The position numbers and the translations under genes were made by a program. DNA of 64,000 nucleotides from an uncultured Prevotella sp. (lineage in GTDB: Bacteria; Bacteroidota; Bacteroidia; Bacteroidales; Bacteroidaceae), in assembly GCA_946404405.1 (NCBI GenBank), contig CAMJDL010000005.1, positions 56,495-120,494 on the forward strand. Reading direction: 5' to 3'. The first letter of the stretch is position 1, and every line of letters begins with the position of its first letter. A model generated the notes under the pieces. It was not told the DNA's origin. It did no database searches and worked only from the letters and a program-made list of their open reading frames with translations. Below, piece by piece: positions 1 through 64,000 of this stretch.

Positions 1-1
1 C

Positions 2-418
2 AAGAATATCGAAAGTGAAGTTATTGAATCTGTATGGAATCAATATGATGGCTACACATGGTTTGTTCAGATGATGATGAATGAACTTTTCGCATTAACT
101 GCAACCAATGAAACATGTAAGACTGACATGATTCCAAAGGCAAAGTATAATGTCGTATTATCTCAAGAAAGTAGTTATAAGGATTTGTTGTCCAACCTTC
201 CTCCCAAGCAGAAGATAGTGTTGCAAGCTATTGCCAAAGAAGGAATTGCTCGCAACATTACCTCTTCAAAATTCATCAAAAAATACAATCTCAATTCTGC
301 CAGTTCCGTACAGGCTGCAGTCAAACTACTATTAAAGAATGATTTACTTACCCAAATAGACAATGGTTATCGTGTTTACGACTTTTTCCTATCGGAATGG
401 TTGGCGACGGTGTATTAA
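2..418 (+). CDS. C-terminal fragment of AAA/archaeal-type ATPase (truncated by window edge)
   Basis: Frame is open from base 2 (KNIESEVIESVWNQYDGYTWFVQMMMNELF...); C-terminus KIVLQAIAKEGIARNITSSKFIKKYNLNSASSVQAAVKLLLKNDLL...GYRVYDFFLSEWL matches the tail of the 11799..12941 protein. Confidence 0.8.
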   Translation, partial: KNIESEVIESVWNQYDGYTWFVQMMMNELFALTATNETCKTDMIPKAKYNVVLSQESSYKDLLSNLPPKQKIVLQAIAKEGIARNITSSKFIKKYNLNSASSVQAAVKLLLKNDLLTQIDNGYRVYDFFLSEWLATVY

Positions 419-490
419 TTTAGAAAATCAGTCCCCAGTTTTTATTCCCCCAAGAACGATATCCGCTTCAGTGGCAACATATTCTTGTCT

Positions 491-3400
491 TTATCCGACC
501 ACTTTACCGAATTCTTTTTCTATGAGTTCTTCCATCCGACCTTCCTTGGCATAGGGGACTGTATCCACTTGCCGGAAGTTGCTCTGTTCTGGTTGAAGTG
601 TGGGATCGAAGCCGAGTATATAGCGAGTGGCTATAAGATAGATGATGCGTGTTGGAGCAAATCCATACACTTGATGTTTGAGAATGTGCTGAATACGCTC
701 TTTGTCATCAGGGATTTGTCGGCACATCTCTACATTATTATATAGTCGACGCACAATCTCGGTAATATATAGGCCAGATTTCATATAGAGGTCGGCAAAT
801 GTTTTATTGGGGTCTTCGAAGATATGGGGATTCTCCTGTTCCAGCAAGTCCACCATCTTTTTGACCACCCATTTGGGCGTGAAAATCTGGTTGGTCTTCT
901 GCGGAGGTATATAGTCGAAGATGTCCTCGCTATGTGATTCATCAAAATAGTTGGCCAAGTCCATCCTTTTCTTTCTGAACTCAGCTATGGCATCGTCAAA
1001 CACCACTTCATCGAACAGATGCCCGTTGAAGTGTTTCTGCTCTCCGTCTTCAGTATAGTTGCCGCCATCCCTCAGGAAGCGGAATTCATCGAGTGTGATA
1101 CTGGTAACCTCTTTGAAGACTTCATCTTCAATGTTCTTGTCAAAATTATCGAGTGTAAGATGTCCTTCATCGTATGCCATAATGAAACTTGGAATTGTTC
1201 GGGCAAAGCCACGCAGATGCGCGCGAACTTCTTCTTCCACGCTGTCTTTTCTCCGCTCTTCCTTGTCTCTTTCAATGCGTTCGATAACCTCCTTTGGCTT
1301 ATTATTGATAATCTCGTCGGTAGCTTCTTTTATGGCATCATTCACGCCCTTCAATGCCGACTCCATCTCTTTGCGGAAGGTCTTTTCAGCATCCTCCAAA
1401 TCTCTCTCATTGGAAGCCTGCTTAATAGCCTCTTCGTGCTTCACCTCAGCAATTTTACGTTGTTGCTCGAAATCACCCTTTATTTTCTCTATCGTGGTTT
1501 CCACTTCTTTGTGTGAATCCCTAACTATACGCTTGGTTTGTGCCTTTGTAAGCTCATATTCTTCCGATGCAGGATTAATGATGTTTTGCTCTACTGCTGC
1601 TTTCAGACTATCGCCCACACGATTGATAGCCGTCAGCACTTGGTCGGCACTTTCTGCTGCCTTCGGTATTTCATCCTCTATCTTATCAAAGGTCTTATAT
1701 AACTTGTCGCCAAATATCTGCTGTTCCTGACCTATGATAAGCTCTTCAGGAATCATTACTTCGCCGTTATCGTCAACACTCACATTCCCAGCTTCGTCAA
1801 GGTTAGTACCTGTGCTCCGTCCTCGCTCTTCGTGGGCTTTATCCAACTTCTTTAGTATCTCGCCCACTATGGCGGGAGCACTGAATATGTTTGCAATGTT
1901 CCTGAACAAGAGATTGCTCATAAACCCTCTTCTTACCACTTCCTCGCATTTAATTTTTCTCGGGATGCTGAGCACCTTGTGCTCGTCAATTTGCATCATC
2001 CTTCCTTCATCGTCTTCTGCTATGACAGGGAAGAAGTTCATCAGCTGTTTGATGTTCTGCTTGCGCTCATCAGTTGTACCGCTACCTCCAGCAGTACTCT
2101 TTTTCAGGTTATTGGCAAACTCGTCATAGAGTATCAGCGTTCTTGCCGGGTCGAAATCGAAGACATAGGCATTTTCCTTTCTCACGATTTTCCCTCCTTC
2201 TGAATATTCGTATGGGTTCTGTGCCCTGAAAGCGGCCTGCATATATAGCTGAGCACTCTGCATATTGCTGAGCATCAATACTCCGCTCCATTCAGGAATA
2301 GTCACACCCGTAGTAAGCTGGCCTACACTCAGCGTGATTGTTTTGTCGTTGTTTTTGATGGCATCCTTTACCTTGTTATATGCTTTGACAGTTTCATCAT
2401 TGTCGTCCATCTTGCCGTCGCCAGCAGCCAGCACGACCTCATAGTCTTCGAATCCGCTACCTCCTTCTTTCAGTAGTTTAGCCATAGCTTTGGCACTATC
2501 GACACGGTTGAGTAGCCAGAAAGTGTGGGCCATTTCTTTTCTTAATTCCTCTGTTGCAAATGGAAACTTCTCCTGTGTTGTCAATGCCTTCAGGAATTTA
2601 CGCACATCTGTCTCATGCTCAAACTTGCCATCCTCTTTGGTCTTGAAGAACTCGTTGAGGTCGAAAGCATAGTCAATCGCTCCTTCCTCGTCCAGTTCCA
2701 TACCTTGTTTTACCTTTTCGCGCACGATGTCGCTCATGCGGTAAGTAAAGAGGTTAAGTTTTGGAAGTTCTTGATATGGGTTGTGGTTGTTGTCTGTCCA
2801 GTTGGCTTTAGCCTCCTGTTCGTCAGTGTAGCTCCAGTTGAATATCTGATAATCATCGAACTCTCCCGAGGCGATAGCCTTGAATGGTGTGCCGCTCAAA
2901 TAGAGTGTGAACTTGCGTTGGATATTGTTGAAAGCACGATCGGTACGCATGGTGTCCACTCCCTCATGACTTTCGTCCACAATCAGCATATCCCAACGTA
3001 ATTCTTTAATCCATTTCAGTTTATTATAATTTCCACCAAAATAGACGGAGCCTTTTAGTCCTTGCAGGCTTTCGAAACAAATCTGTCCTGCGAAGTTCTC
3101 ATCGCGGTTTGGGAGCCATTTCAGAAACATATCTCGTGTCATAACGCCCTGTCTGCCTCGCAACGACTCGTTGTCACTTACAAAGAGGTAGCCCGTTTGC
3201 CCTGCCATATATTTTTCGAAGTCATCATACCAAGAGTTAGCTATCGATGGGCGGTTAGTGACAATCAGCACATTCTTCGCCTTCATTTGTTTGATCAGGT
3301 CGTAGGTCGTGAGAGTTTTGCCGAAACGAGGTTTTGCATTCCATAGGAACTTACCCTCTCCGTTGTGGTCTATCAGGTAGGCCATAGTCTTTTCTGTGGC

Positions 3401-3799
3401 ATCCTGCTGCTCTTTACGGAGTTTATAACTATAGTGCAAGCCCTTTTGTTGGTAGTCTCGGCTGACGAACTCCTCGAAACACCGTCTTAGTTCCTGACCG
3501 TCTATGCGGAACCATTCCGTGTGGTCGTTGCGCTCAATGCCCTTGTGTTCTGTCAAAAAGTCATGGAAGTCATGGTCACGGAAATAGGTACAGTCATCGC
3601 GATACATGGCGATATCCTTCCATTCCAGAATAAACTGCACATCGGCAGTTTGCGTCTGCTGCTTGATGCGCTTGTGTACACCCTGCTCCGTATCGCCGAT
3701 TTTCAGCCATCCATTGTGGCGTGCTATCTCAGGAGTGCTGTAAGCATACATCATCCTGACGAAAGAGTTGAAACTCTGAATTCTGGTTGCGTCCATCAT
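491..3799 (-). CDS. Restriction-associated SF2 (DEAD/DEAH-like) helicase subunit with N-terminal GIY-YIG/T5orf172-like domain and C-terminal MTase-like segment
   Basis: 1102 aa; Walker A NAKPRFGKTLTTY, DESHEG box; N-term YAYSTPEIARHNGWLKIGDTEQGVHKRI...TEWFRID fits the T5orf172/GIY-YIG pattern; C-term NQIFTPKWVVKKMVDLLEQ...FADLYMKSGLYITEIVRRL resembles MTase motif X/I. Confidence 0.85.
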   Translation of the reverse strand: MMDATRIQSFNSFVRMMYAYSTPEIARHNGWLKIGDTEQGVHKRIKQQTQTADVQFILEWKDIAMYRDDCTYFRDHDFHDFLTEHKGIERNDHTEWFRIDGQELRRCFEEFVSRDYQQKGLHYSYKLRKEQQDATEKTMAYLIDHNGEGKFLWNAKPRFGKTLTTYDLIKQMKAKNVLIVTNRPSIANSWYDDFEKYMAGQTGYLFVSDNESLRGRQGVMTRDMFLKWLPNRDENFAGQICFESLQGLKGSVYFGGNYNKLKWIKELRWDMLIVDESHEGVDTMRTDRAFNNIQRKFTLYLSGTPFKAIASGEFDDYQIFNWSYTDEQEAKANWTDNNHNPYQELPKLNLFTYRMSDIVREKVKQGMELDEEGAIDYAFDLNEFFKTKEDGKFEHETDVRKFLKALTTQEKFPFATEELRKEMAHTFWLLNRVDSAKAMAKLLKEGGSGFEDYEVVLAAGDGKMDDNDETVKAYNKVKDAIKNNDKTITLSVGQLTTGVTIPEWSGVLMLSNMQSAQLYMQAAFRAQNPYEYSEGGKIVRKENAYVFDFDPARTLILYDEFANNLKKSTAGGSGTTDERKQNIKQLMNFFPVIAEDDEGRMMQIDEHKVLSIPRKIKCEEVVRRGFMSNLLFRNIANIFSAPAIVGEILKKLDKAHEERGRSTGTNLDEAGNVSVDDNGEVMIPEELIIGQEQQIFGDKLYKTFDKIEDEIPKAAESADQVLTAINRVGDSLKAAVEQNIINPASEEYELTKAQTKRIVRDSHKEVETTIEKIKGDFEQQRKIAEVKHEEAIKQASNERDLEDAEKTFRKEMESALKGVNDAIKEATDEIINNKPKEVIERIERDKEERRKDSVEEEVRAHLRGFARTIPSFIMAYDEGHLTLDNFDKNIEDEVFKEVTSITLDEFRFLRDGGNYTEDGEQKHFNGHLFDEVVFDDAIAEFRKKRMDLANYFDESHSEDIFDYIPPQKTNQIFTPKWVVKKMVDLLEQENPHIFEDPNKTFADLYMKSGLYITEIVRRLYNNVEMCRQIPDDKERIQHILKHQVYGFAPTRIIYLIATRYILGFDPTLQPEQSNFRQVDTVPYAKEGRMEELIEKEFGKVVG

Positions 3800-5685
3800 A
3801 CCATCTCCTTTACCTTAGTCCGAATGAAGTTCCGCTCTGCCTCGTCTAAGCCGTATTTGTCGAACAGTTGCTCGTCTATCTCTGTGATGCTCTTGCTCCA
3901 GTCAATGTCAGAGGAAAGGGTGAAGTCTTGGAGGGGAACAAAAGCCCATGTCGCTCGTTTATTATCTTGAGTAACCTTAAGAATACTGAGCAGAGCCCTA
4001 CAAAAACGTGTTTTTAGATATTTCAACAATCTTTCTGCTTCTTGCAAGGTGGCTAATTTCCCTATAGAAATAAAAGTCTGAGTATGTCCTATTCCTTTAA
4101 CTCCCACAAAAGGGGAACTTAAAGTTTCGCCAAAGGCTCCGCTACCATTTGACTTAGGAAGAATGACTTTGTTATAATCGAAATTGTCAGGTGGATTTAG
4201 GTATGATTTGCGAATCCACCGATATGCTCTTTTCCCCCCTTCCAAACCTATGATACGAACATAGTCATGTCCGTCATTTGGTCTTTCTTCATAGAACGCA
4301 ATATCTTTTAGCTTTTCCAGGACATTAGTTGTAACATCAAATTTATGACCCGCACTCAACTTATCTACTGCGTCTGTATGTTCATCATGCAATAGCTGAG
4401 TAAACTTATACGATTCTGGTGCATATATCCATGAACTAAGATTTGTTTTAATGAAAGGCTCAATTTTCTCCTTTATTGTACGCATCTCATCGTAAACTAT
4501 GAAATGACCTATGGGAGAGAACAACTTCTCTGAATTATAGTAGGTGATGGCAACTCCACCTTTAATATCAGTATTTGAAAAGATTTTGCTACAATCCCTT
4601 TCGTATGTCATAACTTTCAAATGCTTGTCTGCAAGCATTTTTATATTCCATTCTTTTGGAGTCTTTCCTGCATTAAAAAGCCATCGTGCAGGGGTTATCA
4701 GTTCTACAACTTGAGCATTCTTGTAGGACTCATCCATAAAGAAATTGTATATAGGAGGATTACTTGTACCCTCCAATTCCTCCTGATACGGTGGATTTCC
4801 AATAATTACATCGAACTTCATAATATTCTGGTTTTTAGTTTGACGTTTTTTGATGTCGTTTACTTTGATAGCTTCTCCTTTCTGCCAGTCCATGATTTTG
4901 CAAAAGGGAGTTGGAGAAATGACGGGGGCTTCATCAAAAAAGGAAAGCTGAGTATGTTGGAGTTGATCTTGTCTCTCACGAGGAATTCGGTACGAAAGTC
5001 CATCCATTTGCCAAAGGTTCCAGGAGATGATTTCGGCAAATTCTTGTAATAATGAAATTTCTGGTTTATTACCGAAGCGTTCCTCGTAATAGTCAATAAA
5101 AGTATAGAGCAGGTTTTCACGAGCCAGCAGCAAACTGTCACCCTGCCACTCGTAGCCATAGGTGCTCTGAAATGCCTGTTGCACTTGTGTGAGCCATTCT
5201 TCATCACTAATCTGCTGAGCATTGACCATGCAAAGTTTACGATCGAGTATACCAATACGCTCGTTGATGGCAATTGGCTCACCTGTTGTAGAGTCATAAC
5301 GGGAAACGAGAAAAGGGGCTTCGCCACAGGTAAGTTCCAGACTGCGTGTATTGATGTCAATATCTACATAGTCCACCATTTTTTTCACTATCCACGATGG
5401 GGTGAACACTTCAGCCATACCCTTGACTCGGTCCGTCTGTTCCTCCTTTGATTTGAGTACACGAGGACGAATCACCATTCCATGCTCACCCGTTATCAGA
5501 TGGGGCAGAATCTCAGAATGGTAATCATACTCTGGGCCGAGCGCTTCATAATCATGCGTAGCCCAGAAGATGTTTCGTCCTGTGGTATGGTCACGCAGCA
5601 GTGTATCAAGCACCTCCGCCGACAATGCCAGCAGGTCGTCCTCCCTGATGTCAATCAGCTGAGGACTCTCGTCTTTGTTGGACAT
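3796..5685 (-). CDS. Eco57I-like N6-adenine DNA methyltransferase (restriction-modification)
   Basis: 629 aa; AEVFTPSWIVKKMVDYVD, SLELTCGEAPFL (motif I) and FDVIIGNPPYQEE (motif IV NPPY); overlaps downstream helicase gene by 4 bp. Confidence 0.9.
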   Translation of the reverse strand: MSNKDESPQLIDIREDDLLALSAEVLDTLLRDHTTGRNIFWATHDYEALGPEYDYHSEILPHLITGEHGMVIRPRVLKSKEEQTDRVKGMAEVFTPSWIVKKMVDYVDIDINTRSLELTCGEAPFLVSRYDSTTGEPIAINERIGILDRKLCMVNAQQISDEEWLTQVQQAFQSTYGYEWQGDSLLLARENLLYTFIDYYEERFGNKPEISLLQEFAEIISWNLWQMDGLSYRIPRERQDQLQHTQLSFFDEAPVISPTPFCKIMDWQKGEAIKVNDIKKRQTKNQNIMKFDVIIGNPPYQEELEGTSNPPIYNFFMDESYKNAQVVELITPARWLFNAGKTPKEWNIKMLADKHLKVMTYERDCSKIFSNTDIKGGVAITYYNSEKLFSPIGHFIVYDEMRTIKEKIEPFIKTNLSSWIYAPESYKFTQLLHDEHTDAVDKLSAGHKFDVTTNVLEKLKDIAFYEERPNDGHDYVRIIGLEGGKRAYRWIRKSYLNPPDNFDYNKVILPKSNGSGAFGETLSSPFVGVKGIGHTQTFISIGKLATLQEAERLLKYLKTRFCRALLSILKVTQDNKRATWAFVPLQDFTLSSDIDWSKSITEIDEQLFDKYGLDEAERNFIRTKVKEMV

Positions 5686-5755
5686 TCTTTAATCAAATCA
5701 GACTTCACCTCAGCAATTGATGCAAGCATCATTGCTTTCGGTTTGCGCTGATTTT

Positions 5756-5912
5756 GCGCTTATAACTTTTGGACAATAAGCACTTATCGGAACTCTTTGG
5801 GCTTTAACACGTCAAAGCCTCTATACACGATAAAAGCGTGTCCGCTCTTACCAGATATAGAGGCTCTCGCATGCCCAACCAAGTGATAAGTGACGTCCAC
5901 GCCTATAAGCGC
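5756..5912 (-). ncRNA. Structured leader RNA candidate upstream of the RM operon
   Basis: Nested perfect inverted repeats: 5756-5764/5904-5912 (9 bp), 5770-5774/5895-5899 (5 bp), 5781-5788/5885-5892 (8 bp), 5816-5825/5856-5865 (10 bp); lies between a promoter (6059-6089) and the MTase start (5685). Confidence 0.6.
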
Positions 5913-6058
5913 GAACAATCACAATTATCAGCATCTTGGTTTGATAAGGAAATTTGCGAGATTTCTATATCTTCCTAATAACTGCTCATGTCGTTATTTG
6001 TTTTACCCTCAAAAGTCACACCGGCACCTCCACTGAGGCATACGCCAATGTTCAAGTG

Positions 6059-6089
6059 CAAAAGTACGAAAAACAATTGAATGTGCAAA
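6059..6089 (-). promoter_or_regulatory. Bacteroidetes-type promoter for RM operon leader
   Basis: Minus strand TTTG (6086-6089), 19 bp, TACTTTTG (6059-6066); matches TTTG-N19-21-TAnnTTTG. Confidence 0.65.
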
Positions 6090-6188
6090 ATGTTTTGCCG
6101 ACTTTTGCATGAAAAATGGTGAAATAGTGCGGTTTTGAGGCCAAAATTGTAAAATTCGATGCATTTAGATAGAAAAATTCAGAGAATT

Positions 6189-6220
6189 TTTGGCTATATT
6201 ACAAAAATGTTGTAATTTTG
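6189..6220 (+). promoter_or_regulatory. Bacteroidetes-type promoter
   Basis: TTTG (6189-6192), 20 bp, TAATTTTG (6213-6220). Confidence 0.65.
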
Positions 6221-6256
6221 CACAACCAAAAGTGGGATAACGTCTATTTTACAGAA

Positions 6257-6337
6257 ATGAATAAATTACCAGGCTCCATTTCTTGGAGCGCTTTTCTTGA
6301 AATGGGGGAGAGACACGAGAACTCTCCCAACTCATAA
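6257..6337 (+). CDS. Candidate 26-aa leader ORF MNKLPGSISWSAFLEMGERHENSPNS
   Basis: ATG-to-stop ORF just downstream of promoter 6189-6220; overlaps hairpins 6273-6289 and 6306-6328, so it may instead be structured leader RNA. Confidence 0.3.
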   Translation: MNKLPGSISWSAFLEMGERHENSPNS

Positions 6338-6462
6338 TTGTCGGTTCTTTGTTTGACAAGAATCGACTGCTTTGTTGTGTAAAAATAATTAGATAAGATA
6401 ATTCCGTTGTCTTGTCAGGGTTCGTATACCCTTAAAATTAAACCAAAATTAAAAAAATAACA

Positions 6463-7047
6463 ATGAACAAAAACATGAACAGCAATGAGGAAGCCCTCAG
6501 CTTATTTAATCGCCTGCTTGAACAACTTCATCAGGCAGGCATCATCAAAATTGATAATTTAGTATTCGTCGCCCCAAGCGCACAGTATGTTAACCACATC
6601 GACACTCAAATCTTTGGTGAGCGGCAACAGGAGAAGGACACATCATCTGCTGCACCCGTGAAAAGCACACCACTGCCACCAGAGCTCAGTATAAGAGATC
6701 GCATTCGCATGAGTATTGCATTGTTAATGGAAGAAAGGGCTGGCGACGAGCCACTATTCAATCTGCAGGGCCATTGGCAGGCCGTCTATCGCATCCTTGT
6801 GGATAAGGGCTACTGCCGTGATTCAGACTTCGACGGCTTCGATGCCTTCATCCGTACTGTGATGCCTGAGAAGGTGAATAAGCCGTACTCGAAGGGCTCA
6901 CTAAAGCAGATTAGTCAGACTGACTTTGTTCGACCTTTCAGCGAATGGAGATACGACGTACTGACATCGAAGACGCGCAAACCTTACGACCGGATGGTAG
7001 CCGTGGCAAGAAGATTTCTTGAGATTCTTGAACAAAATGGGCTGTAG
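6463..7047 (+). CDS. Hypothetical protein (194 aa)
   Basis: Long ORF after an A-rich translation initiation region typical of Bacteroidetes; no family recognised. Confidence 0.7.
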   Translation: MNKNMNSNEEALSLFNRLLEQLHQAGIIKIDNLVFVAPSAQYVNHIDTQIFGERQQEKDTSSAAPVKSTPLPPELSIRDRIRMSIALLMEERAGDEPLFNLQGHWQAVYRILVDKGYCRDSDFDGFDAFIRTVMPEKVNKPYSKGSLKQISQTDFVRPFSEWRYDVLTSKTRKPYDRMVAVARRFLEILEQNGL

Positions 7048-7069
7048 GAAGTAAAAAGTTAGTTAATTA

Positions 7070-7101
7070 TTTGGAAGTTACGGAAAAACTTCCTATCTTT
7101 G
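7070..7101 (+). promoter_or_regulatory. Promoter with palindromic spacer (operator candidate)
   Basis: TTTG (7070-7073), 20 bp, TATCTTTG (7094-7101); spacer contains GGAAGTT (7073-7079) and AACTTCC (7087-7093). Confidence 0.65.
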
Positions 7102-7107
7102 CAACGT

Positions 7108-7204
7108 CAGAAATGACTAATCCGGTATTTTCCGCGTGGGAGTAAGACTGAACCGCCCCTGCTCCAATTTTACAAAAGAGTCGCACAAGTTGCGGCTCTT
7201 TTAT
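7108..7204 (+). ncRNA. Small RNA candidate (about 95 nt)
   Basis: Promoter to terminator unit with no ORF beyond a 10-aa MTNPVFSAWE (7113-7145). Confidence 0.5.
7174..7204. terminator. Bidirectional intrinsic terminator
   Basis: aaaagagtcgcacaagttgcggctctttta hairpin between converging units. Confidence 0.7.
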
Positions 7205-7764
7205 TTTCCATATTTTCTGGAGAACGATAAAACAAAGTATTTGTCAAGCGCATAGCCTCGTTTGATGGAGATTGCTTGACCTCCTTTGAATATCAACACT
7301 TCTGAGGCTTGAGGATTCAACTCGAAGTATCGCTTAATCTGTGTAGCAAACAGACGTCCATTGTATGTGGTTGCCATGTTTAGGAGTACATGGTTTGTTT
7401 GGCCGATGGATTCTGCCAAGCGATTTATGATAGAAGACTTGCCTTGAATGGTTTTCAAGTCATACATTCGAAAGAGTCCCTTGCGCTCGAAGATAAAATC
7501 GGCAGTACGTATACCTTTCGGATTTGGCAGGATGAATACTCTATAGCCATGTGTGACTGCCCTCTGTGCAGCACTTAACAATGCTGGGAAATCTTCGTCG
7601 CTCTCACTGATAGCAGTGTATATGTATGTCTCACCCTTCACCAGACGGAACTCCTTCCTCATGGTGATGGACTGCAACTGACGTGAGAACTCAATGCCCC
7701 GAAGGATATGGAGCTGTGCCAATTCAAGGGCGATGTCACTGCTGTTTCGTAAATCTTCTTCCAT
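7201..7764 (-). CDS. Hypothetical protein, PD-(D/E)XK/CdiA-CT-like nuclease candidate
   Basis: IRTADFIFERKGLFRMYDLKTIQGKSSIINRLAESIGQTNHVLLNM. Start moved to ATG 7764 because the track start (TTG, 7803) lies in a -33 promoter box. Confidence 0.6.
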   Translation of the reverse strand: MEEDLRNSSDIALELAQLHILRGIEFSRQLQSITMRKEFRLVKGETYIYTAISESDEDFPALLSAAQRAVTHGYRVFILPNPKGIRTADFIFERKGLFRMYDLKTIQGKSSIINRLAESIGQTNHVLLNMATTYNGRLFATQIKRYFELNPQASEVLIFKGGQAISIKRGYALDKYFVLSFSRKYGK

Positions 7765-7772
7765 ACAGTTTG

Positions 7773-7804
7773 CAAAGGTACGAATAAATGAGTAAAAAAA
7801 CAAA
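7773..7804 (-). promoter_or_regulatory. Promoter of 7201..7764 gene
   Basis: Minus strand TTTG (7801-7804), 20 bp, TACCTTTG (7773-7780). Confidence 0.65.
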
Positions 7805-7810
7805 TTTATA

Positions 7811-7865
7811 ACCCACGTTTTACCCCACGCCTTAACTTTTAACCCACGTCTTAACCCAGCGGTAA
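7811..7865. repeat. Iteron-like direct repeats
   Basis: acccacgtttta (7811), ccccacgcctta (7823), acccacgtctta (7842), partial acccagcggtaa (7854); starts spaced 12, 19, 12 bp. Confidence 0.6.
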
Positions 7866-7959
7866 AAACCTTGCAGGAAATTGTAAATCTTCGTACCTTC
7901 GCCGGTGTCTAGACAACGTGTGAATTAATAACAATTTCGAACAAAAAACTGAATGAACA

Positions 7960-9090
7960 ATGGACAAAATGGATTCCATCGACGAGGCTATCCAGCAGGC
8001 TGGTCAGCCTGCTGACATCACGCCCGAACTGATAAAACTCGACAGCGACCGTATCACCTCCGACAGCGATGCCCCCGAAGAGGTGTTCCTCTACAAGATG
8101 TGTGGCACGCCGTGCTTCCCGCGTGGCGACCTGACCACGGTGACGGGACCTGCTAAGAGCGGCAAGACGTACTATATATCGATGCTCATGGCCTGTGCCG
8201 TCGGACATGAGGTGTTGGGATTGGAGCGGATTCGCGAGGAACCGCTCAAGGTGATGTGGTATGACACGGAACAGAGCCGATATACCACGAAGCGTATCTT
8301 GACAGACAGAGTCGGGAAGATGTTGGACCAGACAACTTTCCCCGACGAGCTGTTCTATGTCTTCAACGTACGTAACAGAACCACGGAGGAACGCCTGGAA
8401 TATCTGACACAGGCCATAGAGACCTATAAGCCAGATATCTGCATCATTGACGGTATTGCCGACCTGCTGGACGACATCAACAACGGCCCGAAATCGTTGG
8501 AGGTCATGATGCGTCTGTTGGCACTGGCTGCTGAACAACATTGCAACATCACAAACGTTATACACCTGAACCGGTCTGGCGATAAGATGAACCTGCGAGG
8601 GTGGATAGGTACGGTGATGGTGCAGAAGTCGTACGAGGTGTTCAACTGCGATAAACTGGGCAAGACCGATGCTTTCACCGCAGCGTTGACATTCTCCAGG
8701 CGTTTCCCTAAAAACGACGGTCTGTGTTTTGAGATTGACAACAACGGACTGCCCGTGGCCAGCAATGCCAACCGACAGGCAAACACTCAGGAAGCGTCAT
8801 CTGATGGTCATGGTATGCCCGACAAACAGTCGTTCAATCAGGAATTCGTTGACAGCGAAGCCACAGACCAGTATCTCCCCTGGGACTTCCGTAAGCTCTT
8901 CGATGCTGCGTTCGATACGACAGCCATGTTGGGGTACGATGATTTGAAGCAGCGTGTTAAGACGTTAGCGAACATCAAGCGTGGCACATACTACGATAAA
9001 CTGTTTGCAGAGGCCGAGCGTCGTCGCATTGTCCACAAGGAAATGATTAAGGGCGGGCGCATCGGTGTCATGCTGCTTCCTCCTTCGTAA
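7960..9090 (+). CDS. RecA/RepA-like AAA ATPase (AAA_25 type)
   Basis: Walker A VTGPAKSGKTYY; Walker B-like DICIIDGIADLL; 376 aa. Confidence 0.8.
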   Translation: MDKMDSIDEAIQQAGQPADITPELIKLDSDRITSDSDAPEEVFLYKMCGTPCFPRGDLTTVTGPAKSGKTYYISMLMACAVGHEVLGLERIREEPLKVMWYDTEQSRYTTKRILTDRVGKMLDQTTFPDELFYVFNVRNRTTEERLEYLTQAIETYKPDICIIDGIADLLDDINNGPKSLEVMMRLLALAAEQHCNITNVIHLNRSGDKMNLRGWIGTVMVQKSYEVFNCDKLGKTDAFTAALTFSRRFPKNDGLCFEIDNNGLPVASNANRQANTQEASSDGHGMPDKQSFNQEFVDSEATDQYLPWDFRKLFDAAFDTTAMLGYDDLKQRVKTLANIKRGTYYDKLFAEAERRRIVHKEMIKGGRIGVMLLPPS

Positions 9091-9152
9091 ACATCCCCCC
9101 TCCATACATACCTCCCCCTATACAGGGGGGAGGGTATGGTATGAGGGGATGT
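9091..9152. repeat. Long imperfect palindrome
   Basis: acatcccccctccatacatacctccccc...gggggagggtatggtatgaggggatgt; no T-tract after it. Confidence 0.6.
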
Positions 9153-9201
9153 TCTACAGGAGGAGAAGCAAGGAGTGTGATGAGGTAAGATGGCTGATGT
9201 C

Positions 9202-9220
9202 AGAAGTAAGAAGTAAGATG
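9202..9220. repeat. Heptamer-type array
   Basis: agaagtaagaagtaagatg just before ATG of 9222 CDS. Confidence 0.6.
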
Positions 9221-9221
9221 T

Positions 9222-10010
9222 ATGAAGTTAAGTGAGATTTTTACGGATACGTTCAAGGCTCTGAGGCACGAGCTGGGCCACGACCGCCCACGTGACAATC
9301 GTCCTATGTGGCAGCAGCGGCAGTCATCCGACAGCGACTTCTGCCGTGCGTTAGTGGCCAACGGCTATATGACCGAGGCGCAGATGCAGCATGCCGCTGA
9401 GCGTTACCGACTGGGCCGCAGCCGCGACGGCGGTGTCATCTTCTGGCAAATAGACACCACTGATTGCATCTTCGACGGCAAGATCATGTACTACCGCGCA
9501 GACTGTCACCGCGACCACCACCGCCATCCGCAGTGGGTCAGCAACTGCATGAAGCGCTACTATCTGAAGGACTACAAGGATGGGAAAGTCGAGGAAGACA
9601 AGGCGCTGATAGCCAGCATCCCGTCCTACCACTGCCTGTTCGGAACGCACCTCCTTGGAAGTGAAAAACGAATAGTGAAAAGTGAAAAGTTGGCTATCGC
9701 GGTTGTAGAGGCGGAGAAGACGGCGGTGATTATGTCGGAGCATTTTCCGCAGTACCTGTGGCTGGCAGCTGGCGGCCTCTTCGAACTGACTGCCGACAAG
9801 CTCTTTCCGCTGCGCCAACACCGCATCATCCTCTTTCCCGATACCGACCCTGACCTTAAGGCCTACACCCGCTGGTACGATATAGCCCGGGAGGCCCGCC
9901 GCCTGTACGGATGTGCTATATCTGTCAGTCCGCTGCTGGAACAGCGTGCCACGCCCGAGCAGAAACAGCGGAAGATAGACCTGGTGGATTATTTGTTTGA
10001 AACCCCATAA
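9222..10010 (+). CDS. Toprim-containing, DUF6371-like primase-related protein
   Basis: VVEAEKTAVIM...IILFPDTDPDLKAY fits Toprim E and DxD motifs. Confidence 0.65.
   Translation: MKLSEIFTDTFKALRHELGHDRPRDNRPMWQQRQSSDSDFCRALVANGYMTEAQMQHAAERYRLGRSRDGGVIFWQIDTTDCIFDGKIMYYRADCHRDHHRHPQWVSNCMKRYYLKDYKDGKVEEDKALIASIPSYHCLFGTHLLGSEKRIVKSEKLAIAVVEAEKTAVIMSEHFPQYLWLAAGGLFELTADKLFPLRQHRIILFPDTDPDLKAYTRWYDIAREARRLYGCAISVSPLLEQRATPEQKQRKIDLVDYLFETP
9657..9692. repeat. Heptamer array inside Toprim/DUF6371-like CDS
   Basis: ggaagtgaaaaacgaatagtgaaaagtgaaaagttg (KRIVKSEKL). Confidence 0.75.
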
Positions 10011-10030
10011 CACGAAGTATTATAACCCTT

Positions 10031-10369
10031 ATGATTAATTATTACGACAAGAACCGTTTCATCAGCAAGAGCACGTTGGCACGGTTGGCCGACGTCTCAC
10101 CACGAACCTTCAGCCGCTACCTCGCCAGCCGACGGGAGATTCTCAAGATTTTCGGTGTTTCTCCGAAAGCCCAGAAACTGCCTCCTTATGCCGTCCGCTA
10201 CATCTGCGAGGACTACTGCATCGACCTTCCTCCCGAACTTCAGAATCAACAGGCCCTCAATGCCTCGCCCATCCGTGACATCATCCTTAAATCGTGGGAA
10301 GAAGAGCAGAATTTCAAAAAAAGTTCACGACTGTCGGGCAAAGTCGGACAGCGGCCTTCAGGATTGTAG
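10031..10369 (+). CDS. DUF4248-like protein
   Basis: MINYYDKNRFISKSTLARLADVSPRTFSRYL...; typical neighbour of the HU-like gene in Bacteroidales. Confidence 0.7.
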   Translation: MINYYDKNRFISKSTLARLADVSPRTFSRYLASRREILKIFGVSPKAQKLPPYAVRYICEDYCIDLPPELQNQQALNASPIRDIILKSWEEEQNFKKSSRLSGKVGQRPSGL

Positions 10370-10422
10370 TACCTTTGCATTGTCAATCAAGAGAGGTGGC
10401 AACAGTGTCCTCCAATGGTAGA

Positions 10423-10488
10423 AATTGCGAATATTAATAGAAAAAATTGCGGGAATTAATAGTAGCAATTGCGGGAATTAATAGTAGC
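10423..10488. repeat. Three tandem 22-bp repeats
   Basis: aattgcgaatattaatagaaaa (10423), aattgcgggaattaatagtagc (10445), identical copy (10467). Confidence 0.85.
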
Positions 10489-10574
10489 AAAAAAAGCCTA
10501 AGGAGAGCACAAAACTAAATCTCGATGAGCGACACAATACAAACTTATTATCAACTTTTTAATTACAAACAGTT

Positions 10575-11126
10575 ATGGCTATTAAAGTAATTGCACAGCG
10601 CCGAGTGCTGAAAATCGGCAAGAATCCGGGAGTGAAGAAGTTCGTGATGCGTCCCGACCTCTACATCCCGATGGCAGAGAAGAAGGTCTTCTCCGAGGCA
10701 GCCACCCATAGTGGCATCTCGGCAGGTATCATCAAGGCCGCATGGGATGCAGCAGGCGACGTCATCCGCACCTGGGCCACTGAAGGTCACTCCGTGCCCG
10801 TTCCTGGCTTGGGCACCATGCGCTTCGGCGTTCGTTCCAAAGCCGTCGAAGAGTTGGAGGATGTCAAGACGAACCTGATTACCACGCGCCGCATCATCTT
10901 CACGCCATCAGTGGACGTGAAGGATGAACTGAAGAACACCTCGATCCAGATTACCTGTATTGACGAGGAAGGCAACGTGCTGAAGCGTGTGACTTCGGGC
11001 GACAGTGGCGACATCGAGGACACCGAGAATGGAACCACGGGTAACGGATCTACGGGTGGCGGAAGTTCGAACACCGGAGGCAATAACGGCGGAGGCGGCG
11101 GTGACGACGAGCCGGATGAGAACTAA
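10575..11126 (+). CDS. HU-family DNA-binding protein with Gly/Asn-rich tail
   Basis: MAIKVIAQRRVLKIGKNPGVKKFVMRPDLY...; tail GNGSTGGGSSNTGGNNGGGGGDDEPDEN. Confidence 0.85.
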   Translation: MAIKVIAQRRVLKIGKNPGVKKFVMRPDLYIPMAEKKVFSEAATHSGISAGIIKAAWDAAGDVIRTWATEGHSVPVPGLGTMRFGVRSKAVEELEDVKTNLITTRRIIFTPSVDVKDELKNTSIQITCIDEEGNVLKRVTSGDSGDIEDTENGTTGNGSTGGGSSNTGGNNGGGGGDDEPDEN

Positions 11127-11127
11127 C

Positions 11128-11157
11128 AAAGAGTGTGCCCTTCGGGGCAGGCTCTTT
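11128..11157 (+). terminator. Intrinsic terminator
   Basis: aaagagtgtgcccttcggggcaggctcttt. Confidence 0.7.
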
Positions 11158-11159
11158 CT

Positions 11160-11221
11160 AAATGAGAAATGAGGAATGAGAAATGAGAAATGGAAATGAA
11201 GAAATGAAAAATGAGGATTGA
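11160..11221. repeat. Heptamer-type array
   Basis: aaatgagaaatgaggaatgagaaatgagaaatgg... Confidence 0.75.
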
Positions 11222-11225
11222 GCGT

Positions 11226-11327
11226 ATGAAAAAGGAAACATGGAAGGCGATTATTCAGGTGGTAATAACGATTCTGACCGCCATTAGCTCAACAGTATTG
11301 GTACAGTCATGCGGACTATTACGTTAA
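11226..11327 (+). CDS. Smalltalk-like small membrane protein (33 aa)
   Basis: MKKETWKAIIQVVITILTAISSTVLVQSCGLLR, below the ORF-track length cutoff; overlaps the amidase start by 19 bp. Confidence 0.75.
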   Translation: MKKETWKAIIQVVITILTAISSTVLVQSCGLLR

Positions 11328-11743
11328 TCGTGATTCATTGCAGTGCGGTGCGCCCAGACCAGACATCATCGGCAGCCCAGATAGACACGTGGCATCGCCA
11401 GCGGGGCTTCAAGCTCGGCATCGGCTACCACTACGTCATCCGTCGTGACGGAACGATAGAGCTGGGACGTCCGGAATGGATGATAGGTGCCCACTGCCAC
11501 GTAGCAGGCCAGAACCACAACAAGTACTCGATAGGCGTATGCTACGAGGGTGGTCTGGACATCCGCGGTCAACCCGCCGACACGCGTACTGAGGCACAGA
11601 AGCAGACCATGCGGCGGCTACTCGAAGAGCTTCACGAGCGTTACCCCCGCGCCGTGATAGTCGGGCACCACGACCTAAACCCCCACAAGGACTGTCCGTG
11701 CTTCGATGCTGCGCATGAGTATCAGGATCTGCAGCCGAAATAG
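11309..11743 (+). CDS. N-acetylmuramoyl-L-alanine amidase (Amidase_2)
   Basis: LIVIHCSAVRP...GYHYVIRRDG...GHHDLNPHKDCPCFDA. Confidence 0.9.
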   Translation: MRTITLIVIHCSAVRPDQTSSAAQIDTWHRQRGFKLGIGYHYVIRRDGTIELGRPEWMIGAHCHVAGQNHNKYSIGVCYEGGLDIRGQPADTRTEAQKQTMRRLLEELHERYPRAVIVGHHDLNPHKDCPCFDAAHEYQDLQPK

Positions 11744-11748
11744 TTTAG

Positions 11749-11775
11749 GCCCGTTTCCACTTTATGGAGACGGGC
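11749..11775 (+). terminator. Intrinsic terminator
   Basis: gcccgtttccactttatggagacgggc followed by ttt. Confidence 0.75.
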
Positions 11776-11798
11776 TTTAGTGTTAACATCCTATCATG

Positions 11799-12941
11799 TT
11801 ATAGTCGCTTTAGCCAAATGGCAAAGAAATGGTCATAAACAATATAGCCCGATTGGGTGCGGTAGATGATGTCTTTATCTGTCAATACGTCAAGAGCAGT
11901 CTTAACGCTGCTTGAACTGGGCAAGTCGTATTGTTTGATAAAGTCGGCACCCTGAGGACTCTCTGCCAGTCCTTCCTTGGCGATAGCCTTGACTACAGCC
12001 AGCTGGTTGTCTGTCAAGAAGCCTATCAACTCCTCGTACTGCATAGAGTTCCTGTTGACAATATGTCGTATTGCCTCATCGACCTGATCAGTCTTGGTTA
12101 CATGTCGCTCGGTCTCGTATAGTCGGTTGAGCATGAGCTGGATATTGCGAGTAACGCCTTCGAAGCGTTGGTAGATGTAATGGAAGGTATCCTGACTGAG
12201 GGAGCCTTTCTTCTCTTCAAAAAATCGGCATGCAAAGTCGTAGTATATCTCCTCATGCAGGGGATAAAGCCCCATGGATACCGTACTCTGATAAAACGGG
12301 CGATCGGGAGAATAAAATATCTGCGACATCAGATGACGTTTACTGCCAGAGAATACGAAATGTACATTAGGCGCAAACTGGATATAGGAGCGCAACAGTG
12401 CCTCTATACCTGGGTCGGGATAATTGGTAATCTGCTGGAACTCATCAATAGCGATATACACTTCATTCTTACTCTGTTTCAGATAATCAAAAACGGTTTT
12501 TAGCGTCACCTCCGTCAGCGTGGGCTGTATACTTACAGATACTGTCGGCTGTCCCGTCATAGGATCGGTACTGAATACAGGACGCCATGAGCCAAAAAAC
12601 TCCAGAAGCCGTTTTACGGCTTTTCGCTCTCTGGACAGAACCTCTTGAGCGATGGCTGTACCTAATAACTGTACAAAATCATGCTGATTTTTCGTAGCAA
12701 AGATATCTATATATAGACATTTTGCATCCTTTTCTTGTTCTAAAATACGATAAAACGCATTCTTTATCAGTCCTGTTTTGCCAATTCTACGAGGAGAAAT
12801 CAAAACAGTATTACGTCCATTTTGTAGATTCGCAATCAATTCTTCTGTCTCTTCGGTACGATCACAAAAATAATCTGGACTTACGTAACCCTGATAAACA
12901 AATGGATTTCGAAGTTTCTGATTTTTTTTCGCCATATTCAC
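11799..12941 (-). CDS. ATP-binding protein (AAA/archaeal ATPase-like)
   Basis: ISPRRIGKTGLI Walker A, VYIAIDEFQQI Walker B; full-length relative of the left-edge fragment. Confidence 0.85.
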   Translation of the reverse strand: MNMAKKNQKLRNPFVYQGYVSPDYFCDRTEETEELIANLQNGRNTVLISPRRIGKTGLIKNAFYRILEQEKDAKCLYIDIFATKNQHDFVQLLGTAIAQEVLSRERKAVKRLLEFFGSWRPVFSTDPMTGQPTVSVSIQPTLTEVTLKTVFDYLKQSKNEVYIAIDEFQQITNYPDPGIEALLRSYIQFAPNVHFVFSGSKRHLMSQIFYSPDRPFYQSTVSMGLYPLHEEIYYDFACRFFEEKKGSLSQDTFHYIYQRFEGVTRNIQLMLNRLYETERHVTKTDQVDEAIRHIVNRNSMQYEELIGFLTDNQLAVVKAIAKEGLAESPQGADFIKQYDLPSSSSVKTALDVLTDKDIIYRTQSGYIVYDHFFAIWLKRL

Positions 12942-12981
12942 CCGTTTATTGTAACAATGTTAATCGTGTTTAAAATAGAGG

Positions 12982-13009
12982 CGGAATTTCCGTCACGGAA
13001 TTTCCGTCA
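12982..13009. repeat. Tandem 14-bp operator-like repeats
   Basis: CGGAATTTCCGTCA x2, each with the palindrome CGGAATTTCCG. Confidence 0.75.
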
Positions 13010-13024
13010 CGAATATTTCGACTG

Positions 13025-13056
13025 CAAAGATACAAATTAGTGAGCGAAAATGCAAA
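13025..13056 (-). promoter_or_regulatory. Promoter of 11799..12941 ATPase
   Basis: Minus strand TTTG (13053-13056), 20 bp, TATCTTTG (13025-13032). Confidence 0.65.
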
Positions 13057-13078
13057 TTTATTTGGACTTTTTTACTTT

Positions 13079-13402
13079 CATCGTATAATATTGTTTGTCT
13101 TTATTGTTTCATATACGCGTTGCCCCAATGTCTGGACACCCTCCTGTTCATCATCTTTAGACTCTTCTTCGAGGCCACGGAACCGTTCTTAGTGACATAG
13201 TCGGACGTAAGCCTCAGGTTCAGTATGGGCATTCTTTTTCCGTTCCACGGCATCGTTAGTACCCAATTTAATGCTAAAAATGAGGGGGAGGGTGGGATGA
13301 GCCTTCACTAACTCACGAGTCTTTGCCACCATATCGCCAAAGTAGGTCTTGTCACCTGCAGGAATGATATCCTTTGGATTTGGCAGAAAGTGGTAAGAGG
13401 TA
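13079..13402 (-). pseudogene. Remnant of an SGNH/GDSL esterase
   Basis: Minus strand reads PNPKDIIPAGDKTYFGDMVAKTRELVKAHPTLPLIFSIKLGTNDAVERKKNAHTEPEAYVRLCH* then ERFRGLEEES...LGQRVYETIKTN; no start, internal stop at 13189-13191. Confidence 0.6.
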
Positions 13403-16183
13403 CTATTGTTTGATATCGTTATACCTCATAAGGTAGGTGTCATACTGTGTCAGGAAGGGCCTGAAGGGTGCAGGTACAGCGGCTGCAGGAGTGAAGAACC
13501 GCTTCAGAACTTGTGGCAACACATCGCCCTTGATATAGTAGCTGCGGAAAGTAGCACTCACAGGTCCGTCACCAGTTTTCCAACCATTAAAAGCTGTCTT
13601 GGCAAACTTAGGACCTTGTCCGCTGACAGCAGCATTGACAGTCATAACGATACCACGGTCGGTCTGTTCGAAGTTCAGGTTCAGAGAGTCGCCAACAATC
13701 AGGATGCCATTGCCCTCCTTGTCGGAGAAGAAAGCTGCATCAACACCACCATGATTGCCCTCGAAGTACAGGTCATCCATGTGCTTGGCCCAGAAACCAT
13801 AGCGGTTGGCCTGGTGACGACCAGGATAGCTGGCAAAGGGACCTTGTCCTATCCACTGAACACGGTCGATATTAGCATCAAGCAAATATGCGAGACCGAG
13901 TTCCGCACGGAACACATCGGCAGTATCTGGCGTAAGGGTAAAGGTTATCTCCTCGCCACCCTCAATTGGACGACTCTGTATGTCGGCTTTCACCTGACTA
14001 TTCTCTACGGGCAATAGATACTTTTGGGGTATGCGACCATTTTGCTTGATGCGTTCAGCCATCGTAGGCTTACGACCTGCGCGGATGGTTGTTTCCTGCG
14101 CCATCACGGAACCACTGCCATGTCCCGTCCATTCTGTTTGGGGCTTGTTCAACACAAAGCTCTGATGCAGGAAAGTATGTCCCTGCATGTTCTCTATGTC
14201 AAAATGAAGGATTTTTAGGGCAGAGGGCTGAGGGCTGAGGGCTGAGGGAAGTTCCAACTGATATGGAACAGACGAGCGGGGGGCACAGTCGGGACTGAAG
14301 GCACCACGTGCCACAGTATCGCGGTCGTTGGTCAGATACCAGTGGAAAGTAACGTTATCCTTGAGATTTAGGAAGTCGTAACGGTTAGAAATTGAGAGGT
14401 TGAGAGAATGAGAGAATGAGACATTCTTTAAAGTCACAAAGGCTTGTGCATAGTTGTGTTGCAACTCGTAGTAGTTGGGCAGCGGAGTACGGTCGGCATA
14501 GACGAGCCCATCGGTACCTTTGTTGCCATACATCTCGAAGCCACCCTCTTTCGATGTATAAACCTTTTCTTCGTATCCATACAACTTTTCACTTTTCACT
14601 TTTCTCTTTTCACTTCTAAACGGCATTCCCTGATCAGCCCACTCCCATACGGAACCACCGGCGATGCCTGGGGTGCGTTCGATAATCTCCCACTGGCGGT
14701 CGTGATCCTCCAGCGAGACACCCAGCGTATGGCAGTATTCGGTAAAGACGACGGGACGGTCTAAACGCTGATAGAAGCCGCCCATCTGACCCGTTGTAGG
14801 ATAGTGGGGGGCATAGATGGGAGCTTGCGAAGGAAAGCCCTTGGGTTTTGCACCCTCAAAGAAACGGCGGAAGTATGAGCCGACCTGTGGAAAACAATAG
14901 GGGCGTGAGGGATCGAGTTCTCCGACATAGTCGCCTACCTCAACACAGGTCTGTGGCAACGGATTCTCATTACCAACGCTCCAGATAAGCACCGAAGGAT
15001 GGTTCTTGTCGCGAGTAACAGTAGCCAAGGCACGTGTCTTCAGAATATCCTGATAGCTACGACTGCCAAGGTGTTTGTCACCATAACCAAAGGGAACCTC
15101 GTCGACCAAATAAAAGCCCAATGAGTCGGCCAGCTCATAAAAGCGTGGCTCACGGGGATAGTGAGAGAGACGCATATAGTTGACAGAGGCCTCCTTCATC
15201 ATCTTCATATCCTTGAGGGTCAGCGCATCAGAAATGACCTTTACAGTCTTGGGGTCGGTGGCGTGAGCATTAACACCACGTAGCTTGATGGGCTGACCAT
15301 TCAACTTCAACACCTTGCCATCGATAGACACCTCGCGAATGCCAATCTTCTGCGTAAAGGTTTGAAGGGTCTTACCTTTCTCCTTTACATATACGCGTAA
15401 CGTATATAAATAAGGTGTCTCGGCAGTCCAAAGCTGGGGAACTTCTACCTTTCCGCCAGTAGATACTACATGACCTTGTGCATCAAGAATTTCGTAGTTG
15501 GTGGTTGTATGCTTAGTCGCATTCGCCAGCTCGGTCTTCACCGTCACCTCGCCGTTCATCTTCGTGGTTACCGTCAGGTCAGAGAGGTGTGTCTTGGGGA
15601 TGGCCATCAGCGTCACGTCACGGAAGATACCCATCGTTGCCCAATCGTCGAAACAGTCAAACTCGTAGCCCTTGAACTGGCTATAGACACGCATAGCCAA
15701 CTGTTGCGGTTCGCCCTTGAAAGCTTTTTTGGACAGATAGGGTGTCAGATCAAAGAGACAGGTGTTATAGCCAGACTCCCACGTTCCCACCAGTTGATCG
15801 TTGAGCCATAGGTTGTAACCACGCAGCACACCGTCAAGACGGATGATGACCTGCTGACCTTTCCATTCGGCAGGAATCGTAAACGAGGTTCTATAGTAGC
15901 CCGTCAGCGAGTCTGGGTAGTCGTACTTAGGCTTTGAGAAACCATAAGGTTCCCAACAACCTGGGACGGGAATATGTCCCCAACTATCGTCTGTCTGAGG
16001 AACGGTCTTGTCGTTGGTAATACCCTTGACTACCTTCAGATTCCATTCGCCATTCAGCGATTTCATCATGGCCTTGTCGGTTACGGGCCACACGCCCTTA
16101 AAAGCGCTTTGCTGAGCAAGGCTAAATGATAAATGACAAATGACAAATGATAAACTCAGCAGCAGTCGTTTCATAATTTTCAA
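13403..16183 (-). CDS. Glycoside hydrolase family 2 beta-galactosidase-like protein, secreted
   Basis: Signal peptide; GH2 features NGEWNLKVVKG, RLSHYPREPRFYELADSLGFYLVDEVP, WSVGNENPLP, VFTEYCHTLG. Confidence 0.92.
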   Translation of the reverse strand: MKIMKRLLLSLSFVICHLSFSLAQQSAFKGVWPVTDKAMMKSLNGEWNLKVVKGITNDKTVPQTDDSWGHIPVPGCWEPYGFSKPKYDYPDSLTGYYRTSFTIPAEWKGQQVIIRLDGVLRGYNLWLNDQLVGTWESGYNTCLFDLTPYLSKKAFKGEPQQLAMRVYSQFKGYEFDCFDDWATMGIFRDVTLMAIPKTHLSDLTVTTKMNGEVTVKTELANATKHTTTNYEILDAQGHVVSTGGKVEVPQLWTAETPYLYTLRVYVKEKGKTLQTFTQKIGIREVSIDGKVLKLNGQPIKLRGVNAHATDPKTVKVISDALTLKDMKMMKEASVNYMRLSHYPREPRFYELADSLGFYLVDEVPFGYGDKHLGSRSYQDILKTRALATVTRDKNHPSVLIWSVGNENPLPQTCVEVGDYVGELDPSRPYCFPQVGSYFRRFFEGAKPKGFPSQAPIYAPHYPTTGQMGGFYQRLDRPVVFTEYCHTLGVSLEDHDRQWEIIERTPGIAGGSVWEWADQGMPFRSEKRKVKSEKLYGYEEKVYTSKEGGFEMYGNKGTDGLVYADRTPLPNYYELQHNYAQAFVTLKNVSFSHSLNLSISNRYDFLNLKDNVTFHWYLTNDRDTVARGAFSPDCAPRSSVPYQLELPSALSPQPSALKILHFDIENMQGHTFLHQSFVLNKPQTEWTGHGSGSVMAQETTIRAGRKPTMAERIKQNGRIPQKYLLPVENSQVKADIQSRPIEGGEEITFTLTPDTADVFRAELGLAYLLDANIDRVQWIGQGPFASYPGRHQANRYGFWAKHMDDLYFEGNHGGVDAAFFSDKEGNGILIVGDSLNLNFEQTDRGIVMTVNAAVSGQGPKFAKTAFNGWKTGDGPVSATFRSYYIKGDVLPQVLKRFFTPAAAVPAPFRPFLTQYDTYLMRYNDIKQ
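14217..14252. repeat. Heptamer array inside GH2 CDS
   Basis: agggctgagggctgagggctgaggg (unit gctgagg; PSALSPQPSAL). Confidence 0.8.
14584..14619. repeat. Heptamer array inside GH2 CDS
   Basis: cttttcacttttcacttttctcttttcacttc (RSEKRKVKSEKL). Confidence 0.8.
16122..16156. repeat. Heptamer array inside GH2 signal-peptide region
   Basis: ctaaatgataaatgacaaatgacaaatgataaactc (LSFVICHLSFSLA). Confidence 0.75.
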
Positions 16184-16219
16184 TTTTCAATTATCAATTA
16201 TCAATTATCAATTTTCAAC
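16175..16219. repeat. Heptamer array, GH115 3' end/intergenic
   Basis: aattttcaattttcaattatcaattatcaattatcaattttcaac. Confidence 0.85.
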
Positions 16220-18667
16220 GGGAATGACGTAGAACTTACGGTCTTTCTTAAAGTCGAGCATCCACTGGTCCATAATGATATGGTCGTCGAGAGCTTTTAC
16301 TTTCAGTGTATGCTGACCCTTGGAAACCTTAACAGGTGTCTGCTTTAGCGCCTGACCGCGCAGCACGCTGACCTTCCAGAACTCAGAGCGATACTTTTCT
16401 TTCAGCGAGATAACAACAGGGGGTTGATTGTCCAACGTTACCTGATAGCGCAGGTCGCCCTTGTCGTTAGGCTGCGTAGGAATCATAGCGGTATAGAGCG
16501 TGGCATCACCTTCCTTCTGCGTGGTGAAATGATAGACCAGTTCACCGCCCTTCGGTATGCTGACGGCATTCATCGAGTGGCCCAGCATCTGGATGGGCTG
16601 AGGTTTCAAGTTTGAAGTTTCAGGTTTCAGGTAGTCGCAGGCATTGCAAGCCACGACGTCGGTGCGGTCAAAATCATTGTCATGTTTCAGCGAAATCAAG
16701 TTGATGTACTTTGTATTCTTGACCTCCTCGTCGGTAGGCAGATAAGGTAGGATAGGGGGATTGAACACGTTGAGGTCGCGCGGCATCATATTCATGATAC
16801 CCTTCCACTTGCCACCGGCCAGCTTGTTGTAGCGGTCGGTAAACTCCTGAATACGGCGATAAGCCTTCATACTGGCCCACGCCATAGAGTACATATAGTC
16901 CTGACGACCCTCCATAGCCTTATCGGTCTGTCCCAAATAGCGGGAACGGGCCCGTTGAGCATAGAGCATTTTTTCGGCCATGGCTTGTGCAGCGAGTACA
17001 GGATACTGAACGGCAGCAAAATAGGCATCGGCCAGTTCGGGGCGTATCAGACGCTTCGCTTCGGATACCTTTTGGGCAATCTGGTTATAGTCGGAGAGAT
17101 AGCGATTCAGCTCATTACCAAAGGCACTCTCAGAGAATTCTGTGTCGATAACCTGCGAACGGCCACGGGGATAGAGTTTTTTGTCGAGTTCGACTTGCGT
17201 CCAACCCATAAACTCCGGCTTGCGAATGCCACAGAGACGATAGAAATCATGCATAGCTGGTGCCAGCTTCTTGCCAGCCTTTTCACCGAACTGCCTGCAC
17301 AGCCAGCGTTCCAAATGCTGATTGATGGTGTTAGGCTGGATGCTCTCAATATCCCACGCCATGTCGAGGAAGAACTCCAGGTCGTATGCTGCCACCTTGG
17401 GGTCGTGGACATTGACAATCCACAGCTTGCGACAGTTATGGTCGTAGGCAGCTTTCATTTCAGAATAGACCAAACCAGGCTGTGTTGTTGTCAGCCACAT
17501 ATAGTCGTGCGGTCGCCCCCAATAGCTCAGGTGGTAATACACACCACCGCCACCGCTGCGCTTCTGCTGCTCAGCATCACTCAGACGGGTCATGTAACCG
17601 TAGTTGTCGTCACACCACATCAGTGTCACATCATCGGGCACCTTGAGTCCACTCTCCATAATCTCCAGTACTTCTTTATAAGGAATGAAGACCTGAGGCA
17701 CCTTCTCTACATTCTTATCGTAGTATTTACGAATCAGTTCACGTTGATCGTCAATGACCTGCTGCAAACCATTAAGTTTCTCTTCTTTCGTTTTCACGCC
17801 TTCCATTGATCCATCATGAATGCCACGCATGCCGATGGTGAAGAACTCCTCGGAGCCTTTGACCTCCTTCAGGCGTTCTATCCAGTACTGCTGTACCTGT
17901 TCACGGTTGGTGATATAGTTGTAGGCACCACGCTTGGCGTGATCCCACTCGGCTACATTGTTGCGCAACAGTGGCTCGCAATGAGAGGTTCCAATGAGAA
18001 TACCGCACGAGTCGGCCATCTCCTTATTACCTTTGATGGTAAAGAAGCCCGGTGTACCGGTATGCATACCTGGCCAGATAGCGTTGGCCCTCAGGCGGAG
18101 CAGCAGCTGAAAAATGGCTTTATAGGTCTTGGGACCCATAGCGCCGAACTGGTCGGTCTTCTCATAGTGTTTCCACGCCCAGTTGCGCAAACTCCAGTCT
18201 TCGTCATTGATGAAGATTCCACGATAGGCTACAGAAGGGGTGTGTTCCATCTTGAACGTCTCAGGTAAACTGAGACGGGCGCGACGTTTTGGAACTACGT
18301 CACCCCACCACACCCAAGGCGAGACACCAGCCATACGCGACAGCTCCAACAGACCGTAAGCGGCTCCACGGCCGTTATGTCCCTCAACAATAATCTGACC
18401 ATTTTTAATGCTCAAACGGAAACCATCGTCAGAGCCTTTTCCCTGCACGATACGGATGCTGGCCTTTTTAGATGTCACCGGGCGCATGCCTGTGACTTGT
18501 TCCATGTCGTCGCAGAACATCTGTAAGGCAATCTTTACGACGGGATCGGTCTTGCCAACAAGCTGATAGCTGACGGGTTTGGTGCCATCGAACCACACGA
18601 TGTCTGTAGCTATTGCTTGCATGCAAACAGCCAGCATCAAGAGTGATGTTACAATTAGCTTTTTCAT
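16208..18667 (-). CDS. GH115 alpha-glucuronidase-like protein, secreted
   Basis: YRGIFINDEDWSLRNWAWKHYE, ANAIWPGMH, GMRGIHDGSM, WCDDNYGYMTRL, YYHLSYWGRPHDYMWL. Confidence 0.92.
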   Translation of the reverse strand: MKKLIVTSLLMLAVCMQAIATDIVWFDGTKPVSYQLVGKTDPVVKIALQMFCDDMEQVTGMRPVTSKKASIRIVQGKGSDDGFRLSIKNGQIIVEGHNGRGAAYGLLELSRMAGVSPWVWWGDVVPKRRARLSLPETFKMEHTPSVAYRGIFINDEDWSLRNWAWKHYEKTDQFGAMGPKTYKAIFQLLLRLRANAIWPGMHTGTPGFFTIKGNKEMADSCGILIGTSHCEPLLRNNVAEWDHAKRGAYNYITNREQVQQYWIERLKEVKGSEEFFTIGMRGIHDGSMEGVKTKEEKLNGLQQVIDDQRELIRKYYDKNVEKVPQVFIPYKEVLEIMESGLKVPDDVTLMWCDDNYGYMTRLSDAEQQKRSGGGGVYYHLSYWGRPHDYMWLTTTQPGLVYSEMKAAYDHNCRKLWIVNVHDPKVAAYDLEFFLDMAWDIESIQPNTINQHLERWLCRQFGEKAGKKLAPAMHDFYRLCGIRKPEFMGWTQVELDKKLYPRGRSQVIDTEFSESAFGNELNRYLSDYNQIAQKVSEAKRLIRPELADAYFAAVQYPVLAAQAMAEKMLYAQRARSRYLGQTDKAMEGRQDYMYSMAWASMKAYRRIQEFTDRYNKLAGGKWKGIMNMMPRDLNVFNPPILPYLPTDEEVKNTKYINLISLKHDNDFDRTDVVACNACDYLKPETSNLKPQPIQMLGHSMNAVSIPKGGELVYHFTTQKEGDATLYTAMIPTQPNDKGDLRYQVTLDNQPPVVISLKEKYRSEFWKVSVLRGQALKQTPVKVSKGQHTLKVKALDDHIIMDQWMLDFKKDRKFYVIPVEN

Positions 18668-20535
18668 TGTATAGCAGAAAAGCGCTTGCCGTCAACGGTA
18701 TATAGCTGTCCACCACGTTCAATGACGAGGCGTCCCTGATGCAAGTATTTCGTTGACTTTACAGTATCGGTATTGTTGGATGTGAGCGTAGCTATACCAG
18801 TAGTTACAGGCTCGCCTGCCTCCATCTTGATGCAGTCATACATGATGCCATCTTTGCTGCCACCTCCGGAATAGGTGAAGGTGACCGTATTTTCACCAAC
18901 CTTCAGCCCTGTATTGAGGAAATCTGTGGTATAGACATAATGACGGCCGCTGTTAATCGCACTACGATAGATGCAAGCATCGTTAAAGCCAGGCTTCCAT
19001 GTGGCACGCTGTGTGCCATTAACCTTGACGGTAATGGTAGATCCTGAACCAGAACAGCCGGCAATAGAAGCTGTCAGATAGACGCGACCGGTAGGACGCT
19101 CATCAAGATTGAACTTGATGGTCCAGGTGCCGTTCTTCTGTGTTTGGGCATAATACCAGTCGGTAGCCTCATGGCTTTGACCGATGGTATAGGTAAGATT
19201 GGCGGGAATTTTCTCCCATAACCCATACTGACGAAGTGCATCGCTATAACGGAACTCACTGCTGCGACGGTCGTTCTGACCAATCATCCACAGCATCTGC
19301 GTGTATTTCTTCGGCGTCCAGTTGATAGTACCTAAATTGTTGTCGCCAGCACTGACGGTGATGTCGTCCTGTTCCAACATATCGGTCACCTCGCCAGCCT
19401 TAGCATAGGCAAAGAGGTTATAGTCACCAGGACGCACATTTTTCAATTCAAAGTCACCATTGGCATCGGTTAGTGTCCAGAACTGATAGCCATGCATCAT
19501 CTCAATAGGTTCCTTACCCTTTTCCTGAGCCAGAATAATCCGTACGCTGTCGTTGCGCTGACCTGTGGTTACGTTAAGATGTCCACGAACGGTACCACGC
19601 TCACGAGGGTACAGGTCGTTTTCGAACCACTGATAAGGCCATGCCTCAACTTCTTTAGCCCACTGATTGCGGGCACTGCTAACAGGATTCTTGCTGTAGG
19701 TGGTACAGATGAGGAATGGACCGTAGAGCTTTTTCTCGCCTTCGTTCAGTACCATAGCCTGACCGCCAAAGTGTTCGCCCTGCAGCATCTGAATGGTAAT
19801 GGGCGATTTACTGGTGGCATGAACGGTCAGTTCCTGACGGTCGCACCCGCCGTTAATCCATTCGTAAGACACTGGAATATTATACAGACCATAGTAGGTG
19901 TTGTCGCGCAACCCATGCAGCGTGTCGCGTTCAATATAGTTGGCCCAGTTGTATTTGGTATAGATGCTGCCGTCTGCCAACTTGTAGGTTGCATCCTGAA
20001 TGGTGTTCTCCGACTTCTCAGCTTCAGTCATTTCTGAGTTCGAGGGGATGCGTCCGTTCATGCGCCAATCGACATAGCCGTTAAGCATGCCGTCTGCGAG
20101 ACGCGAACAGACGCGTGCTTCCTTGATGGGTTCGTTGGCAGAGGTGGCGGTTCCGGTAGCAATGACGTATGAATAAATGCCAGGGACACCTTTGCGCATG
20201 ATAAAACCTTGTTCGAAAATGGTATTGCCTGATGTAGCGCTGTATAGCACTTCACAATGTTCTGCAGTATTCTTAACGATGGTAACTTTAGAAGGGCTTA
20301 GTCCTTTGTTGCCTTCGGAAGTGGTATAGTCGAAATAGATGCCATTGCTGGCCAGAAATTCCGTGCCCTTGCGCTGCAGGGAACTGATGCGGCCATTACT
20401 GTTGATAGTGATGCTCCAGGTGCCGTCAGACATTTTGGTGGTCATACCGCTGACGGACATGGTGACATCGCCATCGGCGGCCATTACGTCGACACACAAC
20501 AAAACAGAAAAAAATAATATAAGTAGTTTGTTCAT
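18664..20535 (-). CDS. Rhamnogalacturonan lyase (PL4-like), secreted
   Basis: Signal peptide; three-domain PL4 layout with GQNDRRSSEFRYSDALRQYGLWEKIPANLTYTIGQSHEATDWYYAQ. Confidence 0.87.
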   Translation of the reverse strand: MNKLLILFFSVLLCVDVMAADGDVTMSVSGMTTKMSDGTWSITINSNGRISSLQRKGTEFLASNGIYFDYTTSEGNKGLSPSKVTIVKNTAEHCEVLYSATSGNTIFEQGFIMRKGVPGIYSYVIATGTATSANEPIKEARVCSRLADGMLNGYVDWRMNGRIPSNSEMTEAEKSENTIQDATYKLADGSIYTKYNWANYIERDTLHGLRDNTYYGLYNIPVSYEWINGGCDRQELTVHATSKSPITIQMLQGEHFGGQAMVLNEGEKKLYGPFLICTTYSKNPVSSARNQWAKEVEAWPYQWFENDLYPRERGTVRGHLNVTTGQRNDSVRIILAQEKGKEPIEMMHGYQFWTLTDANGDFELKNVRPGDYNLFAYAKAGEVTDMLEQDDITVSAGDNNLGTINWTPKKYTQMLWMIGQNDRRSSEFRYSDALRQYGLWEKIPANLTYTIGQSHEATDWYYAQTQKNGTWTIKFNLDERPTGRVYLTASIAGCSGSGSTITVKVNGTQRATWKPGFNDACIYRSAINSGRHYVYTTDFLNTGLKVGENTVTFTYSGGGSKDGIMYDCIKMEAGEPVTTGIATLTSNNTDTVKSTKYLHQGRLVIERGGQLYTVDGKRFSAIQ

Positions 20536-20616
20536 AAGCTTTATAAAAGAACACGAATTTCACGAATTACACGAATAACTTTCGTATAACACGTGAAATC
20601 CGTGTTTATAATTACA

Positions 20617-22344
20617 TTATTTTACCTGAACACCTGCAACATTGAAGATGCCGGCAGCAGTCTCAATAAGAAGCTGACTGTTCTTCATCACCTTACGGAC
20701 AGCAGTATTCTGAGCATTGGCCTTCACCTCGGCGATACCGTCAGGATCGTCAGGAGCATCAGTAGAAGCATAGATCATGATGACGTCAACACCCTGCAAT
20801 TCACCGCCACCAGCCTTCAGCGTGATGTCGGTAGCCTCGGTGATGGTCAGCAGGTCTGACTCGGTCTCAGTCCAGTTTGTGGCAGTAGCAGAGAGAAGAA
20901 TCTCATTTAACTCACCTTCGCCCTTAGTCAGTGTGCAGACATAGCTGGGCTCCTTGTTAGCATCGAAGAGGACGGCACGAACCTTATAAGTACCAGGCTG
21001 CAAGGTCACGAGCTTCAGATCCTCTGTCACATAACCAGCCTTGGCCATAGATGCACGGATAGCTGCATTGGGACTGGTACACTCAATTGCACCGGTAAGG
21101 TCCTCACCCTCAGAGAGGAATACAACACCCTCGTAAGCGGTCTTGCTGTAGTTGATAACGAAAGTGGTATCGCCCTCACCATTCTTCAAATCGAAGGCTT
21201 CGACGAACTCGCTACCCTTTGTGCCATGGGTGTAGGCTACATTATTAGCATCAAGCAACCAGTAAGGATAGTTGACCTTGACAGTTGAACCAGTCGTGCC
21301 TTCTGTCTTGCCAACGAGTTCCTTGAGAACGGTTGTATTATCTTCTGCCGTATAGGCGGCTACGATGTTATAGTTACGAGGCAGCTTTTCCTGACCTTCA
21401 GTAATCTCGATAGATGTCATACGGAAATTACCAAAATAGAAGGAAATATCACCATCCACTTGAGCCTCAAACTTGTATGTTCCTTTTGCCGACACCCATA
21501 CAGAGTCAACAAAGCCTCTTGATGATTCCAGTCCTTCTGGAGCAAAAGCCTCCCCATTCAATGTATAAATACATGTCTGTTTAGATGAATTGCCTTTGGT
21601 TGCATTAACACCACTGAAGACAATCACATCTCCCGTCTTACAGTCAGGGATCGTCATTTTCAGGTTGGTGGCATTGAACACCAACATGCCCTTAAAGGAA
21701 CCACTCAAATCACCGACAAACATTTTATCTGCACCAGCATTGAATGTCAGGTCCTCGGTCATTGGGAAAATGTTCTCAGCATCCAGCATAATTTCGCTAT
21801 CCTTAAGAGACTGGTGGATATAGTGGCGCTCATCGGTCTTGATGCACTTCCAGTAAGTTCCTCCATTGCTTTCGTTGTAGGCAGGGTCATTGCCATCGTC
21901 TGCAACGATTTTTGCCTTCGTTTCCTCGTCAATGGCAAAAGACCAAGCCATCTTGCGCTCAGCGCCACGGGTCTTAAAGTTAAGTGAATAGCCACCCTCA
22001 GCAGCGCACTCAACACCGTTAACCTTGACAGAAGTAATTTTCAGTGTATAAGCTGTAGCGGGCAGCAGTTCAAACTCAGCGAGGTCAAACGTTACGCCAG
22101 AGGCAAAAGAACCCTCAACACCATCGAAGTCTGTGTCGTTGAAAGCACCAGCCAGTACAAAAGATGTAGTTGTAGGATCGGCAACACCAGTAACATTGGG
22201 GAATGTCACTGTAATCTTACCTGTTTTGGGATTAATCTTCTTACCCTCTCCGAGGCTGAAGTTGATATCACCCAACACGACCTGAGCCATAGAGCTTAGG
22301 CAGAAAAAGAAAGCCATAAAGGCAAGCGTAGAAATTTTTTTCAT
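20617..22344 (-). CDS. Secreted hypothetical protein with sorting-like C-terminal region
   Basis: Signal peptide MKKISTLAFMAFFFCLSSMAQ; C-term SQLLIETAAGIFNVAGVQVK. Confidence 0.7.
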   Translation of the reverse strand: MKKISTLAFMAFFFCLSSMAQVVLGDINFSLGEGKKINPKTGKITVTFPNVTGVADPTTTSFVLAGAFNDTDFDGVEGSFASGVTFDLAEFELLPATAYTLKITSVKVNGVECAAEGGYSLNFKTRGAERKMAWSFAIDEETKAKIVADDGNDPAYNESNGGTYWKCIKTDERHYIHQSLKDSEIMLDAENIFPMTEDLTFNAGADKMFVGDLSGSFKGMLVFNATNLKMTIPDCKTGDVIVFSGVNATKGNSSKQTCIYTLNGEAFAPEGLESSRGFVDSVWVSAKGTYKFEAQVDGDISFYFGNFRMTSIEITEGQEKLPRNYNIVAAYTAEDNTTVLKELVGKTEGTTGSTVKVNYPYWLLDANNVAYTHGTKGSEFVEAFDLKNGEGDTTFVINYSKTAYEGVVFLSEGEDLTGAIECTSPNAAIRASMAKAGYVTEDLKLVTLQPGTYKVRAVLFDANKEPSYVCTLTKGEGELNEILLSATATNWTETESDLLTITEATDITLKAGGGELQGVDVIMIYASTDAPDDPDGIAEVKANAQNTAVRKVMKNSQLLIETAAGIFNVAGVQVK

Positions 22345-22507
22345 AAGCGTTTATTTTAGTTAGATATTAAAATCGTAGTATCATAAAGGGCGTTGTTATA
22401 AAGACACCTTAAATGCGCTGCAAAGGTACATAAAAATAATCATAGCATCCTTCAAATCGTAGTTAAAAATGAAGTTTTTAACATTTTAAAACAAAACAAT
22501 CAAAAAA

Positions 22508-22538
22508 AGCCCTCACGCTTTTGAGGCGCAAGGGCTTA
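22508..22538 (-). terminator. Intrinsic terminator hairpin
   Basis: agccctcacgcttttgaggcgcaagggct flanked by an A-run on the plus-strand left side. Confidence 0.6.
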
Positions 22539-22570
22539 TGATAAAATGGGATAATATCCCGTAATTGTTA

Positions 22571-24397
22571 TTATTCAGCAAGTTTGGTCAAAGAAATGCT
22601 GTCGAATGTAATATCCTTAGCCAACTCTTTACCATCGTTAGCGATGACAGTAGAACCATCACAAATAATTACCAAAGAAGAACCGGCAGTAATGGGCACA
22701 TTCTCTACAACATGCTCACCTGTTACAGAACTTCCCCAATTAGGTATTTCCACATTCAGCTCGGTTACTTTACCAGATGCATCGCGCAAGCCAAGCTTAT
22801 AGGGCTGAGGAATAGCATAACCTTCGGCCTGATAATAAATATTGTTACGTCCGTAGATGGTTACCTTATAGTTACCAGTCTCAGCAATAGGCTCTGTCCA
22901 AACGTAAGAGTTGGCACCAAGCGTGATACCACGACCGCCGTCAAGACGAGTCCAATAGGCATTAGTCCAGTTCCACCAGTTGGTAACAGTACCTTCGAGT
23001 TGTCCAAGACCTGTTCCCTGACCTGCGTCTTCCTTCGGCAGAGCAAGGGTCTCGAAGTTTGCATAGTAGGCAACAGAATCTACCTTGTTATAGCTCAGTG
23101 CGGTAATATAGTAGGTCTTGCCAGCTGCTTCTTTAGGAGCAATACTTCCTGGGAATGTAACTTGGACGCCATTATAGTCAGTTCTGTCAGCAAAGTAGTA
23201 AACACCATCCTTAGCATAGCCCGTTGGAGGATACATGACGAAGTTGTCACCCTCAAAGAACTTGTACTTGTCTAAATCACGGAACTGTGCCAAAGATGCT
23301 CCATCGGCTGTATTACAGTTCAATACTGCATAATAGGTCTCAGCATCACGGAAGGTGATCAAAACTTCTGCATTTTCAGCCACCTTAACACTTTCAGCAT
23401 TGTTAGATGCATAAATCTTCTTGACTGCAGCCTCAGCAACAGCAGTAACGACTTTACCTTCTGCATTCAGATAGAATGAAGCGCTATCAGAAGCCAGCAA
23501 AATAGGACTTGTTCCCTCACGGCCGTTGGCAACGCGAGCCTCCTTCAGGTCTTTACCATCAGCATCTACATAGCGGATCTTATAGTCAAAGAATTTGATG
23601 GTAGGATCCTTTGCTGCGGTAATAGAAACATTATCAATGTAGCTAATGTTATTGTTAACAAAGCCGAAAACGTCCATCTGAGTTGCCTCATTTGCATCAG
23701 CCTGCCAAAAATCAACCTTACCAGGAGTGAACACTGCTTCTTCGCCTTCACCTACGGTAGTACCACTCTGAGCCAAAATTTCCTCACCATCCTTAATAAC
23801 CCACTCTACCTGACGGTCGAAGTTGTAAACGCCAACCTCTACTGTGAGCCACTTGTTGCACCAATCTGCAGCAGTACCCAGCACATCGTCATTTACAAGA
23901 TAACTCTTACCGTCAGAACTTGCACCAACACGGAAGATAGCACCCTTAGAGCCATAGAAAGGAGCTTTATTAATACGATCCATTCCGGCACCTTTACCGT
24001 CTTTTCCGCGTACCAAGGCATCACCAATCGTAATGCATCCACGACCTGCACCATTGAAATAGTCAAACTTCACGGTAACCTTAGTAGCTTGTGCTACCTT
24101 GTCAGTAAAGTCAAAATAAGTAAAACCATAACCATTCTGGGTGTTCTTCGCATTAATCAGAGCCAATACTTTGGAACCTTTGGCTGCATTGTCTTGAATT
24201 TCAACAGACATGCGGCTGGTTGCTGTAAATACAGCATTCCCATCCTCAAAGTCGTAAGAGGTCGAACTCTTTTCCCACAAATCCTCAATGTTACCTTGTG
24301 TAGGATTCGGACTTGGGTTGTCTTCAACTTGACATGCAGTAAATGCAAGACCGCCAACAAAGAAAGCGGCCATAGTCCACAATAAATTCTTTTTCAT
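22571..24397 (-). CDS. Surface lipoprotein, hypothetical
   Basis: Lipobox-like FVGGLAFTACQVEDNPSP; repetitive beta-rich sequence. Confidence 0.7.
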   Translation of the reverse strand: MKKNLLWTMAAFFVGGLAFTACQVEDNPSPNPTQGNIEDLWEKSSTSYDFEDGNAVFTATSRMSVEIQDNAAKGSKVLALINAKNTQNGYGFTYFDFTDKVAQATKVTVKFDYFNGAGRGCITIGDALVRGKDGKGAGMDRINKAPFYGSKGAIFRVGASSDGKSYLVNDDVLGTAADWCNKWLTVEVGVYNFDRQVEWVIKDGEEILAQSGTTVGEGEEAVFTPGKVDFWQADANEATQMDVFGFVNNNISYIDNVSITAAKDPTIKFFDYKIRYVDADGKDLKEARVANGREGTSPILLASDSASFYLNAEGKVVTAVAEAAVKKIYASNNAESVKVAENAEVLITFRDAETYYAVLNCNTADGASLAQFRDLDKYKFFEGDNFVMYPPTGYAKDGVYYFADRTDYNGVQVTFPGSIAPKEAAGKTYYITALSYNKVDSVAYYANFETLALPKEDAGQGTGLGQLEGTVTNWWNWTNAYWTRLDGGRGITLGANSYVWTEPIAETGNYKVTIYGRNNIYYQAEGYAIPQPYKLGLRDASGKVTELNVEIPNWGSSVTGEHVVENVPITAGSSLVIICDGSTVIANDGKELAKDITFDSISLTKLAE

Positions 24398-24549
24398 AAA
24401 TTCGTTTTTTAAATTAGTTATTAATTAAAGATTGTATAAGCTGCACTTTATTCTTGGCAAAAGTAGGTTAATTTTTTCAAATAACAATGACTTTTGTCAA
24501 AAAACGCTGTGAATTTTAGATTTTTTAATGATTTGTCATCACTCCAACC

Positions 24550-25932
24550 TTATTGACCCCTGTCTTTACGAATCAATTCAAGCAGACGGTCTACAGCTTC
24601 GGCTTCAGGAATATTCTTCTCAATACACTCCTTGGCACGATAGAGTGAAATCTTGCCGCGACCAGCACCGACATAGCCATAGTCGGCATCGGCCATCTCG
24701 CCAGGACCATTGACGATACAGCCCATAATGCCAATTTTCAGGCCAACTAGATCTTTGGTGGCTGCCTTGATCTTTGCGATGGTCTCCTGGAGGTTATAGA
24801 GCGTACGGCCACAGCCAGGACAGGAGATGTATTCCGTCTTGGTAAATTTGATGCGGGCGGCCTGGAGGATGCTGTCGGCAAGAGCCGACAAATTGATAAT
24901 TGAAAATTGAGAATTGAGAATTGAGAGTTTGGTGGCTTTGCGGTCAATCAGGAGCGCACCAACGGCTATAGCCGCTTTGAGTTGGAAGGTCTCCCAATCA
25001 GGAGCATCGAGTGTTAGCGTGATGGTATCGTCTTTGATGCTGGCCTCGGCCTCAGCACGTAGCTTCATGCATTCTGGAATGAGGTCAACAAGTTTGCGGG
25101 CCACGGGGATCTCGCACTCGGGCTCTTCAGAGAGCGATACGCGGATGGTGTCGCCAATGCCTTCGGTGAGTAACGCACCAATGCCTACTGCCGACTTGAT
25201 GCGTCCATCTTCGCCTTCACCGGCCTCTGTCACTCCAAGGTGCAGGGGGTAGTGCATATCCTCGGCATCCATGGTCTTTACCAATAGGCGGACGGTAGTG
25301 ACCATCACGACGGTATTGGAGGCTTTGATACTGATGACGACATCATTGAAGTTTTCACGACGGAAGATGCGCAGGAACTCCATGCAGCTTTCTACGATGC
25401 CCTCGGGGGTGTCACCATAGCGCGACATGATGCGGTCGCTGAGTGAACCATGATTCACACCGATGCGCACAGCAGTATGATGCTCCTTACATATATTAAT
25501 AAAAGGTACAAGCTTGGCTTCAATCTTTTTCAGTTCCTCCTGATACTCCTCGTCGGTATACTCCAGATGTTTGAAGGTACGGCCCGGATCAACGTAGTTG
25601 CCCGGGTTGATGCGAACCTTCTCGCAATACTGTGCTGCCACATCAGCAGTATGGGCCGTGAAGTGGACATCGGCTACGAGTGGTGTGTTATAGCCATCAG
25701 CCTTCAGATGGGCAGAGATGTTCTTCATGTTCTCTGCCTCACGCGTGCCCTGTGTGGTAAAACGAACCAGTTCACCACCGGCATCGATGATACGCTTGGC
25801 CTGTGCTACGCTGGCCTCTGTATCGTTCGTATCGGTGGTCGCCATCGATTGGATACGGATGGGATTGTCGCCACCAATAGCGATTGTGCCTACATGGGCT
25901 ACGCTACTCGCTCTTTTTTGATATTTGAACAT
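24550..25932 (-). CDS. ispG: 4-hydroxy-3-methylbut-2-enyl diphosphate synthase
   Basis: GGDNPIRIQSMATTDTNDTEASVAQ...ISCPGCGRTLYNLQ...GIMGCIVNGPGEMADADYGYVGAG. Confidence 0.95.
   Translation of the reverse strand: MFKYQKRASSVAHVGTIAIGGDNPIRIQSMATTDTNDTEASVAQAKRIIDAGGELVRFTTQGTREAENMKNISAHLKADGYNTPLVADVHFTAHTADVAAQYCEKVRINPGNYVDPGRTFKHLEYTDEEYQEELKKIEAKLVPFINICKEHHTAVRIGVNHGSLSDRIMSRYGDTPEGIVESCMEFLRIFRRENFNDVVISIKASNTVVMVTTVRLLVKTMDAEDMHYPLHLGVTEAGEGEDGRIKSAVGIGALLTEGIGDTIRVSLSEEPECEIPVARKLVDLIPECMKLRAEAEASIKDDTITLTLDAPDWETFQLKAAIAVGALLIDRKATKLSILNSQFSIINLSALADSILQAARIKFTKTEYISCPGCGRTLYNLQETIAKIKAATKDLVGLKIGIMGCIVNGPGEMADADYGYVGAGRGKISLYRAKECIEKNIPEAEAVDRLLELIRKDRGQ
24889..24930. repeat. Heptamer array inside ispG
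   Basis: aattgataattgaaaattgagaattgagaattgagag (KLSILNSQFSIINL). Confidence 0.85.
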
Positions 25933-25951
25933 TGAAATTTGAAGTTTATGA

Positions 25952-26458
25952 TTAGTTGACTTTGTACTCGTACTTTAACTCTGCTAAGTCCTTGTTTGCC
26001 TTCTCAATCTTTGCTCTCAGACCAGACTTGTAGTCGGATAGGCGTTGGGCAATCGTCTCATCGCTGAGTGCTAACATCTCTACAGCGAGGATAGCTGCAT
26101 TTTGAGCAGCATTCACGCCTACCGTAGCCACAGGAATGCCCGGTGGCATCTGGATGATGCTTAACATGGCATCCAGTCCGTCAAGCATACCTTTGATAGG
26201 CACGCCGATGACTGGCAGGGTGGTGGAGGCGGCAATAACACCAGGTAGTGCGGCAGCCATACCGGCAGCAGCAATAATGACTTTCAAGCCGCGCTCCTTG
26301 GCACCGTTGGCAAATTCCTCGACAGCCTCGGGTGTGCGATGGGCGGAAAGTGCATTTACCTCAAAAGGTACCTGCAGTTCGTTCAACAACTGACAGGCTT
26401 TCTCCATAACGGGCAGATCACTGGTGCTGCCCATGATAATGCTTACTAATGGTTTCAT
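25952..26458 (-). CDS. purE: N5-carboxyaminoimidazole ribonucleotide mutase
   Basis: IIMGSTSDLPVMEKA...SAHRTPE...AAGMAAALPGVIA...GIPVATVG. Confidence 0.95.
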   Translation of the reverse strand: MKPLVSIIMGSTSDLPVMEKACQLLNELQVPFEVNALSAHRTPEAVEEFANGAKERGLKVIIAAAGMAAALPGVIAASTTLPVIGVPIKGMLDGLDAMLSIIQMPPGIPVATVGVNAAQNAAILAVEMLALSDETIAQRLSDYKSGLRAKIEKANKDLAELKYEYKVN

Positions 26459-26513
26459 ATTTTTCGTTATTTCGATATTTCGACATTTCGTTATTTCGAT
26501 GTTTCGATTTTAG
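26459..26513. repeat. Related array with 7-8-bp unit
   Basis: ttcgttatttcgatatttcgacatttcgttatttcgatgtttcg. Confidence 0.8.
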
Positions 26514-27130
26514 AGGAAGAGAATAGCAACAGCGGCACAGACAAAACCTATCCAGAAGCCGCCAACAACCTGTCCCAGCGTGTGCTGACGCAGCACCATA
26601 CGACTGGTGCCCACCAAGCCTGCAGCCAGGAATACCAGACAAAGCCACCATACAGGATTGAACATCAGATACAATGAGAAGGCAAACAAAGCACCACCTA
26701 CGCCACCAATGGCAGCAGAATGTGTGGATACCTTCCATACAACATTGATGATGGCACAAACAATCTGAACAAACAGGCCCGCTACCACGATATTCGACAT
26801 AAAGTGGGGCAAGTGGAGACGTTGCATGACATATACGCACGTAAAATAGCAAATGATAGAAATGGCATAAGGCACCATACGGCGTTCACGATGACCTAAT
26901 TCAATGAGGTTCCATCCCTGATAGCGACGGTAGAGATGGATCATCAGCGTGGGCAACAGGATAGTAAACAGGTAAACCAGCGTCAGAACCTGTAGTTTGT
27001 ATGCCCATGGGAACATGCTGAGATAGCTGAACACAAAAAGGATGACCATACCCATGAAGGGCAGGTAGAATGGTGTGAACACCATGCTCACAATACGCGC
27101 AGCCAATATGAATTGCTTCTCTCGTTTCAT
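26510..27130 (-). CDS. PAP2-like membrane phosphatase family protein
   Basis: Multi-TM; STHSAAIGGVGGA and SRMVLRQHTLGQVVGG. Confidence 0.75.
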   Translation of the reverse strand: MKREKQFILAARIVSMVFTPFYLPFMGMVILFVFSYLSMFPWAYKLQVLTLVYLFTILLPTLMIHLYRRYQGWNLIELGHRERRMVPYAISIICYFTCVYVMQRLHLPHFMSNIVVAGLFVQIVCAIINVVWKVSTHSAAIGGVGGALFAFSLYLMFNPVWWLCLVFLAAGLVGTSRMVLRQHTLGQVVGGFWIGFVCAAVAILFL

Positions 27131-28626
27131 CGTCTCATTCTTGCTATAGGAATACCCATTTGTTCACGATATTTGCTCACTGTCCGACGCGCAATAGGAA
27201 AGCCTTGTTCTCCGAGCATCTTTTGTATCATCTCGTCGCTCAAAGGCTTCTGTTTGTCTTCATGATGGATGATGTCACGTATCATCGCCTTGATTTCGCG
27301 TGTTGACAGTTCCTCGCCCTCTGCCGTCTTCAGACCATCGCTGAAGAAGAAGCGCAAGGGAAAGATACCCCAGCGGGTTTGTGCATATTTTGAATTGCTG
27401 ACACGTGATATGGTGCTCAGGTCGAGTCCTGTCCGTTCAGCTATATCCTTTAATATCATGGGGCGCAGCAGTGCCTCGTCACCCTCTTCAAAGAAACGGT
27501 GCTGCCACTGGATGATGGCCTGCATGGTGATGGTCAGCGTATGCTGGCGCTGACGGATGGCTGCAATAAAGTTCTGGGCAGCATCCACCTTGGTCTTGGT
27601 ATAGAGCAGGGCTTCCTTCATCTGACGGCTCATGTGCTCCTTGTTTGCCTGATATTCACGCAGTGTATCGACAAATGACTGTGATACGGTCAATTCTGGC
27701 ACATCGCCATGATTGAGTGCGAAAGTCACGCTACCGTCATCGTGGGTGTCAATGATGAAGTCGGGCGTAATCTGTTGCAAGGAGTGTCCCATCGCCTCAC
27801 CCATTGATGTACCTGGCTTGGGGTTGAGCTTACGCAACTCACGAATCAATGCTTCAGCCTGCAAATCAGTGATACGAAGGGCGGAACGTAGCTGTTTCCA
27901 GTGTTTCTTTGTAAAGAGGTCGAAGTACTGTTCGATGGCCTTTTGCATCAGGTCTTTCAGTCGTGACGGTTCGCGACGCTCTATCTGTAGTAACAGACAC
28001 TCCTGCAATGAGCGGGCGCCAATGCCTGCGGGGTCGAACTGTTGCAACTGCAATAGCACGTGTTCTATCTCTGATGATGACGCATCGAGGTTGTGATAGA
28101 TAGCCAACTCATCGCTGAGTTGTGAGAGCGACTTACGCAAAAGACCGTCATCGTCGAGCGAACCAATCAGATACTCCATGATATAACGCTCACGCTCGTT
28201 TAGACGTGCCATTGTCATCTGTTCCAGAAGCTGGTCATAGAACGAGTCGTTTTGGGCTATCACACCTTGTTCGGTATTGCCTTCATCCTGTTGGCGTTCG
28301 CCACCATAATAGACTGGCAATTCCTCGTCGTCGCGTCCGATAGACTCTAAAGCCTCATCAAGGGCAGATTGCCGCTCTTCATCTTCATATTCTGAGTTGT
28401 CGGTATTCTCCGTGTTCTCTGAACTCTCAGAGAATTCGGCATAATCATCGCCAGGACCAGCAACTTCGATGGCGGGGTTATCGTCCATCTCAGTATTCAC
28501 GCGCTCTACGAGTTGCGTGATGGGCAGCTCCACGAGTTGGGCATGCAACAGTTGCTGCTGCGTGATGCTCTGCGCCAACCGTTGTTCCTGTGTGAGCCTC
28601 TGTTCCTGAACCTGATTCTGTGCCAT
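27127..28626 (-). CDS. rpoN: RNA polymerase sigma-54 factor
   Basis: Q-rich N-term; RPMILKDIAERTGLDLSTISRVSNSKYAQT and RPON-box-like IARRTVSKYREQMGIPIARMRR. Confidence 0.95.
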   Translation of the reverse strand: MAQNQVQEQRLTQEQRLAQSITQQQLLHAQLVELPITQLVERVNTEMDDNPAIEVAGPGDDYAEFSESSENTENTDNSEYEDEERQSALDEALESIGRDDEELPVYYGGERQQDEGNTEQGVIAQNDSFYDQLLEQMTMARLNERERYIMEYLIGSLDDDGLLRKSLSQLSDELAIYHNLDASSSEIEHVLLQLQQFDPAGIGARSLQECLLLQIERREPSRLKDLMQKAIEQYFDLFTKKHWKQLRSALRITDLQAEALIRELRKLNPKPGTSMGEAMGHSLQQITPDFIIDTHDDGSVTFALNHGDVPELTVSQSFVDTLREYQANKEHMSRQMKEALLYTKTKVDAAQNFIAAIRQRQHTLTITMQAIIQWQHRFFEEGDEALLRPMILKDIAERTGLDLSTISRVSNSKYAQTRWGIFPLRFFFSDGLKTAEGEELSTREIKAMIRDIIHHEDKQKPLSDEMIQKMLGEQGFPIARRTVSKYREQMGIPIARMRR

Positions 28627-28628
28627 TG

Positions 28629-29276
28629 TTATTTAAAATAGTAACTGAGTTGTTTGGCATATTCTGCCAGTTGGGTGGTCTCCATATTGGCATAGCGCTC
28701 CCAAATCTGGCGACAAGCCTGTAAGATGACGCTGTCGGGCAGTTCCTGACGGCGTAGGTAGGGGTCAAGATGCTGGTAGTTCAGCAACACCTCGACAGTC
28801 AGTTTGGCAGGTATGCGCATCAGACGTGACAACTCCTGAACCTCGGGTGTTTCTGCCACCATCGTGATGGGGGTCAAACGGAAATAGAGGTCAAGAATCA
28901 TCACCAGCATGAAGGGCATCAGACGGTTATTCTCAGCCAAAGGACGGAAGTCGCCCTCGAACGTCTCTTCGATGGCTACACCCTCAAAGAAGTCACCAGC
29001 CGAATTAAAGCCTTTCATGTCACGCAACAGACGGACAGCACGAGTCAGTCGCTGAGGATTCTGGCTATATTCCTTCCAGATACGCTCAATACGAGGAGTC
29101 TCCAGATTGGCGATGTCCTTAAGGCGCTGATAAAGCTGCTGGGGTGCGATGTGCAACTCCAGACTCAAGCTCACCATCTCACGACTATACATAGGCTTTA
29201 CGCCTACTGGTTTACGCAGATAGAGTTGCATAAGCAGCAGCCAATAGTCATCATTCCATAATTGATTTTTTGCCAT
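28629..29276 (-). CDS. Conserved hypothetical protein next to rpoN
   Basis: 215-aa ORF in the same transcriptional direction. Confidence 0.7.
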   Translation of the reverse strand: MAKNQLWNDDYWLLLMQLYLRKPVGVKPMYSREMVSLSLELHIAPQQLYQRLKDIANLETPRIERIWKEYSQNPQRLTRAVRLLRDMKGFNSAGDFFEGVAIEETFEGDFRPLAENNRLMPFMLVMILDLYFRLTPITMVAETPEVQELSRLMRIPAKLTVEVLLNYQHLDPYLRRQELPDSVILQACRQIWERYANMETTQLAEYAKQLSYYFK

Positions 29277-29305
29277 ATACTAACTTCTTTAACATCTCTA
29301 ACTTC

Positions 29306-29950
29306 TCAGAACTCAATCGGGTGTTCTTCGAACAAGCCATCTTTACTAATAGTGTATCGACGTGCTTCCTCCAATTGCGGCTTAGTGGTCTCGTGTCCCA
29401 TAAAGTAACGCATGACGGTAATCTCATAATGACTGGTGATGTAATACTCATTATAGGTCATGCCCTTATCTTCCTTGCGATCAACATTCTCCTGATGATA
29501 GATGCAGAGCATGTCAATAGGCTGATGCTGCTTGTCCATCGTGTACAGATAGAGTGCGGGCGTAATGGAGTCTTTCATTTCGCAAAGCAGAATAACCTGC
29601 CGGTGATAGATGGCCGGAAGTGCCATCGCCTTAAGATGAGCGTCGGCTGGGTAGCCGAAATGTTCATTGGCAGGGGCTGGTACGGCAACGAATTCGCCTA
29701 TACGCTCTATCTCAGCACCAGCAGTCTGAATGGGTAACGTGCGCAGGCGCAACGTATCGAACCACGCCTCAACAGGATTTGCATTGATGCCTGATTGTTT
29801 CTGGATGTCTTTTATCTGCTCTGCACGCCGAATACTGTCTACCATCTGTTCATAGTAGGCTGCATCATGCTTCTTGTTGCCGCACGACAATGTCAGAAGC
29901 GCCAATAAGAGCAGTGTAAATCCAGTTGCTTTCTTCATATTCCGTTGCAA
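29306..29950 (-). CDS. Hypothetical lipoprotein
   Basis: Lipobox LLALLTLSCGNKK; likely start at MKKATG (29938). Confidence 0.65.
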   Translation of the reverse strand: MQRNMKKATGFTLLLLALLTLSCGNKKHDAAYYEQMVDSIRRAEQIKDIQKQSGINANPVEAWFDTLRLRTLPIQTAGAEIERIGEFVAVPAPANEHFGYPADAHLKAMALPAIYHRQVILLCEMKDSITPALYLYTMDKQHQPIDMLCIYHQENVDRKEDKGMTYNEYYITSHYEITVMRYFMGHETTKPQLEEARRYTISKDGLFEEHPIEF

Positions 29951-30047
29951 AGGTAGTTATTTTTATGAAGATATTCATAAATTTTACAAGTTTTTTTGTG
30001 CATTAAACTTGTTCGTTTGACAAAAAAGTATTATTTTTGCAAGCGAT

Positions 30048-31352
30048 ATGCATGTGAATGGTCTTATGAAGTGGGTAGCAGCTTATGTCCTTCTCTTATT
30101 AACCTGTACTGTCCATGCACAGCATCCGAAGGACGATATCAAGCAGAACATACGACGTTCGGCTAATAATCTTATGGCCTATCCCGGACCGCATCAGCAT
30201 CGGCTTACCCCAGCTCCACAAGGTAAGCACCCTTTCTATATTTCACACTACGGACGGTATGGTTCGCATCATCTGTCACAGAAAGAGGATTTCGATGTAC
30301 CTTATCATGTGTTGGATATAGCAGATAAAGCCGGTAAACTGACAGATAAGGGACGAGCCGTCAAACAGCGTCTTGAAAAAATTCGCGACGATGCCTACGA
30401 AGAGTTGGGTGAGCTGACACCAACGGGGGCCCGCCAACAGCAGTTGATAGCGCAACGCATGGTAGAACGCTTCCCTGAAGTCTTCGGAGATCAGGTTGTC
30501 GTTGATGCGCGTAGTACGACTGTTACACGTTGCATCCTCTCGATGGAACAGTTCCTGTTGCAGCTGACACGTATGAGGCCTCACCTCCATGTTTACCATA
30601 ATGCTACCCATCGCGACATGGCCTTCCTTAACCAACAAGACAGACAACTTATGAGGATTAGGATGGATTCCATGACGCAAAAGCAGTATAACCAGTTTGT
30701 TAAGCGTTACAATAAGTTCGACCGCCTGATGCGTACCCTCTTCAACGACATGACATACGTGAAACAGCATGTCGATGCCAAGAAGTTGAATGATGACCTG
30801 TTTGTGTTGGCCAGTAATATGCAAAATACGGAGTTGCGGCAGAGTATTACACTCTACGACATCTTCAGCGACCAAGACTTGTACCGTAACTGGATAAAAG
30901 AGAATGCCTGGTGGTACATCAACTATGGCGGCTGTACCCTCAATGGCGGTACGCAACCCTATTCCCAGCGCAACCTGCTGAGAAAAATCATCAACGATGC
31001 AGACAGTTGCCTGAAACTGAAGAATCCCAGTGTTCAGCTCCGTTTCGGTCATGATATCGTCATTCTACCATTAGCTTGTTTGATGGATATTAATCATTGG
31101 GGCTTAGCCACCAACCGATTAGGATCATTGGGCGAGAATGGGTGGAGCTGCTATAACATTGTGCCCATGGCTGCCAACATTCAACTGATATTCTATCGCA
31201 GCAATCCTGACGATCAGGATGTCTGGTTCAAGGTGCTTTTCAATGAAGATGAGGCCACCCTGCCTCTTCCAGGCGACCATGCGCCCTACTATCGATGGAG
31301 CGATTTCAGATCCTATTACCTAAAGAAACTGGATGGCTATGAGAAGCATTAG
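30048..31352 (+). CDS. Histidine acid phosphatase-like protein, catalytic motif degenerate
   Basis: Signal peptide; HYGRYGSHHL in place of RHG; LRFGHDIVILPLACL; overlaps next ORF. Confidence 0.75.
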   Translation: MHVNGLMKWVAAYVLLLLTCTVHAQHPKDDIKQNIRRSANNLMAYPGPHQHRLTPAPQGKHPFYISHYGRYGSHHLSQKEDFDVPYHVLDIADKAGKLTDKGRAVKQRLEKIRDDAYEELGELTPTGARQQQLIAQRMVERFPEVFGDQVVVDARSTTVTRCILSMEQFLLQLTRMRPHLHVYHNATHRDMAFLNQQDRQLMRIRMDSMTQKQYNQFVKRYNKFDRLMRTLFNDMTYVKQHVDAKKLNDDLFVLASNMQNTELRQSITLYDIFSDQDLYRNWIKENAWWYINYGGCTLNGGTQPYSQRNLLRKIINDADSCLKLKNPSVQLRFGHDIVILPLACLMDINHWGLATNRLGSLGENGWSCYNIVPMAANIQLIFYRSNPDDQDVWFKVLFNEDEATLPLPGDHAPYYRWSDFRSYYLKKLDGYEKH

Positions 31353-32646
31353 GATACAGATGACGATGATGTTGCTCATGGTGGCAACGGTATTGTGGGC
31401 GCAGTCTGCCTACGACTACATCGTCCGTGACCATAGTTTCTCGGCCAGTAACTACTGTCTCTATCCAGACAGTACGGAATTTAGGCAGACGCCACCTCCA
31501 GCAGACAAGCATCCTTTCTATCTGTCGCACTACGGACGACATGGCTCACGTTATCTTAACAGCCGCGTTGCCTACGATACACCTTATAAAATGTTGTGCA
31601 AGGCTGATTCAATGGGACTGCTTACGGCATTAGGCAAGCAAGTCAAACAACAGTTGAAAAACATTATCGACGACTCGGAAGGACAATGGGGCGACTTGTC
31701 AGATATAGGCAAACAGCAGCTGAAGCGTATTGCAAGTCGGATGATGAAGAATTATCCGGAAATCTTTGAGGGACAAGCAAATATCCAGGCGCGCAGCACA
31801 ACCATCAACCGCTGTGTGATGTCGATGGGAACGACCGTTCAGCAACTGATAGCCCTTAATCCCAAATTGAACATCGACATGAATGCCTCGAAACGAGACT
31901 TCTGGTATCTGAACCACCAGGACCTTCAGCTTCGTGACAGTATGAAGTCGAAAAATGCAACGCGTGTCTATAATGAATTCTCAAAGCCAAGAGAGGAGAA
32001 TCCTCGTCTGATGAAATTATTATTTACCCATCCGGAGTCGCTGGACAAGAGCATCAGCGGCAAATGGCTCAACTATTATCTTTTGAAGACGGCATTCATT
32101 CAACCGAACACGCATATAGAGGACAATACACTACTTATTGACCTCTTTACCAATGAAGATTTTTATCAGTACTGGCTGTTAGAGAATGCCTGGTGGTATA
32201 TCCAGCATGGTGGCTCGTTGTTGAATGGTGGTCATCAGCCCTATGCTCAGCGCTACCTGTTGCGAAAGATCATCACTGAAGCAGACAGTTGTATCAGTCT
32301 GAAGAATCCTGGAGCACAGCTGCGCTTTGGGCATGAGACAGTGGTGTTGCCTCTAGTATGTCTGTTGGGCATCAATGGCTTCGACCTCCAGACAGCCAAT
32401 CTGGATGTTCTGGAATCGAGTGGTTGGTGGGCAGGCTTGGTGTTCCCCATGGCTTCAAACATTCAGTTTGTGTTCTATCGTAAAGATAAGTTTGACACTG
32501 ATGTCATCTTTAAGGTTTTGCTAAACGAACAAGAGGCTACACTGCCTATCGAGACAGATATAGCCCCCTATTATCACTGGCGCGACTTCCGCAGGTATTA
32601 TTTGAAGAAGTTGGACGACTATGATAAAGTGAAGAATAGGCAATAA
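31333..32646 (+). CDS. Histidine acid phosphatase-like protein
   Basis: HYGRHGSRYL catalytic motif; LRFGHETVVLPLVCL. Confidence 0.82.
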   Translation: MAMRSIRIQMTMMLLMVATVLWAQSAYDYIVRDHSFSASNYCLYPDSTEFRQTPPPADKHPFYLSHYGRHGSRYLNSRVAYDTPYKMLCKADSMGLLTALGKQVKQQLKNIIDDSEGQWGDLSDIGKQQLKRIASRMMKNYPEIFEGQANIQARSTTINRCVMSMGTTVQQLIALNPKLNIDMNASKRDFWYLNHQDLQLRDSMKSKNATRVYNEFSKPREENPRLMKLLFTHPESLDKSISGKWLNYYLLKTAFIQPNTHIEDNTLLIDLFTNEDFYQYWLLENAWWYIQHGGSLLNGGHQPYAQRYLLRKIITEADSCISLKNPGAQLRFGHETVVLPLVCLLGINGFDLQTANLDVLESSGWWAGLVFPMASNIQFVFYRKDKFDTDVIFKVLLNEQEATLPIETDIAPYYHWRDFRRYYLKKLDDYDKVKNRQ

Positions 32647-33063
32647 CTATTTCAAAGAAAATGCCAACGCATACGAACGTATCTGCTTGATCATGGCCAG
32701 CAGACCATTAGAACGCGTAGGCGACAGGTGTTCCTTCAGTCCAATCTCATCGATAAAGTAGAGGTCAGCATCCAGAATCTCCTGGGGTGTATGGTCGCTC
32801 AATACGCGAATCAGCAGCGATACGATACCCTTTACTATCAGGGCATCACTCTCTGCAGAGAAATGTATCACTCCATTTTCGTAGTCGGCTTGTAGCCACA
32901 CACGACTCTGGCAACCGTCAATCAGGTTGCTTTCCGTCTTATACTGTTCGTCAAGGGGAGCCTGCTCGTTACCCAGGTCTATCAGCAACTGGTATCTGTC
33001 CATCCAGTCGTCTAACCCTGAAAACTCCTCAATAATTTCGTCTTGTATCTCGTTTATCGTCAT
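32647..33063 (-). CDS. SufE family Fe-S cluster assembly protein
   Basis: WMDRYQLLIDLG...NLIDGCQSRVWL...LSPTRSNGLLAMI. Confidence 0.9.
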   Translation of the reverse strand: MTINEIQDEIIEEFSGLDDWMDRYQLLIDLGNEQAPLDEQYKTESNLIDGCQSRVWLQADYENGVIHFSAESDALIVKGIVSLLIRVLSDHTPQEILDADLYFIDEIGLKEHLSPTRSNGLLAMIKQIRSYALAFSLK

Positions 33064-33109
33064 TTTTCCTTATTATTTTTCGTTATATCGTTATATCGAA
33101 ATATCGATA

Positions 33110-34354
33110 TTACGACTTTATTATCTTAAATAATTTATCGCTGGGTCTAACCTTCTCCGGCACTTTAATGCTGACGCGAGTGCCCTGCTGTGCTGTCTGA
33201 ATGCTGCTGGTGTCGTCGTGAATCTCATCGACAGTGACGTAAAGAGCACCAGTGGTGGGTCCTGTAATCAGCATCTTGTCGCCTACGCTGAAGGTGTCAG
33301 CCTCAACGGTAAACTCGGCGACGCCCAACTTTGAGAAATATTTAACGCCTTTGCCAATATATTGTTTGCGCTCAGTAGCATTCGAACCATAATTGGAGTT
33401 CCATTCACCTAACAGCTGTCCCTGGTAGTAGCCATCCCAAAAACCACGATTGAAGACAGTGGCCAGACGCTCGTCCCAAGCATCCTTCTTTTCTTCCGTA
33501 AAGGTGTCGTCAAGTACACTCTGTATCGCTTCCTTGTAGCACTGTACTACGGTGAGCACATATTCGGGTCCACGGGCCCTACCTTCTATCTTAAATACGC
33601 GTACGCCCGCGTTCATCATTTTATTTATAAAGCGAATCGTCTTCAGGTCCTTGGGCGACATGATGTATTTGTTGTCTATCTCCAGTTCAGTACCTGTCTC
33701 GCGGTCGGTCACGATATAGCCCCTGCGACAAATCTGCATACAAGCCCCACGATTGGCCGAACGCCCTGTGTTGTCGAGACTCATATAGCACTTGCCGCTC
33801 ACAGCCATACAGAGGGCTCCGTGGCAGAACATCTCGATACGTACCAATTTACCACTGGGGCCACAAATATGCTGCTCTTCTATCTGGCGATAAATGTCGG
33901 CTACCTGTTCCATCTTCAGTTCACGGGCCAATACCACTACATCGGCAAACTGGGCGTAAAACTTCAGTGCCTCAATATTCGAAATATTGAGTTGTGTGGA
34001 GAGATGTACCTCCATGCCCACTTCCCAGCAATAGGTCATCACCGCTATGTCACAGGCAATGACAGCAGAAATCTTGGCCTTGACAGCAGCATCTACGATT
34101 TGGTGCATCGTCTCAATGTCCTCGCCATAGATGATGGTGTTGACGGTGAGATAGGTCTTCACGCCAGCCTCATTGCATGTCGCTGCAATCTCGCGCAGGT
34201 CATCGATGGTGAAGTGGTTGGCAGAATGCGAACGCATATTCAACTGCTCCACACCAAAGTATACGGAGTCGGCACCAGCCTTCAGTGCTGCAGCCAGCGC
34301 ATCGCGACTGCCCACAGGCGCCATAATCTCAAAATCTTTTATTGTTTCTCTCAT
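33110..34354 (-). CDS. U32 family peptidase / RlhA-like
   Basis: IMAPVGSRDALAAALKAGADSVYFG...ELKMEQVADI...MCHGALCMAVSGKCYMS-like core. Confidence 0.92.
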   Translation of the reverse strand: MRETIKDFEIMAPVGSRDALAAALKAGADSVYFGVEQLNMRSHSANHFTIDDLREIAATCNEAGVKTYLTVNTIIYGEDIETMHQIVDAAVKAKISAVIACDIAVMTYCWEVGMEVHLSTQLNISNIEALKFYAQFADVVVLARELKMEQVADIYRQIEEQHICGPSGKLVRIEMFCHGALCMAVSGKCYMSLDNTGRSANRGACMQICRRGYIVTDRETGTELEIDNKYIMSPKDLKTIRFINKMMNAGVRVFKIEGRARGPEYVLTVVQCYKEAIQSVLDDTFTEEKKDAWDERLATVFNRGFWDGYYQGQLLGEWNSNYGSNATERKQYIGKGVKYFSKLGVAEFTVEADTFSVGDKMLITGPTTGALYVTVDEIHDDTSSIQTAQQGTRVSIKVPEKVRPSDKLFKIIKS

Positions 34355-34376
34355 TGCGGGTGCAAAGGTACGAATA

Positions 34377-34411
34377 AAAGTTGAAAGTTGAAAGTTGAAA
34401 GTTGAGAATTG
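34377..34411. repeat. Heptamer array
   Basis: aaagttgaaagttgaaagttgaaagttgagaatt. Confidence 0.85.
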
Positions 34412-34459
34412 TGATGTTAAAAGACAATAATATTTGGATTTTATACGTTATTTAATACG

Positions 34460-35398
34460 ATGCAGAAGCGTAACTATGCGTTATTTTTGCTGTTGTGGCT
34501 CTTTCTGACAGCAGTCAGAGCACAGCAGGAACCATCGTTCAGCCACTACTGGGCGATGGAACCGTCGTTTAATCCCGCTACTGCTGGCAAGGAGATGAAA
34601 ATCAACGTTGTAGGTGCTTATGCAATGACGCTGACGGGCTTTGAGAATAACCCACGAACGATGTATATATCGGGTGATATGCCTTTTATGCTGTTGAATA
34701 AGGTGCATGGCGTAGGTCTGCAAATCATGAATGATCAGATAGGTCTGTTTCAGCATCAGCGACTGGTTGCACAGTATGCTTACAGGCAGCCTCTGTTGGG
34801 TGGTACGTTGAGTGTTGGTGTGCAGGCAGGTCTGTTGAGTGAGAAATTTAAGGGCTCAGCATTGGATTTAGAGGATTCTTCTGACCCTGCTTTCTCAAAG
34901 ACAGACGATAATGGAACGGCTCTTGACCTCTCAGCAGGTGTCTATTACCAGCACGGTCCGTGGTATGCTGGTTTGTCCATATTACATGCCACTGCTCCCA
35001 CCATAGAATTGGGTGAAAAGTCCATTTATAACATCAGCAGTTCGTATTATTTGACTGGTGGATACAATATTCGGCTTAATAATCCGTTACTAACAATACA
35101 CCCCTCTATGTTGGTACGCTACGATGGAGTGGCCTATCGAGGTGATGTGACGTGTCGTTTGAAATATACTCATGACAACAAGGTGATGTATGCTGGTGTG
35201 GGCTACAGTCCTACGAACTCAGTAACCGCTTTCTTAGGTGGTTTGTTCCACGGGGTGATGCTGGGTTACAGCTACGAGGTCTATACCTCAGCCCTTAGTT
35301 TCGGCAATGGTAGCCACGAGCTGTTCATTGGCTATCAGACCGAGATGAACCTTTCTAAGAAGGGACGCAACAGACATCAGAGCGTGAGATTCTTGTAA
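34460..35398 (+). CDS. PorP/SprF family type IX secretion membrane protein
   Basis: QEPSFSHYWAMEPSFNPATAGKEMKINVVGAYAMTLTGFENNPRTMYIS. Confidence 0.9.
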   Translation: MQKRNYALFLLLWLFLTAVRAQQEPSFSHYWAMEPSFNPATAGKEMKINVVGAYAMTLTGFENNPRTMYISGDMPFMLLNKVHGVGLQIMNDQIGLFQHQRLVAQYAYRQPLLGGTLSVGVQAGLLSEKFKGSALDLEDSSDPAFSKTDDNGTALDLSAGVYYQHGPWYAGLSILHATAPTIELGEKSIYNISSSYYLTGGYNIRLNNPLLTIHPSMLVRYDGVAYRGDVTCRLKYTHDNKVMYAGVGYSPTNSVTAFLGGLFHGVMLGYSYEVYTSALSFGNGSHELFIGYQTEMNLSKKGRNRHQSVRFL

Positions 35399-35438
35399 AG
35401 GTAAAAAAGTAAAAAGGAAAAAAGTAAAAAAGAAATAT

Positions 35439-36926
35439 ATGAAAGAAAATGTAAATACGAAAAAACAAGAAGGCAGATGGGCAAAAAGGCTTTTACCTTT
35501 TTACCTTTTTACCTTTTTACTTTTGCTGACAAGTTGTTTTGGCAGTAAACTGACATCGTCTGCAGGTGGTGAGGTGACTGGTGCCAGCGGACGTGCTTTC
35601 AGTGAACCGGCTCCTTACGGTATGACGCTCATCAAGCGTGGTCATTTGCGTATGGGTATCGACAAGCAAGATACGCTGTGGGGTAAGCAGACGCCAGTAA
35701 GAGACATCTCTGTCGAGGGTTTCTGGATGGACGAGCGTGAGGTGACGAACTCGATGTATCGCCAGTTTGTGAACTATGTGCGCGACTCTATCATCCGTGA
35801 GCGCCTGGCTGACCCTGCATACGGTGGCGACGAGAGTTATAAGATTGAGGAAGATAAGAATGGCGATCCCATTACCCCTCATTTGAACTGGAAGAAGCCC
35901 ATTCCACGTAAGCCTAACGAGGACGAGCAACGCGCCATTGAGAGTGTCTATATCACGCATCCAGTAACAGGTGAAAAAATGTTGGATTGGCGTCAGATGA
36001 ACTATCGCTATGAGGTGTACGACTATACAGAAGCTGCCAAGCGCAAGTATCGTGAGGATCCTGAGCTGCGAATCTTGAATACGGACTTACGCCCCAATCC
36101 CAACGAACAAATCTGGATTTCGAAGGATACTGCCTATATTGACGATGAGGGTAAGATTCATCGTGAGACCATTAATCGCCAATATACAGGACCATACGAC
36201 TTCCTGAATACCTATATTATTAATATATATCCTGACACAACCTGCTGGGTCAACGATTTCCCCAATGCCGACAACGAGTCGTATATGCGCTACTACTTCT
36301 CGGCAGCAGCCTATAACGACTATCCTGTGGTGGGTGTAACATGGGAACAGGCCAATGCTTTCTGTGCCTGGCGTACGGAGTATCTGCTGAAGGGCTTAGG
36401 TGCCACAGCACGTTATGTCCAGCGCTACCGTCTGCCAACAGAGGCAGAGTGGGAGTATGCTGCCCGTGGTAAGGATCAGAATGAGTTCCCGTGGGAGAAT
36501 GAGGATGTGGTGAGTGGCAATGGTTGCTTCTATGCAAACTTCAAGCCTGACAATGGTAACTATACCAAGGATGGTAACTTGATTACCAGTCGTACGGGTA
36601 TCTATAGTGCCAACTCAAACGGACTTTATGATATGGCAGGCAACGTAGCCGAGTGGACATCGACCATCTATACGGAGGCAGGCGTTGAGGCTATGAACGA
36701 TATCAATCCTCAGCTGAAATATAATGCAGCCAAGGAAGATCCCTATAGACTGAAGAAGAAGAGTGTACGTGGTGGTTCGTGGAAAGACCCTGAGAGCTAT
36801 ATTCGTTCGGCTTGGCGCTCGTATGAGTATCAGAACCAGCCTCGTTCGTATGTGGGATTCCGTTGCGTACGCTCATTGGCAAACACGACAAGTGACAAGG
36901 TTAAAGTGAAGAAAGGGAAGAAATAA
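35439..36926 (+). CDS. gldK: T9SS lipoprotein GldK (SUMF1/FGE-like)
   Basis: Lipobox LLLLTSCFGS; FWMDEREVTNSMYRQF, RLPTEAEWEYAARG, VRGGSWKDPESYIRSAWR. Confidence 0.93.
   Translation: MKENVNTKKQEGRWAKRLLPFYLFTFLLLLTSCFGSKLTSSAGGEVTGASGRAFSEPAPYGMTLIKRGHLRMGIDKQDTLWGKQTPVRDISVEGFWMDEREVTNSMYRQFVNYVRDSIIRERLADPAYGGDESYKIEEDKNGDPITPHLNWKKPIPRKPNEDEQRAIESVYITHPVTGEKMLDWRQMNYRYEVYDYTEAAKRKYREDPELRILNTDLRPNPNEQIWISKDTAYIDDEGKIHRETINRQYTGPYDFLNTYIINIYPDTTCWVNDFPNADNESYMRYYFSAAAYNDYPVVGVTWEQANAFCAWRTEYLLKGLGATARYVQRYRLPTEAEWEYAARGKDQNEFPWENEDVVSGNGCFYANFKPDNGNYTKDGNLITSRTGIYSANSNGLYDMAGNVAEWTSTIYTEAGVEAMNDINPQLKYNAAKEDPYRLKKKSVRGGSWKDPESYIRSAWRSYEYQNQPRSYVGFRCVRSLANTTSDKVKVKKGKK
35490..35525. repeat. 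8-bp-unit array inside gldK signal peptide
   Basis: cttttacctttttacctttttacctttttactttt (LLPFYLFTFLLLL). Confidence 0.75.
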
Positions 36927-37834
36927 TGACTCGATACAGTAAATTAAACGTCGTATACCGCTTACAAAAGTGGATGGACAGCGTGCCAGGACAGACGTTC
37001 CTGAACTACGCTTACTCATGGGGTGCCTCGATTGTGATTCTGGGTACTCTGTTTAAACTGACCCACCTGCCAGGAGCCAACTTCTTCCTGTTCTTGGGTA
37101 TGGGCACTGAGGTGTTCGTGTTCTTCATCTCAGCCTTCGACCGTCCCTTCGACAAGACGACAGATGGTATGGATCTTGACCTGCATGTTGGCGAAGAGGG
37201 CCTGTCAGGTGTTGTCGTCAATGGTGAGAGCAACCTCGTACAAGGTGGGCCTGCAGTCATTGGAGGCACCATTGCTGGTGGAGGTGAAGTATCCGTCATT
37301 GGTGGTGAAGGTGGTGGCGGCACTGTCATTGGTGGTGGCGGTGGCACTATCGTAATAGGCGGAGGTGGTGGCGCTGTTAGTCCGACGGCTTCGGACTCTC
37401 AGTCCGACGACCTCGGACTCTCAGTCCGACAGGGACAGACTGAAGGCCCTGTAGTCATTGGTGGCGGAGGCGGTATCGTTGGCGGTGGTGCCGTTGTGGC
37501 TCCGCAGCAGCCTGAGCCCTTACCTATGGGTGAGGAACTGAAGGAGGCTACGTCGAACTATATCGACGAATTGAATCGCTTGACAGAGATGTTGACACAG
37601 GTATCTGAGCAGAGCCAGCGACTGACACGCGACTCTGAGGAGATGGAGAACCTGAACCGTACGCTGACTGGAATCAGCCGTGTCTACGAGATGCAGCTGA
37701 AGAGTGCATCATCTCAGATTGCGACCATCGACGAAATCAACGAACAGACACGCCATATGGCTGAACAGATACAGGAGCTGAACAAGATATATGCCCGTAT
37801 GATTGAGGCCATGCAGGTACGTGCAAATATATAA
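36926..37834 (+). CDS. gldL: T9SS motor protein GldL
   Basis: SWGASIVILGTLFKLTHLPGANFFLFLGMGTEVFVFFISAFDRP; between gldK and gldM. Confidence 0.93.
   Translation: MTRYSKLNVVYRLQKWMDSVPGQTFLNYAYSWGASIVILGTLFKLTHLPGANFFLFLGMGTEVFVFFISAFDRPFDKTTDGMDLDLHVGEEGLSGVVVNGESNLVQGGPAVIGGTIAGGGEVSVIGGEGGGGTVIGGGGGTIVIGGGGGAVSPTASDSQSDDLGLSVRQGQTEGPVVIGGGGGIVGGGAVVAPQQPEPLPMGEELKEATSNYIDELNRLTEMLTQVSEQSQRLTRDSEEMENLNRTLTGISRVYEMQLKSASSQIATIDEINEQTRHMAEQIQELNKIYARMIEAMQVRANI
37386..37430. repeat. Two copies of a palindromic motif inside gldL
   Basis: cggcttcggactctcagtccgac and gacctcggactctcagtccgac, each with CGGACTctcAGTCCG. Confidence 0.75.
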
Positions 37835-37966
37835 ATTAGTAATTAGTAATTAGAAATTAGTAATTATGATTACCTTGCAAGCCACTCGGACAGACAATCA
37901 CTCTTCTGCATGTTATGCAGATAGAGTAATCATAATTACTCATTACTCATTACTCATTACTCATTA
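37832..37966. repeat. Two heptamer arrays joined by a 15-bp inverted repeat
   Basis: aattagtaattagtaattag... and ...cattactcattactcattact; agtaattatgattac (37859-37873) / gtaatcataattact (37926-37940). Confidence 0.85.
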
Positions 37967-37977
37967 AACTGAATAAT

Positions 37978-39543
37978 ATGGCAATCAAGAAAAGACCCGT
38001 TTCTCCTCGCCAGAAGATGATTAACCTGATGTACGTGGTACTGATGGCGATGCTGGCGCTGAACGTCTCTACGGAGGTGCTCAACGGATTCTCTATCGTT
38101 GAAGAGAGTCTGAAACGCACTACCGCTAATGCGACGAAGGAGAACCAGGCTCTATACGACGACTTTTCTGAGCAGATGCAGAAGAATCCGCAGAAGGTGA
38201 AGCAATGGTTCGATAAATCGCAGCAGGTGAAGCAGATGAGCGACAAGCTCTATAACCTGGCAGACGAGTTGAAACTGGCTATTGTGCAGGAGGCTGACGG
38301 TAAGGATGGTGACGTCTCGAATATCCGTAACAAGGAGGATTTAGAAGCTGCCACGCAGGTGATGCTGTCGCCCAGTCGTGGACGAGGCAAAGAGCTTTAC
38401 GATGCTATCAATAACTATCGTGAACAGCTGTTGAAACTGGTGACTGATGAGCATCAGAAGAAGATGATAGCTTCGAACCTGACTACAGAAATTCCCAAGG
38501 ATGCTGTTACGTTAGGCAAGAACTGGCAAGAGTATATGTTCGAGTCGATGCCTGCTGCCGCTGCTGTTACACTGCTCTCGAAGTTGCAGAGCGACGTACG
38601 CTATGCGGAAGGTGAGGTGTTGCACACCTTGGTATCGAATATCGATGTGAAGGATATTCGTGTCAATGCGCTTAACGCCTTCGTCATTCCCAACTCGCAA
38701 ACCATCGTGCGTGGCGACAAGTTCTCAGCACATATCGTTATGGCAGCAGTGGATACCACCCAGCAACCCCAGATATTCATTGGAGGCAAGGAGATGAATC
38801 TGCCTAATGGACTCTACGAGACGATAGCAGGTCGAACAGGCGAATTCACACTATCAGGTTATATCCAGGTGGCCAATGGTAATGGTGAACTGCTGAAACG
38901 TAACTTCGAACAGAAATATACCGTTGTCGATCCCTCGGCAACAGTCAGTGCCGACCTGATGAACGTGCTCTATGCAGGTTATAGCAACCCGTTGAGCGTC
39001 AGTGTACCTGGTGTACCTGTCAACAAGGTGCAGGCCACGATGTCTGGTGGTACATTGCAGCCTGTAGGTCCTGGTCGTTATATCGCCCGTCCTACCGCTG
39101 TAGGCCAGAATGTCACCATTACCGTGACATCAACTAATACAGGTCGTCCACAACAAATGGGACAGTTCACGTTCCGTGTGCGTCGTCTGCCTGACCCCAC
39201 ACCGTATATTGCGATGAAGGATGAGAGTGGTTCGCCTATCCGTTACAAGGGTGGTGGCCTGTCGAAGGCTCAGCTGATGGGTGTTGATGGTATAGGTGCT
39301 GCTATCGATGACGGTATCCTCGATATTGCCTTCAAGGTACAAAGTTTCGAGACGGTGTTTTTCGACAATATGGGTAATGCCGTACCGATGGTCAGCGATG
39401 GTGCCAACTTCTCAGCACGCCAGAAGGATACCTTCCGTAAGTTGCAGCGTAACAAGCGTTTCTATATCTCACGAGTCAATGCTATCGGACCTGATGGTAT
39501 CTCGCGTAAGTTGAATGCTTCGATGGAAGTCATAGTGAAATAA
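37978..39543 (+). CDS. gldM: T9SS motor protein GldM
   Basis: SPRQKMINLMYVVLMAMLALNVSTEVLNGF. Confidence 0.95.
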   Translation: MAIKKRPVSPRQKMINLMYVVLMAMLALNVSTEVLNGFSIVEESLKRTTANATKENQALYDDFSEQMQKNPQKVKQWFDKSQQVKQMSDKLYNLADELKLAIVQEADGKDGDVSNIRNKEDLEAATQVMLSPSRGRGKELYDAINNYREQLLKLVTDEHQKKMIASNLTTEIPKDAVTLGKNWQEYMFESMPAAAAVTLLSKLQSDVRYAEGEVLHTLVSNIDVKDIRVNALNAFVIPNSQTIVRGDKFSAHIVMAAVDTTQQPQIFIGGKEMNLPNGLYETIAGRTGEFTLSGYIQVANGNGELLKRNFEQKYTVVDPSATVSADLMNVLYAGYSNPLSVSVPGVPVNKVQATMSGGTLQPVGPGRYIARPTAVGQNVTITVTSTNTGRPQQMGQFTFRVRRLPDPTPYIAMKDESGSPIRYKGGGLSKAQLMGVDGIGAAIDDGILDIAFKVQSFETVFFDNMGNAVPMVSDGANFSARQKDTFRKLQRNKRFYISRVNAIGPDGISRKLNASMEVIVK

Positions 39544-39574
39544 GTTGATAATTGAAAATTGACAATTGATAATT

Positions 39575-40663
39575 ATGAAGAGAGTATTGTTCTTATTGAT
39601 GATAACACTGGTGGCAGGTGCTGTTAACGCTCAGCCTAAGGCTCGTCGCCAACAGCAGCAACAGCAGGCTCAGCAGCGTCAGCAACAGGGTCAGACGCAA
39701 ACGCAGAATCAAGGCATGAGCATGCGTGCCCGTCTGATGTTCCCAACGGCTGTCGATATGCCTGAGGATGTGGTGTGGCGTCGTGACATCTATCGTGAGA
39801 TAGACCTCAACCAGAACGCCAATGGTGGACTCTACTATCCTGTGGAGCCTATCGACAAGCAGCTGAACCTCTTCACTTATGTGTTTAAGTTGGCGCTGAA
39901 CGGCTATGTGCCTGTTTATGAATATCGTCTCGATGGTAATGAACTGTTCAACGACTCTGCTCGTGTGCAGATGAAGACCATCCTCGACAACTTCCATATC
40001 TATTATGAAGAGAAGGACGGTAAGATTCGTGTTGACAACAGTGATATCCCCTCGGCAGAGGTGAAACTATACTATCTGAAGGAGAGCGCCTATTATGACC
40101 AGGCCAATTCTACCTTCCATCGTAAGGTGCTGGCTCTTTGTCCCGTGATGTTGCGTGAGGATGATTTTGGTGGTGAGGCTGCCAAATATCCCTTATTCTG
40201 GGTGAAGTATTCTGATCTGGCACCTTATCTCAGTCGTCAGACAGTGATGACGTCGAATTTGAATAATGCTGCTATGATGTCAATGGAAGACTATTTTACC
40301 CTGAATCGCTATGAGGGTAAAATCTATAAAACTAATAACATGTTGGGCAAGACATTGGCACAGTATTGTCAGACAGACTCGGCTTTGATGAAAGAACAGG
40401 AAAGAATTGAGGGCGAGTTGAAAGCTTTCGAGGAAAAGATTTTTGGCGATAAACAGCGTAAGGATTCACTCGATAGCATCTCGCGTCTGAGTACGGCAGA
40501 TATCAAGGCTGCCCGAAAGGCTCGTAAGGGTGGCAATGAGGCTACGGTGACGAAGCAGAAGAGTTCCTCTTCTTCACGTCGTACTAAGGCCGCAAAAGCA
40601 CCTAAGTCGTCCGTCTCTTCGTCAAGTACTTCTCGTATGAGTGTACGTCGTCAGAGACACTAA
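39575..40663 (+). CDS. gldN: T9SS protein GldN
   Basis: MPEDVVWRRDIYREIDLNQNANGGLYYPVEP; ATG at 39575 preferred over the TTG-initiated track start. Confidence 0.92.
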   Translation: MKRVLFLLMITLVAGAVNAQPKARRQQQQQQAQQRQQQGQTQTQNQGMSMRARLMFPTAVDMPEDVVWRRDIYREIDLNQNANGGLYYPVEPIDKQLNLFTYVFKLALNGYVPVYEYRLDGNELFNDSARVQMKTILDNFHIYYEEKDGKIRVDNSDIPSAEVKLYYLKESAYYDQANSTFHRKVLALCPVMLREDDFGGEAAKYPLFWVKYSDLAPYLSRQTVMTSNLNNAAMMSMEDYFTLNRYEGKIYKTNNMLGKTLAQYCQTDSALMKEQERIEGELKAFEEKIFGDKQRKDSLDSISRLSTADIKAARKARKGGNEATVTKQKSSSSSRRTKAAKAPKSSVSSSSTSRMSVRRQRH

Positions 40664-40672
40664 GCGCTGCGC

Positions 40673-40719
40673 TAGTGAATAGTGAAAAGTGAATAGTGAA
40701 TAGTGAAAAGTGAAAAAAC
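40673..40719. repeat. Heptamer array
   Basis: tagtgaatagtgaaaagtgaatagtgaatagtgaaaagtgaaaa. Confidence 0.85.
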
Positions 40720-40802
40720 TGGTCGAAAAGTTGTTTATTTCGGATAAAATGCTTACTTTTGCCAGCGAATTAGCAATCAAATCACTTAAAAATAGAAAGA
40801 TT

Positions 40803-41432
40803 ATGAAGAAAGTTTTAACTCTTATCGTGATGGCTGTAGCCTTTGCTATGCCTTCACAAGCACAGGTTAAGTTTGGTGTGCAGGCAGGTTTGAACCTGAC
40901 AAATATTTCGGACTTCTCTCTTGATGCTGCTGGTGTGGAGAATGCCATTCAGAGCAAGGCAGGTTTCTTTGTTGGCCCGACTGTTAAGTTTTCGCTTCCA
41001 ATCGTTGGCTTAGGTATTGATGCTGCTGCTCTTTACGACCAGCGCGAGGCAAAGACAAATGATGGTACTATCAAGTCTCAGTCTATTCAGATTCCTATCA
41101 ACGTACGTTATGGTCTCGGTCTTGGCAGCCTTGCTGAGGTTTTCGCATTCGCAGGTCCTCAGTTCGGTTTTAATATTGGTGATAAGAACAAGACATGGAC
41201 TGACTACAAGAATAATGCTTATGACTGGACATTGAAGAGTAGTAACATTAGTGCCAATGTTGGTATCGGTGCCACTATCATGAGCAAGTTGCAGTTGAAG
41301 GTTAACTACAACATTGCATTAGGTAAGACTGGTGACATTGAAGTGAAGGATGGTACTAATGCAGCATGGGATGTTGTGACAGGTAAGGCTAAGGCTAACG
41401 CCTGGCAGGTTTCTGCCTCTTACTTCTTCTAA
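40803..41432 (+). CDS. Outer membrane beta-barrel protein (PorT-like)
   Basis: Signal peptide MKKVLTLIVMAVAFAMPSQAQ; KFGVQAGLNLTNIS; terminal aromatic SYFF; start refined from 40710. Confidence 0.82.
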   Translation: MKKVLTLIVMAVAFAMPSQAQVKFGVQAGLNLTNISDFSLDAAGVENAIQSKAGFFVGPTVKFSLPIVGLGIDAAALYDQREAKTNDGTIKSQSIQIPINVRYGLGLGSLAEVFAFAGPQFGFNIGDKNKTWTDYKNNAYDWTLKSSNISANVGIGATIMSKLQLKVNYNIALGKTGDIEVKDGTNAAWDVVTGKAKANAWQVSASYFF

Positions 41433-41508
41433 AAAGAATAAGGTGATAGAAATAAAAAAATGGCAGGAGATAAATTCTTTCCTGCCAATTTTGTTTATAT
41501 ATAGCTGA

Positions 41509-42777
41509 TTATTCAATATCCGTCTTCTTGCGGTTTATCCAGCCATGAATAAAGGAGAAGGCAACGTAAGTGAAAAGGCCTACGATGATGCCATCGGTGA
41601 TACTGCCGCTGACAGGCATCAGCAGAATGGTCAGGAAGGCTGGTAGTGTCTCAACGGGATTCGTCAAACTGATATGACGCACAGAGCTAAACAGGTAGAA
41701 ACCTGCAATGACCATAACTGGCGCTGTGGCAGCGGAAGGAATGGCGAGGAATAGTGGTGACAGGAACAGACTGCACATAAAGCATAGGCCAATAACGAAA
41801 GCTGTCAACCCCGTACGGCCACCTTCAGCTACGCCTACAGCACTCTCCACGTATGTCGTCACCGTACTACATCCCAGACAGGCACCCGCCACTGTGCCAA
41901 GTGCATCGCTGAGCATGATGTTGCGCATATTGGGAATACGTCCGTTCTTACGAATCAGTCCGGAGTTGGCCATCAGACCTACCACAGAACCCAGCGTGTC
42001 GAAGACGTCGAAAAACAACATCGTGAGTACGCACACCCAAAGGTCTGGCATCAATAGCTCATTCCATGAAAACTGACAGATAACTGGTGCTGGTGAGACT
42101 GGAATGCTGACCAAACTTTCTGGCATCTGTGTGACACCCAACGGAATGCCTATCAACGATATGGCAACGATACTCATCAGCAAGCCGCCACGTACATGCA
42201 TGACGGTAAGGAGGCCTGCCAGCAGTAATCCGGCAATAAAAAGAATCGAACTCGGGTTTGTCAGTGTCTCGATATGGTTGAAGATGGTGCCCTCAGCCAG
42301 GATGCCACTATTCTTGAAGCCAATCATAGCAATGAAGAATCCGATACCAGCAGCGAAGGCAAACTTCAGGGATGGAGGAATCATCTCGAATATGATTTGT
42401 CTGATGTTGCTCAGACAGAGCAGGATGAAGAGGATACCTTCGATAAGCACGGCAGTTAGGGCAAAACGCCACGAATAACCCAACGACACGCAAACCGTCT
42501 GGACGAAGAAGACGTTCAAGGCCAAACCGGGTGCCTGACCCATCGGACGCTTAGCCAGGAAAGCCATTAGCATGCTGCCAATGGTGGCTGATAGTGCCGT
42601 CGCTGTGAACAGAGCCTCTATAGGATAGCCTCTTTCAGCAAGAGGTTCAAACAATACAGGGTTCAGAGCCAGAATATACGACATCGTGACAAAGGTGGTC
42701 AGACCCGCTAATACCTCTGTTTTCAGGTTATTGCGTTGGGTTGAGAACCCTACAAGTGCGAGCATTCTTTCTTTCAT
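41509..42777 (-). CDS. NCS2 family purine/xanthine permease (AzgA-like)
   Basis: TEVLAGLTTFVTMSYILALNP; MGQAPGLALNVFF; FFDVFDTLGSVVGLM. Confidence 0.93.
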   Translation of the reverse strand: MKERMLALVGFSTQRNNLKTEVLAGLTTFVTMSYILALNPVLFEPLAERGYPIEALFTATALSATIGSMLMAFLAKRPMGQAPGLALNVFFVQTVCVSLGYSWRFALTAVLIEGILFILLCLSNIRQIIFEMIPPSLKFAFAAGIGFFIAMIGFKNSGILAEGTIFNHIETLTNPSSILFIAGLLLAGLLTVMHVRGGLLMSIVAISLIGIPLGVTQMPESLVSIPVSPAPVICQFSWNELLMPDLWVCVLTMLFFDVFDTLGSVVGLMANSGLIRKNGRIPNMRNIMLSDALGTVAGACLGCSTVTTYVESAVGVAEGGRTGLTAFVIGLCFMCSLFLSPLFLAIPSAATAPVMVIAGFYLFSSVRHISLTNPVETLPAFLTILLMPVSGSITDGIIVGLFTYVAFSFIHGWINRKKTDIE

Positions 42778-42790
42778 ATCTTCTATGAGT

Positions 42791-44716
42791 TTAGGCTATG
42801 GGAATAATAACATCGAATTTGGCACCATTCTGATAGTTGGCGTCGATAGTCACCGTACCGCCCATGTGTTCGGCCAGCAGACGTGCCACTGAAAGTCCCA
42901 GTCCTGCACCTTGCGAGAAATTGTCAAGCTTGGTGAAACGTTTGAATACGTAGATATGCTTGTCTGCAGGAATACCAGGACCTGTATCGATGACGCCCAT
43001 GTGCAATTGTCCGTTAGCATAATCGGTTGTCAGCGTGATATGCCCTTGAGTGGTAAATTTTGCAGCATTCTCTAACAGCTTTGCAAGTATATTTTGTATA
43101 ATGGTAGGATTGGTCTTGATGATCAGCTCAGGAGTTATCGACGACTGGCTTTCTATCGTAACGCCGTCTGCTACTAGTGGACGGATAGTATCAATAGCTT
43201 GGTCGGTTATTGATGCAATAAGACAGTCTTCCGTAGGCGATTGCTCAGTACGGCTCTCATAGTCGGAAATCAATATGAGGTCATCTAGGATATTGGTCAG
43301 CATTCGTGTGCTGTCCATGATGCGCTGACACATGTCGTTACGCATTTCCGACGTTATATTGGCATCGTCCATCGTTAGAATCTGAGAAAAACCACTGATG
43401 GCATTCAACGGTGTACGGATTTCGTGTGTCATACTCCGTATAAAGGATGTCTTGGCTTTCGAAGCTGCTTCAGCCTTGTCGCGTTCCAGAGCCAGTTGCT
43501 TGTTCTGGCTGACTACCACATTACGTTCACGCTGCAACTGCTGGTTCTTGATTTCTATCCTGCGTGTCCAACGACTGTTAACTGCCAGGAATGCTAAAAG
43601 TGCTACAATACCTAGAATCATGGCCACGCCACCAGTCGTAAATCGCGATCGCGATACCAACATATCATTTTGCGACTTCAGTTCGTTCACCTGATAGCGC
43701 TTATTCAGCCGGTTCAACTGTTCGCGGTTATTAGCCTGCGTAGTTGAATCGTTCAGCGCATTGTATGCTTTTACATCTGCCAGTGCCTCACGGTATCTCC
43801 CTAGTTTCTCCAATGCTTCTGCGCGACTTTCCAGTGCGTGTACTTTTGAACCATTGTTCTCATACGTGACTTTCATCATCTCTTCGGCATAGTTCAGCGC
43901 TTCGGTATAGTTTCCTTGAGCCATCGCTAAATCATGCCGGGATATGGCAATGAAGTATCGGTGGTTGTCCGTTATACCCGTTGCTTGAGCATAATAAACC
44001 AATGAGTCGATGGCTGTAGCGGCCTCCGTCAGGTGGTTGTTTTTTATTTGTAACGCAATCTTACGGGTGTAGTATAGGTAGTACCAATGGGCATAGGCTG
44101 CCGAGTCCTCTGGACAGGTGGCAGGAGACAGGTTGTCCAACATACTTCGCCATTTTCCAAGCAGCGAATCCAGCTTTGCATAATCCTTGGTAGCTTGTAG
44201 ACATTCAGCATAGTAGCTGTAGATGCTGACCAATTGGCCTTTTTTGCCCTCCTCTGGTAACAAGATGATGGCTTTTCTGAAACTTTTTTGAGCTTCGTCG
44301 AAGTTGTCCTGTATCTGGTATGCAATGCCTTGCGTCATATAGCTTAATGCTAGTCCGAACGTGTCTTTCCGCTCTATGGCATCTTTCTGCATAGCCTCAG
44401 CCTCGCGTGTAGCCTCGGCAAATTCATTGTACCACGCATGGTCTTCTGCCACATTCTGCCACAACATGTAATAATATTCCCATTCATGGTGTTCGCGCAG
44501 GAAATCGAGCACCTTGGGCGCTATGGTCAATAGTGAATCGTGTTGGTCGTTGTTAAAAAGTTCCTCAGTCTCAGCAAAGCGTTTGTAGGCAGAATCGTGC
44601 CAATCGATGTTTTTGTTTGCCGCTGTTTTTCCACCCGTACCCTGCTGGCAAGCTACGGTGAAACTAATTATGAATGTTACAATTAGTAATCTAATCAATA
44701 TGCTTAGTTGGTTCAT
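42791..44716 (-). CDS. TPR-containing sensor histidine kinase
   Basis: SFIRSMTHEIRTPLNAISGFSQIL; GVIDTGPGIP; FSQGAGLGLSVARLL; start refined to 44716 behind TACCTTTG. Confidence 0.9.
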   Translation of the reverse strand: MNQLSILIRLLIVTFIISFTVACQQGTGGKTAANKNIDWHDSAYKRFAETEELFNNDQHDSLLTIAPKVLDFLREHHEWEYYYMLWQNVAEDHAWYNEFAEATREAEAMQKDAIERKDTFGLALSYMTQGIAYQIQDNFDEAQKSFRKAIILLPEEGKKGQLVSIYSYYAECLQATKDYAKLDSLLGKWRSMLDNLSPATCPEDSAAYAHWYYLYYTRKIALQIKNNHLTEAATAIDSLVYYAQATGITDNHRYFIAISRHDLAMAQGNYTEALNYAEEMMKVTYENNGSKVHALESRAEALEKLGRYREALADVKAYNALNDSTTQANNREQLNRLNKRYQVNELKSQNDMLVSRSRFTTGGVAMILGIVALLAFLAVNSRWTRRIEIKNQQLQRERNVVVSQNKQLALERDKAEAASKAKTSFIRSMTHEIRTPLNAISGFSQILTMDDANITSEMRNDMCQRIMDSTRMLTNILDDLILISDYESRTEQSPTEDCLIASITDQAIDTIRPLVADGVTIESQSSITPELIIKTNPTIIQNILAKLLENAAKFTTQGHITLTTDYANGQLHMGVIDTGPGIPADKHIYVFKRFTKLDNFSQGAGLGLSVARLLAEHMGGTVTIDANYQNGAKFDVIIPIA

Positions 44717-44724
44717 GTTGGGTG

Positions 44725-44756
44725 CAAAGGTACGAATAAGTGTGTAAAATACCAAA
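44725..44756 (-). promoter_or_regulatory. Promoter of histidine kinase
   Basis: Minus strand TTTG (44753-44756), 20 bp, TACCTTTG (44725-44732). Confidence 0.65.
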
Positions 44757-44793
44757 ACAAATTGTTGTTTCTTATTCGAAAAAGCCAAAATTT

Positions 44794-44825
44794 TTTGGAT
44801 TTTCACTCACTTATTCGTATCTTTG
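44794..44825 (+). promoter_or_regulatory. Promoter of priA
   Basis: TTTG (44794-44797), 20 bp, TATCTTTG (44818-44825). Confidence 0.65.
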
Positions 44826-44832
44826 CAGCATT

Positions 44833-47136
44833 ATGCAGTATGCTGACTTGATATTGCCTGTGCCCCTTCATGGGGTTTTTACCTACGTTATACCTGAAGG
44901 TATGAAGGTGGGAATAGGTTGTCGTGTACTGGTAACTTTTGGCAGAAATAAAACGTATTTAGGCATTGTGATGCGACTGCATGACAAGAAGCCTGAAGGG
45001 TATGAGGTGAAGCCTATTCAGCAAGTGATGGATAGTGCGCCTATCGTGACAGAGCGTCAATTGAAATTGTGGCAGTGGATTAGCGAATACTATCTGTCGC
45101 CTATTGGCGATGTTTACAAAGCTGCCTTGCCTGCAGGACTGAAGGCTGAGGACGGTTATCATCCTAAGACGGAGACCTATATCCGACTGACACCCCAGTA
45201 TCAAAGTGCGACTGCCTTACATATAGCCCTAAACGTGCTGTCGAGGGCTAAGAAGCAATTGGATGCTTTTATCGAATATCTTGCATTGTCGGGCTGGGAC
45301 CAGGTCGAAGAAATTAGAAATGAAGAATTAGAAATTAAAAATGATGATTACCAGTTGGGCGCAGTTATTCAAGAGGTCACAAAAGAAGAACTCATGAATG
45401 TCAGTGGCGCTTCGGCAGAAACCATCAAACAACTGGAGAAACGTCAGATGCTGGAGACCTATGAGGTGGAGGTAGGCCGACTGAATCACGGGGGTGAGTA
45501 TCATCCTGAACTTATCCAGCCTCTTAGTCCTGTCCAGCAGATGGCTCACGACGAGATACTCTTTTCTATGTTGAAGAAGAACGTCACGTTGCTACATGGT
45601 GTGACGGGTTCAGGTAAGACGGAAATATACATTCACCTGATTAAGTTGGCACTGGAACGTAAAGAACAGGTGCTCTACCTGTTGCCTGAGATAGCACTGA
45701 CGGTACAGATGATGCAGCGCCTGCAGCGTGTGTTTGGTGACAAGTTAGGAATCTACCACTCAAAATATTCGGATGCCGAACGTGTGGAAATATGGCAAAA
45801 ACAACTATCCCAGAATCCCTACGACGTCATTCTGGGGGCCCGTTCAGCCGTATTCTTGCCTTTCCAACGATTGGGTTTGGTGATTATTGATGAGGAACAT
45901 GAGACCAGCTATAAGCAGCAAGATCCTGCTCCTCGTTATCATGCCCGTAGTGCGGCTATCGTTTTGGCTCAGATGTTTAAGGCTAAGACGATTTTGGGAA
46001 CGGCAACGCCTTCGCTCGAGAGCTATCATAATGCCAAAACGGGCAAATATGCACTGGTAGAGTTGAAAGAACGCTATCAAGGTATTGAACTGCCTGAGAT
46101 TCAAGTGGTGGATACAGCTGACCTTCAGCGACGGAAGATGATGGCAGGGCCTTTTTCTCCTCTTTTATTAGCGCGCGTACGCGAGGCATTGGAACATGGC
46201 GAACAGGCTATTCTCTTTCAAAACCGTCGAGGCTTTGCGCCTGTTGTCGAATGCCACCAGTGTGGTTGGGTGCCCACATGTCAGCACTGCGACGTGTCAC
46301 TGACCTATCATCGTCAGATGAACCAGTTGACGTGCCACTATTGCGGTTACACCTATCGTGTGCCGACGGAGTGCCCCTGCTGTGGCAGTACCGATTTACG
46401 TACGCGTGGTTTTGGTACAGAGAAGGTCGAAGAACAGGTTCGTGAAGTTTTCCCCGAGGCGCGTATCTCGCGTATGGACCTCGATACCACCCGCACACGT
46501 AATGCCTATGAGCGTATCATTAGCGATTTTTCGGCACGTCGTACCAATATCTTGATTGGTACACAGATGGTGTCGAAAGGTCTCGACTTCGACCATGTGT
46601 CGGTGGTAGGTATCCTCAATGCCGATGCGATGTTGAATCAGCCAGACTTCCGGGCTTATGAACATGCCTATATGATGATGTCGCAGGTCAGTGGTCGTGC
46701 AGGTCGTAAGAACAAGCGAGGATTAGTGATTCTACAAACCAAACAGCCCAAATTACCTGTCATCGACTATGTGGTTCGAGGAGATTATGCAGCTCTTTAT
46801 AAAGACTTGATAGCCGAGCGTCAGGCTTTCCGCTATCCTCCATACCATCATCTTATCTATGTATTCCTGAAGCATCGTCAGGAAACGACGGTTCATACGG
46901 CTGCCATTGAATTGGGCTCTCGTCTCAGACAATGGTTTGGTGGTCGTGTGCTGGGCCCTGACAAACCTTCTGTTGCCAAGGTGAAGCAACAGAATATCCG
47001 TAAACTGGTGCTGAAACTGGAGTTGGGCATTGACATGAAACGAGTCCGCAAGTATCTGCTCATGGCTCAGAGTCAGATGCTCGCGGACAAGCGTTATTCG
47101 TCGTTACAGATATATTATGACGTTGATCCGTTATAA
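44833..47136 (+). CDS. priA: Primosomal protein N' (helicase PriA)
   Basis: LLHGVTGSGKTEIY, DEEH, Cys-rich CHQCGWVPTCQHCDVSLTYHRQMNQLTCHYCGY; start refined from 44740. Confidence 0.95.
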   Translation: MQYADLILPVPLHGVFTYVIPEGMKVGIGCRVLVTFGRNKTYLGIVMRLHDKKPEGYEVKPIQQVMDSAPIVTERQLKLWQWISEYYLSPIGDVYKAALPAGLKAEDGYHPKTETYIRLTPQYQSATALHIALNVLSRAKKQLDAFIEYLALSGWDQVEEIRNEELEIKNDDYQLGAVIQEVTKEELMNVSGASAETIKQLEKRQMLETYEVEVGRLNHGGEYHPELIQPLSPVQQMAHDEILFSMLKKNVTLLHGVTGSGKTEIYIHLIKLALERKEQVLYLLPEIALTVQMMQRLQRVFGDKLGIYHSKYSDAERVEIWQKQLSQNPYDVILGARSAVFLPFQRLGLVIIDEEHETSYKQQDPAPRYHARSAAIVLAQMFKAKTILGTATPSLESYHNAKTGKYALVELKERYQGIELPEIQVVDTADLQRRKMMAGPFSPLLLARVREALEHGEQAILFQNRRGFAPVVECHQCGWVPTCQHCDVSLTYHRQMNQLTCHYCGYTYRVPTECPCCGSTDLRTRGFGTEKVEEQVREVFPEARISRMDLDTTRTRNAYERIISDFSARRTNILIGTQMVSKGLDFDHVSVVGILNADAMLNQPDFRAYEHAYMMMSQVSGRAGRKNKRGLVILQTKQPKLPVIDYVVRGDYAALYKDLIAERQAFRYPPYHHLIYVFLKHRQETTVHTAAIELGSRLRQWFGGRVLGPDKPSVAKVKQQNIRKLVLKLELGIDMKRVRKYLLMAQSQMLADKRYSSLQIYYDVDPL
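45308..45349. repeat. Heptamer-type array inside priA
   Basis: gaagaaattagaaatgaagaattagaaattaaaaatgatga (EEIRNEELEIKNDD). Confidence 0.7.
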
Positions 47137-47183
47137 AGTTTAAGACAACTTAAACAACTTAGGACAACTTTCTTTTTATTGAT

Positions 47184-48704
47184 TTAAAAGTCAACCTGAC
47201 AGCCGACGCCCAGCACATGATTTGTGCGGGTAAAGGTATCGCTGACCCCTGCTGTGGGATAGTTTTCACGGTTGTATTTGTCGTAATTGGTCTGGAAGTA
47301 GGCTGCTGACAGAGTGACGTTGTCCTTAACCTTATAGCTGAAGCCCAGACCAATGCTATAGCTGTTAACAACGAATGACATGTCGTTCATGTATTCGTCA
47401 GAGAGTCCATAGCGGGTCAGCTGTCCACCGCATGATACATTCAGACGGTCGGTGACATCCCATTCGACACCTGCCAGATATTCGTTGGTGTTATGACGCA
47501 GAAGGTCCTGCGTATTGTTATACCAGTTGGCATCCTTGTCGAAGTAGTGGTGCCAGCCGAGGTTAAGGCTAACCTCGTCGATAGGTTTCCACTGAGCACC
47601 AATGGTCAACAGGGCAGGTGCATCTTCGTTGACTTTCTCGCCATCACGGAACTTGTTAACAGCCGGAATCTCGCTGGCCTTGTTGACGGTAGACTCGTTT
47701 TTCATGCGAATCTGTGTCTTGAACTCATACTTCGCAGCGAAGTTAAAGTTCTTGTATCTGTAGTCGACACCAATCACAGGGGCAATGCCCACACCGTCCT
47801 GATTACTCAGCAGGTTGACACCCTCAGCATACTTCTGAAGTGTTCCCAGCTCTGTCTTCGTGCTTTCAAGTTGAGTCTGCTGAGCAGTAAGTTGTGCCTG
47901 CATGGCCAGAAGCTCTGCAGGAGCAGTGGCACCAGCAGCCTCGTATTGTGCGATACCGGCATTCACCTGAGCCAGTCCGGCATCAACCTGGTTGATACCA
48001 TCTTCTACGTATGCGATGGCTCCTTGCATGAAGTCGCCGAATTCTACGTAACCTCCAGCCGTCTTTACCAAGATGTTGCTGATTTTAGCCTTGTAGGTGG
48101 CATCACCATAGAGCATGCGCAGACCGCCATAAACAGATAAGTTGTTGTTTACCTTATAGGCAGCACCCAGTTGGATACCGTAATAATACTGACGGCCTTT
48201 CATATAGCTTTCCATGTCGTAGCCTTGTGCGCCTAATGGCTTAAGCATGTTGGCAATACTACCTACAACACTCTCGAAAGAACCCAGACCATTGGCAAAC
48301 TCGCAGGAACCACCACCGCCGGGTACTGACAGATTGAACTGGATACTCCAGTTTCCTTTGTTATATGCACCCTGAAGAGAAGGAATAATAGGGGCATCGG
48401 CAACGCCCTCGAACTCCTTGACAGGATTGCCGCTGTTCTTCTTACCTAATTCAAAGACAGGATTGGTTGACGTGATGGTACGCGTCTGATGTGCATATTG
48501 CCAGTTAAAGGCAACATGAAATCCCTCGGGCATGAAAGCCACACCAGCAGGGTTTGAGTAAACGCCGTCGAGGCCGATAGCGGCATCACGGGCGGGATTT
48601 TTCAGGAACAAAACGCTTTGGTTTGTGTTGGTCAGAATGCCACCAGCAAAAGCGTCCATAGTTGTCATCGTGAAAACAATCAGCGAAAATACAATCTTTT
48701 TCAT
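47184..48704 (-). CDS. Outer membrane protein, OmpP1/FadL-like
   Basis: GGILTNTNQSVLFLKNPARDAAIGLDGVYSNPAGVAFM. Confidence 0.8.
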   Translation of the reverse strand: MKKIVFSLIVFTMTTMDAFAGGILTNTNQSVLFLKNPARDAAIGLDGVYSNPAGVAFMPEGFHVAFNWQYAHQTRTITSTNPVFELGKKNSGNPVKEFEGVADAPIIPSLQGAYNKGNWSIQFNLSVPGGGGSCEFANGLGSFESVVGSIANMLKPLGAQGYDMESYMKGRQYYYGIQLGAAYKVNNNLSVYGGLRMLYGDATYKAKISNILVKTAGGYVEFGDFMQGAIAYVEDGINQVDAGLAQVNAGIAQYEAAGATAPAELLAMQAQLTAQQTQLESTKTELGTLQKYAEGVNLLSNQDGVGIAPVIGVDYRYKNFNFAAKYEFKTQIRMKNESTVNKASEIPAVNKFRDGEKVNEDAPALLTIGAQWKPIDEVSLNLGWHHYFDKDANWYNNTQDLLRHNTNEYLAGVEWDVTDRLNVSCGGQLTRYGLSDEYMNDMSFVVNSYSIGLGFSYKVKDNVTLSAAYFQTNYDKYNRENYPTAGVSDTFTRTNHVLGVGCQVDF

Positions 48705-48869
48705 TACTTTTTAATTAATTTTTGCTTAAAACGGGTGCAAAGGTAATGTTATTGCACAAAAGTTTGCCAAAAGTGCAATAAGTATTAACGCTTATTAACT
48801 AAAAAGTGCACACTTTCTGCACAAATGTGCCAAAGTGTGCAGAATTTTGTGTCCGCAAACACCGTATTA

Positions 48870-50993
48870 TTATTCTATCTCTCCCTTTTTCTCAGTGTTT
48901 GCCTCTTTCTTTTCAGTAGGATAGCTGATACGGGTATGATAGACGGTCTTCAACTTCTCGATGAGCACAGTCTTGGCATACTGGATGTCACGGAAGGTGA
49001 TTGGACATTCGCGGAAGTAACCTTCAGTAACCTGCGAGTCGATGATCCTCTCTACCAACTGACGTATGGATTGTTCTGTATAGTCAGGCAGTGAACGTGA
49101 AGCCGCCTCGACGGCATCAGCCATCATCAGACAAGCCTGCTCGCGTGTAAAAGGATTAGGTCCTGGATAGGTGAACAGCAAGTCGTCAACGGGTTCATCG
49201 GGATGTTCGTTGTTGTAACGAATATAGAAGAACTTAGCTTTGCCCTGTCCGTGGTGGGTCGAGATAAATTCACGAATCACCTGAGGCAGATCGTATTTGT
49301 CAGCCATCTTCAGTCCTTCTGTCACATGGCTGATAATAATCTGGGCACTCTCAATGTCGGTCAGCATCTCATGAGGATCAATACCCGACTGGTTCTCTGT
49401 AAAGTAGATAGGATTGGATAGTTTGCCAATATCGTGATACAGGGCGCCGGTACGTACCAGCTGGGCCTTGGCACCTATCTTGTTGGCAATCTCGCCAGCC
49501 AGGTTGGCCACCTGAATAGAGTGGTTGAAGGTACCTGGTGCCACCTCACTCATCTTACGGAGTACCTCATTGTTGGTGTTCGACAGTTCGATGAGTGTGA
49601 TGTCGCTGGTGAATCCGAAGGCCTTTTCAATCAAATAGAGTAGGGGATAGCCAAAGAGCATGGCAATACCGTTGACAGCCAGATAGTTGTAGGTGGAATA
49701 GTCAATCTGCGACAAAGCATCGGCACGCATCCAGTCGCATGCCAAATTCACGCCCATTGCTACTGCCGTAACAATAAGTGCCGTCTTAAACAACTGCGAA
49801 CGCTGGCTGAGTTCACGTAGCGAACTGATGGCTACCAATCCGGCTATGGTCTCTACGGCTATGAACTCAAAGGGGTGTTGCAACATCACAGCACATATCA
49901 GCACCATAGTGAAGTGGGTCATGAAAGCTGTTCGCGAGTCCATAAACACACGGATGAATATTGGCACCATCGCGTAGGGCAGGATATATACATGGATAAA
50001 TGTGTTACGCATAAAGAGTGCTGTAGCCACGGCAAATAAGACAATGAGAGCGTAAAGCATCAAAATGCTGCGGGGCTTGTCGAAATAATCAATGCGGTAG
50101 AGGCTCAGATAGACCGTGAAGCATATCATAATGATAGTCACATACAATATCTGCCCTGTAAGTGATATCTGGTTTTGCGTGATATCTTCATTACGTCGCT
50201 CGTTTTCCTGCTTGAACGATTCTACGATGCGATAGGTCTTTTCTGTCACGATCTCACCACGACCCACGATTTTCTGTCCTTTCTGCACTAAACCGCTGGC
50301 CAAGGCAATACCTGACAGTATTTCGTCGCGACTTGCTTCTGAGCGTTCTCTATCGTAGATGAGGTTAGGCATGATATAGTCGTTCAGGTTGCAACGCTTC
50401 AGAATGTTACGCTGAGGGGCCAGCTTTGGGTCTATAAACAGCTGCTCATAAGCTGTCTTGGGCGAATATACCTCTTGAATACTGACGCTGGCAGCCTCGT
50501 TGCCGTTGACCAAACGGATGGTCTTAGACGTGTCGTTGCGCAATTCGCTATATTCCTTTTGCTCCATGATACCTTGGTCATAAAGGCTATGGAGACGATT
50601 GGAAATGAAAAAAAGATAGTCGGCTGGCAGACCGGGAATACCCTGCCCATAGTCGTTCATGAATTTATGCACCATCTGCGTTCCTATCTCCTTATTAAAT
50701 TTGTAATAAGGCTCGAATTCACGCAGCACACTATCGCGTTCAGCCTTGATAGCGGCTTCTGACTTATAGACTGGGAAGTCGTAGGGGGCCGTGAAGTCGG
50801 CATACTTCCAGGGTTTACCTGTTTCTACATGGAAATAGGTACGACTGTCTCGTGGCATCGACCATACCACAATAGCTACAGAGGCTATCACTAAGGTTAT
50901 TCTTATTAACATCCGACGCCAATAAGGGTCTTTGATGACATTAAAAGTACTCATGTTCTTAATTAATTTAGTGCAAAGATACAAATAATTCAT
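48870..50993 (-). CDS. 7TM-HD family membrane phosphodiesterase
   Basis: Multi-TM plus HD domain NHSIQVANLAGEIANKIGA...GALYHDIGKLSNP...FISTHHGQGK; likely start at MSTFN (50954). Confidence 0.92.
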   Translation of the reverse strand: MNYLYLCTKLIKNMSTFNVIKDPYWRRMLIRITLVIASVAIVVWSMPRDSRTYFHVETGKPWKYADFTAPYDFPVYKSEAAIKAERDSVLREFEPYYKFNKEIGTQMVHKFMNDYGQGIPGLPADYLFFISNRLHSLYDQGIMEQKEYSELRNDTSKTIRLVNGNEAASVSIQEVYSPKTAYEQLFIDPKLAPQRNILKRCNLNDYIMPNLIYDRERSEASRDEILSGIALASGLVQKGQKIVGRGEIVTEKTYRIVESFKQENERRNEDITQNQISLTGQILYVTIIMICFTVYLSLYRIDYFDKPRSILMLYALIVLFAVATALFMRNTFIHVYILPYAMVPIFIRVFMDSRTAFMTHFTMVLICAVMLQHPFEFIAVETIAGLVAISSLRELSQRSQLFKTALIVTAVAMGVNLACDWMRADALSQIDYSTYNYLAVNGIAMLFGYPLLYLIEKAFGFTSDITLIELSNTNNEVLRKMSEVAPGTFNHSIQVANLAGEIANKIGAKAQLVRTGALYHDIGKLSNPIYFTENQSGIDPHEMLTDIESAQIIISHVTEGLKMADKYDLPQVIREFISTHHGQGKAKFFYIRYNNEHPDEPVDDLLFTYPGPNPFTREQACLMMADAVEAASRSLPDYTEQSIRQLVERIIDSQVTEGYFRECPITFRDIQYAKTVLIEKLKTVYHTRISYPTEKKEANTEKKGEIE

Positions 50994-51020
50994 AATTCAT
51001 AATGCATAATTCATAATTAT
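50984..51020. repeat. Heptamer array between divergent promoters
   Basis: aataattcataattcataatgcataattcataattat. Confidence 0.85.
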
Positions 51021-51053
51021 TTAGTAATTTTGCAGTCAAAATTAACTATTTGC

Positions 51054-52571
51054 ATGACAGAAAGAAGAGTTAGGGTGCGTTTTGCACCCAGTCCCACGGG
51101 GGCATTGCACATCGGAGGAGTACGTACAGCATTGTATAATTATCTGTTCGCCCGTCAGCATGGCGGTGATTTGGTGTTCCGTATTGAGGATACCGATTCC
51201 ACTCGCTTTGTACCAGGTGCCGAAGAGTATATCATAGAGAGTTTCAAGTGGTTGGGCATCCAGTTCGACGAGGGTGTCTCGTTTGGTGGCGACAAGGGTC
51301 CCTACCGTCAGAGTGAGCGTCGCGACATCTATAAGAAGTATGTCAAGCAGTTGCTCGACAACGGTAAGGCCTATATCGCTTTCGACACTCCACAGGAGTT
51401 GGAACAGAAGCGTGCTGAGATTCAGAATTTCCAGTACGACTGTCACACCCGCAGCCAGATGCGCAACTCGTTGACGCTGTCGCAGGACGAGGTCGATGCG
51501 CTGATTGCTTCAGGCCATCAGTACGTAGTCCGCTTCAAGGTTGAGGCTGGTCAGGAGATCCTGGTCAACGACCTCATTCGTGGTGAGGTACGCGTAAAAA
51601 GTGATATCTGCGACGATAAGGTGCTCTATAAGAGTGCCGACGAGTTGCCTACCTACCATTTGGCGAATATCGTCGACGACCATTTGATGGAGATCTCGCA
51701 TGTCATTCGTGGTGAGGAGTGGTTGCCCAGTGCCCCCCTCCATGTCATGCTCTACGAGGCTTTTGGCTGGCAGGACACGATGCCTCAGTTTGCCCACCTG
51801 CCTTTGTTGCTGAAGCCCGATGGCAAGGGTAAGTTGTCGAAGCGTGACGGTGATCGTCTGGGTTTCCCAGTGTTCCCATTAGAGTGGAAAGACCCCAAGA
51901 CTGGCGAGACCTCTCGTGGCTATCGCGAGGACGGATATTTCCCTGAGGCCGTCATTAACTTCCTGGCGCTGTTGGGCTGGAATCCTGGCACCGAACAGGA
52001 AATCTTCTCACTCGACGAGCTTGTTCCCCTGTTCGATATCTCAAAGTGTTCGAAGGCCGGTGCCAAGTTTGCCTACGACAAGGGCATCTGGTTCAACCAC
52101 GAGTATATCCTGATGAAGTCGGCTGACGAGATTGCCCAGCTGTTCTTCCCCATTGTTCAGGAGCATTGCCCTGAGGAAACGTTGGAACGCGTAACAGCTG
52201 TGACGGCTATGATGAAGGACCGTGTCAGTTTCGTGAAGGAGTTGTGGCCTCTGTGCTCGTTCTTCTTTGTGGCTCCTACGGAGTACGACGAGAAGACAGC
52301 TAAGAAACGCTGGAAGGAAGACTCTGCAGCACAGTTGACAGAACTCATCGCAGTGCTCGAAGGTATCGACGACTTCTCGTTGGAGAATCAGGAGCAGATT
52401 GTCCACCAATGGATTGAGCAGAAGGAATATAAGCTGGGTAACATCATGAATGCTTGGCGTCTGACCCTCGTTGGTGAGGGCAAGGGTCCCGGCATGTTCG
52501 ATATCTCCGCATTTCTCGGTAAGGAAGAAACTATTGCCCGTATGAAACGAGCCATAGAAGTATTAGGCTGA
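51054..52571 (+). CDS. gltX: Glutamate-tRNA ligase
   Basis: [36 protein letters not shown]; start refined to ATG 51054. Confidence 0.96.
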
Positions 52572-53821
52572 TGTATAACATTATTATTTACATTTACCAG
52601 TTAGGCGTCATCATTGCAAGCCTTTTCAATGAGAAGGTGCGTAAGATGTGGCGTGGAGAACGTGAGGCTATCCGTATTCTGAAAGAGAAGGTAGACCCCA
52701 ATGCCCGTTATGTTTGGTTCCATGCTGCCTCGCTGGGTGAGTTTGAGCAAGGGCGTCCACTGATGGAGCAACTTCGTCGTGACCATCCTGAATACAAGAT
52801 TCTGCTCACCTTCTTCTCACCTTCCGGCTATGAGGTGCGCAAGAATTACGAGGGTGCCGATATCATCTGCTATCTGCCACTCGACACCATTACCAACGCC
52901 CGTCGCTTCCTGCGTACCATCCGTCCTGTGATGGCGTTCTTCATTAAGTACGAGTTCTGGTATAACTACCTGCATATTCTGAGTCATCGTGATGTGCCCG
53001 TCTATAGCGTCAGCAGCATCTTCCGCCCAAGTCAGGTGTTCTTCCGCTGGTATGGTCGCCAATACAGTCATGTACTCAAATGCTTCACCCGTTTCTATGT
53101 ACAGAACGAGGTCAGTCGCGAACTGTTGGCCACTATTGGCGTCACGGATGTCACCGTCGTGGGCGACACCCGCTTCGACCGTGTACTGCAAATCAAGGCT
53201 GCTGCCAAACAACTCCCCATCATCGAACAGTTCAAGGGCTCTTCCAAATGCTTTATCGCAGGTTCTTCGTGGCAGCCCGACGAGGAAATCTTTATTCCTT
53301 TCTTCAACGACCACAAGGACTGGAAGCTCATCATTGCTCCCCACGTCATTGCCGAAGAACACCTCCAGCAGATTGAGAAAATGTTGGTTGGCCGAAAGGT
53401 GGTGCGTTATACCCAAATGAGTGCGGAAGCAAATTCTTCACTCTTCACTCTTCACTCTTCACTTCAAGACGCCAACGTCTTGATTATCGACTGCTTCGGC
53501 TTGCTATCCAGCATCTATGGTTATGCCGATGTTACCTATGTGGGCGGTGGTTTTGGTGTGGGCATCCATAATACGCTGGAGGCTGCCGTTTGGGACGTTC
53601 CCGTCATCTTTGGTCCCAACAACGAGCGATTCCAGGAGGCCCAGGGCTTGAAGACCTGTGGTGGTGGACAGGAGATTCACAATGCTGATGACTTCCAGCG
53701 CATTATGCAGCGCTTTATTGACGACCCCGAAGCTATTGCAGAGGCTGGCCGTCAGTCAGGTAAGTTTGTTGAGCAGATGACAGGTGCCACCAGCAAAATC
53801 TTGTCAGACGTCAAACTGTAA
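52571..53821 (+). CDS. waaA: 3-deoxy-D-manno-octulosonic acid transferase
   Basis: WFHAASLGEFEQGRPL; YGYADVTYVGGGFGVGIHNTLEAAVWDVPVIFGP; TGATG coupling to gltX. Confidence 0.94.
   Translation: MYNIIIYIYQLGVIIASLFNEKVRKMWRGEREAIRILKEKVDPNARYVWFHAASLGEFEQGRPLMEQLRRDHPEYKILLTFFSPSGYEVRKNYEGADIICYLPLDTITNARRFLRTIRPVMAFFIKYEFWYNYLHILSHRDVPVYSVSSIFRPSQVFFRWYGRQYSHVLKCFTRFYVQNEVSRELLATIGVTDVTVVGDTRFDRVLQIKAAAKQLPIIEQFKGSSKCFIAGSSWQPDEEIFIPFFNDHKDWKLIIAPHVIAEEHLQQIEKMLVGRKVVRYTQMSAEANSSLFTLHSSLQDANVLIIDCFGLLSSIYGYADVTYVGGGFGVGIHNTLEAAVWDVPVIFGPNNERFQEAQGLKTCGGGQEIHNADDFQRIMQRFIDDPEAIAEAGRQSGKFVEQMTGATSKILSDVKL
53433..53466. repeat. Heptamer array inside waaA
   Basis: attcttcactcttcactcttcactcttcacttc (NSSLFTLHSSLQ). 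Confidence 0.85.
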
Positions 53822-53870
53822 GTATCCTCTCACCTTTCACCTCATATTTCTCACCTATTACTTCTCACCT

Positions 53871-56072
53871 CTAGAATCTTACGAGTTGTGAGCCTGTAAC
53901 GGTTTGGTCTTTACCTGTCAGTTGGACGGCATAGATGCCATTCGACTTGATTGGCAAGGGAAGTGTCATTTCTATAGCGGTAGGTGTGAACCACTGGCGA
54001 TGGAGCAATGCACCCGATGTGGCATAGACGCTGAGCAGGATGGGTGCTGAGGGCTTTTGGGCGAACTGCAGTTGAAGTTGTCCGTTACGGACGCCGATTC
54101 TAACGCCTTGTGGCTGGTGGTGGCTCAGCTTCAGGATGCCAGTGATGCCGAGGATGTCGAGCAGACCTTTATAGGCATCTATCTCACCATATCCATACAG
54201 GTTGTTGGGGTATGTCAGTTCTTCCTCTGGATGTTTGCAGGTACGTTGCAGAATGCCACGGATATCGTCGGGCGTCAAAGTCGGTTTAGCCTGAAGCCAG
54301 AGCGCAATAGTACCTGCCACGACTGGTGCCGACATGGAGGTGCCGGTATTCATTCCCCAGATGTATGTGCGTCCGTCAATGTCGAAACGTTTCACATGAT
54401 TGCTGGTCGCATCAGGATTTTTCTCAAAGTATTGACTGCTGAGTGACGAGACGATGTTTTTGCCTGGTGCAGTCACGTCGGGTTTTGTCCTTCCGTCCAT
54501 CGTGGGACCTACTGACGAGTACCACGACAAGTGGCCAGTCTCTGGATCATAGGCATCGCTAATTCTATTACCATTGATGTTGGTGTATGACTGGCGGTGC
54601 GACGTGCTACCCACTGTGATGATATTTTCGAAACATCCTGGCGACAACACATTATGACTCTTTTCCGCAGCATTCCACCGTATGTCTGTATCGTAGTTGC
54701 CAAAGCTACATGTTGAACTGCCGAAGACTTCTGTTTCGCTGTCTGCCCCCTCAATGACCAAAGCTAAATGTTCCAGATTGTTGAACGCATGGTTGGCAGA
54801 TAGCTGTATCTGATAGATAGTTTTACCCTCGATGAATGGTGTTTGGTATCTGTAGATGCTGACGGCACAGGTGTCCTCACTCATAAATAATGTGTCGATG
54901 AGCATGTCGTCCTCCCATCTGTCATTATCCATCGGCAGACGTAATTCTTGGTCTATGACATCTTTGTCTTGATAGGCAATCAGTCTGATGACGGAATGGC
55001 CGTCTGACACCAGCCTGTAGCTGGCCGAAGGACGGAAGACTCTGATAAAACTGCCTGTATGTTCAACGCCCAAAGGCTTTTGGAAGTATGTCATTTCCTG
55101 GCGCTCGTTGCCTGCTGATGCTACCAGTATGTGGCCTGGTCCTACCAGACGACTGAGGAAGATGTTGAACAGGTAGTCGTCTTCGTCCATATAGGGCGTG
55201 TATCCCTCGCTGAACGATACCACGCAGGGCTTCTGTTGACTATCGGCATAGTCGAAGAGATATTTGAATCCCAGGGCATCTGTTGCTGTGGTATAGAGGT
55301 AATAGTCGGCCTTGTCGATGAATGCCGTATCAGCAGTCACCGCATTAGCTACCAGACAGATGTCGCTTTCCCAAGCCACACCACGATAGGGTGAGTCGTA
55401 GCCGCTGCCTGCAGCAATACCTGCGGTGTGGGTGCCGTGGCTTTGCTCGTAACCGTCCGTCGAGCACTGTCTCGACAGGATGTCCTCTGCTGTCGTCCAT
55501 TCACTGCCTACTGGGTGACGCTCTTTGTCTGCATTAGGGGCTATATGGTCCCAGAAGGCCTTGATACGGTATTTGCTCAGCGTTGTGTCGTTGAAGAACG
55601 TAGGGTGTGTCAGGTCAAAGCCTACGTCCATCAGTCCCATAACGACGCCCCGACCGGTAAAAGCAGGATGTTCGGCGGTCTGCTCGTAGAGGGGTAGCAG
55701 GTTGGTGATGACGGGTACGGTGTCCATCGTTGGACGGCCCTTGTCGTTAGCTTCCACACGCAGCACCGTGGGTTGCTGCGACAGAGAGTCTATCTTGTCT
55801 AAGGGGACGGTGACAATAGCGATGTCACCTAATTGGGCATATTTCTTACAATCATACCGTGTCAGCAACTCGTCGTCCACACTGTCTTTCATCTGTACAA
55901 AGACGGTGACGAGCATGCTGACGGCCTCAGCCCTGCGCCCATTCTGTGGCTTTGATTCCTGTCTGATGGCATTCTCCAACCATGCAGACAGACGCCCATT
56001 ACGGGTCTGTGCGCTAACGCTTATGACAAGCATCAGCAATAGCGTGGCTATATATCGTGGAAGATGTCTCAT
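53871..56072 (-). CDS. Subtilisin-like S8 serine protease, secreted
   Basis: GLMDVGFDLTHP, SHGTHTAGIAAGSG, NTGTSMSAPVVAGTIAL. Confidence 0.93.
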   Translation of the reverse strand: MRHLPRYIATLLLMLVISVSAQTRNGRLSAWLENAIRQESKPQNGRRAEAVSMLVTVFVQMKDSVDDELLTRYDCKKYAQLGDIAIVTVPLDKIDSLSQQPTVLRVEANDKGRPTMDTVPVITNLLPLYEQTAEHPAFTGRGVVMGLMDVGFDLTHPTFFNDTTLSKYRIKAFWDHIAPNADKERHPVGSEWTTAEDILSRQCSTDGYEQSHGTHTAGIAAGSGYDSPYRGVAWESDICLVANAVTADTAFIDKADYYLYTTATDALGFKYLFDYADSQQKPCVVSFSEGYTPYMDEDDYLFNIFLSRLVGPGHILVASAGNERQEMTYFQKPLGVEHTGSFIRVFRPSASYRLVSDGHSVIRLIAYQDKDVIDQELRLPMDNDRWEDDMLIDTLFMSEDTCAVSIYRYQTPFIEGKTIYQIQLSANHAFNNLEHLALVIEGADSETEVFGSSTCSFGNYDTDIRWNAAEKSHNVLSPGCFENIITVGSTSHRQSYTNINGNRISDAYDPETGHLSWYSSVGPTMDGRTKPDVTAPGKNIVSSLSSQYFEKNPDATSNHVKRFDIDGRTYIWGMNTGTSMSAPVVAGTIALWLQAKPTLTPDDIRGILQRTCKHPEEELTYPNNLYGYGEIDAYKGLLDILGITGILKLSHHQPQGVRIGVRNGQLQLQFAQKPSAPILLSVYATSGALLHRQWFTPTAIEMTLPLPIKSNGIYAVQLTGKDQTVTGSQLVRF

Positions 56073-56170
56073 GTTGCAAAATTACAAATTATTTTGAATT
56101 ATGCATTATAAATTATGAATAATTTTGTAACTTTGCGGCAAAATTACTACTCCATACAAAATATTTGATT

Positions 56171-58177
56171 ATGAAAACAGCACTGAAAGTATTTGGATGT
56201 GTAGTTGCCGCCTGCCTGTTGCTGATGGTGGGGACAGTATTGGTGTTGAATACGGATACCTTCCAGAACAAGATGCTCAAACGTGCCACCAGCATGCTGT
56301 CAGACAAGTTGCAGACGCGTGTCGAGATAGACAGTATCAGCATCGGACTCTTTTCACAGAAGGTCAATCTCTATGGCTTGGATATCGAGGACCTGCAGCA
56401 TCGTAAGATGTTTCAGCTTGACCATTTGGCTGTCAGCGTGAAGTTGTTGCCCCTGCTGCGCAACGAGGTGCGTATCACGAATGCCTCTATCGATGGCGTC
56501 AGGGCACAACTCTATAAACCTAAGCCCGACTCTGCTGCCAACTATCAGTTTGTGATCGATGCGTTCAAAAAGGACTCTACGGAATCACGTGACAAAGAAG
56601 TATCGAAAGAAGACAAGGAAAAGAAGAAACTGACACTCAACCTCCATAAACTGTCGTTGAGCAAAATTGACGTCATCTATAACGACCAGGCTTACAAGTT
56701 GCAAAGCCTGCTGTACAAGAAAAAAGGGAAAGACAAGCATAATGCCACCATCTCCGACCTTCAACGTTCGTGGGTGAGTCATACCAAGAAAGGCGACATC
56801 GACAATCGCCTCACGGTGAGCAGTGTGCTGTTGACGGACGACGGCACCAAACGTCAGGCTACCATCGACGGCATACATTTCGTAACCGACAATCACCAAC
56901 CGCGTAAAAATAAGGGGAAACCCAATCGGGGGGCCTTCGATGCAGGCCATCTCGACATCGAGGCAACCCTTAAAGCCGATATCCAGAGTATTCAGGGCGA
57001 CAGCGTTGTGGCAACGATTACCCAGTGTAATGCGCTCGACAAAGGCTCGGGACTGACGCTTAAGTCGCTAACCTCCAAAGTATTGGTCGCTAAGGGCGTG
57101 GCCACGCTCAACGATGTCGTTATCCAAATGCCCAACACGCAACTGAAGATAGCCAACGCCACCGTCCAGCTGCCTAACAAAAAGCTGGAGCGCCCTCTTG
57201 AATTCTCTACCTCTCCTATCATGGGACGTGTCATACTGAAGGATATTGCACGTCCGTTCTCGCCTACGCTGTCTGGCTTCACGATTCCCTTGTCGTTACG
57301 TGTCAATTTCAGTGGCAATGCCGAGCAACTGACGTTCCAGAATGTCTTTGTAAGTACACAGGACAAACTGCTGACTATCAGTGCAAATGGCAGTATTTCC
57401 GGGCTAAAGGACAAGCATGACCTCAATGTTCGTTTCCATGTCAACAAGATGACGGCACAGGGTAATATCAAGGAACGTATCATCAACCAGTTCCCTGTCA
57501 AGAAGTTCATGATGAAACAGCTGAACAATCTGGGAACCATTCGCTATACGGGCGACTTCAGCGTGTTGTATAAGAAGGAGACATTCCAGGGACTGCTTAA
57601 TACGGCAGCAGGAAATGTCAACTTCAATTTCAGCCTCGACGAGCTTAACAAATACGTCTATGGCACGGCCCGTACCGATTCCTTTATGCTGGGCAAGGTG
57701 ATGGAAATGCCCGATATTGGTATGATAGCCTGCAAGGCCAATTTCAAGTTCGACATCTCCAAGCCCCGTACAGCCAAGATGCGCCAGCAAAAGGGTGGTA
57801 AACTGCCTATCGGAGAGGTCGATGCAGAGGTCTATGAGGCTAAATACAAAAAGGTAAAGGTGTGCAATGTCGTGGCCGATATGAAGAGCGATGGCGCTGT
57901 AGCCGAAGGTAATCTCACCATGAAGGGCGGACGCATCGACGTACTCTGTGGCTTCTCCTTTACCAATACCAACGAGATGCGCAAGACCAAGATCAAGCCA
58001 GGCATCCGCTTCCATAAGCTATCAGAAGAACGAAAAGCAGAAAAGGCCGAGCAAAAAGCCGCCAAACGCGCTGAAAAAGAAGAGCAGAAAGCCGCCAAAC
58101 GCGCTGAAAAGGAGGAACGTAAACGACAAAAAGCTCAAGAAAAGGCTGCAAAAAAAGCTGCTAAGGCTGATGCCTAA
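56171..58177 (+). CDS. AsmA-like protein
   Basis: N-term TM; LKRATSMLSDKLQTRVEIDSISIGLFSQKVNLYGLDIED; Lys/Ala/Glu-rich tail. Confidence 0.8.
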   Translation: MKTALKVFGCVVAACLLLMVGTVLVLNTDTFQNKMLKRATSMLSDKLQTRVEIDSISIGLFSQKVNLYGLDIEDLQHRKMFQLDHLAVSVKLLPLLRNEVRITNASIDGVRAQLYKPKPDSAANYQFVIDAFKKDSTESRDKEVSKEDKEKKKLTLNLHKLSLSKIDVIYNDQAYKLQSLLYKKKGKDKHNATISDLQRSWVSHTKKGDIDNRLTVSSVLLTDDGTKRQATIDGIHFVTDNHQPRKNKGKPNRGAFDAGHLDIEATLKADIQSIQGDSVVATITQCNALDKGSGLTLKSLTSKVLVAKGVATLNDVVIQMPNTQLKIANATVQLPNKKLERPLEFSTSPIMGRVILKDIARPFSPTLSGFTIPLSLRVNFSGNAEQLTFQNVFVSTQDKLLTISANGSISGLKDKHDLNVRFHVNKMTAQGNIKERIINQFPVKKFMMKQLNNLGTIRYTGDFSVLYKKETFQGLLNTAAGNVNFNFSLDELNKYVYGTARTDSFMLGKVMEMPDIGMIACKANFKFDISKPRTAKMRQQKGGKLPIGEVDAEVYEAKYKKVKVCNVVADMKSDGAVAEGNLTMKGGRIDVLCGFSFTNTNEMRKTKIKPGIRFHKLSEERKAEKAEQKAAKRAEKEEQKAAKRAEKEERKRQKAQEKAAKKAAKADA

Positions 58178-58217
58178 GCAGCTAAAAGACTGAGCGTGAA
58201 GCTAATAAACAAAAACT

Positions 58218-59765
58218 TTATATTCCTCTTTCTGCCCAATCGCCACGGTCAAGATTGCGATAGCCGATGGCTTCGGCAATATGGTAGGATTGTACTTTCT
58301 CGCTGCCTTCGAGGTCGGCAATGGTACGGGCGACCTTCAGGATGCGGCTGTAGGCGCGGGCTGAAAGCTTGAGGCGCTCCATAGCCATACGCAGCATGTC
58401 GAGTGAGGCAGCATCGGGTTCGGCAAACTCGTGGAGCATCTTTTCGGTCATCATCGCATTGCAGTGGATGCCTTTGTAGGGACGGAAGCGCTCTTCTTGT
58501 ATCTTACGTGCGGCAATGACCCGTTCACGAATCTTCTCGCTGGGTTCGCCTGGTTGCAACTGACTGAGCTGTGCAAAGGGCACGGCTTGTATCTCGCAAT
58601 GGATGTCGATACGGTCGAGTAGGGGACCGCTGATTTTGTTCATGTAGCGCTGTATCTGACCTGGTGTACAGGCACAGTGGTGCGTAGGGTCACCATAATA
58701 GCCGCATGGGCACGGGTTCATCGAGGCCACCAGCATGAACGAACACGGATATTCGACATTGTACTTGGCACGCGATATACTGATTTTGCGGTCTTCCAAG
58801 GGCTGTCGCAATACTTCGAGGACGCTTCGACTCAGCTCTGGCATCTCGTCTATGAATAAAACCCCGTTATGTGCCAGGCTGATTTCACCAGGTTGCGGAT
58901 TGTTGCCACCACCTACAAGGGCGACTTGCGATATCGTGTGATGCGGTGCCCGGAAGGGTCGCTGGCTGATGAGGCTGGTGTCGCGGCTTATCTTGCCTGC
59001 CACGCTGTGTATCTGTGTGGTCTCTAAACTCTCAGCCAACGAGAGTGGAGGCAGGATCGAGGGCAGACGCTTGGCCAACATGGACTTACCACTGCCCGGC
59101 GGACCTATCATAATCAGGTTGTGGCCACCGGCAGCAGCCACCTCTAAGGCACGCTTGACACTCTCTTGACCTTTGACGTCGGCAAAGTCCAGCTCGTAGT
59201 GGTTCTGCTGTTCGTAGAATTCACGACGTGTATCGATGACGGTTGGCTCGTAGCTGCTGTTGCCATTCAGGAAGTTGATGACATCCAGGAGTGTGTCCAT
59301 ACCGTAGACCTCCAGTTGGTTGACGACTGCCGCCTCGCGGATGTTCTGTTGGGGCACGATGAGGCCCTTGAACTTCTCGGCACGTGCACGGATGGCGATA
59401 GGCAGCGCGCCACGAATGGGTTGCAGACGTCCGTCAAGTCCCAGCTCACCCACCAGCATGTATTTTTCCAGCATTTCGTCCGTCACCTTGCCGTTGGCAG
59501 CCAGAATGCCAATGGCCAACGGCAGGTCGTAGCCCGAACCTTCCTTCTTGATGTCAGCAGGCGCCAGATTGACGGTGATGTCCATCGTGGGCATCTTGAA
59601 ACCATTGTTCGTCAGGGCGGCCTTGATACGGTCGTAGCTCTCCTTGACAGCGGTATCAGCCAGACCCGTCAGGTGGAACTGCACGCCACGCGACATGCTG
59701 ACCTCAACTGTTACCGTCGTGACTTCCAGTCCGTTGACTGCTGCGCAATATGTTTTTACTAACAT
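58218..59765 (-). CDS. comM: YifB/ComM family Mg-chelatase-like AAA ATPase
   Basis: IGPPGSGKSMLAKRLPSILPPL; PFRAPHHTISQVALVGGG; MNPCPCGYYGDP. Confidence 0.93.
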   Translation of the reverse strand: MLVKTYCAAVNGLEVTTVTVEVSMSRGVQFHLTGLADTAVKESYDRIKAALTNNGFKMPTMDITVNLAPADIKKEGSGYDLPLAIGILAANGKVTDEMLEKYMLVGELGLDGRLQPIRGALPIAIRARAEKFKGLIVPQQNIREAAVVNQLEVYGMDTLLDVINFLNGNSSYEPTVIDTRREFYEQQNHYELDFADVKGQESVKRALEVAAAGGHNLIMIGPPGSGKSMLAKRLPSILPPLSLAESLETTQIHSVAGKISRDTSLISQRPFRAPHHTISQVALVGGGNNPQPGEISLAHNGVLFIDEMPELSRSVLEVLRQPLEDRKISISRAKYNVEYPCSFMLVASMNPCPCGYYGDPTHHCACTPGQIQRYMNKISGPLLDRIDIHCEIQAVPFAQLSQLQPGEPSEKIRERVIAARKIQEERFRPYKGIHCNAMMTEKMLHEFAEPDAASLDMLRMAMERLKLSARAYSRILKVARTIADLEGSEKVQSYHIAEAIGYRNLDRGDWAERGI

Positions 59766-59799
59766 CGTTCTCTGAATATTTCGTGCAAAGTTACGAAAT

Positions 59800-59832
59800 A
59801 ATTCCTAATTCCTAATTCCTAATTCCTAATTT
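59800..59832. repeat. Heptamer array between divergent promoters
   Basis: aattcctaattcctaattcctaattcctaattt. Confidence 0.85.
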
Positions 59833-59854
59833 TTTATTACTTTTGCACCGAATT

Positions 59855-60811
59855 ATGGACAAACTGCTAAGATTTCTGAAGGATTGGACGTTGCCTGTGG
59901 CTATTGCCGTAGGAACTGTGTGCTATCTGACGTTCTATTATGTTCCCCAACTGGATGCGTTGGGCGATGAATTGGGACCCGTGTTCGATGTCATCTTCCC
60001 ATTATTTGTCTTCCTGACGTTGTTTGTCACCTTCTGCAAGGTCGATTTTCACCAGATGCGCCCACACCGTTGGCATGTTGGCGTATTGGTGGCTCAACTG
60101 TTACTGGTGGCTGTGAATATCGGCATTATCTTTTGGGTAGAGGCTGACGTGGAACTAAAATTGTTATGGGAAGCCATACTGACATGTATCATCGGTCCTG
60201 CGGCATCGGCAGCACCAGTGGTGGTTGGCAAGCTGGGTGGTAATATCTCGACGATGACAACCTATGTGCTCATCTCGTCGCTGGCCTCGTCGCTGATGAT
60301 ACCTACGGTATTTCCTATCTTGGAGCAGACGGTGCATGTGGCTTTCATTGACGCGTTCCTTATTATATTAGAGAAGGTAAGCATAGTATTGCTATTGCCC
60401 TTGGTATTGGGTTGGCTGATGCAACATTACGCCAAGGGACTGTGTGCCAAGATTGCTGCTCAACCTAACCTGAGCTTTTATTTCTGGGCTATCTCGTTGA
60501 GTATCACGACGGGTATCACCGTAAAGAATATCGTGCACAGCAGTGCCTCGCTAGTCCTGTTGCTGATGATAGCGGCAGCCACCTTCCTGTTGTGTTTCGT
60601 ACAGTTTGGTATTGGTCGCGCCATTGGTCGCCATCTGGGCGAAGAAGTGAATGCCGGACAGGCGCTGTTCCAGAAGAATACGGCGCTGAGCATCTGGGTG
60701 GCGTATATGTACCTGAACCCCGTATCGTCGATTGGTGCAGGCTGTTACGTGTTGTGGCAGAATGTCATCAATTCGCTGGAACTGTGGCAGTACCGGAGAA
60801 GTGAGAAGTGA
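59855..60811 (+). CDS. Membrane transporter, BASS-like/auxin-efflux-like family
   Basis: Polytopic; MDKLLRFLKDWTLPVAIAVGTVCYLTFYYVP; start refined to ATG 59855. Confidence 0.65.
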   Translation: MDKLLRFLKDWTLPVAIAVGTVCYLTFYYVPQLDALGDELGPVFDVIFPLFVFLTLFVTFCKVDFHQMRPHRWHVGVLVAQLLLVAVNIGIIFWVEADVELKLLWEAILTCIIGPAASAAPVVVGKLGGNISTMTTYVLISSLASSLMIPTVFPILEQTVHVAFIDAFLIILEKVSIVLLLPLVLGWLMQHYAKGLCAKIAAQPNLSFYFWAISLSITTGITVKNIVHSSASLVLLLMIAAATFLLCFVQFGIGRAIGRHLGEEVNAGQALFQKNTALSIWVAYMYLNPVSSIGAGCYVLWQNVINSLELWQYRRSEK

Positions 60812-60832
60812 GAAGTGATGAGTGATAAGTTA
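60796..60832. repeat. Heptamer array at transporter 3' end
   Basis: gagaagtgagaagtgagaagtgatgagtgataagtta; encodes terminal RRSEK*. Confidence 0.75.
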
Positions 60833-62620
60833 GAGGGGACGTGTGGCCTCTCGCAGCCATAGTCGCTCTTCATCGTTCAGATGGGGAGCGATTTTTTCGT
60901 AGACTTCGGCGTGATAGGCATTCAGCCAGTCCTTTTCTTCTTGTGTTAACAGTTCAGGCAGGAGAGGTGTAGTGTTGATGGGACAGAGCGTCAGCGTCTC
61001 GAATTCTAAGAACTTACCACATTCTGTTTCCTCAGCATCTTTTACTAACAACACGTTCTCCGTTCGCACGCCAAAGCGTCCTTTGAGGTAGATGCCGGGC
61101 TCGTCGGTAACGGTCATACCTTTGCGTAGCGGGGTGGGTTTCCACTCCATACGTATCTGGTGAGGACCTTCATGAACGTTCAGGTAAGCGCCCACACCAT
61201 GTCCCGTACCGTGCAGATAATTGAGACCGGCTTGCCATAATGGTGCGCGGGCAATGGCGTCGAGCTGTGTACCACTGGCACCATCGGGGAAATGGAGCAG
61301 TTGCAGGTCGATGTGTCCTTTTAGCACCAGCGTATATACCTTGCGCTGTTCGTCGGTCAACGGGCCCAAGGCAATGGTACGTGTGATGTCCGTCGTACCG
61401 TCTTGGTATTGTGCACCACTGTCAACCAGCAGCAAGCCACGAGGCTCTAACGGCTTGTCGGTTTCGGGTGTCGCCTCGTAGTGTACGATGGCCCCGTGTT
61501 CCTCGTAGCCGGCAATGGTGTCGAACGATAGTCCGCGATACAAAGGCTGCTCGCTGCGCAGTTGTTCCAACTTGTCGCTTACGCTGATTTCCGTCTGTCC
61601 ACCAGCTTCTACGGCAGGTTTCAACCAGTAGAGCCATTTGACCAGTGCGATGCCGTCCTTCAGCATCGCACTGCGCATTCCCTGCTGTTCGGCCTCGTTC
61701 TTTACGGCTTTCATGACGGGTACGGGCGACGGCTTGCGGATAATTTCGTTGGCCTTCACCTGGCGCGCCAATGACTCGTTGACTTCATCAGGGTCAATCA
61801 GGATATTCCATTCACCCCACTTCTGCAGGGCTTCGCCGGCAGCTTCGTAAGGCTTGATGGTGATATGCTGTTCGTCCAGATAGCGTTTGACATCAGCAGT
61901 GAGCTTCCGTTCGTCGACAAACAACGTTGCCTGTTGACTGCCAATCAGCAGATGACTGATGAAGACAGGACAGCAGTGCACGTCGCTGCCTCGCAGGTTC
62001 AGTGTCCATGCAATATCGTCGAGCTGACTCATCAGCATACCGTCGGCATGTACCTCACGTAAGGCCTTGCGGATACGTGTGAGCTTTTCTTCCGTCGTCT
62101 CGCCAGCCAGTTTGATGGGTTGCAACATGATAGGGTCCAACGGCATCGATGGACGGTCTTTCCAGATGCGCTGCAATACGTCGAAGTTGGTGCGAAGCGT
62201 CAGACCACCCTGTTGGCGCAGCTCGTCTTTCAGTTCGCTGATAGCCGCTGCTGTATGTGTGGTACCATCGACGCCCACCTCCTTACTGTCCATATCGGCC
62301 AGTTCCTTGCCTAACCATTCGGTAATGGTGGGTGTGCCGTCTATCTTCAGTTTCATCAACTGGTATTCGGTTCCCTTCAGCTGTTCCTCAGCGGCAATGA
62401 AATAGCGCGAGTCAGTCCATAGTGCTGCACTCGTGAGTGTGACGACAGCAGTGCCTGCTGAACCGTTGAAACCACTGATCCACTCACGGCCTTTCCATCG
62501 GTCGGCGGTATATTCACTATTATGAGGGTCACTACTGTTAAAGATGTATGCGCCTAAGTGTTCGTGACGCAGCTCCTCACGTAATTGTTCCAATCTCTTT
62601 GCAATCATATCACTCATCAC
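60830..62620 (-). CDS. M24 family Xaa-Pro aminopeptidase
   Basis: LLVDSGAQYQDGTTDITRTI; HGTGHGVGAYLNVHEGPH; TVTDEPGIY. Confidence 0.94.
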   Translation of the reverse strand: MMSDMIAKRLEQLREELRHEHLGAYIFNSSDPHNSEYTADRWKGREWISGFNGSAGTAVVTLTSAALWTDSRYFIAAEEQLKGTEYQLMKLKIDGTPTITEWLGKELADMDSKEVGVDGTTHTAAAISELKDELRQQGGLTLRTNFDVLQRIWKDRPSMPLDPIMLQPIKLAGETTEEKLTRIRKALREVHADGMLMSQLDDIAWTLNLRGSDVHCCPVFISHLLIGSQQATLFVDERKLTADVKRYLDEQHITIKPYEAAGEALQKWGEWNILIDPDEVNESLARQVKANEIIRKPSPVPVMKAVKNEAEQQGMRSAMLKDGIALVKWLYWLKPAVEAGGQTEISVSDKLEQLRSEQPLYRGLSFDTIAGYEEHGAIVHYEATPETDKPLEPRGLLLVDSGAQYQDGTTDITRTIALGPLTDEQRKVYTLVLKGHIDLQLLHFPDGASGTQLDAIARAPLWQAGLNYLHGTGHGVGAYLNVHEGPHQIRMEWKPTPLRKGMTVTDEPGIYLKGRFGVRTENVLLVKDAEETECGKFLEFETLTLCPINTTPLLPELLTQEEKDWLNAYHAEVYEKIAPHLNDEERLWLREATRPL

Positions 62621-63729
62621 TTTTCACTTTTCACTAGCGTAGCGCATATATACTCAGAGCGTGTACCGATACGGAATTTGCCGCCCCAGATGCCCAGACC
62701 ACTGCTGACGTAATAACGGGTGTTGCCACGCTGATGGGGTCCAAAGGCGCATTCGTAGATACTCTCCGTAATCCAAGAGATGGGCCAAACCTGTCCGTGA
62801 TGGGTATGACCACTGAACTGGAAGTCGACATGATGACGCTCAGCCTGTTCAAGGTTATAGGGCTGATGGTCCAATAAAATGAGAAATGAGGAATGAGAAA
62901 TGAGCGATTCATTCTCTTTCATGATTCTCCCCAATGACTTGCGGTGCATGTTGGTACGGTCGTCACGCCCAATGATACACAGGTCACCCACAACGGCAGC
63001 TGAGTCCTGCAACAGATGGATACCGGCATCACGATAGAACTGTTGGGCATCAGGTTCACCGCTATAGTATTCATGATTGCCCAAGCAGGCATAGATGGGG
63101 GCCGCCAGACGTCGGAATTCCTCTGCCATACGTTCCTCTTTTAGTGGACGCATGCTCATATCGATGATGTCGCCAGCAACCAATACCAAATCGGGTTTCT
63201 CGGCATTAATCATGTCCACCCAGCGATGAAGTTCCTTGCGTGGGTTGTGATAGCCGATGTGCAGGTCGCTAATCATCACCAGTTTCATGGGGCGTGCCAA
63301 TGGCTTGTTGGTGGTCAGCGTCAACTCCTGACGATACTTATGCTGGTAGTGCAGGTTGCCGTAGACAAAGATAGCGACCATCACAACGGTGATACCCAAG
63401 ACCGTCCACCAATTATTATATAATAAGGTACGCGGAACGAGATGGACCAATCGTCCCAGATCGAGTATCAGGAAGAGTATGACCAGATAGAGCATGACGA
63501 AGACGCTCGATGTGCCTATCTCATATAAAGCGGTGCCAACAGGTAACGATGCCCTGTCGTACAACCCTCGCATGCCAAACATCATGGTCAGGAACGAACC
63601 GACCAACAGTATGATGGCTAATAGTTTCCACCACCAGGCGCAAGGCAACAGGCACCACACGTGCCAAGCAATATAGCTGATGCCCAATAGGGGTAAAATC
63701 ATGAATATGACCATCCACATAGTCTTCAT
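62617..63729 (-). CDS. Metallophosphoesterase
   Basis: MISDLHIGY, LVLVAGDIID, CLGNHEYY, FSGHTHHGQ. Confidence 0.93.
   Translation of the reverse strand: MKTMWMVIFMILPLLGISYIAWHVWCLLPCAWWWKLLAIILLVGSFLTMMFGMRGLYDRASLPVGTALYEIGTSSVFVMLYLVILFLILDLGRLVHLVPRTLLYNNWWTVLGITVVMVAIFVYGNLHYQHKYRQELTLTTNKPLARPMKLVMISDLHIGYHNPRKELHRWVDMINAEKPDLVLVAGDIIDMSMRPLKEERMAEEFRRLAAPIYACLGNHEYYSGEPDAQQFYRDAGIHLLQDSAAVVGDLCIIGRDDRTNMHRKSLGRIMKENESLISHSSFLILLDHQPYNLEQAERHHVDFQFSGHTHHGQVWPISWITESIYECAFGPHQRGNTRYYVSSGLGIWGGKFRIGTRSEYICATLVKSEK
62876..62906. repeat. Heptamer array inside metallophosphoesterase
   Basis: aaaatgagaaatgaggaatgagaaatgagcg (ENESLISHSSFLILLD). Confidence 0.85.
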
Positions 63730-63805
63730 TTGTTATATAGAATTCTGCATATTTATTGAATAACACTGCAAAGATACATATTTTCTCAAAAAAAAGACAG
63801 AAAAA

Positions 63806-63837
63806 TTTGGCAGAAAGAAAGAAAAAGTGTAATTTTG
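63806..63837 (+). promoter_or_regulatory. Promoter of trp-type leader
   Basis: TTTG (63806-63809), 20 bp, TAATTTTG (63830-63837). Confidence 0.7.
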
Positions 63838-63868
63838 CCGACAGAAAGTAATAAAAAACGTATTTAGT

Positions 63869-63925
63869 ATGACAAAAACTGCAAACTTTTGGTGGTGGCG
63901 CAACTCAAGATTCGGACAATCGTGA
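63869..63925 (+). CDS. Trp leader peptide candidate MTKTANFWWWRNSRFGQS
   Basis: Three consecutive TGG codons in an 18-codon ORF between promoter and terminator hairpin. Confidence 0.8.
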   Translation: MTKTANFWWWRNSRFGQS

Positions 63926-63966
63926 GAAGATAGCCACGTACCTATAGTTTGTCATAGGAGAGATAC

Positions 63967-64000
63967 TGAGAGGCCTGTCGTTCTTGCGACGGGCCTCTCA
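63967..64000 (+). terminator. Attenuator terminator hairpin
   Basis: tgagaggcctgtcgttcttgcgacgggcctctca; T-tract would lie beyond window end. Confidence 0.75.

Follow-up and report, generated by a model that had tools for sequence, protein, structure and literature searches.

Processive-antitermination leader RNAs, such as the put RNA and the EAR element, are located at the heads of operons, and to our knowledge the terminator that they regulate is not contained in the leader itself. DUF805 RNA was reportedly defined in a survey from 2017. Many uncharacterized Bacteroidetes RNA candidates from human microbiomes have been presented in PMC8040213, the main text of which does not mention an association with RM genes. 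Some of these candidates could be fragments of the leader RNA reported here. In the literature searched, including the main text of PMC8040213, no earlier description of this RNA was found.

Here, we analyzed a stretch of 64,000 nucleotides from an uncultured Prevotella sp. (the window), in which a first-pass annotation had pointed out a long leader in front of an RM operon. Judged by sequence comparison, this leader belongs to a family of cis-regulatory RNAs that is spread across the phylum, has conserved competing helices, and is absent from Rfam 15. The Rfam scan suggested in the annotation was run: at the gathering score of Rfam 15, the window gave no match, and neither did the core of the RNA in 40 further loci. 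Around the window leader, nothing credible appeared at E ≤ 10. The relaxed matches (algC over the promoter and eukaryotic microRNAs) were at chance level and were discarded, with the exception of DUF805 at one distant locus. DUF805 and DUF805b (RF03081 and RF02914) have no match in the window. In three distant loci, DUF805/DUF805b motifs are found approximately 22–38 nt downstream of the core (L096, 1395–1463; L115, 704–773; L091, 1443–1478), where some leaders of those lineages may use them as a 3′ module; the remaining loci that were scanned gave no match to either motif.

Layout of the leader and the downstream operon

The leader and its operon consist of the following parts.

6059..6089, minus strand: Bacteroidetes-type promoter TTTG-N19-TAnnTTTG (TTTGCACATTCAATTGTTTTTCGTACTTTTG), read from the sequence
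6021..6046, minus strand: 5′ hairpin, GCCUC/GAGGU within GGC/GCC (sequence and MFE)
5686..5752, minus strand: extra 67 nt between the RNA element and the ATG, with a dispersed repeat
5685, minus strand: start codon ATG of the methylase
3796..5685, minus strand: downstream gene, Eco57I/type IIG-like DNA methyltransferase of 629 aa (Pfam, PADLOC)
491..3799, minus strand: second gene of the operon, T5orf172 and ResIII/SNF2 helicase protein of 1102 aa

The promoter had been placed exactly in the first-pass annotation, and the long structured leader before the methylase ATG is confirmed. The 376-nt leader has an MFE of −143.6 kcal/mol compared with −97.5 ± 5.4 kcal/mol for 100 dinucleotide shuffles, none of which was equally good (z = −8.56). 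The four perfect helices that had been listed are also present at exactly the coordinates given there, namely, GCGCTTATA/TATAAGCGC (9 bp), TGGAC/GTCCA (5 bp), CACTTATC/GATAAGTG (8 bp), and AGCCTCTATA/TATAGAGGCT (10 bp) on the minus strand, and AACCAAG at 5935–5941 is an exact match to CTTGGTT at 5877–5883. The 5′ hairpin is specific to the subgroup of the window and is common to many Prevotella-type copies. The extra 67 nt are missing from most close homologues, in which the RNA element ends 3–5 nt 5′ of the ATG. The dispersed repeat in this segment (around AAACCGAAAGCAATGATGCTTGCATCAATTGCT) was found by blastn at many unrelated sites of the genus, with at most five per genome.

The methyltransferase was assigned by Pfam Eco57I (4.9e-17) and PADLOC MTase_II (3e-87). 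Behind the promoter, mobile-element-type ORFs occupy 6463–11743, including an AAA_25 ATPase at 7960–9090 and primase-like and amidase-like ORFs recognized by eye, and the RM operon may be situated at the edge of an integrated element.

Conserved core and its covariation

A core of 155 nt with the helices P1, P2, P4, and P3 was obtained from an alignment of 28 sequences, from which the covariance model R1 was built; R2 was built from an alignment of 100 further sequences. The elements of the core in the window are listed below.

5823..5976, minus strand: conserved core (R1, 149.9 bits; R2, 113.5 bits)
5956..5971, minus strand: P1 5′ strand a (GATATAG, TCTCGC), two-sided change
5950..5955, minus strand: conserved AAAUUU of the internal loop, near-invariant columns
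5935..5941, minus strand: P2 5′ strand AACCAAG, covariation
5919..5931, minus strand: strand c, the P4 5′ strand and the alternative partner of P0
5909..5917, minus strand: strand d, the P3 5′ strand
5895..5902, minus strand: strand d′, the P3 3′ strand, with f as the alternative partner
5885..5893, minus strand: strand c′, the P4 3′ strand (UCACUUAUC), with e and the 3′ segment as alternative partners
5877..5883, minus strand: P2 3′ strand CTTGGTT, covariation
5873..5876, minus strand: GGGC, the last base of which covaries with the base before CCU (corrected mutual information)
5854..5870, minus strand: P1 3′ strand a′ (GCGAGA, GCCTCTATATC), two-sided change

Compensatory changes, which the first-pass annotation had proposed to look for, are abundant. 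In the 28 sequences, 21 of the 39 pairs change on both sides. Two-sided cells number 135 (44 in shuffles), and pairing is seen in 90.6% of the cells, compared with at most 46% in slid alignments. In the 100 further sequences, which were absent from the building of R1 but were aligned by fitting to this model and are biased toward it, two-sided change extends to 36 of 39 pairs, 92.8% of the cells are paired (≤44.2% when slid), and covariation scores 0.727, compared with 0.241 in shuffles. P1 changes on both sides at 13 of its 14 pairs in the first set and at all 14 in the second. The AACCAAG/CTTGGTT contact, previously described as "pseudoknot-like", is real and corresponds to P2, in which 6/6 pairs covary. 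When corrected mutual information was calculated for 82 sequences with no assumed fold, the top 18 column pairs all fell in P1 and P2, and this count also signaled pairing of the P3 3′ strand with a downstream strand. The GGGY/RCCU contact covaries with a corrected mutual information of 0.449 (C-G, 49; U-A, 42); part of the sequences are out of register in the regex count of GGGY/RCC, and the C-G and U-A cells alone were used. The last base of GGGC and the base before CCU are predicted to form a pseudoknot-like contact (C-G or U-A). GAAA, AAAUUU, and GGG are near-invariant and constitute a conserved unpaired core within conserved helices. With such massive compensatory change among its relatives, the leader is, on comparative grounds, a true structured RNA.

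The nested four-helix fold proposed in the first-pass annotation was dropped as the conserved core, as the phylogenetically conserved fold (P1, P2, P4, and P3) differs from it, and the P3 hairpin occupies the same bases as its outermost 9-bp helix. P2 and the alternative pairings remain from that proposal. For the 10-bp, 9-bp, and CACTTATC/GATAAGTG (8 bp) helices, the support is limited to a role as alternative pairings within the family of the window, where the 10-bp helix is a conserved alternative. A large extra hairpin is inserted in the P3 loop of six homologous loci (L249, L251, L252, L407, L408, and L437), and this loop seems to tolerate insertions.

Competing pairings and the U-run

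Several strands inside and outside the core can exchange partners. The additional segments involved are as follows.

5974..5998, minus strand: hairpin AAUAAC...GUUAUU (own-versus-swapped pairing test with strand c)
5974–5981, minus strand: UUAUUAGG, the 3′ strand of this hairpin and the 5′ strand of the alternative helix P0
5847–5853, minus strand: strand e, from the sequence
5832–5842, minus strand: strand f and the U-run, from the sequence
5817..5829, minus strand: strand a″, downstream competitor of a and half of the 10-bp helix
5780..5790, minus strand: 3′ segment CCGAUAAGUGC, a competing partner for c′ and for the P0 5′ strand
5756..5764, minus strand: strand UAUAAGCGC, which adjoins the start codon in most close homologues

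Located directly before the U-run, strand f duplicates the sequence of d, the 5′ strand of P3, and is therefore complementary to d′; the strand pair e–f repeats the sequence of c–d. In 170 homologues, the d′/f duplex has an average energy of −12.9 kcal/mol with its own partner and −10.8 kcal/mol with swapped partners (z = −17), and the corresponding z values are −9.3 for c′/e, −18.9 for P0/c, and +0.9 for the control, all of which can be inflated by the relatedness of the sequences. For 52 representatives of less than 68% identity, the values are −8.4 (d′/f), −6.0 (c′/e), −9.5 (P0/c), and −0.2 (control). Deviating d′ strands are accompanied by a matching f, as in GCAUGGGC/GUCUAUGC, CCGUGGAC/UUUCACGG, GUGCGGGC/GUUCGCAC, and others. 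These compensated d′/f pairs, many and distinct and from distant lineages, are a stronger argument than the z values. A U-run of 5–10 follows f in 170 of the 182 aligned homologues. Two mutually exclusive conserved pairings are present, P3/P4 on the one hand and d′/f, c′/e, and P0 on the other, and all of them covary.

Further exchanges are found in the family of the window. The own-versus-swapped z value is −13.3 for a′/a″, and those of the 3′ segment are −6.7 with c′ and −10.3 with the P0 5′ strand. Strand UAUAAGCGC pairs with the 5′ strand and the loop of P3, which is the 9-bp helix mentioned above (z = −9.3).

The nested fold is predicted to be better than the alternative by a median of approximately 8 kcal/mol. 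Therefore, thermodynamics alone would leave the terminator unformed, and its formation would have to be aided kinetically or in trans. In the window copy, f/d′ pairing is only 5 bp, the U-run length is 4, and f forms a local hairpin, AGCG-GACA-CGCU. Because of the short pairing and U-run, this subgroup may partly use the local hairpin or the start-codon pairing.

Distribution and genomic context

The suggestion that the element recurs was borne out by blastn and the covariance models, which found homologues across Bacteroidales. By blastn, a second full copy is present in the same genome before a paralogous methylase. In related genomes, full copies end 3–5 nt before the ATG of methylases from the same family, and other RM genes are preceded by partial copies. 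No match to the leader was found by blastn in phages and plasmids. With R1, matches were obtained in 261 of 399 family genomes and in 84 of 295 genomes from a sample of the order. According to R2, the own genome has 11 copies, and the number rises to 26 in another. Of 25 genomes searched with R2, most of them picked for having an R1 match, 24 were positive, and one genome of 3.5 Mb has no copies. Of 248 genomes in a phylum sample, 27 match R2, two of these being from the family of the window. A pattern scan gave hosts in Prevotella, Bacteroides, Phocaeicola, Alistipes, Butyricimonas, and Barnesiella and, further, in Tannerella, Muribaculaceae, Pedobacter, Niabella, Larkinella, Dyadobacter, and Kiritimatiellae/Verrucomicrobia MAGs, and R2 confirmed the subset of these hosts that was checked. 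The copies in Kiritimatiellae and Verrucomicrobia MAGs score 49–60 bits with R2 (L288, L291, L293, L294, L319, and L325) and may reflect either transfer beyond Bacteroidota or mis-binned contigs. Four IMG/VR viral contigs also carry the RNA (L397–L400), with the same type I restriction-like gene downstream in two and a lipoprotein-like gene in the other two; these contigs may be prophages or host flanks.

The placement relative to promoters and genes was examined by motif scans in 153 homologous loci. TAnnTTTG occurs in the 170 nt preceding the core at 137 loci (16 expected), and a promoter motif lies between the core and the ATG in one locus. A same-strand ORF starts at a median of 62 nt after the core. 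With the ORF this close and a promoter in between at only 1/153 loci, the gene would depend on read-through. The position looks like that of an operon leader.

In the family, 86 nonredundant downstream proteins include EcoRI_methylase (13), MmeI_N (9), N6_Mtase (8), PLD-type (8), HsdM_N (7), N6_N4_Mtase (5), Acyl_transf_3 (4), and D12 (3), in overlapping classes; this sample is biased toward RM, as R1 was derived from the leaders of RM genes and the copies retrieved were those with the best scores. Many RM models of PADLOC were also found among the family downstream proteins. The downstream genes in other families code mainly for BspA-like LRR proteins, secreted proteins, and lipoproteins, and some of them for RM. 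Copy-by-copy inspection of complete or nearly complete genomes gave lipoproteins, LRR proteins, HTH proteins, and RM downstream, and a gene-blind pattern sample gave RM and secreted proteins, among others. The idea of an RM-specific element was rejected, as it holds for close relatives of the window copy and other gene contexts occur across the family. Control of RM expression, as envisaged in the first-pass annotation, is compatible with the operon-head position before RM genes, but it is not the specific role of the element: the family also heads genes for surface proteins, lipoproteins, acyltransferases, and other accessory functions. In seven loci from another class of the phylum (L264–L268, L274, and L281), the first ORF begins approximately 220–370 nt after the core. 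Judged by eye, the proteins downstream are probable TonB-dependent receptors, and the longer spacer may carry further signals.

Proposed mechanism and alternative explanations

Here, we propose, with moderate confidence, that the leader is a cis-acting transcription attenuator of the terminator/antiterminator type. The comparison of homologues shows the structure with its mutually exclusive, covarying pairings, as well as the U-run and a promoter upstream with no second one following it; we infer the role of e–f as the terminator, the direction of the switch, and the conserved loop as the site of the signal. Transcription would start just after 6059. The 5′ part would then fold into the nested core of P1 (a/a′), P2, P4 (c/c′), and P3 (d/d′), which holds the conserved internal loop with GAAA...AAAUUU facing GGGY...RCCU. 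When this core is formed, e–f would be free, and the polymerase would read through into the methylase. When the core is undone, or when c is captured by the 5′ strand to form P0, c′–d′ would pair with e–f as the terminator. In the family of the window, the RNA may be reset, once the polymerase has read through, by the exchanges of a′/a″, of the 3′ segment with P0, and of the pre-AUG strand with the loop of P3, and these exchanges may touch the start codon. Because the targets have no common pathway, we favor a general factor, or a state of stress or infection, as the signal over a dedicated metabolite. As for the "regulatory or catalytic RNA" suggested in the first-pass annotation, the leader is of a regulatory type, and nothing indicates catalysis.

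A strict riboswitch, in which the GAAA/AAAUUU/GGGY-RCCU loop is the aptamer for one small molecule and c–d/e–f is the expression platform, is possible but unlikely. It would account for the conserved unpaired sequence in covarying helices, the covarying GGGY/RCCU contact, and the competing platform, but the targets, which range from RM and LRR surface proteins to lipoproteins, acyltransferases, and others, have no metabolic theme in common and give no hint of a ligand. Somewhat less probable is a free-standing, trans-acting small RNA of approximately 250 nt with its 3′ end at the U-run, the gene being a mere neighbor. The U-run does close the conserved core, and the high copy number and many gene contexts would fit such an RNA; however, the close same-strand ORF, with a promoter motif in between at a single locus, does not, and the conserved pairing reaches the start codon in the family of the window. 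A processive-antitermination element, by which altered polymerase would pass terminators further down the operon, is doubtful. Structured leaders at the heads of operons, long RM operons included, would agree with it, whereas many targets resemble short single lipoprotein genes and the conserved feature is a competition ending in the leader U-run, not a simple hairpin. A mobile DNA repeat with an accidental structure from inverted arms is very improbable: the multiple copies in many unrelated contexts would be expected of one, but they are highly diverged with compensated helices, keep a fixed orientation and distance to the downstream gene, and have a promoter upstream. Least credible is that the region encodes a small protein (MREPLYLVRADTLLSCIEALTC), the mis-annotation of which had been suspected in the first-pass annotation, since the frame starts with an ATG in the window but, on inspection of the alignment, the ATG is missing in most homologues (GGGCAATCTCAGG replacing GGGCATGCGAGAG), indels break the frame, and variation tracks helices rather than codons.

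A further speculation concerns the targets of the RNA family. RM systems, surface lipoproteins, outer-membrane receptors, and surface-modifying acyltransferases might conceivably constitute a phylum-wide regulon of phage-facing Bacteroidota genes under one RNA switch class, although we regard this as unlikely. They could be switched jointly by one signal (e.g., an infection or envelope-stress cue), or stochastic folding could give phase-variation-like heterogeneity without DNA change. The RNA heads genes that govern encounters with phages and hosts, and its signal could reveal how restriction and surface variation are controlled. It is a large RNA with very clear covariation and up to 26 copies per genome in a dominant gut phylum, yet it has no Rfam entry. 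The competing helices allow direct mutational tests.

Comparison with known regulatory RNAs

DUF805 and DUF805b are also Bacteroidetes leader motifs and cis-regulatory candidates, but they are 35–68 nt long with small hairpins, have other sequences, and do not contain the present core. A close likeness in layout is that to trp/pyr-type attenuators and terminator-type riboswitches, which share the promoter-proximal leader and the mutually exclusive helices. As in attenuation leaders, a U-run follows the competing strand, and gene expression would depend on read-through. Unlike in those leaders, the core is much larger and more elaborate, with several strand exchanges; the copy number is very high, the targets have no shared pathway, and termination is putative. 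Compared with the put RNA and the EAR element, the present RNA is distinguished by a conserved competition that ends in the leader's own U-run.
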